Source: Paragonimus westermani (taxonomy: Eukaryota > Platyhelminthes > Trematoda > Plagiorchiida > Troglotrematidae). Taken from it: 64,000 nt of DNA. This document shows, in pieces, positions 1 to 64,000 of the stretch. A model generated the notes under the pieces. That model was not told where the DNA came from. It saw only the letters and a program-made list of their open reading frames with translations, and made no database searches. Made by a program: the position numbers and the translations under genes. Each line of letters begins with the position of its first letter. The first letter of the stretch is position 1. The stretch spans positions 312,968-376,967 of the forward strand of contig QNGE01000120.1 of the NCBI GenBank assembly GCA_008508345.1. Reading direction: 5' to 3'.

Positions 1-289
1 GACAGCTCACACAACGATTCGCCAAACCCATCCCGAAGTGGTTGAAACAACAGATGGCACATCAGTCTGAACTTGATGCACTGACGACTCGAAATCCAAC
101 GTCATCGATTACTGAACACATTACAGGAACTGGTTGCCAATTTGACGCATTAACTCATTCAAGATACCGTTGCCTGATCGAAACCCATGGTTATTGGCTT
201 TCGGAGGAACGATGCTCATCCGAAATCACCAGCCGATGTCACATGCACAAAAGCGGTTGAGGCAACCTATCGATTTGTCATGGTTGTGA
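1..289 (+). mobile_element. Penelope-like element, GIY-YIG C-terminal remnant cut by the window edge
   Basis: Frame 3 from the left edge reads AKPIPKWLKQQM, followed by SSITEHITGTGCQFDALT. This is the end of a PLE GIY-YIG endonuclease (EHIPKWL ... SSI..H..ETGH). After about position 165 the homologous reading moves to another frame (RNPWLL.F ... LIRNHQP ... AQKRLRQPIDLSW, ending TGA 287-289), matching the F.EA..I....P.LC.QK....L..W terminus. One frameshift therefore breaks it. The RT domain lies left of the window. Confidence 0.8.
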
Positions 290-1360
290 TTACATAAAAC
301 TTCTAATTGTGTCTAGTCTCTGTTTTCCCAAGTGTATGATGTAGATAACTGACATGTTTTACGTTTGAGATTGATGAGAGTAAACGAAATATTTACATAT
401 GGCAATATGTGTCTTCTTTCGGCCGGATGAAGTGGTTGAATGAAACTCGGTGTTTCAAGCACTAGATCGTGCCGTTAGTTTTTTATCCCAAAAACTGCTA
501 GTTTCAAAACGTTGCCTCTTCTGAATAAGAACGCGACAAAATCGACTTTCGTTCTTCTGTCACCATCTCTGACTGACTGTAAACCAGACTATTGATGGAT
601 ATATATACATATTCATCGAATTGGGTAGTACTAGTGAGTTCCCACGAAAACACAGGTGTTTAACGATCCAATTTTGTGTGTGAAAAGTTTTCGGCAGATT
701 CTCATTGCCCAATCTGCTCAAACTGCGGAATCGTTTGGCCGCAATATTTGTACAAACGGTATGTAACAGATCAATGAGGTAACGACCATTTCTCTCTTTT
801 CAGTGGCTATCATTTTGAATAGCTGAACATTGGCTTGGTATGGACGAGTCAGTTTTGAAAGGTCACTTGCGAAGGTACTTTTGAAAAACAATACAAAGTA
901 TTCTTCAAAATCTGACATTCTCCAAACATTAGGCTAATGCAATTATAAAAACATCTGGATATGAATAACAGTTAAGACCGTTTATTACCGTAAAACATTC
1001 TTTTTGGATAAAGAAAACCGACCTGCACTAGGTGTATATTTTTTCACTTCAAAAATTAGGTAGCCAAAAATCATGGTGATGAGTGGCGGCTTTCAAATAG
1101 ATTGAAAAGCACTCACAACTGATTGCAGCTTTCGCAGTCCCATAGAACACAATCACTCACTATTCATCAGTAATCAGAATATCACTCAACGAGTTCACAT
1201 CTGCGATTTTAGCTTGTGGAGAAGTCCCAATCGAGGAGTCATCGACTGCGGTCAACAGGACGGTCACTGTGTCTCCTCTCGAGACGTTCGGGCAACTTAA
1301 TCGTTAATCACAATTGGAAGTTTTTTTGTGTTCACAGACGACAGTTCGGTCGTGTCTAAC
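290..1360. other. No gene recognised
   Basis: AT-rich sequence with frequent stops on both strands. I see no homology or clear repeat between the PLE end and the SINE. Confidence 0.5.
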
Positions 1361-1361
1361 G

Positions 1362-1600
1362 TGAGGACAATCGCGCAGTGGTCAACATGGTTGTCTCATG
1401 GAAAGCTCGGCTGGAGTTCAAATCCCGGCCGTGGCAAAGATATGAACTACTGACGAGCTCTAACAAGAGCAAAACTTGAGTCTAGTGCTTATTTTAGAAA
1501 GGAGCCCACTAGAAAGTCTGTGGAAATACGAGAGCTGCGATCACTTGTGAGCGATGTTTACCGCAAATTGATGAATCGAGGCATTCAGTTTGCACCCCAC
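1362..1600 (+). mobile_element. tRNA-derived SINE, copy 1
   Basis: The head resembles a tRNA gene: an A-box-like GCGCAGTGGTCAACATGG and a B-box-like GAGTTCAAATCCC about 30 bases later. A shared tail follows (GACGAGCTCTAACAAGAGC, AACTTGAGTCTAGTGCTT). Matching head and tail occur at 48,285-48,445 (-) and, more diverged, at 49,240-49,420 (+) and 61,485-61,620 (+). That makes it a dispersed family rather than a tRNA gene. No target-site duplication was identified. Confidence 0.72.
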
Positions 1601-1649
1601 ACCCAATTGCCTCTGGTGACTGCGATGGGTCACTTTGACTGAACTAACA

Positions 1650-3780
1650 ACCAGGCGTTCTCTACATTAATATGCTGCATCCAACACCAACCTTGAGAAA
1701 AACATTTTGATAAGCCAGGCTGATGACCAGTTAATATGCTCCAGTTCAAAATTGATTCAATTTTTCATACTCAGTTGAATTCTAATGAAAGTTGAGTATT
1801 TCGTATTACACGATATGATATGAATCTTCAATCGTTGTAAGTTATGTAAACGTTCCTAAATGTACACGTGAAGAGCAACACCATTACGTTCGAGGACCGC
1901 ATTTTAAAACGTTGGCTGTCATAGTTCATTTTTTCTGGGTACTAGATGATTGCTTCCGGAAGGATGATCAGGCACACAGCCACACGTGGCTGACTTGTCA
2001 TAGATATAATCGTTCCGTGAATGCAGTAGATATCATGAACATCACTATTCAGGACTCGCGCTTTCTATCGCCTATCTAAATCGCAAAAACGACCGTTGAC
2101 TTTGAATACAAATCAGCGTGTACACATCGTGTGAAAGCAGTAGCTGAAGCAGCTAAAACTCCTTTCCCTTTTAAAACAAACTGGGTCAAACAATTTGTAT
2201 CAATCGCTCGAATAACTTTGCAACTCTATCAATCACTCGAACAGTGTTGTTGAACACATAACTTCTGACACCGTTCAACAACGATTAACGGAAACAGGTT
2301 AGGACGGTCCACATAACAGTTACCCTGAATAGGTGACATCGGTCACGTGGGCACAACGAATTAGTCTGAAGTGTTGTCCGTAGGACAAATGACAATAAAT
2401 CAAAATCGCAAATTTCAGAAGGAAGAGTCGAAGAATATACTTAGAGATGAGTGATTTGCACTAAACCCACTATTCTCTGAAGGTGCGCGCGCATATAAGC
2501 GCACTGACGAGCACAGATGTAAACACAATCAAGTGACAATTTTCTTCACCCATCTTGATTTACTCGAAAAAATTGATTTTGTTGGAGAAAAACAGTTTTC
2601 CATCAGTGATGACACTGAGGGTTCTATGTATTCCCAAACAGCTCAAATTTGAAACCAGTGTCCCAAAACCGACAATGATTTCTCAGAGTTCAAACTGTGA
2701 ATTGATGTGCCAATATCACTGAGCGATGTCTTCCATAATTTTAACAAACACAATTCTAAAATGATTTCAAATTTTAGTACCATGAATATCGATAACAGTC
2801 TGCGACGATGGATCAGTACAGTTTGTTCTGTTAGAAATGACATTGCAGGTTTTTGAATTTATGAACTATTACTCCTTTCAATGGACGAAGTGCGTTTTTC
2901 TAACAGTACTCCTTGGGTACAGAGGTGTGAATATGTATGGCGCTTATATTCATGAATGAATAACAGTCTTCAAGATATTCGAACGAATTCACGACTGGGT
3001 GTTAACAGCTGCTCCTCGATAACTATTGGTACTGACTGTCAGCGGTGGATTAATGGCCAACTGTAACTACTCCTAGTTTACTTCTTCTGAGTACGTAGTC
3101 AACAAAACGGTACAAAAAGAATTTTTGGTGGGTTTGCAACCAAATACTTACAGCACATTGTTATGGACTTCTCGTAGTCTACTGTGTGTTGGGTGATAAG
3201 AAACAGCATGTAAACCGTTATACTGCCCATAATGTTTGGCCCTGTTTTCATGCATTCAAATTGTACCACTTCAGTAAACCTAGCAGCTGTATCGACTGAC
3301 AGTAAACGTCACTGCTAACTTGTGATTATGTACAGAGACAGCCCGTCAATTTTATGTAATAAACCTTGATGTGACCATTAGATAGATCTCTATAAAAACA
3401 ACTATTACGTTTTGAGTTATGTCCTTTAGAAAGTGCTCTCTGGGAGCAAGACAACTGGGGAGTGAACTTCTCGAAATTAACATGAGAGGAATTTTTTAAT
3501 TATCGGTTAGTTTTATTTTTGTCGTAGCATTTCTGTGCACCGCTGACAGTTTTTTATCAGGAACATTCACCACCGCTCTTGCAGTTCTGACCAATTTATC
3601 TGCATAACTACGTGGGTTCTAAAGTTTAGGTACGGGCATTGTCTTGGATTTGAAGTTAAAACCCATTAATCCCCATTAGTTTGCGTTATTAACAAAAGTA
3701 ATTAAGTGGTTTTTCTTAAATTGCGAGGTTAACTGGTAATTGACTTTGAGAGTTAGTATGCTATGCTACTAAAATTTGAG
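1650..3780. other. No gene recognised
   Basis: Only short open frames, the longest about 66 codons. No recognisable coding or repeat signal. Confidence 0.45.
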
Positions 3781-3908
3781 CCAGTGGGGTTTTACTTGTT
3801 TAATCGGTAAGTGGAAACCGACCACGAAGATAGAAATCTTTGTTGGCTCTCTTACGATGACCACCTAGAATACTACGGAAATGCAAAGCAGCATTTTCCG
3901 GAAGCAGA

Positions 3909-4043
3909 TTTTGTTAGAGCAATCAAAAAATTTCACTCGCAGCAAATTTATCTGCATATTATCAGGTACGTACTACAGAGCAGGAGATTATAAAGCATGA
4001 ACCAGGGATCAAATGTGAAACTAAACATACCATGAAAACAAAC
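3909..4043 (+). repeat. Inverted duplicate flanking the PLE, left copy
   Basis: About 135 bases including TACAGAGCAGGAGATTATAA and GGGATCAAATGTGAAACTAA. They recur in reverse orientation at 5,693-5,843 with high identity, including the preceding TTTTTGTTAG..GCAATC. The two copies bracket the PLE fragment, so the segment is probably element-derived. Confidence 0.7.
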
Positions 4044-4109
4044 ATTGTAACTGTTCGTCTCCATAGGGTTTGAACAATGGATACCAAAAAACCTAAAACT
4101 TTCTCAACT

Positions 4110-5440
4110 AGCAGAACTAATCAACTCAATAACAGCCAAGGTTTTACAACACAGAGTCTCTCTTACTCCTCAATTATATGGATAGCTCATGGATAATGTT
4201 TCACTGAGACCATTTTTATCGATGTCTGACTCATTAGAAAACAAGCCAGAAAATTGTCTTGTTAGGACATTAGATCAAGTGAAACAGTCGATGTGTGAAC
4301 ATCCGCTGAAAACTAGCTTTCGGCTTGCTGAACTTCTCGAGAATGTCAGTCTCGAGAATGTCAGTCACAAAGTACCCCTGAAAGAAACCATTCGAATCAT
4401 TTTTGATAACGTCGTTGTGAATCAGCTCGAATTACGTCCAGCTCAGTCCAACGCCCAGACTCGAGTGATTCCTTTTGCGTGTCCCAAATGCAAAATTCCG
4501 CTTCCAGAACAAAGGCTGTATGGAAACTGAAGGTGCAGCCATGGAAAGTTCCTTGAGCCCTGCTTCGGCTGATATTTTTATGACCCATCCAGAAAATCCA
4601 GTGCAATGAACTATCTTCGCTACAGATTTATTTCTCTGGTATGTGGACGATATGTTAGTTGTGACCTACAGCAGAGAATATGCCGAAGAATTTCTGACGG
4701 TATTCGACGGACTGCGTGTAAAAATCACTTTAAGTTCTGAACACGAATGCAGTGAGCCCTTATAGTTCTTGAACATCCGACTTACTCGAAAGATTGCCGA
4801 TTCGATGCAATGCTCAGTTTATTGCAAGTGCACCTGGAACGTTTGACAACTAGACTTTATCATTTTTGTGTCAAAGCATCAAAAGACAGACCATATTAAA
4901 ATGTTTTTCAAAACAGCCAGAAATATTTGCACTCAGTACACAATCCAGGGTGAAGTATAACTATGTGTGCAAAGCGGCATTTTCCTGCAACGAATTTTAA
5001 CAGAGCAGTCAACAGCGTGAGTGCGCATTTGCAATCTTGACTACAGAAAATTAATCAGGTTCTCCTGCGCAAGGGGTATCTGCAGTCATTGATATCCAAG
5101 TATTTTGCAGAAAACATGAACGAACAAACAGTGACGGTGGTGCCAAAGACAAAAACCATTTTACAGCTGTTGTTCAAAATGGATAACGTCAGTACATTCC
5201 TGAAACGTCGTGTGAAGGCTGCTGAATAACGGACATATAATGCTGCGGAGGTTTTGTTAACCTACACTGCAGAACGGAGCCCAAGTCCATCTCTAAAACC
5301 TCAGATGCTGCCGTTCGCCAGGTCCCCTATCATTCACGGACTTCCGTATAGTTACCCGGTCAACATTATCGACATGTCTGAACGGAAGCCGAAGTTTCGG
5401 ATCCCGGAACACACCCCAGTATAGGTGGGAAGTCGTGGCA
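4110..5440 (+). mobile_element. Penelope-like element, degenerate RT and GIY-YIG
   Basis: PLEs are retroelements coding an RT fused to a GIY-YIG endonuclease. Pieces in order: an RT approach region (LQHRVSLTPQLYG, LRPFLSMSDSLENK, LVRTLDQVKQSMCEH, VPLKETIRIIFDNV, 4,130-4,420); the palm with LSPASADIF, LWYVDDMLVVTYSREYAEEF and FLNIRLTRK (4,550-4,800); a thumb with SVYCKCTWN; and a GIY-YIG-like end (FARSPIIHGLPYSYPVNII, 5,300-5,410). The YVDD catalytic box is intact. Many stops and a missing block between ENVS and VPLKET (where the first catalytic Asp should lie) show that it is dead. Upstream sequence from about 3,790 may belong to it. Confidence 0.82.
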
Positions 5441-5692
5441 CAGGTGCAGGTTGACGCCCATGTGTACACCCCCTATCCACCACACAGACCACTGGCATCA
5501 GGGATCGCTGGTCATCTCCTGGACAGCCATGCGCAGTTGTTTACACAGCTGATAGGCCCAGGTTGTTACGGTATTTTCAGGTAGCTATTTTGAGATGGCG
5601 GTGTCCAACTTTATGCGTTCACAAAGATTCTCTTATTAGTTTAGCACCGCACTGGTAACGTGGCCATTTACTGAATAGCAAACAGCCTCGCC

Positions 5693-5843
5693 GTTTGTTT
5701 TCCTTGTAAGTTTAGTTTCACATTTGATCCCTGGTTCACGTTTTATAATCTCCTGCTCTGTAGTAAATACTTGATAATATGCAGATGAATTTGCTAGATC
5801 ATAAATCGTGCAAGGTAACGTTTTCGATTGCCCTAACAAAAAT
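5693..5843 (-). repeat. Inverted duplicate flanking the PLE, right copy
   Basis: Reverse complement of the segment at 3,909-4,043, with a few substitutions and a small length difference. It lies about 250 bases beyond the recognisable PLE end. Confidence 0.7.
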
Positions 5844-5849
5844 TCCCGT

Positions 5850-8040
5850 GTGCCGCTGAATATTTACACCACACCGGATAAATCAGAGTTCATTCGAGCG
5901 CGTTAATGGAAGGTAAACCGTTAGTTATGTAGAGAAAATGTGTAATGATTCAAACTACTTCCTCTACGGAGTAGAAGTACTATTCTCTCCATCAACAGAA
6001 GGCGGTTTTTGACTCAACATAACTAACCACCGTATCATCAAACTGTTTTTGCAGTTATCTTTTGAAAAAACCGCACCATCTGTTCTATCACACTGCAACC
6101 AATGAGCAATTTTTAGAATCTCGTGAGTAGCGATATGAGATTAAATTTTCCCTCCTCTTTGACAGTTATCACGTTCCCAGGTAGAACGAATTAGTTTTCA
6201 GCTATATCTCTTGTCATAAATTTACCGCTGCAATTTTTAATTCCCAACTTTGAAAACTGTCATCTGCCAAAATTCGGTGCAAATCAACATACGCAAATGA
6301 ATGCTTGCTGTTCTGCTAACTCAGTCGATGTTTATATATTAATCGACTTTATAATACTAATTTTGTGTGTACTGTCATCAAAAACACGGCTAATAAAGAA
6401 TAAATGTTACCGATAAAACGTGAACCATGATCGTATACTACTCGAAAGTGCTATCATCAAACGAGAATCTTTTGCGTCTTCTGTAATTCCTCAGTACTGT
6501 ATTCGAAATATAACAGGTGAATAGCGGAAGTATCACAAGCTACTGTTATACTGTAGCCGAAAACCAGCAGACAGAATCCACTGACTAAAAAGTGAACGCT
6601 CACAGTATATAGCGATTCAAGGCCAAAGTTCAGTGTGGTCTCCTTATAAACCAAAAGTCTTGATGGGTGCTGTCAGCTTAGAGGAATGATCAATCGAGTT
6701 TGTTGTTCAGGTAGGAATAAAATTTTGTTACTTGCTGTAAATAGTCCATAAGTTTACAATTGGCTTGAACACATACGACACAATTCCGTTAAATTCTTCC
6801 TATAAAGCGCTGTACTCTAACCATAGCATGTATGCTTGTATAAGCAATTCTTTCAGAATCGCTCATAGGCAGTAGGTAATCCGGTTGTTGACCAAGCTCA
6901 TTGGAGCATCAAACCTTCAAAGTGTTAGTTTGTGGAGCACAATTATTTATAGGCCAGTTTGGGTTCAGTGATTATCATGAACTTTTTGTGCCACAACGGT
7001 CCGTTCGGTCCCTACTTCGAGACAAATCTAATAATAATCTGTCCTGTGGACTTGACGAACCCTGTAATACCACTAGCGCTACGATCAGAATCGACGTATA
7101 ATGTCAGCTGAATTAACTGGGACAGGTACTCATAATGAGTTGCATCATAAATTGAATGATCATCAGTCGAATTATAGATACTTATTAAACCTTATTCCGA
7201 AAGACAGGTCAAAACAGCATTGGATGTAGTGGTGAGATTTGTCCCACGGGATTGCATTTCCATTCTCTAAAGAAACAGAAACAATCACCATCAAAATCAT
7301 TAGAGAGGAGAATAGGCCCCCTTGATATGGGAAAAATGGATAGATGAAGATGACAACCTGGCTTCAAATCAGTTATTGATGAATTCACTCATTCGTGGGT
7401 AGTTCGTTCGGGTTGTGTCCTCACAACTGAAACTTCCATATTTAAAAAACCCAAATAAACGTCAACACGAGAGTGTCTAGAACATATGGGACGGATAGAT
7501 TTAATCGCGCATGCACGTACAGTGAACAAGCAAGAACATACATAATCTTACGGATTCAAATGCGACTGAAAACGTTCCACGGACACAGATAAACCTGTGA
7601 AGGCGCAACAGACGCTTTGTGAGCGGATGAGTGGCTAGTGTTTAATTAGAGTCAGTTTAAATTTTCAAAGCAATTATTTTGCAAACATGAATTTCTTGAG
7701 GTTTGCTATTCCAGTCTATCCAAGAAGCGAGCATAAAATATTTTTATTTAAAAACGGTTTATCAAAAGCACTTGGTGATTTTGAGTTGAACCACTCCATT
7801 AACATTCACCACTCCTCTCAGCAGATATAATTTTGAAACTGTTTCTAGATTTTCATAATGAGCAAATATTAAACACTTTTTGGGAGATAAGGCAACGTGA
7901 TAAGAAAATGTGATCCTATGTACACAGTGAACCGTTGGCTGCAGTGTCAGTAGAAAGAGGTTTCGAGGTTTGCCAATCAAGTGGAATAATACTTAACACC
8001 ATTGTAACAGTATGGATTTTTTTAACCATTTACTCTACCA
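5850..8040. other. No gene recognised; expected site of upstream beta-subunit exons
   Basis: I looked here for the membrane-anchor exons of the beta subunit at 8,048 and found no convincing hydrophobic segment with the family signature. They may lie further left or be too diverged to recognise by eye. Confidence 0.4.
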
Positions 8041-8047
8041 TCACTAG

Positions 8048-8721
8048 TTTTATCATGTCGTCGTAACTCGTCGTCGGTATTTGAGAAACCTTTTTTCATA
8101 TTGAATACTGCGCCGTTCTTAATGATCCAACCGATTTCACTGTTATCCCCACAACAGAACTTTAGAGATGATACTTTTCTCATCTACATCGATGCATTGT
8201 ACGCCTTCATGCATGCTTATGAAGATAGCAGACAATTTCAAGACTCTCTCCGACAATGTGATTTGAAAAATAATACCCATCAATCACCAGACGTTGACCT
8301 GCATCGCTCCAGTTGCGCTTTCAGTGCCAACTGGGCATACCGCTGCAATATTAACCGGATGTTTGGCTACGATGACAGCTCGCCATGTTTCATACTAACT
8401 TTAAACCGCATCTATGGCTGGCTTCCATCTACGCAAAATGGGGTCACTGTGTGTTGTCGTGGAGCGACACCCAACGATGACGACTTAATTGGCACGCTCT
8501 GCTTTTACGATGCCCTGGTCCACGATGAGGAAGGTTGCGATCGTTCATGTGGATTGTTTCCGGAACAATATTTTCCTTATTTGAACCAAGACTCTTATAT
8601 GGCTCCACTAGTATTTCTGGAAGTAAGAGACCCACGAAAAAATGTACTGATCAGCATCCAATGCGAACTTGAAAACACTACGAATCCTTCTCGCATTGAA
8701 TTTGAACTTTTGGTGGATTGA
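8048..8721 (+). CDS. Na+/K+-ATPase beta subunit, C-terminal ectodomain exon
   Basis: The beta subunit is the single-pass glycoprotein partner that folds, delivers and tunes the Na+/K+ pump at the plasma membrane. The frame is open after a TAA at 8,023 and ends at TGA 8,719-8,721. Signature segments run in family order: FGYDDSSPCFILTLNRIYGW, the VCCRG block, GLFPEQYFPYLNQDSYMAPL, VLISIQCEL and the terminal IEFELLVD. Cysteines are placed for the three conserved ectodomain disulfides, and there are N-glycosylation sequons such as NNT and NTT. About 210 residues are present of about 300; the cytoplasmic tail, membrane helix and stalk are absent. The exon probably starts after ctctaccatcactag (8,047), but the border is unsure and an acceptor further downstream is possible. 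It has no stops or frameshifts. Most of the ectodomain in one exon could be the native structure or a retrocopy. No AATAAA lies within 1.5 kb downstream. Confidence 0.85.
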
Positions 8722-11700
8722 TCGAACCAGCCTTATCTGTTTTTATCTCTTCTCGAAAATTATCGTGTAAGTAAAATTTAGCAATAAGTGTAGTGATTTG
8801 TTCAACTTTTTGAACTATTCAGTTTAGACGGTAATATTTTCGTCTAGTCTGCATATCTAATGAAATTTTCACGCGTTTTTGGAAAAGCAAACAAATACTT
8901 TACGGAATAATTCATAGCTAGATGGTTACATACAGTTTGCTTAAAATACTATATCTGTTAATCGTTCAGGTTTTCCACATGAACCCTGGAAATTATTCTG
9001 AGGGTTACTGAACACAGGGCTGAATACACTCAGACAATTCAACTGGTCTTAGGTACAAAGTTCCTGAACGTTCCCATCAACCGCTTGTAAATAATCACCT
9101 AAGCAATTATCACTTAGTAAATCTAAACATCATAACAAACGGAAGAACGACGAAAAAACCGAAAAAAGCAAATGCAGGATTAGGAAAATGTTTTGATAAC
9201 CGAATCGCCCATAAGGCACGTAAGTATTCTGTTCCCGTTCTTACAAATCACTTTCCCATCCTGTTAATCATGAAAGATGTGCGTGAAATCTATCAGCCAA
9301 TTACCAATTAACAAAAATTCAAATTCCCTTGAGGAAATAAGGCAGTATGACCCAGTGATCTTATGTGTTTTATGACAGTTTAGTTTGTCTGACCAATGTT
9401 GGTCATTACACTTTATGACAGAAGAGCTTACTTGCAATCGTTTATTCTTGATGAGTAAGCAAACAATCCTATAAACGGCCCTGAGGACAAGAAGACAACC
9501 TCATTTGCTGATTGTGCTTGTGTACGAATAACAAGCACAATGGGAGGACCGAAGTGGAAATTTCGTAAACAGATCTAAGGTTGCCGTTAATTTGTCAACA
9601 ACATCATTCATAAGTGCAAGCTCACAGCCCTGGATTTATCTGTCACTATAGGCTGAATGACTGGCCTACTGCATACATCTCCTCGTAACTTAGTCTAAAC
9701 CGCCTTGGGCTACCATATATTCGATCTCGCACATTCCGTGTAGAAAATGACTGATACTGTAGGCTTGATACAATTTTTTATCCGAAACATCTTCTTTCTT
9801 AGATTTCATACCGGTTTCATCAGCAGAGACAATTAGTACGAAAGGGAAAAAGGAAACTAGTGAAAGCATTGCATTTTTAAAGCTTTCTCAAGCGGCAATT
9901 AGGCTGCATAATTGGTTAAAGGTAATCTCCACGATCTCACCGTGTGTCCATTAAATTGGTAAAGCTTCGTGCAAGTGTACTGTTTAGTGAAGGCTGTCGT
10001 TCAGGACAGTGGCCGAAATCAGCGGTGAAACTATCATACAGATGTATTACTGATCATGTATGCCTGACACACAAATTACATTCACGCCTGTTTATACAAT
10101 ACGGGGAATGTCCTCGACGGAATTGTATGGCAACAGCCGTCATTCTCACGTTCTTATTTCCACGATTCGCGACCTTCATATTCCCATTTACAAATAGTTC
10201 CTCAGACCGGATACACTTTGATTCCGAGATGGCACAGCTTTCACTGTAGAAGCTGTTATTTACCAACATTGCAGAATAGGTTCAAAAATGGATGAAAGTA
10301 TCACAAAGTTTTAAGTGAAACACGAGGAAAACTAGACAAGCTGGCAGGGATTAATTCAGAATTGGTACTTTTGCACACACTTGTTCTGCGCATCTTTCGA
10401 ACTTTTACGACCCGTTATGCAAGAAGATCTTGATTAGTCATTCTGTCAAATAAAATGACTGTGAATAAACATAATTTCATTTTCTTCTTGTACTAATACT
10501 TTTGTAGTACACTGGTATTGCAACGTGTTAGGTAATACATACCTGGAAACGAACTTTTCTTTTGACTGCATCTTACCTCTGTTTTACCGTCTCACTCATT
10601 AACCAGATACTACATTTCATAGCAATTACTGCTAATGGTTTCATGCAACCATGGTAACCTCGGCATCACCAACATATCGGTCAATCGCATTCAGATTTAT
10701 CAGTGATGCTTTTTAAACTTACTCGAGGCTATCTTAAGACGCCCTGTTACGGTCAGTTAGCACCGATAAGCTCGCAAACTCTTCTACAATTTGGAGACCT
10801 AAACTCAACTAAACACCATAAAACGTACAACTCATACTATCAACCAACGTATCTCACACACTTAAAAAGCATAGAACCTCTATCTGGATGAAACAATTTC
10901 CTGCAAAATAAATTGGACATGATTACACAATAGTGTACGAATTTAAACAGACTGGAATGTGGGTGAATCTTAGGAGATCACATAAACAGTGGTCTGTACA
11001 AAATCTTTCCGGTCTGTAATGGAATCATTCTGTGAAATTAGTCTCCTTCTAGATGATGCGTTTTTCCTAAAACCCCTTTGTTTAGATGAGGGGTGAACAA
11101 CTAGGGAGCAAAAACATCACAATTATGTGTGTCGGTAATTCTAACTCTCAGCGGATGTGAGAAATTTGGATTTTAAACAAACGCGGCTGAAATAGACTGG
11201 TTTAGGTTACTAGAACAGCTTTCAATTTCTTATTCTAAGAAGATCACAGTAAATGAACAGATATCATTGCAACAACTTTCTGCTTGTTAAAAACAAAACT
11301 CCAAAAAGTGTTCTCAGAGCTGAACTCAAACTCTGGAGTGAATAATACAGCACAAACACTTAGACAATTTTTATGACAGTCCTAACTAATACAACATGCA
11401 ATAAAGCCGTACACTTCCTCTGATGATGTACATATTTTGCGCTGTTTATTTACGCTCAGATCCGCGATTTATGGATAGTTCAGTGAAATTGCTTAATATT
11501 TCGTGATGAAGATAGGTTTGACTTGTATGACTAAGATATATGGATGTGCCAGTCACCAATGTGTGCACCAGTAATATGGCCCCCATTATACTGTTGATAA
11601 TGTTTTGCGACTGAAACATCGTACTGAACACAATCAGGCTGGTTATATTAAAAAATGCACAGTGGAAACTGCGGTCTGTCTGCAAAAACTTGGACAGTAA

Positions 11701-14700
11701 AACTCATGAAAGCAAACTGCCGTAGGTTATTTATAAAACCCGCATGCACACGGCGGTGATGCCCATTTAACTGGAATGTATTTAGAGCAAAACAGGCCAG
11801 TGAAACTACGTAATCAGCTTGAAGACAGTAGTTGTTTAATCACTTCTTGTACGGATGTCTCACTGTGTGTTTTTTGTGAATTGCACCAAACCCTCATTTA
11901 TGCCTGACCAGCTTATCTGGTTGAAAAACCCCCTATGGGATGGCTGACTGGTGGATCCGGAATCAGCTTAAAACAAATATGTATAACTATGGTGGAATAC
12001 TCGGACGCTATCCGGGTAGTTTTTGGCGTTGTCCTATTACGTTCCAGTAAAGGTAAAGTCTGGCCTTACTAACAGACCGTTTGGGAGACTACGAGGGGGA
12101 CGGGAGTCCGGGTGTTCAATGAGGGACGGTTACAAGGCCGTAAGTTAAAGCGCAAGAAATACAACCGAACTACACATGTCTTGGCGACATGATTCTATGA
12201 AGATGCGACCAGCGTAGCCGGAAATACGATGGCCATCTCCGCTGGTAGCTACTCAGCGTGTTCATGCCTCATCTTCAACGAGGAAATGAACGGTTTGTCG
12301 TCTTACAGGTAAGCCATTTCGCTCGTACAGTTCTTCTGCCAAAACTCCGCTCTTTTGGCATAACACCCGTTTCTCTATACGAACAACCAGATCATAGGGG
12401 GCCTTTTAACTTATCTGTTATTCTTCCTTATTGAATTGTGTGCTAAAGGTTTGGCTTGATTCTCAGTTCAAATCTATGTATCACACATCTGGTATGTGTT
12501 AAAACGTTCTTCTACATTTAAATACACACTTGCTACATACGTCATTTCTTCCTTCGCTAGCTTATATCTTACTAGCGGAATTTCCGTATTTTCCTTCTCA
12601 AGAGGTGAAGGTTTTCGCCTTCTCAGTAGCCTCCTAGCTGACCAATCAACACTGGCCAGCTGAACCACAAAAGACTCAATCATGTGCCTATTGGTTTCAT
12701 TCCTCTGGGTTCACACTTGACACGGTGTGTGATTGGAACCACAAGTGCTTCATCGCAAGCCACTTGTGGTGATTCCTGTGCACAGGCGTCTTTTGACCTC
12801 AGTCATAGCAACAGGCTACTCCGAAAAGAAATGACGCCGAGCACACCTCCTTCCCCAGATTGCAAAGTTAAGATTACATTACTTTTTATTTAGCATTTTT
12901 CTGCTTGCGATCAGAAAGTCCTAATTACAGAAAATAAAATTTCTTGGATAAGCATGAAATATCACAGAGCCAACATGTGAGACTGTCATTATCTGGTTTC
13001 ATCCCCAGGCGTCTAAGACTGACTACATGCATTCGACTGCTCAGCCCCTCAGTCAATCCAAACATTATCTGGACATATTTGCGTGTACATGGTTGGTATG
13101 TTGAGAAACTGCTAAGCTCCAGATAACCACAAAGAAATACAAAGTTGTTTACAAGTAAGAACGAAATTACCTGAGCACAGCTTTGTGACCCATTTTTGTT
13201 CCAGACGCCTATCCACTGTAATAATCATGTTTTTTCTGTTACGAACAGATTAAATTGACCTCCAACGAACCAAGACTTCTAAGTTGATTTCAGGCGGATT
13301 TGGGCCTTTCAAATTGCAAGACATTTGGAGTATGCCTTAGTTATTAGAACGCGCAAAATACCGACAATTTTTGCAGAATTACAATGACGTAACCGATCAG
13401 TTAAAATCCTGTCCATTTCACAAAACAGGATTGTAGCATTATTGAGAACCCGGTCAGATAGAAAAGATTGCAGAACGTCATCTGATTTTCACAGCGGAGT
13501 CGCAACACAACTTTGCGAATTAAATTCCCAAAGCTATGGAGGTTTAATTAGGTCCGTAAAGTCTCTACTTCTACAGAATAAATTGGTGAACGCTTTTCTT
13601 CTTAACCGCAACACGTACAAGCGTCATAATGCTCGGTTTTCGGCATTTGACGTGTACGTTCTTGTAGAAGTGAATTATCTTGGAATTACTAAGTTCTATC
13701 AGGAATTTAATCGCAAAGCACCTTCGCTCATTTTCAAACCATGTAAGTGCCTCAAAAACAAAATTTTAAACCTCATATATGGTTTTTAACGAAGTGTAAA
13801 ATCCCTTCAGCCATCAACGATAGGAGTATTGAACAAGGTTAGAGGATAAAAAACGATTTCAGAAGCCAAAATGAAAAACAAGGCGTAATTACTTGTTTGC
13901 AATGAAAACAATTAAAAATACGACTTCCAAAATATGCTAGTGTGAAATGCGGAATGAAAGCTTTGGCAAGACTAATATCTCTATGGTTCGCCCATCGTCA
14001 CTTACATAGCAAACATATTCTTACCTCACGGTAGTACCTTTCACCTTTCGTGGCTCTTTAGTTCGTCAAATCAGTTCTTGCTGATCCGTTCGATCTCTAT
14101 TAAACTCCATAAATGGAGTGTCATATGTTATCCACAGACTTCAGTCAGTCGTTCCTAGATTACGTCACATATGTGGAGCACCAGTTAGCATATCATACCA
14201 TTGTACATGTTCGCATGCAGCCGTTGAGTAGGCGCAAAAAAGAATAGAATACCTTCTGTGCAAACTGTTCTATTAACCTTCTAACTTGTCTCCGAATGTC
14301 TCACGAAGGGTATGAAACACGTTTGACTCGTCCATCCTAATGAACAAAATACACGTTTTCCAAAACTTTGTTTCCGTTTGATTTATAGCTTGTTCCCACC
14401 CTTGTTAATGTGAATGGATGCAGTACACCTCGAATTGCCAGATTGCACCGGCTATGACCGCACGGGTTCCAAATGGCGTTTGCAATGCTTTTCGATACTC
14501 ACTGTCAAACCGAAACTACACGACCGTTTTTGTTCTTGTCTGGAATGATCAGATCAAGATAGTCTGAAAGAAGGATCGAACAGGCAATCCTGTTTCTGTT
14601 TGTTTTCAGTGAGCAAACAGCTGCACACGTTACAAACCTGAGCGTGATTTTTAAATAATAATTTACTCCTGGTTGCTCCCTTGCGTGCAAGAAACTGAAA

Positions 14701-17160
14701 CAGTACGAATTTTTTCGTGCAACGAGATTTATTATCTATTTGTAATAAGGGAGTTTTTAATTGGGTTCCTGCTTACTAGCTGCCTTCCGGATTCGTTCGA
14801 GAATCCCATGGCTCTCAGTGTGGTTACGTCTGTCCACTAAATTTAACTAGATAACTTTTGATCCCACGGTACAACTCGGTGAAGCAACTTTGAACAGCAC
14901 ACATGAACACTATCGCCGGGTCGAATCCAGCACTGATTGACGCATCGCTGATAAATTTCTCCAAATGTTACCATAGCCCACGAGCAATAAATATTGTCGT
15001 AGCCCAAAGAGCACACCGCAATCACAAAGTGACATTTGTTTTAAATCCCCCATGACATTCTCCGTTGACTGGTTGTCATTTTCACCGAAAGACAATCCAG
15101 CAACCCTCTTTCGTGATTTTTTCATTATTGTGTTTGAATCACGAAATGGAGGCTCACTGTTAAAAAAGGTTTTCGGTCAGTGCTACCAAAGTGCAATGCG
15201 AAGACGTGCTTACTTCTGCATGTTACCGACTTACACTGCTGAAGTAACCTGGTGAATTTAATGTGTATTTAACGGTGGTTTATCTTCAGGGTAACCAAGG
15301 AAACATGCTAAATCAATCGCACACCAAATGAGTGCACTGCACGCACACTTATAAAACCTGAGGCAAACCCTTGTATAAAGTCCTGGGAAGCTAACTATCT
15401 CAGATTACGTGCAGTCCCTAACAGAGGTTCCAGTCAGAGCTTTCTCAGCAGCCTTCACTAGTATGTTAATGTTCATCATTTCAGATGGTTCATGGACGTG
15501 TGAATTCCGTCACTTAATGCTCTGGCTACACAAAACTGCATAAATTATGTAGTGACGATCGATCAACGTTGAAGTAGCTAATCGGAAGCCTATCGATTGT
15601 AGCTGACAGACTGCGAGTTAACTGACTTCCGTGGACACTATGCAACCCGACCCCAGTTCAGCCAGAATCAGTCCGTACATACCGGTTAATGCATGCAATT
15701 TTGCAGAGATTAACACCTATCTCTACGCTTATAAATCTACCTAGTCCGCTGGACACAATATTTTCTAGCAGTATTTTTGTCTTCGGAAAGTTATTGGATA
15801 CACCACGCCGAGAAAAATTTATTACTGTCGAGTAGTCAGTAACTGAACTCGCGGATTTACTGTTATTTTTTCCTATTCGAATTTAACTTTAATTTTACTT
15901 TGCACATTAATAGTAGATGAATGGAAAGGACGATTGTGGGGAGCATGAACTAAATGTCCATTTGACGTTTACATTCAATGATGGAGTTAATAAAATGCTA
16001 AACGATGAATATTTTTAAAACGACTTGTTAGAACACGAATGGTTTGATGAAATTCCTTTAACAACGGGCGATAAACTTAATCCCAAAGATGGCACGCTTG
16101 ATACAACTCAGTCACTCTTCATCTAGTTCTATGGTTGCTGTTCTGTATTCCGCATATACAAACAGCACTAATTACGGTTCGTTAGCTTTTCCTGCTTGTA
16201 CCGCATAACCCCCGATTTGTCATCGCCCCAGATCAACACAGAACGCCTGCTGGTGAATCTAGAAACTACTGACTGTGACTAACACATATGCTGTAAATAA
16301 TTGCTGCGCGTTTCCTAGCATGTTTAGCCATCACTCCACTCACCCTAAATCGTGGGCTGACATTAACTGTGAAACAGGCGGAACCGTGCAGTACAGTGGT
16401 ATACTGTATTTGTCCGTATGTCTGAATTTGAATCATTTTGTCTGACCATCTTTATTGTAAAGAAACCCAAGAGAATTTAGCTGTCCGTTGTCAGTAGGAC
16501 CCGCTCATGATTTGGAATTCATAATTTGTGCTGTGTGCTCAAGACTTAGTCGATTCGCACCAGTACGGACTTCGTTACATCCGTCGACATGGCGAGAAAT
16601 AAATCAAGTGAACCAAACCTATCTAAGCGGATGTACCAGGTGTCTACTTGTTAACTGAAAACACCAAAAAGTGTGCTAGTATAGCATCTGTCTTAATCTA
16701 TCCATAAATGAAAGCTGTCGAGAACGAATGTAAACCAATCCGGTAAGCCTTTGACTAATGTCTAATAGTCATTTGTATGATCCGATTGGCATAGCCAGAT
16801 TATTAGATTTTTTTAGTGAAATGTATAACCCAACTTTTCCGAAAATAAAACACCCAAGGAACATTTCCATAAAGTCAGTTTTATTTAAAGACTCTGTTCC
16901 AAAAATTCTACATTTATTGATGAAAACGATGGTGGTGTTGACAGTAATATTGGAATCGTTGAGGTCGACCTGTGATGATTACAGTGATTAAAGAATTCTG
17001 GAGGCTGCTGATCAGCAGGTGATATCGGTCTGACACTACCTACGATTCTCAGTTTTTGAAATAGAGTATTGTGGTACAGAAATCATTTTCCATGTATATC
17101 TTACTGTACGAAACAGGATTCATTTGATACAGAATGAAAGTTCATGCTGCGCAATAACTT
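8722..17160. other. Long stretch without recognisable genes
   Basis: Open frames such as 9,944-10,249 (+, 101 codons), 13,442-13,789 (+, 115 codons) and 15,052-15,255 (+) carry no motif I know and have no clear splice context. Around 12,060-12,310 the sequence turns more G+C-rich and has the look of an untranslated end of a retroelement, but I could not classify it. Confidence 0.4.
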
Positions 17161-17164
17161 AACG

Positions 17165-17500
17165 TGCATAGAAGATGTAATGGGAAAGGCTGGAATTCGA
17201 ATATTGGTTCACAGTGTGGCGATCATGCGGACTGTCAGTAATACCAGGCAGGCCATTAAATAAAGGTCCTCTAAGTTAGAGGTTGGGATAAGGTTGGCAT
17301 GTTCTTTAGAAAAAAGTATCAGTTTTAGAAAATCGCCACCCACCCGCTCCCTTGCGATAAAAGCTTTTGAGATAATGGCTTTGGTAGAGGACACTGCTCG
17401 TTCTTCCTTACAAGTTTGGATGTCCTGGCAGTATCTCAGCCTGCACAGAACCATGAATAACGAAAACACCATTCTGCAGGTAGACACCAGAGTCAGTTTT
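17165..17500 (-). repeat. Unclassified dispersed repeat, copy 1
   Basis: Read on the minus strand, blocks such as TTATTCATGG, GCGGGTGGGTGGCGATTTTC and a later CTTTATTTAATGGCCTGCC align in order with 42,450-42,120 (ATTCATGG, GTGGGTGGGTAGTAATAT, CTCAATCTACTGGCAAGCC). Spacing is similar and I estimate about 60% identity. It holds a 92-codon open frame that looks incidental. The family class is unknown. Confidence 0.5.
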
Positions 17501-17519
17501 CCTCACCAAACTTTCTGAT

Positions 17520-20270
17520 CTCTGCGGGATGCGTGGTCATGTTGTAGCAACAAGCCGGTCAATAAATCGATTATTTATTACCCTGTTTGCACGTTCTCGC
17601 AGCACCTGTAGGCTTGCGTCTAAGGACCCGAATTGAAGTCCATAACGCAGTAACATGTATTTCTATGCGTTTTGAGCACCTTTCCATTTGGCTGAATTTT
17701 TCTGCAGTAGATGTCTGTTTACTGTTCTTTGCCTGTTCATCCGATTTTGTTCAGTGTGTGGTTCCATCTTGCAGTGATCCACACGTCCTGAGTTTCGACA
17801 CTCGACCGTAATTAGGCAATCCACCTTTTGTCGAAATAATCGCCTCCTTGATTTGGTAACCCACCACTACACAGCCATGTACAGGCCATTAACATAGGCA
17901 TGTTGATATAATGTGTTTAGGGCTACCTCGCTCAATGTCTCGACCCAGATGTCACTACTAAAATTTATCTGAACAGATTTCGCTATATAATCAGAAGACA
18001 GACACAACTTGTTCATCGTTCACTCACGTCGTGGTAACTTTCAGCGACCGATAATTTTGTAGTATCATTGCTACCAGCAAAACACTTCCGATAACGAACA
18101 CCATTTTAAGTGAGCTCTCGAAACTGCAAGTAATTAGTCATCAACCTTTTATTGTGACAGTTGAAGATATCCTAAAGATAGCTGTCATTTTCTGGACCAG
18201 ATACAGCTGGCCAAAATTTCATGCTGTTAGCCTACAACAATGACAGTTATTTAACAGTATTATGTAAGACAACGTAAATAGGACTAGCGAAGCATGATCT
18301 GGGGTAAACCAATGTGCTGTCCGACATTCAGGCAGACAATTCCCCAGAGAGATATTTCAATAGCCACTTATGTGAAATTTTCACGGTAGAAGGAAGTGAA
18401 CAACCTCATCAGAGGTTTTATGAAAACTTTGAGTGCACTGAACGGAGCATCGGAAATATTTGACCGTTTTCTGACACGGGCATCCCCTTTAGACACAATA
18501 CTACGTTCTACAAGGAAGAATCCACGTTTTTTCATCAAAACCAAAAGAAATTATCAAGTGAAGCGTCATTCACTGGAAACGCTGTCAGTTAGCGACCTAC
18601 CGGATTATCTTTGAGCCTACCCATAAAGAGAGGTGTAAATGTGAAGTCGCGTTGTTCCAACAACTCGGTAACTTAAGTGCCAGCTTTAAAAACGTGTGTG
18701 TGATGTTCAACTTCTACGGAAATCATACCAGTAAAAAAGTGTAACCGAGGCGCGCGTAACCACACCAATTTTAAACAGCAGATCTGAATGTGTGCAGAAC
18801 GCTTTCTTGGTGAGAACTGAAATAATTCAACACAGGTCGGCTTCTGATTAGGTTCATATGCAAATTGCGCACCACTTTATCAACCGCATCTTTTGAATCC
18901 GGATAACTACTGGACTGGCTTTTACGTACCAATTTTAGTATGTATCCTAACAAGATTTAAACCCCTGTTCACGTGCTACTGAAGACACTATAATAATCAC
19001 CAAAACAGAGGCCTCACCCTAAGCACGACCAACCTATCAAGTTTGACTTTTCTGCCATTACAGTTTGTTAGTAATGTCCGAGCGCTCTGATTTACGATAT
19101 GAACTGTCTTGTTTGCCCCGTTAATCAACATCTAATAAAGATTTATTAATAAGGTCGCTGTGAAAAAAATGCCTTTGATATTAGTGAGTAGTTGAAGAAC
19201 CAGTGTTTAACATACAGTGCCCCACCACAAAAACCCTCAACGTAAAGCCCATCCATAGTTGCACTTTTAACACGAACGGCACAATCCCTATTGTGATCTT
19301 ACAGCTATGAGAGAGATCTGGCCCAAAAGCAGCAAGAAACAGCCATTTCTCTCCTACACTTCAAGATGCCCCTGCACGCAACACTTCACTCTAAGCCATA
19401 ACAAATGTCGGTTATTGTCAGTGCGCCTATTTTATCAACATCCGCTCCCAGCCCATTCTTTTCAAATATTCCTCAGTCTATTCGCTAATCCTTCAGGCAG
19501 TACTGTCCTTGTTTCAGTGGTTAAAAGTAATGACAAGTTTGTTTTAGGTACTCAGGAGTTGGCGGCAGAAGTATCCATTCATTAGCTGTTCTTAAATTAT
19601 TAACTGCGACAGTCTACAAAAGGAGCTAAAAGGGGTGACACTGGACCAGTTTTATGCAATCGAAAAAGTTGCAGTGAATGCTAGATGAACGTGAAACTAG
19701 GTTTTTCGTTCCTCACCCCTCACAAGTACAAGGAATATCAGAGTTCGTTAATTTCATCATGGAATAGAAGTCTGTTGGTGCAGAGCATCGGCATTTCTCT
19801 GAAGAGATATACAAAACCGTTTGTTCATATAACGTAAGATTCTTACAAATAACGTGCAATTTCAACAAGCTATTACGGCTACCAACCACCAAAGTGGACA
19901 TAGACACAATTAAGGCTCGGTGTTGGTGAGGGCACTGTTTCTGGGTCATGAAAAACCAGATGGAATATAACTACCTACGTCTCAGTCGGGAGAGTCAGTT
20001 GATGTCAAAGCTGGAGTGGCTGAACAAAGTTTCCTATCCACACAGAATTAGGTAACGTGAACGGATAGCGGTGGCCTCGGAAATGACAAACTTTTACTGG
20101 TGAACGAATTTGGGACAAAACAGCTGGAAGACAAAAAACGGTAGGTGCAAGTATTTCGTGTCGGTTCCTCAGTACCGAATTCACGATAATGTGAATCAGA
20201 TTCTTTTATACTAAACATTTGAGGGGTTGAAATTCAGTCAGCGGGTTAAGATAGATCACTAAGCCTAGAG
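17520..20270. other. No gene recognised
   Basis: Short open frames only (17,587-17,811; 19,307-19,585). No motif or repeat recognised. Confidence 0.4.
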
Positions 20271-20280
20271 AAGGATGCGG

Positions 20281-21744
20281 TTCGTGAACAGTTGTTTCTA
20301 ACCACATAATGCTGGCTTCAGGCAATTGATTGTGACCACTTAAGCAAGCCGCAGAAATCCTGGATTGAAATTATGTGGCAAGATTATGATTGCACAGGCT
20401 GGACCGATGGCGTGAACAGTGGTTAAGATGTGTCTATCGGCTGATAAAACAGGGTGTTTGCTTGTTTCAGCAACATTGCGGTTTTATGGTAACACTAACT
20501 TTTGCATCCGTTAAGGCAGGTATTGTTTCATTCTGGAGATCAAGCATCTCTCGATTCTGCTTATGTATCTTTCACCGTAGTTATACGTAAATTGGTATAC
20601 ACAGTGTGAGGTGGCACCCATAAGCTGATCTTCTTTGATTGAAGGCAGTGGTAGCTTCTGGGTCCGACAGAATACCCGGAGTTCAGCAGCAGTAAACGCT
20701 CGTTTGAATGAATTTTCCTAATTGTTGTGTCATTGGCCGCTCGATGTAACCACTCTTAAACGGCAGCTCTATGCAGACCCTTATTTCTCCTACAGTGATC
20801 ATCCAGTCGGATGGTGCTTTCTGTCTACGATACCTATCAACAAACCTTCTGGATTAACCAGTTGACTGTAGGACGGAAATAATCGGGACTTGTTCTTCCA
20901 CAGGACAGTCGTAAGCATAAATTCGTCCTGCACGTGTGAACAGCGTGTTTACTGGTGCTCGTTCATTCTGAGCCGGTATGAAGCTGTTGAAGTTTAAGTA
21001 CTGGCCGGACCACGTGGATTTCCTATGGATAGCTCTTCTAGTCGAGCAATCTTTCTGACAACTTATGTTTGTCTAGAAAGTACAGCGTATTGTTGGCCTC
21101 AAATGCACACGTAACGTTCAGATTAGTGTGACAATTATTTAGGCGCTGCACCATGTTGTTTAACACCCGTTTGCATTGACCAAATATTAATGTGTCGTCG
21201 TCGCAACGCTTGCAATATAACAAGCTCACTGAATTCTCGGCGAAAAAGTCTGCCAAGATGGGATTCAGCAGACTTCCCATGGTTGTTCCATCGGTTTGAC
21301 AGTAGAAGCGCTCGAGAAGACAAAACCGACATTCTAATTGTTCAGCAGCAAACTTCCCTTCAGCTTATCGGCCAGGCATGGCAAAACAACGTAATTTGCT
21401 TCAGCAAGCTCAAAAATCTAATCAGTCGCTCCATGTAAATGGACACTTGTGAACAGGGACCAAGTGTCTACAGAGCATATCAGTTCATTTGCAAGGTTAA
21501 GTTTGTTTGAATCATCGAATAATTGAAAAGGGTCTCTGATGTAATGCGCCTAAAACTTTTGTTTCAGTGGAGTAAGGATAACGACTAGCCAGCACACCAA
21601 CTTATGGTGTAGGAAGATTGTCCTTACCGAAACCGACCTAAGCGGTTTCCCAGAATTATGCGTCTTCAGCATGTCATAGGGGCCGGGTATCGGCGGTCCA
21701 AACGACTTAACAGATTTAAGGGTTGCTTCACCAATAATCCGCAA
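20281..21744 (-). mobile_element. Penelope-like element, degenerate RT and GIY-YIG (second family)
   Basis: In minus-strand order: a pre-palm region (KTHNSGKPLRSVSV, KLVCWLVVILTPLKQKF, 21,744-21,550); the palm (MGSLLNPILADFF, then CDDDTLIFGQCKR where YVDDTLVF is usual, LNNCHTNLNVTCAFEANNTL, FLDKHKLS, 21,280-21,038); the thumb (STWSGQYLNFNSFIP, LFTRAGRIY); a GIY-YIG end (SHCVYQFTYNYGERYIS, RIERCLISRMKQYLP, about 20,640-20,515); and a C-terminal scrap (INCLKPALC, about 20,300). Frameshifts and stops are frequent. It lies downstream of DRC3 on the same strand. Confidence 0.82.
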
Positions 21745-21899
21745 CTGGAAGAGAGGTTGCAGATGTTGTCCTATGCGGGCTTTTATTTTGATGACATTGT
21801 CCAGTGTCTATTTGTCATCTTAGACAAAGATACCTATGTGCAGATGTCAACAGTGAATGATCAAATGAAGTTCCAACGAGTCACATTCTAACCGTTGTT

Positions 21900-22880
21900 T
21901 TAGACTTCTGAGGGGAACCAATTGTTTCGAATGAATATTGATCACTTTCGTGAAACTCTTCAAAGAAAGTTCAATGATCGTCTTGTGGTTAACTGATGGT
22001 TTCGATCATAACAGCAGTCGCGATTCATTTTTTCCATCAACCGCGATACATGCTGGATAATATTCTCTGATTCTTCTACACAAATCCCGTCTCGTCCTTT
22101 CCTAGTATTCACCTGGACAACCGCAACCGAACGAGTTAGTTACAATAGGCGAACTGTGCATTGACATTTTATCCTTCATAATTAAAGCGATCAGTGAAGT
22201 ACCGGTGGACAGAATAATCGCTGTGGTTGAAGTGAAAACTCCCGCAAATTGATAAACGAAACCATGTGCTGATAGTGTTTGGGGGCTAACCTGATTCACG
22301 TGTTTCCAACTTGAGACCTTGTTAACGGACTATGTCCACAAAACGACACAAATGTCTAACAAGTGTCCTGAAAATCCTTCTCACAGACTAGCATCAATGT
22401 AGGTACACTACTAAACTTGTGTGGCTACGAAACGAGTGTAAAACTGACTTCGCGTTCTTGTGTCGTATCGCTACGGCGTAATTCATTCCACCGCTGTGAA
22501 TCGCCACACTGTGTCTGGGGAACGATCTCGATTTAAGTTCTCGCGTAGTGGTCCACTTATTTGTGCAGACCACCGGTTCCAACTTGAACGTGATGGAATC
22601 ACCACACCCTTATCAGTATTGCCAAAGAGATGGCATTTTGTAACAATGGATCAACCAACTAACCTGGAGGTCCACTACACGGTGTGCATCGGAAGTGTCA
22701 AGTCAAGCATAGAGATGCCCAATAACTTGGACTTGGTTAGTGTTAGCTGTCTTCAAAAGCGGTGCATAACGCAATTTAGACGCTGCGTAACTTTCAACTG
22801 TTTCTATGAGACCTTGAGATAACTGGACAAAAACATGTATGTTCATATAGGATCTAATTATTTAACACGAAATTAACAGG
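21900..22880. other. Unassigned interval with one 120-codon open frame
   Basis: A plus-strand open frame at 22,460-22,822 has Cys-containing, mildly basic sequence with no motif I recognise. No splice evidence was judged. The rest shows nothing. Confidence 0.3.
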
Positions 22881-22882
22881 AT

Positions 22883-22888
22883 TTTATT
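22883..22888 (-). terminator. Possible DRC3 polyadenylation signal
   Basis: AATAAA on the minus strand, about 500 bases after the DRC3 stop and the first exact hexamer I see downstream of it. Nothing else supports it. Confidence 0.3.
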
Positions 22889-23386
22889 GCTCATAAGCAT
22901 ATCGCAGCGAAATGATCGGGACGGAAATATCCAACAAAATCAGTGCACCTGACACTTGTCAATCAACAGCAGCTTGCAAACAGTACAAAACAGGATCAGC
23001 ACTTTTCGCGGTGAGTCAATAAGGCGTGAATTCTGTGGATGCCGAACGTGGATCTTCATAATTTTGTCTACAACAGAGGGCCAGAACATGCTTTAACCCA
23101 AAAAACTTGCCAAGTAGCGATCCACACTAAATGAGGAATGGAATTCGCCTAATAAACCGCGTTCCTCTGTAACTTCTGCATTCATTGAATGCATGCGTTT
23201 TATCCCCCGCCCTCCGTAAAACTCAGCCTGACCTCTGAACCATGCAAATGTCAGCCCAGAAGACAAATTACATGAAGATAACTCCAAAATTTCAGCTGTT
23301 ATGTAATTGCTTGCTGATACTGATATATGTTGCCAACGTTCACGTTAAGTTTCGTGGGCCCATTGTAAGTACGTAAGTCGTGAGTG

Positions 23387-23632
23387 TTAGATCACTCCCA
23401 GATCGTAAGAGTCCAGTTCGATGCGTTGATTGTCCACAAACAAATTGATCTCAGTTACACGGTTTAAGTGTCTCTGAAACACTTCTTCTTGGTGTAGGCT
23501 GGCGATTAACCGATCACACCACTCTCGAGCACGCTTGAACATAGACTCTTCACAACGGTCAATTCGAGTGGATTGCTTTTCTTTGGACAAAGCAAGACAA
23601 TTTGCCATGGTCTCTCTGTCAGGAAACAATAG
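23387..23632 (-). CDS. DRC3: DRC3 terminal coding exon
   Basis: Eighty-one codons plus TAA. The acceptor ctttatccatcctgttcag is pyrimidine-rich, and the phase is 0. The reading starts LLFPDRETMANCLALSKE, passes through RAREWCDRLIASLHQEEVFQ and VTEINLFVDNQRIELDSYDL, and stops. This matches the DRC3 C-terminus (LFVDKDT.., W..RL.D.IH.DE.., V.EIN.Y.D..Q.ELD). Confidence 0.93.
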   Translation of the reverse strand, partial: LLFPDRETMANCLALSKEKQSTRIDRCEESMFKRAREWCDRLIASLHQEEVFQRHLNRVTEINLFVDNQRIELDSYDLGVI

Positions 23633-26600
23633 CTGAACAGGATGGATAAAGCGAGAGAAAAGAATGAAACATTTCTTTATGTCCAACATGAAGGGTATGG
23701 AAAATCTGTTAAGCAACACCTAAAAAATGGATTCGACGGAGATAGTTCTGGTAACACACTACTACAGTGATTTTACTGTCCTCAGATTCCATTGTTTTTG
23801 AAGTAAAATAGATCAATTGACCGACGGATTTCACGGAGCTTCAGTGTGAGTTTAATAGGTGAATGAAAATACCCGTGTAATTTGATTTGAAAGTAAAACC
23901 AATGTGAGCACTTCAGAAAAAATAAGTTGATTCAGCAAAGTTTTGCTGCTGTAAAAATTGAGAAGATTACACCCCTTTATATTATCACAAAAATGTATAT
24001 TTGATAAAGTTTTTTTCCTAGGTTAAAATTCAACACACTGGGATGAAATAAGTTAAACAGCTAAATGGAGAATGCACTTTTGACTCGTCATCTTTAGCTG
24101 GTCGGGCATATGTGATCTTAATTTACCCTCCTAGCACACTGTCGTGCGGCAGGCGATAACAAACCGACAACTTGTGCTAGAGAACTGTTCAGTTATTAGT
24201 TGGCCTATGGAGGTTGATGATAGGTCGGTTTTAATGGCAGGAATGTTGTTGTTGCTAAATAGAACTGACAGTAAAGTAGTTTCCATCAATAAGACATTTT
24301 GTGAAGCAGCTTAAGAGCTCTCTAGCGAGTGCTTTTAAACTTTTTTACAGCTGTGCTGTAAGAATGTTTTCATCGCCTTCATTATACCCGTTTTCTATTG
24401 GACTCTGGAGTTTTTTGGATGAAAATCTCTTTTGCATGCAGCTCAGAGTTTGCTTCTTCTTTGATAAGTGAAAACTGAAAATGGTTGTCAATCAGTAAGT
24501 ACTGCTGTCGAAGATGTAGAAGGCGATGATGGTCTGCAAAATCTAGCGTGTTCGCATTCCGAGGAAGTCCAATCCTCACTATCCACCATCAGCTGTACCC
24601 GTAAGTGACTTAGAATGAAGTCAAAAATGTGACAGATACGTAAGCAGGTATACATGTGTAAAGAAAGCATACTACGCAATCAACACAGATTCATGAAAGT
24701 TTGGGCACCTCACATCTGCCGGTCTACCACTGTCTGCGATATTCCATCACACCAAACCGCTTTTTCAGCCAGTGATCAGGGTGGCCGCGAACAGGTGACT
24801 ACTAACCTTGCCAAAAGAGTAGACAAGGCATCCTGAATTTGCAAATAAGTCATCATGTGGCCACCTTATGACTTCTTAAAACCATCAGTAGTTGCATGAG
24901 CTTATGCTCAGTGTGATAGACGCTAGTTTGAGTCATTCACCGCCGCAAACCGGGCGGTTTAAAAGTCATCGTTACCTGGAGGCAGTTTTAGGTACCCTGT
25001 TATCTTAGTATTTCACAGAATAATTTATATTTGAGAGTGTACAGTTTCAGTGTGAGCAATGAAACCAAGCAGACACAAATGATTGCATGGCCTGGGTCAG
25101 TATGGTTACTTTTGAATGGCAGTCAGCCTTCAGAGGAGTACAGCTCCAGAAAGTTGGGATCAGTATGGTCAGTTGGCGCTTGTGGTAGAGTCGCACAGAG
25201 CGACCTCCGCATACAGTGTTGTTTTTCCGCTGAAATGATAAACTCTTCATGTATGTTCATTGAGACGCGCGTTGCCACTGTCATTGAGTCATACGTGAAC
25301 TGCAAACGCGCCTTCTGCTTCCTTCGTAGAATGAGTAATATTTGCGAGCATATCAACAGCAAAGAAGGAGAGGCCCAACGGCTTCAGTTATCACAAAAGA
25401 TCAAACGTGACTCAATGGAAGACGACTTTTGAGGCCTGTGAAGCTTGTGCAAATCTCGAACGCATTCCTAACCGATTTTGTCAGAAATTATTCAAAATAC
25501 TAAGTTTTGCAACATGCAAAGGGCTTTTACTTGCGGTTTGATCGAACACGCTTTGTTTGACTCATATCAGCGCGATTCCCGTTCCAGTTTGATGGCGATA
25601 TTGGATTTCATTGCCAGCAAAAACTATGAGGGAAAACTACTGATACACAGCCTTGTGGAAGAGAGACTTTAAGGAAGTGGGAACAGTGTAATTGCAAGTG
25701 CGCTTTTGGGAGAACCGAGACATAAAAAGTTCAAACTCAAGGGAGCGACTTTCACGAATACTTGCTGACAGACAGTGCAAGCATTTGCAGGGCCTGTGTT
25801 GACCAGACGCCTTTGGCGAGGTTAATCACAATATTCCACAGTTGTCCAATAAAGCCAGAACTAGTCATTTAACTAAGAACCAATTAAGAAAAATACATAA
25901 CCGGGAGTCGCTTGCATCAAAATCTTTGTCTTTCGAACATAATCGGCAACATGAATTATCATTCACGATTTATGTCTGTCCGTAGTGTTGGATGAGCCGC
26001 TTCCAGTGGTGCTGCCCACTGCATTACCGGTCCACCAGCGGGCACTTGCACATAATCAACTTCACTGACTCCCATGCCTTTTTTCTGGCTCTGATCATCC
26101 AGCCGTTAACCTCGAAATGGTGGTTCTTATAACTATCATTCAAAAAGTTCTACTTCTGTACTGTCATTAGGAACACTACGTGGAATGTTCTTTTTTGTTT
26201 TCCACTGTTCCATCCAGTTGTTTGCGCCATTGTACCAATATTTGTCAGTTGGTAATCAGTTATCCACTATGTGTGGACTCCATTCGGTTGTACGTTTTGT
26301 ACAGCTACTAAGTATAACTTACGGTTATTTACGTATGGAATAAACAAATCGTGAATACACAGGAAGTGTTTACTACAAACCGAAAAATAACACCACTCCC
26401 TCAAGGAGAAAATAAGTTCACAATTATCAGTTTGAACCAATAGGGGATTTTAGCCTTCTCAGTCAGTCTATTCTGAAAAGCTACACTAGGCTCGAGTTTT
26501 GATCTTGTTACAGCTCGTCGGAAGATGCGCACACGTTTCCTGTAGCCAAGAGTTGACTTCCGACCATGCTTCCATGAGTCATTGTTGTTGACCACTACGC

Positions 26601-29600
26601 TAACGACTGCGGTTGAATTGTCGCGTACAAAAGTTCAGGCATATTCGCTGCTCAATTTTCCCGATCGCTTAAAGAAACGATTCAGTATCCATCCTCTCAA
26701 GTCCAATCGATAACCCCTGTTCAGGATTCCTACTTTGGGTGAAGCCGCAGATGTCGTCAGCCCAAGCGTGTGCCGGACGTTAACTAGAGGTCATGGAAAG
26801 AATGTGTAGTAATGACGAATTCTTTCTGAAAGCATACACTGAAATATCTGTCATAGGGAGAAATCTGCAATCATGAGTCAGTGGTATTCTACTCGTACAT
26901 TTCACAAATCTGTGGCTAAGGGCAAATGACTTCATATTTCTGGTGATCGCATCAGCGGCAAAAATGAGAGGATTTGTGATTGACCTACGCCGAAATATCC
27001 GGCTGGAATGTACCAACAGTTATCAAAATTATCAGGGACGAAACTTCCAGTATACTTTGCAGTCGTTCCACCTAGTTCAAGTTCATTGTCATTCTCACGT
27101 GAGCGAGAGTCAAACTGCAGATTTTATGGCCCAGAAAACGGCATAACTTGTTTCATGACGGTGGTGTGAATAGTATCGGTTGGCTGACCGTGTGCCTTCC
27201 TTAAGGTGTGATAGCTGCCCATTCACCCAGAATTATCGATCTGGCAGTGAGCCTGTACTTTTTGGACGATTTCATCTGGCATCATCCACACTTATCTCAG
27301 GCTCTCAGTTTAACTTAACGGGCCCATGTAGGTTGGTTGCATCTGTATCTTGTGTGTTATTTAGATCACAAGTCTAATATTCTGGAATGAACAATCGGTC
27401 ATAACTTTTCACATTGTGAGAGATGGGCAAGGTGACTATCAAAAGAAATACTTCACGACAATAACGCGGAGTCACTTCTGGGTGTTGTCTAAAATTCTTA
27501 TAATCAAGTCATTGTAACGTGTTGCCATCACATACGTCAGCCGTCCAAGTTGTGCTCACTCTGTGACCGAAAGATGTCCATGCTCACTGGTGTCGTACAA
27601 CCCATGATCTAAAAAAATGACCAGGGGGATAACTCAAGCACCTCAAAAAGAACAAAACGATGGAAATGGCTGTTTCGTCATCACTTATACTTCTGTTCTC
27701 TGCACTAGCTAACAATATGGGTGACGCGTGGAAAGACGATAAAATCACTGGATGTGACAATCAAATAAGCAGACCGCAATTATTCCCCACTCCCGGAGGA
27801 CAAGGCAAACGCATTATTCCGAGTGTCTGCAAACCCCATCCAACTATTAATTCTCCATCTCTAGTAGTACCCACACTCAAGTAGAGAACGCGACTGAACC
27901 GATACGTATCCTTAGCAAACGCCCTACGGCAGTGGTCTCTGAAGAACATCTCCCGCCAGTCTTTCCATCAGCTAGACTTGAATTTCACAACATTAGGTGG
28001 GAAGACTGTCTACAATAAGAAAGATGCACATGCTATGTGCGAGAAATTACTTTGGGGTGCACATGAAGATCTTGGTCAAAGTAACTTTCTTCCTATGCTA
28101 CCACTTAAAAACTTTATCCAAAACGCGGACAAGCCTGGCCTCTGCATCCACGTATTCAACCTATGTGCCGGCGCACCGCCTACGAAAGGCTGCCGTTCAT
28201 GAAGAAAATTAACTTCCCCTGAAAAATTCAGATACCGCCGTGGAAGAAGCAATAAATCCATCTAATATATGTTACTATCATGCTCCGTGGGCCAAGAATT
28301 TGGAATTCAACGATATAATCATCTCCTGTTAGCTGTCAACAACATGCTGCAGTCGAACTACATATCTTCAGGACAGAACCGTATATTCCATCTTGGTACT
28401 CGCGCATCAATCCTGACTTAATAATTTTTGAATGCAACATCCTACTCGCAAGTGATGTAATGATTTGTAACCCTGATCGAAGCTACATGATGGTTAGGGC
28501 AATAATAACATATCTTCCAGAATAAAGTAATCCGACCGCCAACCGTCTCTGCTTTTGAAACAAGTTCACAAAGGTTATCCGCACGTTAACTATTCTTAAC
28601 AATTGCGGATTTATCCAGCCGTTTTACAACACCTCCTATCACTAGTGGAATTTTTAAAAACAAAACTTAGTGACCTACACCCCATCTTTATACTGGGTTC
28701 TCTAAAAATTGCAGCACACGTGCGGTTAACGTATACAAACTTCACTAGAGACAGTAAATGCAGCATATCCGACAACCCTGTCTGTCACCTTCAAAATCAA
28801 CTTCACAAAAACTATCGGCTGAGAATTCTTCCTTAAAAATTTCATGTATAACGAGGGAGAAGAAACTTGGTGCATTGTATCATCTGTGAATGTCAGAATA
28901 AATACGTAAACTATAGACAGTGTCGATAACACGTTTACCCACAACTGGATTTACGGGGTCAGCTGAGTGTACACTTTCTACACGAATGTGTACTATAACC
29001 GTGTCACGTTAGATAGTTTTAATTTGGTGCATTCTGACTCAATTAACCTTTTGAGTTGGCCGCGGACAGAATCCGACCAGGCATTCAAAGTGTGTTGACC
29101 CGCGGCCCAAACCTTTCAAGACGCCAAGTTTAGGCAGTAGGTATCTGTGCCAGAAGTTCTGAACAGTCTAGCTTACCGTTCTGGTTTCAAACAAATTCAA
29201 GCAACACTCAGGTCTTTTCCGTTTACAACGCCACGACTTACGGGACTTTCGGTGATTAGACATTTCATTTAGTTCGTGATAACATTACCAACTTCACTTA
29301 TCATGTGTGGATGATTGTGGACCCGATTGCACTCAATGACGTAGCCTCCGGCTTTCTTCTAAAAGTGTGCTGTAAACGTAGACGTCAGGTGACCTTTTAA
29401 GAACCGTGAAAGTTTGACTAGATTGACAAAAACGTTGACAAAATTATGATTAAAATGACTGTTGACTGGTTCCGGTCACGTTCAGCGTGATATTCTGTTA
29501 TCATCCGTTGTGAATAGCGTGTAATTTATCATACCATTATCTTCTTCTGAGTTCTTCCGTGATACTCATCCCTCAAGCATTTGCTTCTGTGTACATGATC

Positions 29601-32600
29601 ATGAAGTGTTGCGGCACATTACTGAGCTTACCAGATGCTCAAGTTTTGTATGACTTTTTCCTGTTTTCCGTCGCTCCTGAAACATACACATAGCTCCTTA
29701 ATTAAATCAAATCACACTCAATACTGAAATTCCAGGTATACATCGAAACTCGCCTGATAACTCCCGTGCACGCAACTACATATGAATTGTGCTATCTTCC
29801 GCTATGCTCAATTGGAAGAAATCAATCGCCATTCCTTAGCTACACTTACCAACCTAATCTCAAAAACACGAGGGTCGGAGTGCAAATTCATAGTCAGACA
29901 ATGACGCGCATTACTGATGGGTTTTAGTAAGTGCAACACTCAGGTCTAGTGCTACCCTGAGAAACGGGTGAGCCGAAAGATCTATCCAAATGCAAGGACT
30001 ATGATCAAATACGGGTGGGGTTGAATTTGCAATAATCATAACCTCCGAATTTCAATGCAAACTACAAGTAAATTTCAGTCTTTTCTTTTCCCCACGTGGG
30101 TGGGATCGCTATCCTTTAGTATTCTCAGAATTTCCAAAGAACTAAATAGTTTCTGCATTCTCTGATCCTGTAAAGCTAAATTTTAATTGTTCTTCTCGTC
30201 ACCTCGCCATCTATGTTTCATCTTCCAACTACGCTACGTGAGCAACACAGAAAGACAGCAAGCATTCCAGAATGGAAAGTTGGTTACTCCTTTCCATAAA
30301 AATTAATGGTACTGTTGGCTTAGAAAAATACACAAAAAGCAGACCAATGCTTTAACACAAACGGAACACAGAACGAAGACTATTGTGCAGTAAATATGCG
30401 CTCAGAAGGGAATTTTCATTAGTTTGCTTGTGAAATAATGTTACTGCGGAACTGTCAGTCCAAACACAGAATAAGTCTGACGAACATGTCATATCAGCCT
30501 TAGATTTGATAGAAATTAAACGATCATCCGGGATCCGTTTGTCAACAGTCAACTCACTAGTCGCTGTTTGGTTGGACTCTGACTGTGTTCACTGAATCAC
30601 CCGCAGATGAGATGTTCTTGTCTATGTAGACATGTTAGGACTCAGACAAAAGCAGCGTATTTCTATAGTACTCAAGCCGAGCTGGTTGCAGTGACATGTT
30701 TGACGATATCGATTTTTGGACTTGACTGTCCTAGCCTCCAACTCTAAAAGAAGTCTGATTACACGATTTGTTTTTCTACCCACGGTATAAAAAAACAGTG
30801 GACTAAGACCGGAAGTGTATGAGGAGGTTGAAACAGCATACCATCTGCCGCCAACCAATAGGTGCACGAGCTCGGTTCATCAAAAAATATTTTGCCTATC
30901 GTTCTTGTTCCAAACTCTACTTTGGCTCTTCATGTACGAACTGCTACAAATTACCAGTGAGGTTTATAAATTCTTTCATGACCGTACTTCAACAGTCAAT
31001 TTCGTGTGATCAGGCAGTTCTGATGATGAGAGTGTTCAGTTCTGCTTTGTTTTACACTATTCGCAACATCACCTTCAAACGTTCCCGGTGGAAGCTGATA
31101 ATCATTTGGAAATACTGCCTTCTTTCCAGAATATGTAAGTGAAGTAAGGGAATCTCCGGTTTACACCTATGAACTAGTTCCTGATGTTATTACACAGCAC
31201 TTTAGGCTTTCGACATTGTACTCTGGTCACCAAAACATCTGCAGGACGGTTGCTCACGAGCAATTAACTAGTAAATCGCGTCCAGTTCATCGAAAATTAT
31301 GTGGACATGCAGACTGGTCAAGCAAGGAACAGAGTCTCCTACACCTTTTGTCCACCTACATGCGACAGTTGTTGTATTGTATCGCACAATCTTTGTATAT
31401 TTGGAAGATACATTTGCACAATTATCATAATGTCTATTGGATATTCTAACTTCGTGATTCGACTATGATCCAGCTTCGTAATTCAACCATGTGTAGTTCA
31501 TTTGTTCGTATTGTTGATGAAGGTTCGTCTCTAACTCTGTTTGGCTTTGTTGAAGTCGCGTTGCATTGGTTCTTCAACTCAAGGAGATCGGCAGTATATT
31601 GTCTTACCTAAAATGCCCAAAGTAGTAACATCAGGTCCGGTTCGATCTTAGTGCTACCGTTCGATGGATGGCAGAGAAGACGGCAAGAATGCCATCCCTC
31701 TGAATTTGCATCGCTTTTACTTAGACCTCGGTTTTTCTCACAAAATGTGGGCAACTTGATGTTTAGTGTTTCGAGTGGTCAAACAGTATTCCATCCTTCT
31801 TCGTTGTTTCACGTTGGTGTCAGCGCAAAACATTGACATATAGCAATCATTGGTTATACTTATCCTGTTAGTCGCCCAGAAGTGTATTCCAACAAACTGA
31901 AGTCATAGACCGTCAGTTTTTATTCATAAGTTAACAAATGGAATAAACCTTACCTGCTCCATATCAGTGGGATCAGATTTTGCCAGTCTTTCAGCATATG
32001 GCAGGGTGGCTTCAACAAGCCGATCATGAAAGTTGTTCGCGGCCTCCCGACACTTCATCAAATAATTCTGCGATCAAAGTTCCGTTAAGGAAATGGCAAC
32101 AAGTAATTTCCTTAGTATGAACATGAACTCAATATTTAAAACGAATGGGGTGTTGTCGCAATTTGCACACACACTGATCACTAAATGAGATGAATATATT
32201 TTATTTCTGGAAGAGTGATATAAATAATAAGTCACGAACGGTGAAGGCTGATCTGAACTGAAATAACTTCGTTTTTCTCATTGGTTTGTGAAAATTATCA
32301 AACCATTGCTGTTTGACGTAAACCTGACCAACACTACCCATCGTTTTATTCTAGGCTCTCCAAGAAAAACATCAGATCTTTCAAAAATTGCACAGGATAC
32401 ATTGCTCTCGAAATGTTGGGGTCATTGAAATCGGTTTATCGATTGATAGTAGCAACAAAATGTAATTTCATTTAGGTCCCTTTGGGTTGAAAAATGCATG
32501 CATTTAACGTACATCATATCGTATTCTTTAGTCCTATTGTGGCTTAACAAAAATAAATTTCCAAGTAAGTACGGTATAGCTATGCAGTAATCGTTTTGGT

Positions 32601-35600
32601 TAATAAAGAACTTGTGGGTAAACAGATAAGATTAGAGCATTCACAAAACAGAATTTTACTGATGAAATCATTCATCCTAACCTGACTGCCCTCGAGAAAG
32701 TATGCAACCATCTCACGAATATTTCTTTCAAACTCAGTGCATACTTCTTCGATTTGTTCCGAAATAACCATTTCATTTGCCATCAGATGATCCCACAATT
32801 CGTGAATCTTCTCGCGATAATCGGCAAGAATTTCTTCCATGACACTTGTCTGAGTTTCGTGAATAGATTCCAAACGGTGTAGTGCCTATAAGAAAGGACA
32901 TGTTTAATGAAGAAAAATTTGATAGGAAAACAAATACACAAAAAGCACAATCTTATGGCGACGCATTAGCACAAGATAATTTCATCTGTCTTGAGCAAAA
33001 CTAATCTGGCAGTTGCGTTTTTCGTTCTGTATTCAAAGTCACAAACCTGAACATTGCGCTTTCTGTAAATACTGCCGGGCGTAATTTTTAATGAATGATT
33101 TGTTAAGCTGTTATTGTTACCATAAGAATATCTCGTGTACTTTCTCATGTTGTTTGAATTCCATGTACTGTGCTGAACTTTATGCACTCAGAAAGATAAT
33201 GCGAGGTTTGTTCGGACACAAGGCATAAACTATCATCGCAATGGCTTCATCCTTAGAAATTCGTGTACACATTTTTTACCGAATTTATCGAGCACAAATC
33301 AGCTGCACGTGATAATAGCCATATGTAAACCAGAACGTTTCCTAAAGAAATTGGGAAAATGCCTCGATTATCACAACTGATTGCGCTTACTTTTTGTTTG
33401 TAGTCCAGAAATTCTTCAATGAGTTTCATTCCAGCCATTCGATCTGCATTTTTTACGTCTTTTAAGGCCACCCGTAAACAACTCTCTTCGTGTTGCCGTT
33501 TTGTATGCTCTTCCAAACCGAACTGGAAAAGCATACGACAGCTATCTGCCAGCTTGTCTCGATACGTGTTTTTCAGTAACCAGAAAATGCATGGGTTAAA
33601 GGAGTGGCATTTGATGTTTACAATTTTCAATTAAAAAAGTACTACTTTAAAATAGCAGTAAGTTTTTCTTCAGTCTAAAACCCGTATTCACATGTCAGCC
33701 TTCATTTACACATCCAATAAAAAGCCCATAAATTACGAAATATTCATCTTAGAAAATCAGCATAGAAGTGGAAAATGTAATACACAATTTCATGCATTTC
33801 GTTTTAATGATGGAAACTTAGCCCACTGTCGTCACCCTGCCCACCTCATTGTCAACTCGCGACATTGCTGAACCCCCCGAAGTTGGTTTATTTGTTTTCT
33901 ACAACAGAACTACCGAGTGTACCCACATTCCTTCTCCATCAACGTTCCTCAACAGAGTCTGATCCACGTTTCTTTGTGTCAAAATGTTGCATATGAACGT
34001 CTGTGTGTACTTACGTGACATGATCATTCAAAAATATTTTCGGAAAGCTTGAGGTAACTTAGAGGACACAAAGCCAATAAACTCCAAAAATACGGAGGCG
34101 TAAGATTCCTGATGCAATCAGTTGCCCTAGTGGCTTCCAATCAAATCGTTTTATGACAAAACTACACAGACTTGCCCATTGACCGTATCGGTGCTCACTT
34201 TTTGGATGCTAACACCAACTGTTTTCTCTTCAGTTACCAATTCCACAACCCCAATCGCATACTGTCAAAAAATAATCTCAAAAACCTGTAAATTTTATTA
34301 ATAGTAAGTGTGACTAATGCATCACCTCCATTTGAGGGACCACAGTCCGCCCCACGACCTCTAGTAGTGAATTTTGAAATCTGATTCCAAGCCCATATCA
34401 CGGACGTTTTACTTTAATCATGCCCCTTACAGGTGTACTCAAGTTGAACAGTTGAGATTGTGGGCTGAGCAAGCAAGGTTTTTCTCACAACTCCGAAGAT
34501 GCTTCTAACACTGCACTGTTTCTGCTAACCTCACTTAAAATGAGAAGACCGAGTACTCTGGCATGTTGTATTAACGTAATGCAATATTTATGAACGAAGG
34601 TTAAACTAGATTTATCTTGCAATTGTACAAACGAGGTATGGAGGTATGTAAATAGCACAGATATTACTGGAATTTCTTAAAATGTTTAACTTTATGGTTT
34701 GTGGGATAAACCATCAGTATGACGGAAAATACGGATACATATAACTGAAGAAGAAGACGAAAAATGGGTACATCCATTACCAGGATATCTGCAACACTAG
34801 AACAAAACGTTTGCAAACATAGGTGGTGGATTGCGCCGTTTACTTATGAACGAATTGGTAAACCTGGGCTTGCTCCTACAAACCACAGAGGAAGTTTCCT
34901 TAAACTTTGAGTCTGTGTCCAACTAGGAGCATATAGTTATATGTGCAAAACGAGCAGGTGTTGACCGTCAAGCTCACCACCAGCGTCCCGCGTTTCGAAT
35001 TAGTTCATTTGTCTCCTAAACACAGTTCATACAATAACTATGTAAGCATACGTGAAAAACTGTGGAGAATAACAGGCGCAGTATGACCACTCGAGACCTC
35101 CCGCTCGGGCCACGTTTTAGTGAACCGTTTCACACATAACCCTGCAAGGTTGTGTGGTGGTTATGTGGGGTGTTTTGGATGCATTTTATCACGGGTGGTT
35201 TACAAACAACTAAAACGTCGGTTTCTTGCAACCCATTGTTTTATGTTCCGTTGTTTTCTACAGAAATGAGATAATTGTTGTTTAGTACTGCTAAATAAAG
35301 AACAGTGGGGTTGTAACGTTACAAGTACTTCGGTTTCACTCACTTAATTGAGTGGATGTAAATATTTGCCGCGAGATTTAACAAATGCGAAATTTACACT
35401 TGAACGGAATTCACAGAAAGGATATTGTTCCACGATCTCACCAACAAGTGGTAACGAAAGAAATCGTTGGCTATCTGGATCAGCATGCAGAATTGATTCG
35501 TATAACGAGTCGCCTTCAACCTCATCAACGAATGCGCTAGCGTGATATTCAGCTTCTCGTCTACGTTTTTCACAATGCTCTTCAAGTTCGAGACTTTCGC

Positions 35601-38600
35601 GCATTTTCTCATTAAACTGATCCACTGTCATTTGGTACTTCATGTACGCTGCATGTCTCTAAACAAAGAAATCGCTTAAGGTGGTGCAGTTATGAATCTT
35701 CAACAAATAACCACGATGGATTTGCCAGTCACACTCGCATTTAAGTCGGTTTGTTCTTTGCACATCGAGGTCATGTTGTCGAGTATTCATTCATGTAAGT
35801 CAATTAACAGCAATAGTCAGGAGGAGTGTTTTCATACCAGCAACAACAAGCGTGTGCACATGTTGATTTGCGCAAACTCTAATACACAAACAGGTGTGTG
35901 TACTGTTTAAATGTGTTTTAAATAGATCTGAGCATTTGCTTGTCTTCCAGCCTCTCTTTTTACGCTACCCGTCAACAGACTGCTGAAAAGGGCTACATTT
36001 TACCTACTGTGGTAATAAGGACGATTTCTAATTTGAAGTGGAAATTTGATTTTAAACGTCCGAATCGTGTTCCACACAGGCCAGCAGAGCTATTATTCTG
36101 GTTTATTCCTCATGTTTTCAGTGGACAAACTAAGCATAGGTATATTATTCATACACCTAAATTGGCCAGTAATTTGCCGGGAAGAAACTCAGTGTCAGTC
36201 CACTATATTGCAACGAAATTTTAGATATAGACTAGTGGGTGAACTAGTACTTAACGGACCTCTCTTCATTAGCTACCTCCGGTGGACAAAGAGGCCCGAT
36301 TTAGTAAAAGCTGTTTTACAATCTGTCCATGAAAGCGATGTCAATAAGTTAAGATTTTCAAAACCATCGGTTTTACGAGAAGCTTCACGAAGGTGCTGAG
36401 TGGAATAAAGTTGCTTTGTACTTCGAAAAAAGCGTTGAAAACACATTACTTTGATTACAGTTTCAATCTTTAGATAAATTGTTCAACTAACCTCTCTTAA
36501 AAAGAAACACTATGGCCAAAGCTCATTCTTGTGAAAGCTTGTCGGGAGTGCCTATCTCAGCTCTGACCGAGGCTTGAATCCTGACCGGCTTGAAAAGCCT
36601 TTTCCAGCTTAAACTTCACGTGAGTATTTTCATCTGAATTCTCCACCACTTCACTCTAACTGGTAAGATCGACTCAATAGAGTTTGGTTAATTTTTCCGC
36701 TCGCTGCATGTCGTTTCTAACATTTTGAATAAAATTCTGATTTGGACCTGACTTTATTTGACAGGGGTGGAGAGATTTTTTAGTACAGCGCAAAACAGAA
36801 ATCTGTACTACGACTTATTTTAGGACATACAGAAAAAACTGCAGTCAGACCTACCATGTGTTCACGAATTCGTTGATAATCCAAATACTGTAGTTCTGAT
36901 AGAAATGCACATACGTAAGACTTATAATTAGGGTCGGTTGTCAATGGACATCCCTCCAACGTGAGTGAATTTAGACTTCGGAACTGTCTTAAGTACAGCA
37001 CCTGTGAAAAATATCAAGTATTTTTCAGTTAAATCAAAATGTACCTTCTTGTGGAATTATACATATCCATTTTCTTATATACATGTACACACACCACGTA
37101 TACACACATTTCTGTGCGCATACACGTATGTATGGCTGGTCTCCACGTTGAGTGATTTCCGATAATGATAGACAAAACTGTCAGGAACATATGCAGATAA
37201 ACCTCACAATATCCGTTACATGCTCAGTGGCGTTTCTCAAGACAGCGTGAACCGTCTAGAAGGTAATCAGTATGCGTACTAGCAATGAAACAGAGCTGGT
37301 GAGTCGTCTCAGACTGACTTAACAGTCTTCCAGGGTTATAATGTTGTTTTGTTTTTTTACACGTTGATAGTCTGAACCAATCGATCTGAAACGTATCCAG
37401 ATAAATTACTAGTTTCTCTGTAATTCTCAAGAAGTGATGTCAGTGTGTACATAAACTGTCGATACTCGTCAAGAAGCTTGGATAAAAAAAATTTACGAAG
37501 GACCATCCCAAAGCTTCTGTAGTTTTCCACCTACCAAGTAGACTTGGGGAAACAGATGCTACCTGAAAATTTTCTGATCCAAACACATCTTAAATAAACA
37601 CAACTTTATTGTAACACTGTGTAAATTCGTACGACGGTTCTACTGAGCAAGAGACGTGTAAGCGGACTGAATGTAGATAACATGTCATCTCTATCGTAGC
37701 TACAGTTTTTGGCGAATAGAAAAACACACAGGGTGGTCAAACGCCGGGGGATTAATTGATCACTGACGGGGCGATGAACGCATTGTATGAAACTGTATGA
37801 CTGGAAAGCGTGGTATGAGACCGCGATGTTTATGTTATAACACATAAACCTGGCGCCTGTGCTAACAAGCAGTTTGTTCAGCCGTCGCAACTTTCGCAGC
37901 AGTCTGTCAATCGTACCCACATTGAACAGGCAAGTATATTCACCCTCAACATTACAAAGTAACATTTCATCAATCTCCAGTTTAATACCAGAGGGTTGCG
38001 ATAGGCAAGTGCGATATAAACGTAGGTCAGTAGAAGTAAACACGACAACAATTTTGGTGGCTTATTCGAACTATGCACACTTGCGTACCCACATGTAAAC
38101 ATACATTCACTTATTTTGCACTGATACGTACATCGGTCAGGTTAGCGAGAAGATTTTTACCCAAAGATAAATATTTCAACTTCTTCAGTGAGCACAAACC
38201 CTCGATTTTTTTAATCTGATTGCTAAACAGACTAATGTCTTCCAAGTTCTGCAAATCTTCCAGGTTTTCAATTTTTTCTATCCGATTGAATGACAAGTCT
38301 GCAAAAGAAAAACGAAGACGATCTATTTTTGACTCGTGCTTTGGGTTATGATCGCCAGTCAACCATTTGCATTGACATAAATTTGTCCAGCATAACAAAT
38401 AAGAAAATCAATCATATATGCACCGAATGATTTTCTGGTTCAGACTACTATTTATTATCTTGCCCGTTTCGTTTTAGACTACAGCTGTTGCCAAGATCGG
38501 TAGTACAGTGAATATAGGCTGCCTCTTACAAGCGCCTTCCATGCGGTGGTATATCGCTGGTCAGAAAAACATACAGATAGGCTCGCAACACGCGTTCTGC

Positions 38601-41600
38601 ATGAGTAAAGAACACATATGTACCGCATTCACAGTGTACTCAGGTACAGTCACCTGCTGAGGCTCCACCAATAAGATGAATACTGTAACGGTTTGCTTTT
38701 TCATAATGAATAAGGCTTTCTATTATCCATCGCTTGATGAGAAAATTATCATGATGGCAAAATCCCTTAGGAAAATATCTTATTTTTACTTTGTCCAAAT
38801 ACTTTCATCGATGCATGCAGTTTAGCAGTCAAATGCTGGACAGACGTTTGTCAGTAGCCGTGATGACCAGAAGACTGACACGATGAAGCCAAACGTCTTG
38901 ATCTGACATGTGTGCACACACCCATACCATGTGATTTGGCTAGACAACCATGATGTGTTCAACTCCAACCTGATTCGGTTAGGAGGTTTTTTATTTTGAG
39001 TAAACCATTTGGCCTTCAGACCTCGTATTTGGGTTCAAACTTGTTAGACGATCAGTAGAAGAAACTGGAAAAATAACGACAATGTAATGCGACAGATAAA
39101 GATAAAAAAGCTACGCGTAACGTGACACTTGGTTCAGGTTAGTTTAGTCATGGCACCTTCCAGCTGCTGTGAGAGATTGCAATGATTAGGTTCAAGAAGG
39201 GTTTCCCGTTCACCTGAAAATTGACTGATGTTGTGAATTTCAGCATTCCACTTATGTACGTTTCAGACGACATTCTGATGTGCTGCATTGCTGTCAGACT
39301 GTATCTATTCTAAAGATAAGTTTATCCCAATAGCTTAAATTCTGCAAGCCGATCATTTAGTGTCATTATCTGAATGACGCAACTGACAGAAGTCGCCAAA
39401 CAAGGCTGACAATTGAAATCTCCAAAATGGAGCTTGCGAATAGCTGTGATATATCCAAATTACGCTGATCAAAGAAGCTTGACAACACGACCATGAAAAT
39501 GGTACAGCATGAACACACATTCCGCGAACCTATCTTCTTGAAGAAAGTAGATCATTTGTCGACATTTAGAGTGGTAAACGTGGACGATATAAAACAACTA
39601 TGTTGATACAATCGAAAGTTCATCTACACACCGACAAATAAACAAGACGTCCGTCACTACAAAGATGGTTCACCGAGAGGCAAAGTTCCACTCCTCGTTG
39701 TCGTCTTCAACGAGGGCTTTCCAAATACACATTTTCTCTTTCGTGGTATGCACCTTGTGGTGGTACCGTGAACGTCTGTATGAGTAAATATGATAGAACA
39801 AATAAAAGCTACACATAAAATCGACCACAGAAAACCGCGAAGTTCCCTTGTTTGAGAGAAGTAAACTTCCTCGTCAGTAGCTCAAAAGTGTTGCACGCTA
39901 ATTTCTCCAAACATCATTGGTCAAACCCAATAGGATTCAACCAAACAAAAGACCACATTCTATCACATTGCGCTGAAGACGAAAAGTCAAGTGACAGTGA
40001 AAAGCAAATTTTGATTCGTTGTATTTTGAAAACAGACAGACTTTCATATACCATTAAATATAGCCATTTATGTTAGTCCATACTGTAAACATAAAACTCT
40101 CATTTCATGGATCGCAATCTATCTCAATCGTCTTGGAAAGCAACACACTAGTAGTTATGATTGATACTTAACTACCATAAAACCCTGAGGAGAAAATCAA
40201 ACCCTGACAACACGGAAGAAAAAACGAGCGGAGAGGACCTGACCATTAAAAATAACTAAACCCATAACCAAACAGTCGAAATCGGAGGGCCTAAACCTTG
40301 CAAACGAACAAACGCGCCATAGGCGACATTGTGACGTCAGCAGCAAGACTGCCACCTTACGGCTTTCGTCGCCCAGCATCATCAAATACACTCACTTCAC
40401 AAACAAACCGCACAAACAACGACAACGTTCACGCTACCGAGCCCAATTAACCGCCATCTCAAATAACGTCTCCAGCCATTGACTCTGTGAGCCGTCGCCC
40501 CTACTCCATTCCCTACACGTCCCCAATCGGCACAACCGCCGCAGCCGTCGCCGCCACCTCTACTGATACAAATTCCCATCCACACAAACTAGTCAACAAC
40601 CTCCGTAACGTCATTTTCCAACATGAGATCCACGTAATCACGACAGTCTTGCAAAATCAATTTGTCCTTCGTAGCTACAAAGCGCATTCCGAAGCATTTA
40701 ATAATGTGCGAAATGGCTTCCATGGTCGATTACTCTGCTCGAAATTTGTTAAACAACCACACCCTGTCATCAGTAGGATCAAGCTCAGACAATCTCAGAC
40801 CTGGCATGAGATCCACGCCGGCATCTTGTGGATGTCGCAGACAGTCCTCCATGATTGCGTTTATGACAGAATTAAACAGAAATGATGAAAGCGAACAGCC
40901 CTGACGTACGCCACTTCAGTAGCCGAAACTGCCAGACGACTCACCGTGAACCTCAACCTGAGCTGAACTATGGGAACAATGCGCTGACACTACGTTCTCT
41001 ACGCCTCTGTGTTTGAGCGGCTTCAAAATTATGGATCGATCCACTAAATGAACCATAAAACCCTGAGGAGAAAATCAAACCCTGACAACACGGAAGAAAA
41101 AACGAGCGGAGAGGACCTGACCATTAAAAATAACTAAACCCATAACCAAACAGTCGAAATCGGAGGGCCTAAACCTTGCAAACGAACAAACGCGCCATAG
41201 GCGACATTGTGACGTCAGCAGCAAGACTGCCACCTTACGGCTTTCGTCGCCCAGCATCATCAAATACACTCACTTCACAAACAAACCGCACAAACAACGA
41301 CAACGTTCACGCTACCGAGCCCAATTAACCGCCATCTCAAATAACGTTTCCAGCCATTGACTCTGTGAGCCGTCGCCCCTACTCCATTCCCTACACATCC
41401 CCAATCGGCACAACCGCCGCAGCCGTCGCCGCCACCTCTACTGATACAAATTCCCATCCACACAAACTAGTCAACAACCTCCGTAACGTCATTTTCCAAC
41501 ATGAGATCCACGTAATCACGACAGTCTTGCAAAATCAATTTGTCCTTCGTAGCTACAAAGCGCATTCCGAAGCATTTAATAATGTGCGAAATGGCTTCCA

Positions 41601-44600
41601 TGGTCGATTACTCTGCTCGAAATTTGTTAAACAACCACACCCTGTCATCAGTAGGATCAAGCTCAGACAATCTCACACCTGGCATGAGATCCACGCCGGC
41701 ATCTTGTGGATGTCGCAGACAGTCCTCCATGATTGCGTTTATGACAGAATTAAACAGAAATGATGAAAGCGAACAGCCCTGACGTACGCCACTTCAGTAG
41801 CCGAAACTGCCAGACGACTCACCGTGAACCTCAACCTGAGCTGAACTATGGGAACAATGCGCTGACACTACGTTCTCTACGCCTCTGTGTTTGAGCGGCT
41901 TCAAAATTATGGATCGATCCACTAAATGAGCCATATGTTTGTAGTCATAAAACACAGCAGTTGTTGGTTAGCGTTGTGTACGACGTTGTGCCGAGACTTG
42001 ATGAGGAGTGAGAATTTGATCAACACATTGTTGCCCAGGATGAAACCCCGCCTGTTCATAAATCACAATGAGAATTAACCTTGACGCGTTATGACAGCTG
42101 ATGCATCTTGATGACCTGCTGGGCCAAAGTGTAGAATATGATGACCACACCGACTGGCATACTCACGCCAGGCTTGCCAGTAGATTGAGGTCCGAAAAAC
42201 CACATTGTCCCGGTCCTACAGGTTGGTGGTTGGAAATCTGTGGCATCTTTTTCCGAGAACAGGACCATTTTTAATATATTACTACCCACCCACTGCCTAG
42301 CGGTAATGGATTTTTGACCAGGAGCTTCGGTTGTGTGCCCTAATCGTTTTGCCGTCTGAGTCTGGGCTTACTGCACTATTTCCGCCCAAATACTGCCATG
42401 AATACTGACAACACCCGCCATACCAATGTCTCACTGTTCCAAGGCATTCCGTTAGTACTTGAAGGAGTCTTTGGGATTGAATTCTTGCTTGAACAACAGA
42501 CCTATGACAGGTGTTGTGTGTCACCTAGAATAAAGTTTCAGTAACATTTACTCATGCTCCGAACTCTTCTCGATATTCCAGTAATAATCACTCAGTAATC
42601 AACTTGTAATTATACGACCACTACCTGTAGACGCCGTTTAACCCACTCGATTGTGAACTGACCATTATCGTTCGAAACTCAATTTTAAATTGTAAACTAT
42701 ACGTGACCTTCATGTAAAACAATCGCGTATCATAAAGTGGTTAACGATAGCAACTGAAACCATAGAACCTAAGCCCACGTTGTATCAAACGCCTCTCTAC
42801 GGCACTATGAAATCTGACGACATACAAAACAGTTTCATGCTGTGAGAAAGTGAACATGGGCTAATGCTAGCATCAAGTCTTATCTCTTCAGTGTCGAAGG
42901 TTAATAACCGGATTATCTGTTAACTTACCAAGCCAGGTCAGATTGACCAGTCTGTCCAGATTTTCAATCTTTTCAATTAAGTTGTTGTCCAGTTGTAGTT
43001 TTTTGAGGTTCCGGAATTCGTCCAGATTTCCTATTCGAAGTATGTCTGTGTATGTGTCGAAAATTCCGTCAAGTGTAATTTAACCAGGATTCTGTTGCAC
43101 ACATTGAAAATGACACTCGTAGCAAGCTTGGCCTACAAGAATAACTAAGATACTTTGTAGCGTTGGATGAACTGGTGCTCATTTTGAAGCATAGGTTCAC
43201 ATTCGTGGCCTGAAAATCCGCTTCACCAAAGTAAATAAGTTGTTAACAGACTCTTCAGATTGAGAATTTCTAACCATGAATATTTGTACCGAAAAGCCAA
43301 CACTGATTTTTTGTTTTCTAGGCTGCATACAACTTCATGGTTTGCTCTATTACGGGTTTTCAACAGAACTCTAATGAACTTTTCAAGCTCACTGCTGTTA
43401 TCTAGAAATTCTAATCAGTGGTGGTGTTTCCGAAACTTTTAACTCCTAAATAATGTATTACCGTCCCTAGTCATTCAGCAACTCTGAACACTGGAAGATA
43501 TTCCGACCACAAGGAAATTTGACTTACCCCACATCTACGGGAAAGCTGATCGCATTCAGACATATACCTGCACTCTGTCCAGTCACTCCGCGTTTGGCTA
43601 AATACTTTGCCTAGACTGATCCCGTCTTCCGTTCGAAAAAGTGGAAGCTACAAATAGTCAATGCAAAAAAGGTTTCCTTACATAATGACACTCGCAGAAA
43701 GCTTGTTACCTGTGGCAGATGACCATGTATTGATGGCGTGATGATGTGCGAAGCTTTCACTTCGCCCAAGAGCTCGGCGTTTGCGTTGAAAAAGTGGGAT
43801 AAATAGGCGTTCGTGCAAACAGTTCCAGTCAGCCACAGCGATTTGTAAGTCATCACACTACTTGTACTAATTACATGAGATAGCGGTGACATGCATGGGG
43901 TTTCGAAGATGCAATAATCCCCAGCGATCCGTCAACCAACTCAGGCTCAAGATCTTTACCTCACCGTGAAGCTATTGAGACGATTATCCAGGTACATGAA
44001 ACACATAATTAAGATTCACCATTCAGTGCATCGAAGGGAGGTTTGAATAGAAAAGAATCTGAAGGTTTAGTTCATGAAATGAACAAAAGACGTGTTGAAG
44101 TGTTAGAACGAGAAGAAGGTTACCTTCTCTTTAAAACTAGGGAAGTCACTCGAAAATATAGAGTCCTATGAATGTCAAAGAGTCACATCCTCATGCTGTC
44201 ATCACCCTCATTATTTTGTTTTACAGAAAGCAATTTTTGATGAAACCTTGTACGCACAAAATATATTTCATTGTGCCCCAACAGAAATGTTCAAAGAAAA
44301 CCGTTAGGATACTGTCAGAGAGACAGTTCTCCATAGGACCGTGAGACGAACTGTATGCTAATGAAAAATTCTTGGAAGCAGTTTGGTGGAAGGCATGTGT
44401 TATCGGTCTTAAAAACAACTCTGTCACTAATTACCATCACACTGTGCACATCGGATGGACTCAACACTTTCTTCGCTATTCCACTAACACCCAGCTTCAG
44501 TTCGATTAGTTCAGTTGACTATGCTTCAAAAATGACTGGGATAGAAAGATACACCCGAAATGGTACACACATATACGTCTGTACATGTGCATTCACAATC

Positions 44601-45191
44601 GAAGGTGACCAATATGTCCTGATGTTTTAGGCACTTTTCCCATGCCTGATAGCAACAGGAACAAGTTGGTGAGAAAGCTTCCCGATACGGGCGAATGGTA
44701 ATTGAAACAGACTGATTCGCCAAACAACAACACAATACGCCACAAATAATGGTGAACCAAGTGAACTGTTCAACTGATTTCAGTGGATTATCAAAGGTGC
44801 TCAGCGGAAAACTGTTTCAACCCCACAACTTCTCATTCAACATGAAGGACCACAAAGGTACTCAATGAATCAAGTTTGCAATAATTTCAATATAAACTCA
44901 GGTCGACGTTTAAAATGTCTAAACAAGTTAGGTTACAAAAACACCGCCAGAGTGTGAACTCTAGAAAACATCTGTTTGAAAATTAAGTCAAATAAGCTGA
45001 AGTCAGGACATATAAAGAAGATTGCCCACTTTGAAAATTAAGTGCCAACTTTTTCACTGTAGCGAAATCAATGCCTTCCACACGAGCGATGCGGCCAGCT
45101 TCTTCTTTCGGACCCTGAGCGTAGACTGCGGCTCGCAGCAGAGTTTGAGTGATGATTGTAGGTTCCTTTGTACCCCACAGACGTTGTATCC
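23387..45191 (-). CDS. DRC3: Dynein regulatory complex subunit 3 (LRRC48-like), nine joined exons
   Basis: DRC3 is a structural subunit of the nexin-dynein regulatory complex, which ties outer-doublet microtubules and tunes dynein in motile cilia and flagella; in a fluke it would act in sperm, flame cells and ciliated larvae. Minus-strand exons 45191-45030, 43045-42929, 38298-38132, 37001-36855, 35658-35415, 33557-33391, 32885-32682, 32067-31954 and 23632-23387 have GT..AG borders and compatible phases. They give about 521 residues against about 520 in the family. Order: N-terminal EAGRIARVEGIDF motif, leucine-rich repeats (LQLDNNLIEKIENL, ISLFSNQIKKIEGL, YLSLGKNLL), the LRR-cap segment ending YLDYQRIREHM, then a long charged coiled-coil region. 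Alignment to vertebrate DRC3 is collinear to the stop. No frameshift or stop interrupts it, so it looks functional. The initiator methionine exon is missing. Introns range from 505 bp to 8.3 kb and contain TE remnants. Exon borders were set by eye; the identity is recalled family knowledge. Confidence 0.93.
23633..31953 (-). other. Longest DRC3 intron
   Basis: This lies between the last two coding exons of DRC3. Open frames at 25,031-25,432 (+, 133 codons), 25,478-25,672 (+), 27,660-28,202 (+, two frames) and 30,819-31,142 (+, 107 codons) have no recognisable domain. I see no PLE or RTE signature here, although decayed elements are likely. Confidence 0.6.
31948..31959 (-). promoter_or_regulatory. 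Donor site of the longest DRC3 intron
   Basis: GAGCAG followed by GTAAGG opens the 8,321-bp intron 31,953-23,633. The intron holds no homologous coding sequence that I recognise. Its open frames at 25,031-25,432 (+), 27,660-27,884 (+) and 27,978-28,202 (+) look like chance or decayed repeat. Confidence 0.7.
31954..32067 (-). CDS. DRC3: DRC3 exon, coiled coil
   Basis: Thirty-eight codons in phase 0/0, NYLMKCREAANNFHDRLVEA to DPTDMEQ, collinear with the Q..CR..EN.HHEKL part of DRC3. The acceptor is atcgcag and the donor GTAAGG at 31,953-31,948. An 8.3-kb intron follows, the longest of the gene. Confidence 0.9.
32682..32885 (-). CDS. DRC3: DRC3 exon, coiled coil
   Basis: Sixty-eight codons in phase 0/0: ALHRLESIHETQTSVMEEIL, through LMANEMVISEQIEE, to FERNIREMVAYFLEGSQ. 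This corresponds to the highly conserved EQLEETI..FERNI.DMV segment of DRC3. The acceptor is ttcttatag and the donor GTTAGG (32,681-32,676). Confidence 0.94.
33391..33557 (-). CDS. DRC3: DRC3 exon, coiled coil
   Basis: The 167-base exon encodes KLADSCRMLFQFGLEEHTKR through FLDYKQK. FQFGLEE matches the F.YGL..Q motif of DRC3. The acceptor is tatcgag, the first AG after the pyrimidine tract, and the donor is GTAAGC at 33,390-33,385. It ends in phase 0. Confidence 0.9.
35415..35658 (-). CDS. DRC3: DRC3 exon, start of the coiled coil
   Basis: The 244-base exon runs from RHAAYMKYQMTVDQFNEKM to LVGEIVEQYPF, rich in Glu, Arg and Lys. It corresponds to the DRC3 region between the LRR cap and the GVGELLE..Y motif. 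The acceptor is ttgtttag. The donor is taken as GTGAAT after the first base of the next codon (35,414-35,409), because this gives the one-base phase that the next exon needs. The exact 3' border is the least certain of the set. Confidence 0.88.
35660..36853 (-). other. DRC3 intron with antisense open frames
   Basis: Plus-strand frames at 35,940-36,224 and 36,046-36,399 (117 codons) overlap each other within this intron. No motif was recognised and they are probably non-coding. Confidence 0.5.
36855..37001 (-). CDS. DRC3: DRC3 exon, last LRR and LRR cap
   Basis: Forty-nine codons in phase 0/0, from VLYLRQFRSLNSLTLEG to ELQYLDYQRIREHM. This matches the YLRRF..L..L.L...P and YLDYRRI signature at the end of the DRC3 LRR domain. 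The acceptor is tttttcacag and the donor GTAGGT (36,854-36,849). Confidence 0.94.
37002..38131 (-). other. DRC3 intron with a 145-codon sense open frame
   Basis: The minus-strand frame 38,043-37,606 is the longest open frame in the window after the beta-subunit exon. It lies wholly within this intron, and removing the intron restores DRC3 homology across the junction, so it is not part of DRC3. No motif was recognised. Confidence 0.55.
38132..38298 (-). CDS. DRC3: DRC3 exon, middle leucine-rich repeats
   Basis: The 167-base exon is preceded by an excellent acceptor (ttttcttttgcag). It encodes DLSFNRIEKIENLEDLQNL, then ISLFSNQIKKIEGL and YLSLGKNLLANLTD, about two and a half LRR units. The donor is GTACGT at 38,131-38,126, and the exon ends in phase 0. 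Reading on past the donor gives a short non-homologous tail and a stop. Confidence 0.94.
38299..40149 (-). other. DRC3 intron, part below the inverted arm
   Basis: No gene or clear repeat seen between the LRR exon and the outer edge of the inverted repeat arm. Confidence 0.5.
40174..41051 (-). repeat. 878-bp unit 1
   Basis: Minus strand in order: VDRSIILKPLKHRGV, SGVRQGCSLSSFLFNSVINA (the RT block with the GxxQG signature as RQG), VDLMPGVRLSELDPTDDRVW (where YADD is usual, so catalytically dead), GMRFVATKDKLILQDC and LENDVTEVVD. A C-terminal scrap (SQWLETLFEMAVNWAR) and a 3' untranslated stretch ending CAGGGTTTTATGG follow. It carries private variants at 40,470 and 40,798 and shares a G at 40,519 with unit 4. 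Confidence 0.92.
41052..41929 (-). repeat. 878-bp unit 2
   Basis: Head-to-tail copy of unit 1 at an exact 878-base offset, differing at very few sites. At 41,397 it carries A, shared with unit 3 in the other arm. The frame structure is identical. Confidence 0.92.
42038..42117 (-). mobile_element. RT sequence continuing past the left arm
   Basis: The minus strand reads YEQAGFHP directly into the arm's GQQCVDQILTPHQVSAQRR, the conserved QAGFRPGRGC.DQI..LR block of RTE-clade RT. RT homology therefore continues past the point where near-identity with the other arm stops. Confidence 0.75.
42120..42450 (-). repeat. Unclassified dispersed repeat, copy 2
   Basis: Aligns in order with 17,500-17,165 on the same strand (see that entry). 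It directly precedes the RT scrap in RT sense, so it may be a separate insertion or an upstream part of a composite element. Confidence 0.5.
42929..43045 (-). CDS. DRC3: DRC3 exon, first leucine-rich repeats
   Basis: The 117-base exon (2 + 38 codons + 1) encodes ILRIGNLDEFRNLKKLQLDN, then NLIEKIENLDRLVNLTWL. This is the start of the LRR array, with the LxxLxLxxN consensus. The acceptor is acacag and the donor GTAAGT at 42,928-42,923. The spare G completes the Asp codon of DLSFN in the next exon. An in-frame stop shortly upstream in the intron confirms that this is an internal exon. Confidence 0.92.
43046..45029 (-). other. DRC3 intron
   Basis: No recognised element. Short open frames at 43,611-43,892 (-) and 44,355-44,630 (+) lack motifs. 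Confidence 0.5.
45030..45191 (-). CDS. DRC3: DRC3 exon, N-terminal conserved block
   Basis: The 162-base exon (2 + 53 codons + 1) reads TKEPTIITQTLLRAAVYAQ and then EEAGRIARVEGIDF, the conserved N-terminal block of DRC3. The acceptor is attag at 45,193-45,192 and the donor GTGGGC at 45,029-45,024. The spare A joins AC of the next exon to make the Asn of the conserved FQNILRI motif, which supports both borders. An in-frame TAA lies just 5' of the acceptor, so coding must come from an upstream exon. Confidence 0.9.
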
Positions 45192-46590
45192 CTAATTAAT
45201 TTTAATATGTGAAAGTATTTACAATCTGTCCTTGTTCAGAAGAACGGTTTGAAATGTATGAGAGTTAAGTGATTTTGAGTAACTACGTTTGAAGACAAAC
45301 GCATTACACGGCGCCTTCAAGATGCTTATAACTCATAAGTTACCTTCATCTAAAATTAGTGTAGCCGTAGTGATGTGTAATGAAAAGAACACAAGGTGCT
45401 GCTCGAATAAGGGATTCTTCAACAATGACTGGAAGAAGATAAACAAAAGCTAGATGTGTGAATTAGTAAGTTTGTCAATTACCAAAAATGTTCGATACTC
45501 CGAGTGAAGATTTCGCAATAGCCTAGGCAAATTGTCTTAACACTGTGGGAAACCATGTATAAACCCCAATGCTTTCAGAAGTGGACTTCCACTTTCCAAA
45601 CTGGTTTCATCCCTTAATTATCTTAGGAATTTGATATAAAGAATGAGTGTCCGTGAAATTCCTGTTGTGCATCAGATACTCTGTGCATAGGACCATCGTT
45701 CGACCAAATTTTGCTTGTAGTAAAACGTACTTATTTGACAATGTCCCAATTGTACTATACCTTGACATAATTTTGGAGTTCACAAGTTAAAAACCCACTC
45801 ATGTTCTCAACCTCTAAAAGATTTGAATCACGACGACATAGCCGGTGATTCAGAGATTGAAATCACATGATGATCGGATAACAGTTCGGTGTCGTGTGTG
45901 TCTTAACTCATCACCTTGAATGAGTTGAAACTTTTGGCCGCTGAACTGCTACATAGCTTAACAAACTAAAAATGGTACTGTCGCACAGTGAGAAATGAAT
46001 CTAGCTCTTCTACCGTTGGTCTTATGCTACAGATCATTGTGACCTATGCTTAAATAATGGTCTCTCGTGAATTTGACTGTTCTGTACTCTCCGGCCAAAA
46101 ACAATTAGAGGAAGTTAAAGGCATGACGGAGATTAAAGTCGAAACTAGATTACGTTGACAGAATAAACCACCAATTACTATAGTGGGGGTTGTTACTTTC
46201 GGAACAGCCTGTACTAAATATTCATCCGGCCACACGCTTACCTCTCAGACCCGGAGAAGTCTATTCCCCATATTATGTTACAATGCTCGTCTTCTGTCTG
46301 TTCACCAAGCTTTTTTTGCGAAAAACCTCTTCCTACCTTGATGTAGCGCATTCGTATTTATCCGAAGTTGTCAGTTCTTCAACCGACTAATTCATTTTGT
46401 TGTCTCACTCAAACATCAATTATTCATAAAATGATGCAGGTAAATGTCACCAGTTCGGTCGACATGTTCTAGTTTTCAAAACAGGGCTGAGTGCAACTTT
46501 AGCTGTCATAACAGTTTCAAAATGACCCACTGTGAGTGTCATAGAATGGTTAAGATTTACAATACGAATTTATCGGATTAAAATACTTAC

Positions 46591-46666
46591 TCGTTCCTTG
46601 AAAGGTTTCAAAAACCGGAATAGATTCTTCGACAGCTAAAATTGTAGGTAGCAGATTAATATAGGG
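46591..46666 (-). CDS. Candidate upstream exon of DRC3 (uncertain)
   Basis: On the minus strand a cag acceptor (just above 46,666) and a strong GTAAGT donor (46,590-46,585) enclose 76 bases that stay open and end with one spare base. That is the phase needed to join the exon beginning at 45,191 (two spare bases). The frame reads PYINLLPTILAVEESIPVF and continues to FQGT. A second acceptor at 46,636 would give a 45-base exon in the same frame. It has no start codon, and vertebrate DRC3 begins only about six residues before the conserved EPT..I motif. It could therefore be 5' coding sequence special to this lineage, an exon of another gene, or chance. Confidence 0.3.
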
Positions 46667-47040
46667 CTGAAATCATCTCCATATGAGCTTGAAAAAATAC
46701 GCAACGGCGCAATATGCGACATTTATTTGAAATTTGTTCGCTATACCTTACCAAATAGAGTGACAGCTGAAAATCAACCTGTCCGGCTAGCACTAATGCA
46801 CATGCATCATTCTGAGTGTGGCGTTCTCGTTGAGAATCTGGCAATAATGTCACGTCAGTCGCCTCTAGCCCTGTTGTGTATGCTAAGCCACGCACGCAGC
46901 TTTTGCCGTGAATCGGATGAACACGGCGAGCAATTATCACAATTCAAGTTTATCCAACCAACCGACCTCACGCAGCCCACCTGCTGCGACATGCAGCTGC
47001 AGACAATCCGCTTGAGAATACAGACAACTGTCCACACTCA

Positions 47041-47424
47041 GGTAGAACTATCTCGTCAGCTTTTAATAATGTTGACGAGACATCAGCGAGCAGAGCAAAG
47101 GCACGAGTTGCATTTGCCAAACTGTTATTTATGGCGTTGAAAAGACGTCCGACTTCCTATAGTTCGGGAACGTGGATTGTTCGCGACGAAGATATAAGTA
47201 GACTTGCTGTGCCTGACCATCGTTTTCCTTGCCAATTAGCCCAAGTCAAATGGATCGATCACTTAAGCAATACGGCCATTCGCCAATACGTATTCCGGAA
47301 AGCTCGCGATGCGTGATTACTCAGTCAAATAATCACGGTGTACGGCCTGCAGTGGTTGGGTCACGGACTACAGTTACCAGATGAACGTTTACCACACCGA
47401 GATTCAATATACCGAGTTGAGTAA
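47041..47424 (+). mobile_element. RTE-clade retrotransposon C-terminal remnant
   Basis: One frame reads ISSAFNNVDETSASRAKARV, then AFAKL, SGTWIVRDEDISRLAVPDHR, VKWIDHLSNTAIRQYVFRK, one TGA, and ITVYGLQWLGHGLQLPDERL PHR. This is the post-RT region of RTE-clade elements (DE..AR..KAR.AFA.L, GSETW..R..D..RL..FDHR, RWLGHVLR.P..RLPHR). The block between AFAKL and SGTW is shortened. A 137-codon open frame at 46,727-47,140 in another frame overlaps it and is probably spurious. Confidence 0.82.
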
Positions 47425-48280
47425 ATCCGTTTGGTTTTTAAGCAACAAGGCGGTCAGGAAATATAGAAACTCACTGTCCCACTGAAAAAAGTGCGAACGT
47501 GTCATCTGGCAGGCTGGGGTCCTCGTGATGATTCAAATCACTGACCAGAAACGCTATCCAGTGTGACATATTAACACAGTCGATGATATCCGCATTTCAT
47601 GTCATTTCTAATTTTTCCCGTTATCCTCATTTTAAATACTTTTTTTCTTCCCGATAAAATTTTCCGCTTTTATATCACTGCATGTCACTGTCACGATTAC
47701 CGGTGGTCTAAACCGCAGTACCTTTTGATTAGTCTTATGGCCACTGTGAGTAAGGAAATAAATTCGATACCTTAATATCCTGGTTCATCATCATCATCAT
47801 NATCCTGGTTGAACATGATGGAACTATGTCAGCCCAATAAACCTCCCTCTGGTAACGCAGACGGTTGAGGCGACAACAACTCAAAGTGTTCCGCAGTCAA
47901 ACTTCTAACAATGGCTTGATCTGATAATTTACCATCATCGTCCTTAAGCAAGAAACTTCAGTTGTATGATGTCAGTGAGCCACAGTTGAGGATCCCCGCC
48001 GAATTCTTACAGACTATAACAACAGTGGTAAATCTCGCGTGACAAATTTGAACCTCAATTGACTGGGGCTAATCACTGGGACACCATGTGGGCTGAAAAC
48101 ACAAACTGAGGTGTGTAAGTCAGTGTCAGCTCAAAGAATTGACTTCTAGTATGCGCTACATCTGCCGCAGAAATGACACGTACGGACTAATTAGAAATCA
48201 CTAGTGAGTAATCGAGGACTTGGGTAACTTCAGGTTGAACATCACATATTTGATCACAACCTCCAAATTCATATAGACTA
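47425..48280. other. No gene; ATC microsatellite with an undetermined base
   Basis: Holds a short (ATC)n run at 47,786-47,800 followed by the only N of the window (47,801). The run is flanked by direct repeats of ATCCTGGTT. Nothing else recognised. Confidence 0.7.
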
Positions 48281-48284
48281 TCCA

Positions 48285-48445
48285 GGCAGCTTTTTTTCGA
48301 GAAAAAGGTACTAGACTCAAGTTTTACCCTTGTTGGAGCTCGTTATCAACGCATATCCGTGCCTCGGCTGGGATTAGAACTCCGACTACGCTTTCGTGAA
48401 GCAACCGTGCTGGTCACTACGTCTTGACCTCACATTCAGCACGAC
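48285..48445 (-). mobile_element. tRNA-derived SINE, copy 2
   Basis: The minus strand shows the best tRNA-like head of the family: GACGTAGTGACCAGCACGG (A-box region), then CGGAGTTCTAATCCCAGCC (B-box region). The tail GAGCTCCAACAAGGGTAAAA and CTTGAGTCTAGTACC matches copy 1. Confidence 0.75.
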
Positions 48446-49239
48446 CACATAATCACTACCACCGTCGTTATCATCTGTTAACTACAGTCGACAACCCTGT
48501 GATTAGAACTTCTGAGCCAGGTCAAAATCTCCGATCTTATCAAACACTACAAATAAGCTACTTATAATACGCATCTTTCAGTCATAATGAAAAATCACTA
48601 GCAGTATCAAAATAGCGCCAATTTAATACACCGTGCCATCTGCTTCTAAGTTCTGACGACGGATGATTCCGCGGAGTACAGGAAACGTTTTGTTGTTTTT
48701 TGGAAAATGAGAATAAACAGGGATCTTCAATGCAACTGTTTGATTCAAGCACTTAAAACTGAATGGAATACCTCGAATGCCCACTGTTGACTAGCAATCA
48801 CCTCGTCCATAAGGGCCTCACACACAAGCGCATTTCGCTCACCCACAACTTGTCACTTTTCCAAAATGAGACTGTATGTTAAAGGAACAGTATAATGAGG
48901 AAATGTATGAATAACTAGTATGTGTAATCCACCCATTGTATAATGGTTATTTTCTATCAACAGGCTGGTTGAGTGCATGGAAACGCCCCTCTATTGCGAA
49001 AAAAACACTGTTAGAGTTATTTTTCCTCTATTCATCTTCCCGCGAAAACCATTCACTCGGAGTTGTCTTTGTAGTGACTGGAAACCTAGAAACACAGTTT
49101 ACACTAATGTCACAATGTGATCTATGTCAGAAACCGCACCTGAACATTAGTTAGAAGCGACCGATGGTAAACGTGTTCACAGGTTAATTCGTTCTTGCTG
49201 AATATGAGGTCTATGATTTATCGTTGAACATGGTTTCTT

Positions 49240-49420
49240 CAAAAACACCTGGGCGGAATTCTAATCCTGGCCGTGGGAAGGAGATGGATTACTTTTGAGC
49301 TTTAATAAAGAGGCGAGTCAGGTTTGTCGCCTGTTTTTGAAGTGGGTTGGGGGCTGGTCACTGAAAAGGTGAGGGTCGGGACCAATTTTGAGTGCTATTC
49401 ACTTAGTGTTGAATCAAAAG
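49240..49420 (+). mobile_element. tRNA-derived SINE, diverged copy 3
   Basis: GGAATTCTAATCCTGGCCGT matches the B-box region. The following GAGCTTTAATAAAGAGGCGA and GTTTTTGAAGTGGG follow the family tail with many changes. The A-box half is not evident. Confidence 0.5.
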
Positions 49421-49424
49421 TATC

Positions 49425-50520
49425 AGACGTGCACGAGGCTTTCTCCCGCTTCCTTACCCTACAACGGGAACTAAGAACCATCAGAAACGACTAACAACAG
49501 CGATTTCAAAACAATGTTTCGAAAATTTGACTCTCATTTTGGACAATTTCCCTACTAACTTCATTTTCATTCAGTATTCCAAGTAGTACGGAGCGCATTG
49601 CTAAACTTCTGCCATACAGTTCATTGGGCTTACCACAGAATCAGAACAATGAACGCAAATGCAGTGTCAGGAATGAATAGCAGTCGCGTACTTCAAGTCA
49701 TTCCATGCCACATTGTAAAATCGCACAGAACCACGAAGGGGACAATTAACCTCTAACCTGTGAGTGCTGAATGGGATAATCGCCGGATCAGTACACATTT
49801 GTTAACCAGTCGCTTATGCTGCCAGCGAATAGAATTGGCGGTACTGTAGTATTGTGCGGCAGGATTACAACGGGAACACTGTGTAATTAGGCGATCAGCC
49901 TGTGGTCGATTGCAATGCTCAACACAAAAAATCAGTTATGCCTCCTCATCTTCATACCGAAATATTCAGAGGAATCTGGCAAACTCATGGTGGTGGAATG
50001 AGCATTTTTTGACAGCTCGTCCTCAGATCATCACGTAAATATGGACAAACATTAAACACGAACTTTTCACGGAGTCTGATAGTGTAAGCTGCAGTATATG
50101 AAAGAGTAAGACACGAGCGATATAAGTCTTCTGTGACTGGTCAGCAGAGAGCCATGTTAAACTGATCGCTGGCTATGGGAGACTAAGGACAAAAATGAAC
50201 CTCTTTTGTGTTCACATTTGTTGATTACATGATTAGATCGTAGTCGTTGATCGGCCGACCTCAGTTGAGTGAATGTCTCGGTAAGATTAATCGTGCACCT
50301 AGTGTATACTACATGAGCGACACACGTAGATGTTATCAATATTCCTACTCCAGTTCTTAACCAGGCTGGGTGATGTCGTAGTCCTTTGGGGCAGTTACCT
50401 CGTCGTACACTCAGTATTTTCTGCTTGAAAGTAGCATGTAATTGAATACACGGGCGTGGACAAACACATTATGTTTTATATGACGATGCACAAGCTCGCC
50501 AGTAAAATACTATAAACGAA
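49425..50520. other. No gene recognised
   Basis: No motif or clear repeat seen between the SINE copy and the third PLE remnant. Confidence 0.4.
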
Positions 50521-50529
50521 GCTCATCCG

Positions 50530-51363
50530 TGCGTTGTGCAGTTGGTGAATAAACATCTCTTCGACTAAGTCACTTTACTGGGGGGATTGATAGAAATGGT
50601 CTTCTACTCCAATGTCGCAATTCGACAAGCTTTCGTACTAGCTATTATTTTTCAAGAGAAACTTATCTAAACAGCCGTTTTTCTTACGTTTGCTGGACGA
50701 ATTTTCAACTAGGTGTCGATCTCATTGATTAGACAGGTCCTCCTTGACTCAACACTCACGCAAAGAACTAGATTTCAATTTCATTTGATCGGCATAAAAC
50801 CACTAAAACTCCTATATCAACCGCACCACTTTGAATTGTAGTACAAAGTCAGCCTCAACTGCCCGTCAGACTGTCCGCCTAAGTTCGCATCACGAAGGTG
50901 GAAATCACTGTTTGATTAAGCTTCTGATGTAGAATGAATGGAGTTATGGAAGTGATTGAACGTGCCTAGAACACCGGTAGTCTGCACTGAACTATCAAGG
51001 TTGAAGAAAGTATTGTCAACATGGCGATAATGCAAACGTATATCTCTTTGTGAATGATCAAACCGCCCATTTTCGATCATTTCTACAGTATGTTCAGCAA
51101 CTATTGGGCTCAGTATGGTTCCCACAGTTATGCTGTCTATTCGTTGATAGAGTTAGAGGTGAACTTAAATTGAAGGCTAAACTTAAAAGACAGCAACACC
51201 TCGTTCGAGCTGCTATTGAAGAGCCGTTGTTAATATCTGATTCCTCAATATAATCGCAGGTGCAGGTGATGGTTCCACTGAGATATAGGTTCAAAAATAA
51301 CGGCGTTATACTCAATAAAGGCGCATGTTTGTTATTAACCGCTGCATTGCTTACGGTTTTCAT
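50530..51363 (-). mobile_element. Penelope-like element, degenerate RT (third family)
   Basis: The minus strand reads MGTILSPIVAEHTVEMIENG, then LHYRHVDNTFFNLDSS (YVDD-type palm box altered to HVDN, so inactive), GQLRLTLYYNS and FSGFMPIK. The order and spacing fit PLE palm and thumb (MGSPLSPIVAE..ME..E, F.RYVDD.F, GKL...VYRK, YL.F.S..P). A preceding scrap near 51,180-51,100 (FNLSSPLTLSTN) fits the F.FNG..Y approach in a shifted frame. A GIY-YIG end was not identified. Confidence 0.7.
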
Positions 51364-53080
51364 GCACTTAAATATGTCATACAGGCTAAATAGCCAGATC
51401 TATCAACTGTTGATATCAAAACTGCATGGTATTGTGTTCTGCACATATCACACATTGGTTTCATTGCACGACCTTGATTGTACGTCTTTGGCTGCAGATG
51501 TAGACGTAAAAAGAGTGAATCTTTGACTTCTATAGAGCTAACTAAAGCTTAGATGATTGTCTCTTTGTTGAAAAGGTCTCAGATTTTGGATAACCATTCT
51601 TCGGTGTCGCGTCTCTTCCACGCTTTGTGTGATTTATTGCAGCGACATCGGTATCAAAGATACCTTTCACTCGGACCTGGTCACCATCCTTCGGTCGATA
51701 AATGGTTCGCGTACAGTCGTTCTGGCCGGAAATATGAACACCCACGCCGGCTGCCTTATAGGGACCGAGGCTTGTTTAGGTTGAAGATTTGAGATAGCAT
51801 CACATCAATCGGATAACGGCGAGCACCTGTTACAGCTGTGCGCTGAACACAAACTACTCTTAGCCAGCACTGGTTTCACGCATCGTCCCTGTCTGTTACA
51901 TTGGATGCCTTCCTTCTCCGAAGCACGCCTCGTCTCACATAGGCCATATGGCTGTTAGTTATAGATGGTGGGGCTCCCCTGAGGAATGTCGTTTTTCTTG
52001 GAGCAAACACTCTGATTCAGATCATGAATTGGCATGTTTTCGCTTTGTTCTTACTTCTTCTGGACCCTCAACTTATCAAGCGTAACGACTAGCCATTGAG
52101 AGACTAGCTGTGCTGTCGATAAAACGTAAGTACCAAACTAACCTAAAATGCGAGCTTACCAATTCTCACCCCGATGATCTTAGTAGTTGCTAGACCCACA
52201 TCTCACAGGCCATTTGTGAAGCAGGTACTGTCGCATTCGGCACGAAGGTACGTGTGTCAAATTAACATTAGGTCGCGGAAAAATCTCCAGGGATGTTAGA
52301 AGCCAGACGTGACTTTCCTCGTGACTGGTCATGTAGCAAGTTTGAGACAGATATCCGTAAAAAAAACTGGAACGTAGCTTAAACACTGATCGTGAGTCTT
52401 TGTTTACGGAAAACCTAGTCAAATGGAAACCGGCGTTGCTCCAGGGAACATCGGTACACTCTTCAAGCTCATCCGTTTTGCTAGTTCCAGGTGACCCTCC
52501 GCCAGTGAAGCTATCAGCGAGACAGATGGCACATTCGTCTGTAATAATCCCAGAGAGTTAGGGTACTGAGTGAAACAATTTGAGAGTCAATTTGACTGGA
52601 CTCCTGCTTCTATTGTGCTGCCGTCACAAACCTATAGTATAGCACCTTGGTCTTTAAATTTAACTCCACCCACTGAGACTGAGGTCCCCAGTTGCATCTC
52701 GGCTCTCAAACGTAATAGGGTTGTTGGTCCAGAAGGTCTCGTGTCGTCACTTTCAAAGAATGTGAGAAACTGTTAGTAGGGACCTCTATACAGTTGTTTC
52801 AACTTGTTTGGAAGACGGTGACCATGCCTCCGTGCAAGGGCAATTCGATAGCAGTTCTCACATTCAAGAAAGCCGTCCAGAGCTCTTGCAAAGATCAGAG
52901 CAGAATTGGCTCACCTCAAGCTATCACGAAGGTTCTAACACCTAGTAGAAAGAAATACGCATAAGTTCGTCGTGGGCAACAATGTGTTGATCAAATTCTC
53001 ACTCCTCATCAAGTCTCGGCACAACGTCGTACACAACGCTAACCAACAACTGCTGTGTTTTATGACTACAAACATATGGC

Positions 53081-53958
53081 TCATTTAGTGGATCGATCCA
53101 TAATTTTGAAGCCGCTCAAACACAGAGGCGTAGAGAACGTAGTGTCAGCGCATTGTTCCCATAGTTCAGCTCAGGTTGAGGTTCACGGTGAGTCGTCTGG
53201 CAGTTTCGGCTACTGAAGTGGCGTACGTCAGGGCTGTTCGCTTTCATCATTTCTGTTTAATTCTGTCATAAACGCAATCATGGAGGACTGTCTGCGACAT
53301 CCACAAGATGCCGGCGTGGATCTCATGCCAGGTGTGAGATTGTCTGAGCTTGATCCTACTGATGACAGGGTGTGGTTGTTTAACAAATTTCGAGCAGAGT
53401 AATCGACCATGGAAGCCATTTCGCACATTATTAAATGCTTCGGAATGCGCTTTGTAGCTACGAAGGACAAATTGATTTTGCAAGACTGTCGTGATTACGT
53501 GGATCTCATGTTGGAAAATGACGTTACGGAGGTTGTTGACTAGTTTGTGTGGATGGGAATTTGTATCAGTAGAGGTGGCGGCGACGGCTGCGGCGGTTGT
53601 GCCGATTGGGGATGTGTAGGGAATGGAGTAGGGGCGACGGCTCACAGAGTCAATGGCTGGAAACGTTATTTGAGATGGCGGTTAATTGGGCTCGGTAGCG
53701 TGAACGTTGTCGTTGTTTGTGCGGTTTGTTTGTGAAGTGAGTGTATTTGATGATGCTGGGCGACGAAAGCCGTAAGGTGGCAGTCTTGCTGCTGACGTCA
53801 CAATGTCGCCTATGGCGCGTTTGTTCGTTTGCAAGGTTTAGGCCCTCCGATTTCGACTGTTTGGTTATGGGTTTAGTTATTTTTAATGGTCAGGTCCTCT
53901 CCGCTCGTTTTTTCTTCCGTGTTGTCAGGGTTTGATTTTCTCCTCAGGGTTTTATGGA
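53081..53958 (+). repeat. 878-bp unit 3
   Basis: Partner of unit 2 in the left arm; it shares the T at 53,613 (A at 41,397 on the plus strand of the other arm). Same RT fragment, C-terminal scrap and 3' tail as the other units. Confidence 0.92.
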
Positions 53959-54836
53959 TCATTTAGTGGATCGATCCATAATTTTGAAGCCGCTCAAACA
54001 CAGAGGCGTAGAGAACGTAGTGTCAGCGCATTGTTCCCATAGTTCAGCTCAGGTTGAGGTTCACGGTGAGTCGTCTGGCAGTTTCGGCTACTGAAGTGGC
54101 GTACGTCAGGGCTGTTCGCTTTCATCATTTCTGTTTAATTCTGTCATAAACGCAATCATGGAGGACTGTCTGCGACATCCACAAGATGCCGGCGTGGATC
54201 TCATGCCAGGTGTGAGATTGTCTGAGCTTGATCCTACTGATGACAGGGTGTGGTTGTTTAACAAATTTCGAGCAGAGTAATCGACCATGGAAGCCATTTC
54301 GCACATTATTAAATGCTTCGGAATGCGCTTTGTAGCTACGAAGGACAAATTGATTTTGCAAGACTGTCGTGATTACGTGGATCTCATGTTGGAAAATGAC
54401 GTTACGGAGGTTGTTGACTAGTTTGTGTGGATGGGAATTTGTATCAGTAGAGGTGGCGGCGACGGCTGCGGCGGTTGTGCCGATTGGGGACGTGTAGGGA
54501 ATGGAGTAGGGGCGACGGCTCACAGAGTCAATGGCTGGAAACGTTATTTGAGATGGCGGTTAATTGGGCTCGGTAGCGTGAACGTTGTCGTTGTTTGTGC
54601 GGTTTGTTTGTGAAGTGAGTGTATTTGATGATGCTGGGCGACGAAAGCCGTAAGGTGGCAGTCTTGCTGCTGACGTCACAATGTCGCCTATGGCGCGTTT
54701 GTTCGTTTGCAAGGTTTAGGCCCTCCGATTTCGACTGTTTGGTTATGGGTTTAGTTATTTTTAATGGTCAGGTCCTCTCCGCTCGTTTTTTCTTCCGTGT
54801 TGTCAGGGTTTGATTTTCTCCTCAGGGTTTTATGGT
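53959..54836 (+). repeat. 878-bp unit 4
   Basis: Partner of unit 1. It shares unit 1's variant at 54,491 (G at 40,519) but not its variants at 40,470 and 40,798. This order of shared variants shows that the dimer existed before it was copied in inverted orientation. Confidence 0.92.
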
Positions 54837-54884
54837 AGTTAAGTATCAATCATAACTACTTGTGTGATGCTATCTGAGACGGTG

Positions 54885-57800
54885 ACCCATAAACGAATAT
54901 GCAAAGTCTTTCAGTTTTGACAATTCTTTGGTGCTTAATCCGTGATGGACAACGCGGCGTTGAAAATTTTGCCTCGCAGATAAACAACCGGAAGTTAAAC
55001 CCCCACCATTGCACATACGTACGCAGCTTAAGAAAAGTTTTAACTATGAGGAAACTCGAGCCCAATATTTTCTGACGGGAAACAACTGAAAAGTTCACCA
55101 TTAACACATAGCGATATTCAGTCTATATCGATCGAATTTCCATTTCCTATATGGTTATACCGCGGAACTTCACCCCTTCAAGCCACTCGACTTTCACGCC
55201 TGAACAAAGCTTGATAAAACAGACTAATAGAATACACTCCAAAATGAAACTGATATACACAGTCAACTAGACAAGCAACCGGATCGCGCTGCACTAACAC
55301 AACTGTTTTCGCTTCGGCAGCGGTTGCGGTAAAGAATCTAATCATCGCCTTTCAGTCTGCCACCCAAAAGGGCGCGCCCTCTTACTGATGAGTTCAATGC
55401 ACATCATCTTCCAGCACCAGTTCCACGTCACAAATTGACTGTTTTCTGCGAAAATCAACGTTTAGAATGAGACCACAAACCCCAGTAGCCTTTTGCGAAC
55501 GCATTTCACCTCAAGTGTTATTCGGTAGCCAACATCAGTTTTGAGCCACCACCGTTCGTATTGTGGATTAGGCTGCCATTATTCCAAACCGTGGTCCTTG
55601 GAATAGTAGCCAAGAGAAACAGAACACCAGCTTCATACTACAATGTCAGTCTCACATGATGTTATTGAGTCCTACCGAAAATTCACAATATAGAAACCGG
55701 TAAATTTACCTGGCATTTACTGACCGATAGTTCTTGAGACATCACTTGGTGATTAAACTTACTGACTGGGTGATCAATAAACATCCGCGGAACCTAACAG
55801 TAAAGAATAGGACATCCTAACATGCAACCATGTTCCCCAAAGTTAGTATACTGTTATCTAATCCGTACGAGAATCGATACCCTGTTCATTTTTAGTTAGA
55901 GGTTTCTTGAAATACATAATGTTTTTGAAGGTTGTGTTGCTGTAAACGACATATATGTGTAGTGCCTATGCTAATGACGTTGTTAGACGGTGGTTGAAAC
56001 CTGGCTTTCGATACAGGGGAACGAAGGTCGTTTCAGAAGAAGCCAACTAAACGGAACGGCACTTAATATCTCAGGGTATATGAATGACCATTATAAACCG
56101 TTCACATAACGGCATTCCCTCCTTCTCTTCCCGCCTATTACTACGGAAAACTGTCTAATTTAAAGCTACATCCATTTGTCTCGCTAATAAAACCCATTGA
56201 CCCCTTCGGTGGAGTACGATCAGCCAACTAAGAGCGCTACATACAGGCTGATAACTACAAGCTCCATACAAATTTCCGTCCCTGTTGAACTGCTGAATCC
56301 TAGTGAAGTCTGAAAAGTCAAAAGAACCATATCTTGGAAGACTTCATGAGAAAATTCTAGGCTGGTTCACATTCTAAGCAATCAAAACCTCATTTGGCAT
56401 TAGTGCCCGATGGTTTGCCGCATCCCAATTAACCCTGGAGGTGCATGTACAGTCTTCCATCGATAACTTTGTAGGAACTTCAAAAGTTTGACTAAGAACC
56501 AGTCTTGGTGTATCTGACACTAAATTCTCACCTGCAGTTTATCGTGAATACCTTTCAGATTGTTTAGCACAAGTTTCTTAATTAAATCATCTTGATAACC
56601 TTAGCTCAAAAATCCGCCTTGCTATTGCACAAGCAACTTAGTGACTGTAAACAGAGTTATAAGGCATATACAACAGCCCAGAAGGATGGGAAAATTTTGA
56701 GTCGTTACAGGACAACGACGGTTTGAAGAAACCATGACTGATAGAATCAGGCGTAGCGAACCAACAAATTTAACGTTACACCAGGAAAACTGTAGCAAAC
56801 AGCACCACGGTCGCAGATAAGTATGCTTTCAACATTCTTGGTAGTCAGTAAACAAACACATTCTCCACTAGATTAACTGAAAAACAACAATACGGATACT
56901 CTCAAAATTGGCTTTCCCCACCACGTCTTGCTTTCCAGTAAGTTAAAATTTTCTAAGAAAAGAACGGGTAATGACCTTATTCGTGGCATGGCATATCAAT
57001 GTATGCCTTGTAGACCTACTTGTCTAATTCATATTTGGAGGTGGGGATTCGAAGTGGCCAACTAATTCAAGTCGATCGTATTTTTGTCCGTTTCCTAACC
57101 AGTCATAATGACCATATTTGATAACCACTTCATGATCAACTTGTATGGTTTGTATTGGTGCCTGATAGCTTATATGAATTTCCAAGGATATTTTCATGCG
57201 TTATCAGGTTACGGCCAGCTAACAATGGACAAAAACGGTTTATCGAGGGAAACCTGTTAGCCTTGCTTTATACTGCTCTGGAGTGTTTTATAAACTGTCA
57301 TTCAATTCTGTATACCTAGTACGTAAAAATGATTCAACGGCTGCAGTAAATGTGTTTCGTATTATATTGCTTTGGATAGTGCAGGAAATATACACTGGGC
57401 TCATTCCACTCTGCTGAAGAGGTTACCGATTGGTGACAAAACTTCGTGCTACTCACCACTTTTAAGTAGTCCAATTCCCCATAATTCGTCTTGGTCGCAT
57501 GCTGTATGGTAGACAAACTCATCCTTGCCCGAGTGCAATCTGAGCATGCGAGGGTGCTCGTTCGCGGTAGGGTGTAATTCAGTCAGGGTGGCGCTTGATC
57601 ACATGGGGTGCTAACAGTGTGTATGAGATGAAGTTTGGAAATGTATATTTTAGCCTTCCTCGTGGAATGAAAACATCCGTAATTTCTTCCACTAAACGGT
57701 AGACAGAAAATCGAACGTAACTACAGCACCTCCCTTAAATTATACATTCCACCTTCCCTTGATATACCAAGACATTCTTCTTTTCTGTTTTGAGTGACAC

Positions 57801-59480
57801 TTGATTTTACAATCCTCAGCTTTTATGGCTTTATAAACTGACGTTCTATTCTCAAACCACTTAGTGACTTACAGCACTTGTTCCATCACCGAATAGACAT
57901 GCTAAGGGAACCGAAAGTGTGGAGGAATTTAAATTAAGGACAAGACAGCAATCTTAGATATGATGAATGAGATACTGTAAAATAGACTTAAATGGTGTAT
58001 AAAACAGCACATAAGACAGAAAATAGTGGTTCTTATGGCAACAAGACCACTAGTACGCATCAACGGACATATGGTAACTGTATACGGAATGAGGATAGAT
58101 ATATACTTTATATTACCAAGCACAGCCCGGCTCACGTTTCCCGAGCCTTTCGGGGTCTGAAATCGAGTGAGTGATCAAACCGGTTTGTCCACTACACATA
58201 ACCTAGTCTGAGGTCAACTTTAAAAGGAGATGGACGTCACTTTTCAGCGGGGATAATTTAAAAGGACGTTGTGTCCATTTTTCCGACGTTTGCTGGGAAG
58301 AATGTTACTGTAGGGAAACAAAGCTGGACTTCATAGGTTATCGCTTTAAGGCTGAGATTAGCAGAGTGCTGTCTGATTGGTATATGCGAATAGGGGTGTG
58401 ATACAGGATTCCATATTGGACTGGTATTGTCCATCTTGTTCTTTTTTTGAACCCCCTAGCTCCCGAACTACCTTGAGCCGGTACATGGTGCTACACAAAA
58501 GGATAGTGCACAGTGGGTGGTATAACACATCGTGATAAGTTATAGAATGATCGGTAAGCTCGCCTGTAACGGATCATCAACAGCTGACTGCTTATTAGTA
58601 ATAATTATTACGTGTGCGGCTCGTAATACACGCACCACATGCTCGGGGGTGAATAGCCTGGCATAGTCATCTTTGAAAGAGACTTAAAACCACTCTTAGT
58701 CCATACCCGAGTTGCATCTTGCTAACCAGAAAAATTATCGAGGTGAGTAGCTCAGCCGCGGCTGGGTGTGCTGTTTCTGTCAGGTCTACTCTGAAAGACA
58801 ATTTAACAGGTGATATTCTTTCCGATTCCCTAAAAATGTCCTCGTAGCGACGGACAGTTAAGCTGAACCAGAAAGCTTATGCGTCATTAGCTACTTTTAC
58901 TTGGCCCATACTTGTGACACCGATATTAGGAACGGTTCCCTTGAATTGGTGACACTTGAACTGGTATTCTCTGTCAGCGGCGATTACCCTCTTCAACGTT
59001 GTCCGAACGAATGGATTCATTCTCCTATACACGGCACCAGTTCCATGCAGAGTGTTTCGATTAAACTAGAAGCTTGAGATTCATTTTTGAGCGAGAACTA
59101 CTTAACCAGATCGTGTTTCTAAGTCACATGGAAGAACCACTTGAAAATAAAGTAGCGAAAATGGTCCAGAGTGGAGATGATGGCAAAACCAATTCAATCT
59201 ACTCTACCGAACCGTACGTCTGTCGCTCCGAGTTTCGTCATCAAACATGTTCCCGAGAATACATATGACCTCTGATCATTGTGACCTAACAGACTTGTAT
59301 TTTCCGTACGCCTGATCGTAACGACCCCAGTCTCAAAGATGTACATAGAATACGACGGCTATTGGCCTTCATGTTACTTGAAAATATATTCACTCGGTCC
59401 GGTATGAAATATCTCTTCATAAATTTGTCCTCAGTTCCATCCTCATCATTTAGTACAGTAATATGTTATGGCGCTCAGAT
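54885..59480. other. No gene recognised
   Basis: Short open frames only (54,856-55,107; 57,334-57,522; 57,992-58,174; 59,074-59,268). No motifs or repeats recognised. Confidence 0.4.
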
Positions 59481-59589
59481 CAAGACATAATTGTCATATA
59501 ACCGTGAAGAAAAGAACAAACTCTTGTTAAGAGAAAAGAAATGGAAAGAGGAAACTAATAACCGGAATGACTGGGTCTATATTCAAAAA

Positions 59590-59923
59590 TTAAATGTCAA
59601 GATGTCTACACCTTTCAAATCAGTAACCTTTACTTATGGAACCAAGTATATTGGTCATACGGTAAGAATGATTGAAACACGTCTTGGAATACATTCCCAA
59701 ATGGCTAACAAACAACAAAACCGGCGCCGTACATTATTCTATCACACGATATTTGAAAGAAACGGGGCATGTAGTTCAAGTGGGAAAGGCTTTTCGTGTG
59801 TTGTATCTCCCAGTCAATAAACATATTTTACCTTTTGCTGAGACTGTTGCGATACACCGTTTTAAACCCTCACTTTGTGTACAGAAGCAAATGGTAGTTA
59901 ACCTGTTAGTAGCATGGTGTTAG
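59590..59923 (+). mobile_element. Penelope-like element, GIY-YIG endonuclease remnant
   Basis: Frame 1 reads FTYGTKYIGHTVRMIETRL, carrying the YIG core. After about 59,685 the homologous reading moves to the next frame: EYIPKWLTNNKTGAVHYSIT, RYLKETGHVVQVGKAFRVLY, then LPFAETVAIHRFKPSLCVQK. This is the best-preserved GIY-YIG domain of the window, with a single frameshift. It ends at TAG 59,921-59,923. The RT part is absent or too decayed to see. Confidence 0.85.
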
Positions 59924-59929
59924 CAGTTT

Positions 59930-61480
59930 GTAATCTCGAGTTTATATTATTTGTTAAGAGGTTGTTATTATTATGATTTGGATGTCTTGGTTATGCCCTG
60001 TAAGTAAGTTTATTTCCTTCTTTCTTCTTATGCTTTATCGTTGGCCGCCTATGCGTTCCTCATTGTAAGAACGATATTGTCTGCATCGGTAATTTCTTAC
60101 GCGATTAATCTAAAAATTGAATTTCGTTCGTTTAACTCATGACGATCCACTGGAATGTGACTGACGGCTCATTTCTTCTTTGTGCTTATTTAAACTAATG
60201 TATGCTAACTGACCACAGCCTCTGTACATTAAACAAAGAGGTCTGTCAAAATGTCTCTGCAGAGTACGTCTTACGTAATTTTAATTGCGTGTTCCAAATA
60301 ATTGAGCTGTAAGTGAAAAAGGTTTCTTCAGCAGGACAGCTACCTTTCAGTTTTTAGCACTTCATGCAATTGATTGCATGTGCCTGACAGTCAACTTGAC
60401 CAGACAACAGAAACAATCAGGCCACTAAGCCCGGTTAGACAACAACTCACCTAACGCTATATCCAACGACTTTGTGAGTCGTCCCGGTATGTGCTGTCCC
60501 ATATGAACTGATTGCCTTGCTGACTAACATCAACGAGCCCTGGCTTAAAATTGAATGAAGCTTTCAAGTGGGAAAACCCGCACAAACCAGCTGCTGCATT
60601 AATGCAGAACAACGTGAAAAAATTCACCAACCCTCCTGTCTACACTGATTCTCATAGACAGGTTAGTTAGTGGTTAGTTAGTGGTCCACTAGTGTGGAGT
60701 TATTGAATGTTTAATTGTAGTTCCCACATTCTGTGTTTGTTTTACTCAGAGTTTCAAATAACTGTTCCAATGAATGTTCCAACCCAGTAAACACAAATCC
60801 ACCTATCATTATGGATCTTGGTAAAATTTACCAATTTGATTCATTAATGAAATAAGGAGGCAGAATTTTACATCGGCTTTGTTATTACGTCATACGCTGA
60901 GGCAAAATTTCCCATTCATTGCAAGAATGACATAACCATTTACAAGGTAGAGCAAGTTGACACACTTCAGTGTGACTGGTCAACCACGTTGTGAAGCCAA
61001 CACGAAACAGAAACCCAGTGAAGCGACAGCTCAAACAAACAAGTGTAATGAAACGCGCCATTGTGTAGTTGACACTAATTTTAGTTTTAAGTGCGTAGGT
61101 CGTATACACTAAAAACTGCGCATTTGTCTCATGGCCCTTTGTTTTTCCATCCATATCGAGTATGTCTTTTGGCTTCCACACCTCTAGGAAATACTGTCTC
61201 CAGCTGTCATCTTCTTGCAACCTATCGCCGCCTAGTTGGACTCTACACGAGCTACCTTCGTACACCAGAGGCCGGTACCTGCAGGTAGCTCGACATCAGG
61301 AGTAAAAGACTCGAACGCTGAATATGGATTGAACAACACTCACTGACCCACCTTTTCCATGTTACTATGAAGGGACAGTTTTCCAACAACACACTATCCA
61401 CACCCCTTTCGAGCACAACGGGTTGAGTGTTGGGATATGAAAATCTTGTCGTACATAATGGGAGGTCAACAATGTAGCTT
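59930..61480. other. Unassigned interval with a 126-codon open frame
   Basis: A minus-strand frame at 60,885-61,265 begins with polar sequence (GGDRLQEDDSWRQYFLEVW) and ends hydrophobic and Cys-rich. I do not recognise it; it could be an exon or decayed retroelement. A short tandem GTTAGTTAGTG lies near 60,662-60,685. Confidence 0.35.
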
Positions 61481-61484
61481 TACG

Positions 61485-61620
61485 TAAGCGTTTTCAGAAT
61501 TCTCACCCAGGCCGTGGCAAGAATGTGCGCTAGTGACGAGTTCTAACAGGGGTGAAATCAGAGTCTAGTGCTTCTTTTTGAAATGTGCAAACTGAGAATA
61601 CAAAAGCTGCGATTAACGGT
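61485..61620 (+). mobile_element. tRNA-derived SINE, copy 4 (head truncated)
   Basis: CAGAATTCTCACCCAGGCCGTGG corresponds to the B-box segment of copy 1. GTGACGAGTTCTAACAGGGG and CAGAGTCTAGTGCTTCTTTT match the family tail closely. The A-box half is not clear. Confidence 0.65.
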
Positions 61621-61629
61621 AAACGGTTT

Positions 61630-64000
61630 TTAACTTGAAACTGGATGCTTGTTGTCAAGGCCCTACCTTTATGACCCTGACTGAAAACTGCGCAGGCTTG
61701 GTTACTTTTGTGATTTATGATAGTTAAGAACAGTGGTGGTGATGTTGTTCGTAGATGTGTTTGTGATTGTTGTTTTCATTTTGATGCATGGAACACACTT
61801 TCTTTAGTCATCGTCAGGCTAAATTCAAATAAATATAAATAACCACCAGTTGTACATAATCAAAGTAATCCATCTTCTGTACCATATGCTTTTAAGTAAA
61901 CGTACATTGCAAACATGTCTAGAGTATACTAGATAGGTCACGCCAGACACAATAATTTGTTTCACTCAACACAAGGAGTTTTATCCTATAAGTTTTCAGC
62001 GGCTACTTTGGGTTTTATTGACGGAACGACTTATAATTTCTGTCCAATAACTGAACAATTTCTGTCAAGTAGCATAAATAGTTGTGTGGTAGACGTTTAG
62101 GGAGCACGCAAGCGTGAATAATTTACCCTGTTTGTTCGAACCACAAGTGCCATTTACCTAGCTGCCTGGTTTAGATAACAATAAAAAACTGACAATTGTA
62201 TCGGTTGACGTAACAATGACAATAACGTGTTTTATTAAACAGATAGACAAAAACACCACCACTTTTGAACGAAACGAACTCAACTTTATTTGTCAAACAG
62301 AATTTTAGCGGCACCTACTTTTAGAGGATAACGGTCTGGATTCTACATTCATGCTTACTACTTGATTCTTGGACCAAATTAGTAGTAATGCTGCTAACTA
62401 CCCACGGATAAGTGTGTATTCAGCGGCTCTCAATCAAAAGCATTTCATAAGTCACGTGAGGCGATAGGCCAACATTTCTTCAAAACTGTAATCAATATGC
62501 ACATGTTCACGTGACAGACACGTGCGTGTGTACAGTATACAATGAGGCGAATTTAATAATTTGCAGCCCAGAGATAGGTCCAAAGTGCTCTTATGGAACA
62601 GGATTTCTCTCAACAAAGTCACCCAGTGTTCCTGTTTGGCACAACGTAGTTTCGGTTAAGTGCATTCAAGAGAACTAGGACTACTCGTTAGGCTTTACAC
62701 CGTTTAAAAACTTGGATAACATTAGCAACTAATATCAACGCACAGTTTTTTATGGACCTTTCCAAGGACCGTGAAATAAAACATCTTGTCAATAACCATG
62801 ACAAATATTTTTGCACTTCATTCAAAATATTCATGAGATTACAACTAGTTCGTACGCGTTGGCTGTACTTCAGCTTTACGATTGATCACAGTGATATTCT
62901 CCGAAAACATGCAGGAAACGACACTCTGCTACCCTAATAGATTACTGCGGACGTCTCCACCCTCGAATAGTTGTGGTTCCAAGACCTTCATTTCCAAATC
63001 CCGGTCACGGTAGAAACATAGACTAAGCATGTCTTCGAACTAAGCTGGACAGCTTGAGTTCGTCACTTGGAATGATGAAGCAGGCACATACGTCAAGGAT
63101 GGCTGTGGCCGCACGGTCAAAATTCGTTCTAAATTTTTCAAAAACTTTGCCCGAAACAACTTTGTTTAATTGTTACCCTCTTTTGCTAGGCTGTCTTTAT
63201 AAACTGTTGCTGTTTCTGGCAAGCCTGTTCCCCACTGGTGTTGGCGTTACATAACAAGTTGTTTCACGTTCACCGTTGTTTTAACGTCTTGAAACTGTTC
63301 ACAGAGACATCTAGTTGAGTGAAAGGATGGATTTTGACATTAATAACTATGTTGACGAACAATAACGGTGACTTCAGCAATGAATCCATCTCTTAGATAA
63401 AAGTGTAGTTGGTCAGCTAAATCATAGCGCGCCACTCGGGTTGAGGGTTGTATAACTAGGCGCATATCCTGAAACTCCTTCCTCTATGAAGTATGCAACT
63501 GATGCTTTCCCTGCCTCATATTTGACAATCTGAACTTACGTGAACAGCAGATGCTGTAAAGAATCATGTGGAAGAGAAGTAGTGGAAACATTCGAAGTGT
63601 AAGCATCTTTGCCAGTAGTCACAATGTTGCGCGTAATGGACTAAATTTTCAAGCATTCCGAGTAGTCGTTGATAGCCCGTGAGGTTGAGTAAATATTCAG
63701 ATTTTTCAAAGCAAAAAACCCATCACAAATTATTTGCTGACTGCGACGCCAGCTGTAACAGCTCCAAATATGTTATATTAATCGTAGATGTGCTCAGCTA
63801 AGGCGTACAGTTTGTTTCTGGGCAGTAAAAACGACGCAGCGAACGAGCGAACGAAAGAAGTTGTAATATGGTTAGTATCGTGTACAGCACATTTATCCAT
63901 CTGGTCAACCAACCAGAACACCCTGTTCGGTTGTGAGTTATAACCACTGGATGAATCTACAATTAATGAGTTCGAAATAACCTGACATTTATTAATAAAA
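61630..64000. other. No gene recognised
   Basis: Short open frames only. A B-box-like TTCCAAATCCCGGTCACGG near 62,990 may be a very decayed SINE, but the rest of the family consensus is not visible. Confidence 0.4.

Follow-up and report, generated by a model that had tools for sequence, protein, structure and literature searches.

Two near-identical inverted arms lie 10.9 kb apart in the window, the whole 64,000-nucleotide stretch of Paragonimus westermani DNA analyzed here. Sequence comparison makes it probable that they are the outcome of nonallelic gene conversion, the best explanation of the arms, in which sequence was transferred between old LINE copies of a single family that lie in inverted orientation. 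Each arm lies in its own LINE copy, diverged homology between these copies continues beyond the arm ends, and the arms are as decayed relative to their family as the LINE sequence that adjoins them.

Results

Alignment of the left arm (40150–42037, LINE sense on the minus strand) with the reverse complement of the right arm (52973–54860, LINE sense on the plus strand) gave two arms of 1,888 bp each with three mismatches and no gaps. The arm-to-arm identity is 99.84% and the mismatches fall at 40470, 40798, and 41052. The first-pass annotation, made by eye, had described inverted arms of this length with no indel and about three mismatches, and this description is exact. The BLASTN match reaches somewhat farther (40129–42044 and 54881–52966), and the extra length consists of diverged ends. 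With the arm matches and the matches of the repeated unit within them set aside, no other self-match in the window exceeds 141 bp at an E value of 1e-5 or better, and the likeness of the arms is therefore far beyond chance.

Each arm sits in its own decayed copy of a single LINE family, and these copies are oppositely oriented. The left copy occupies 40128–42057 on the minus strand, where the outermost family matches start at 40127–40128 and the innermost end at 42057. It is truncated on its 5' side near 42057, and on its 3' side it extends about 22 bp beyond the arm. The right copy occupies 51637–54882 on the plus strand, and its homology carries on past the inner end of the arm (52972/52973), which is crossed by single alignments to the family copies L022 (51687–53347) and L028 (52364–53581). 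A 5' fragment of the same family (42063–42414, plus strand) directly adjoins the left LINE in the opposite orientation, and the two together would represent a twin-priming-like order. The reverse transcriptase domain PF00078 is present in L028 (E = 6.6e-34), and the apurinic-type endonuclease profiles PF14529 and PF03372 match the copy L033, both below the curated cut-off. No open frame of at least 150 amino acids was found in the LINE copies of the window. In most of the seven LINE copy ends that were aligned, the sequence passes into a TGA/GAT repeat. Long terminal inverted repeats of a DNA transposon were considered as a source of the arms and rejected, because the arm ends lie inside LINE sequence and are not transposon ends. 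Elsewhere in the window, a frame at 8026–8721 resembles the Na/K-ATPase beta subunit (Pfam PF00287); among its six matches, the identity is 85% to a Paragonimus skrjabini miyazakii protein and 54–58% to those of three other flukes. The window contains no match to Rfam RNA genes at gathering scores.

LINE homology was followed across each arm end into short flanks that are here taken to be unconverted LINE sequence. The left outer flank (40128–40149, minus strand) and the right outer flank (54861–54882, plus strand) correspond to the 3' ends of the two LINEs. The left outer flank matches six LINE copies at 13–15 of 22 positions, with 15/22 for L028 and L029; the right outer flank matches each of the six at 13/22, and its offset in L028 and L029 equals that of the left outer flank. 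The left inner flank (42038–42057, minus strand) matches the six copies at 15–17 of 20 positions, reaching 17/20 for L028, L029, and L031. The right inner flank (52953–52972, plus strand) matches them at 10–13 of 20, with 11/20 for L028, and LINE sequence continues upstream of it.

These scores were compared with those of random 20- or 22-mers from the window slid over the region in the six LINE copies. None of 2,000 random 20-mers reached the score of the left inner flank in any of the six copies. The score of the left outer flank was reached by 0.0005 to 0.07 of the random draws and that of the right outer flank by 0.04–0.07. For the right inner flank the fractions were 0.15–0.18 in four copies, 0.49 in one, and 0.0085 in one; this flank is weak when taken alone, and its LINE identity accordingly comes mainly from the L022 and L028 alignments that run through it. 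As judged by sequence comparison, the best support for the right outer flank is its match to the left outer flank at 16 of 22 positions, which has a binomial probability of about 1e-5 at 0.27 per base.

The homology shared by the two LINEs spans 1,930 bp and contains 19 mismatches. The outer 22 bp account for 6 of these, the inner 20 bp for 10, and the near-identical tract between them for 3. The flanks are alike at 26/42 positions (62%), and 16 of the 42 bases differ. The tract takes up 1,888 of the 1,930 bp (98%) and leaves about 20 bp of shared homology on each side. Its ends are sharp, with no mismatch in the outermost 320 bp or the innermost 985 bp. No arrangement among 20,000 shuffles was as uneven between tract and flanks; the tract ends were defined on the same data that were shuffled, which makes this figure a measure of sharpness and not an independent test. 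A near-identical tract nested in older, diverged homology is thus found directly at three flanks and through the crossing alignments at the fourth. Diverged LINE homology beyond all four arm ends favors conversion and disfavors a fresh insertion. The first-pass annotation had offered recent gene conversion and recent inverted duplication side by side. The former is supported by the placement of the arms in separate LINEs with diverged homology past their four ends, and the latter, as a duplication into an unrelated site, finds no support because LINE homology runs past every arm end.

The 3' ends of the two LINEs also weigh on a recent origin of one arm as a copy of the other, either by inverted segmental duplication or by re-insertion of a LINE transcript that already carried the tandem duplication described below. 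The 99.84% arm identity speaks for such an event. However, a new copy would bring its own LINE end, and the last 22 positions on the 3' side differ at 6, with both versions looking old. In the stretches compared, neither LINE showed an exact match of at least 7 bp that could be a target-site duplication, though any such duplication may have been lost with age. We regard this origin as highly improbable.

Duplications that accompany staggered-break inversions leave near-identical inverted repeats at the ends of the spacer. An inversion of this kind would have flipped the spacer and duplicated 1.9 kb of a single LINE at both breakpoints. Near-identical inverted repeats do bound the spacer, and the right inner and left outer flanks might represent opposite ends of a single LINE. 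Under this model, however, the left inner flank and the right outer flank should be free of LINE sequence, whereas they match LINE copies at 17/20 and 13/22, and it leaves the likeness of the two outer flanks (16/22) to a chance of about 1e-5. A staggered-break inversion is consequently very unlikely.

In each arm an 878-bp unit is repeated head to tail, about 2.15 times when the remainder beyond the two full units is counted, a structure absent from the first-pass annotation and invisible to TRF, for which the longest period was 500. Self-comparison places units 1 and 2 of the left arm at 40173–41050 and 41051–41928 and those of the right arm at 53960–54837 and 53082–53959. The motif CCATA stands at the tandem junction and is common to both unit ends, and the duplication probably arose by microhomology in one LINE copy. 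Five positions vary across the four units, including two at the unit boundary. At site 40519, unit 1 carries G and unit 2 carries A in the left and the right arm alike, and the retention of this split in both indicates that the tandem duplication came before the most recent transfer between the arms. Sites 40470 and 40798 are altered in unit 1 of the left arm only, and site 41052, at the tandem junction, differs between the left and right arms.

The unit was searched against its own genome, an 823-Mb assembly of 9,701 contigs. Scoring covered 40 of 4,230 candidates and 47 matches were listed, a scope that undercounts repeats. Among the matches listed, the unit occurs at ~100% only at the four places in the arms, and the remaining 43 of the 47 are 72–80% identical. 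Relative to the family, ~460 bp are missing from the unit, which has 56 bp where L028 has ~519.

The age of the arms was assessed against the family majority, with columns excluded if they held fewer than four copies or less than 75% agreement. The identity was 0.767 for the left arm (1,645 columns), 0.772 for the right arm (1,613 columns), and 0.786 for the right LINE outside the arm (1,138 columns). The fragment at 42063–42414 gave 0.793 over 111 columns, which is too short for use, and a fragment at 17265–17459 had zero usable columns. The arms and the adjoining LINE are equally decayed, and only the likeness of one arm to the other is therefore young. The youth attributed to the arms in the first-pass annotation thus holds for their mutual identity, with 3 of 1,888 positions different, and fails for the arms themselves, which have decayed from the family as far as the adjoining LINE. 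By these comparisons the arms are old sequence that was recently made alike.

Base composition was compared between the left arm and the LINE beside the right arm. The W>S and S>W rates are 0.181 and 0.222 in the left arm; for the LINE next to the right arm they are 0.166 and 0.208, and the W>S/S>W ratios are ~0.82 and 0.80, respectively. The GC value for L033 over the arm region (0.184) was discarded because of a run of N. Compared with the LINE that adjoins the right arm, the left arm consequently has no GC bias in the sense of an AT-to-GC excess, and the expected mark of long-repeated, GC-biased conversion is missing.

The missing bias bears on how often the arms exchanged sequence. Within gene conversion, it is a tentative possibility that a single break-induced replication or template-switch event joined already diverged LINEs with no earlier exchange between them. 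One tract with sharp ends, the microhomology-type tandem duplication within the arm sequence, and the lack of a long-term GC bias all agree with such a history. It requires, however, an exchange between copies that are ~62% alike at their unconverted ends, and recombination at that level should be strongly suppressed given that the flanks agree at only 26/42 positions; the tract would also have to cover 98% of the shared homology by happenstance. In the accessible text of one source, conversion rates are 5e-9 to 1.3e-8 at 81–85% identity, and conversion tracts average 200–300 bp in most studies (PMC3924818). A tract that nearly fills the shared homology between ends that are 62% alike makes a first exchange today unlikely. 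We infer that a repair mechanism acted at least once recently and, less surely, that exchanges have taken place repeatedly from a time when the copies resembled each other more closely, which is the history we prefer.

An assembly artifact, which the first-pass annotation also raised, is the remaining alternative. In this case, an arm or the middle of an arm would have been filled with reads from the other arm, or arms from distant places would have been misjoined at the only N in the window, and the inverted layout with a 10.9-kb spacer would not be real. This single N (47801) lies in the spacer beside a CAT repeat and appears to mark a scaffold join. The Paragonimus drafts in print are, by the available portions of the reports, mostly based on short reads (PMC7370270 and PMC6329441), and local repeats that are nearly identical turn up at several other places in the assembly (C65, C2318, and L028, below). 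Against these points, the junctions between arms and flanks differ in sequence and are backed by exact runs of 320 bp on the outer side and 985 bp on the inner side, and assembling such junctions would have needed true reads at each. Moreover, the N lies away from the arm ends, the arms are not verbatim copies but carry three differences, one of them at the tandem junction, and another inverted pair in the assembly (C119) has no N between its arms. An artifact is thus unlikely. If the join at the N is wrong, the arms are still near-identical parts of two old LINEs that are perhaps not neighbors; if the middle of an arm was filled in, the arm ends would still be real.

Other repeat pairs were drawn from listings of LINE copies in own-genome searches, in each of which the 40 best candidates were scored. 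In further own-genome searches both outer flanks were single-copy. Same-contig pairs noticed in these listings were C119, C65, and C2318, with equal scores, and C25, with unequal scores, and the first three were compared. C119 is an inverted pair of 2,319 bp with 21 mismatches, all of them outside a 1,743-bp exact core, a clustering equaled by 0 of 20,000 shuffles. There is no N in its spacer. Its design departs from that of the pair in the window: as ~1.2 kb of the arm lies outside LINE matches, the C119 pair probably originated as an inverted duplication whose arms were later made alike. C2318 is a 3,942-bp head-to-tail duplication at 99.9%, and in C65 at least 6,873 bp are repeated at 99.96%, with an N immediately before the second copy.

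Thirteen LINE loci were also self-compared for repeats longer than 150 bp, 12 of them alone and L032 joined to its neighbor L044. The L032 locus belongs to the C119 pair. L028 has a direct repeat that is 100% identical over at least 644 bp and inverted repeats at 79–81%. Inverted repeats are also present in L030, 94.8% identical over 1,118 bp, and in L031, 79% identical over 419 bp. No repeat longer than 150 bp was found at the nine other loci, of which L022, L023, and L033 contain long runs of N. The recurrence of near-identical local repeats weakens the uniqueness of the pair in the window and makes both a general process and a general assembly fault likelier.

Discussion

Gene conversion, the preferred reading of the arms, would have proceeded as follows. 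Two copies of one LINE family would have inserted independently in opposite orientation ~11 kb apart, and both would then have decayed. An 878-bp tandem duplication would have arisen in one of them. A break in one copy would have been repaired with the other as template, and ~1.9 kb of one copy would have overwritten the other, carrying the tandem duplication along.

The fluke arms are a further example of a known process. Conversion is raised between Alu copies within ~10 kb of each other, according to the available parts of two reports (PMC6598467 and PMC8230782); the fluke spacer measures 10.9 kb. As far as these parts describe it, Alu conversion in primates resembles the fluke pair in that same-family copies ~10 kb apart are alike and their surroundings differ. 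The fluke pair differs in that it consists of LINEs, has a 1.9-kb tract, carried a tandem duplication, and is known from one genome. The excerpts available for the human Y chromosome give a mean minimum conversion tract of 2,068 bp in a palindrome (PMC3723533). On the same excerpts, palindrome P6 has inverted arms more than 99.8% alike, a spacer that is unlike, and kilobase tracts, as in the fluke; its arms exceed 100 kb and show GC bias, whereas those of the fluke measure 1.9 kb and show none (PMC3723533). In titles and abstract openings, with few subscription journals covered, no report of conversion between a LINE pair in a fluke was found.

The inverted pairs of dead LINEs seen here might be self-maintaining mini-palindromes, in which arm-to-arm conversion continues for the life of the pair and holds its copies identical while the surroundings decay. 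We hold this broader idea to be doubtful. Parasitic flatworms have lost Piwi pathways, according to the accessible part of one report (PMC8191739), and in that setting an inverted LINE pair, if transcribed, could yield a putative long hairpin RNA.

If the conversion is real, LINE copies of the ordinary dispersed kind undergo multi-kilobase gene conversion in a parasitic flatworm. Similarity between repeat copies could then badly mislead the dating of insertions, and pairs of this kind would be spots for possible inversion of the spacer between them.

Near-identical repeats elsewhere in the assembly

A further near-identical inverted pair lies on another contig of the same assembly (G000:C119, 6520-8838 and 15745-18063). 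The arms are composed of a decayed LINE together with about 1.2 kb of other sequence, and an exact core of 1,743 bp is bordered by edges that have diverged. One arm only carries a tandem duplication of about 490 bp, which is located at its outer end. Recent-looking tandem duplications are present on two other contigs, G000:C2318 (101387-109268; 3,942 bp at 99.9% identity) and G000:C65 (182037-195900; at least 6,873 bp at 99.96% identity). A single N immediately precedes the start of the second copy on G000:C65.

Other features of the window

The LINE copy containing the left arm of the main inverted pair ends at 42057; from 42063 onward lies a 5′ piece belonging to that family, in the reversed orientation. 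This arrangement matches the order that twin priming on insertion would produce. A search of the compared stretches for exact matches of ≥7 bp found no target-site duplication. An open frame in the spacer of the main pair (46921-47316) looks, on visual inspection, like the C-terminal portion of the LINE reverse-transcriptase protein; Pfam returned no match to this frame at E 0.1. An exon-like open frame at 8026-8721 matches the Na/K-ATPase beta subunit (PF00287, Pfam). Nearer the window start, 103-bp sequences at 3941-4043 and 5693-5795 form an inverted repeat with 91% identity and a spacing of about 1.65 kb, and are perhaps a small inverted-repeat transposon.
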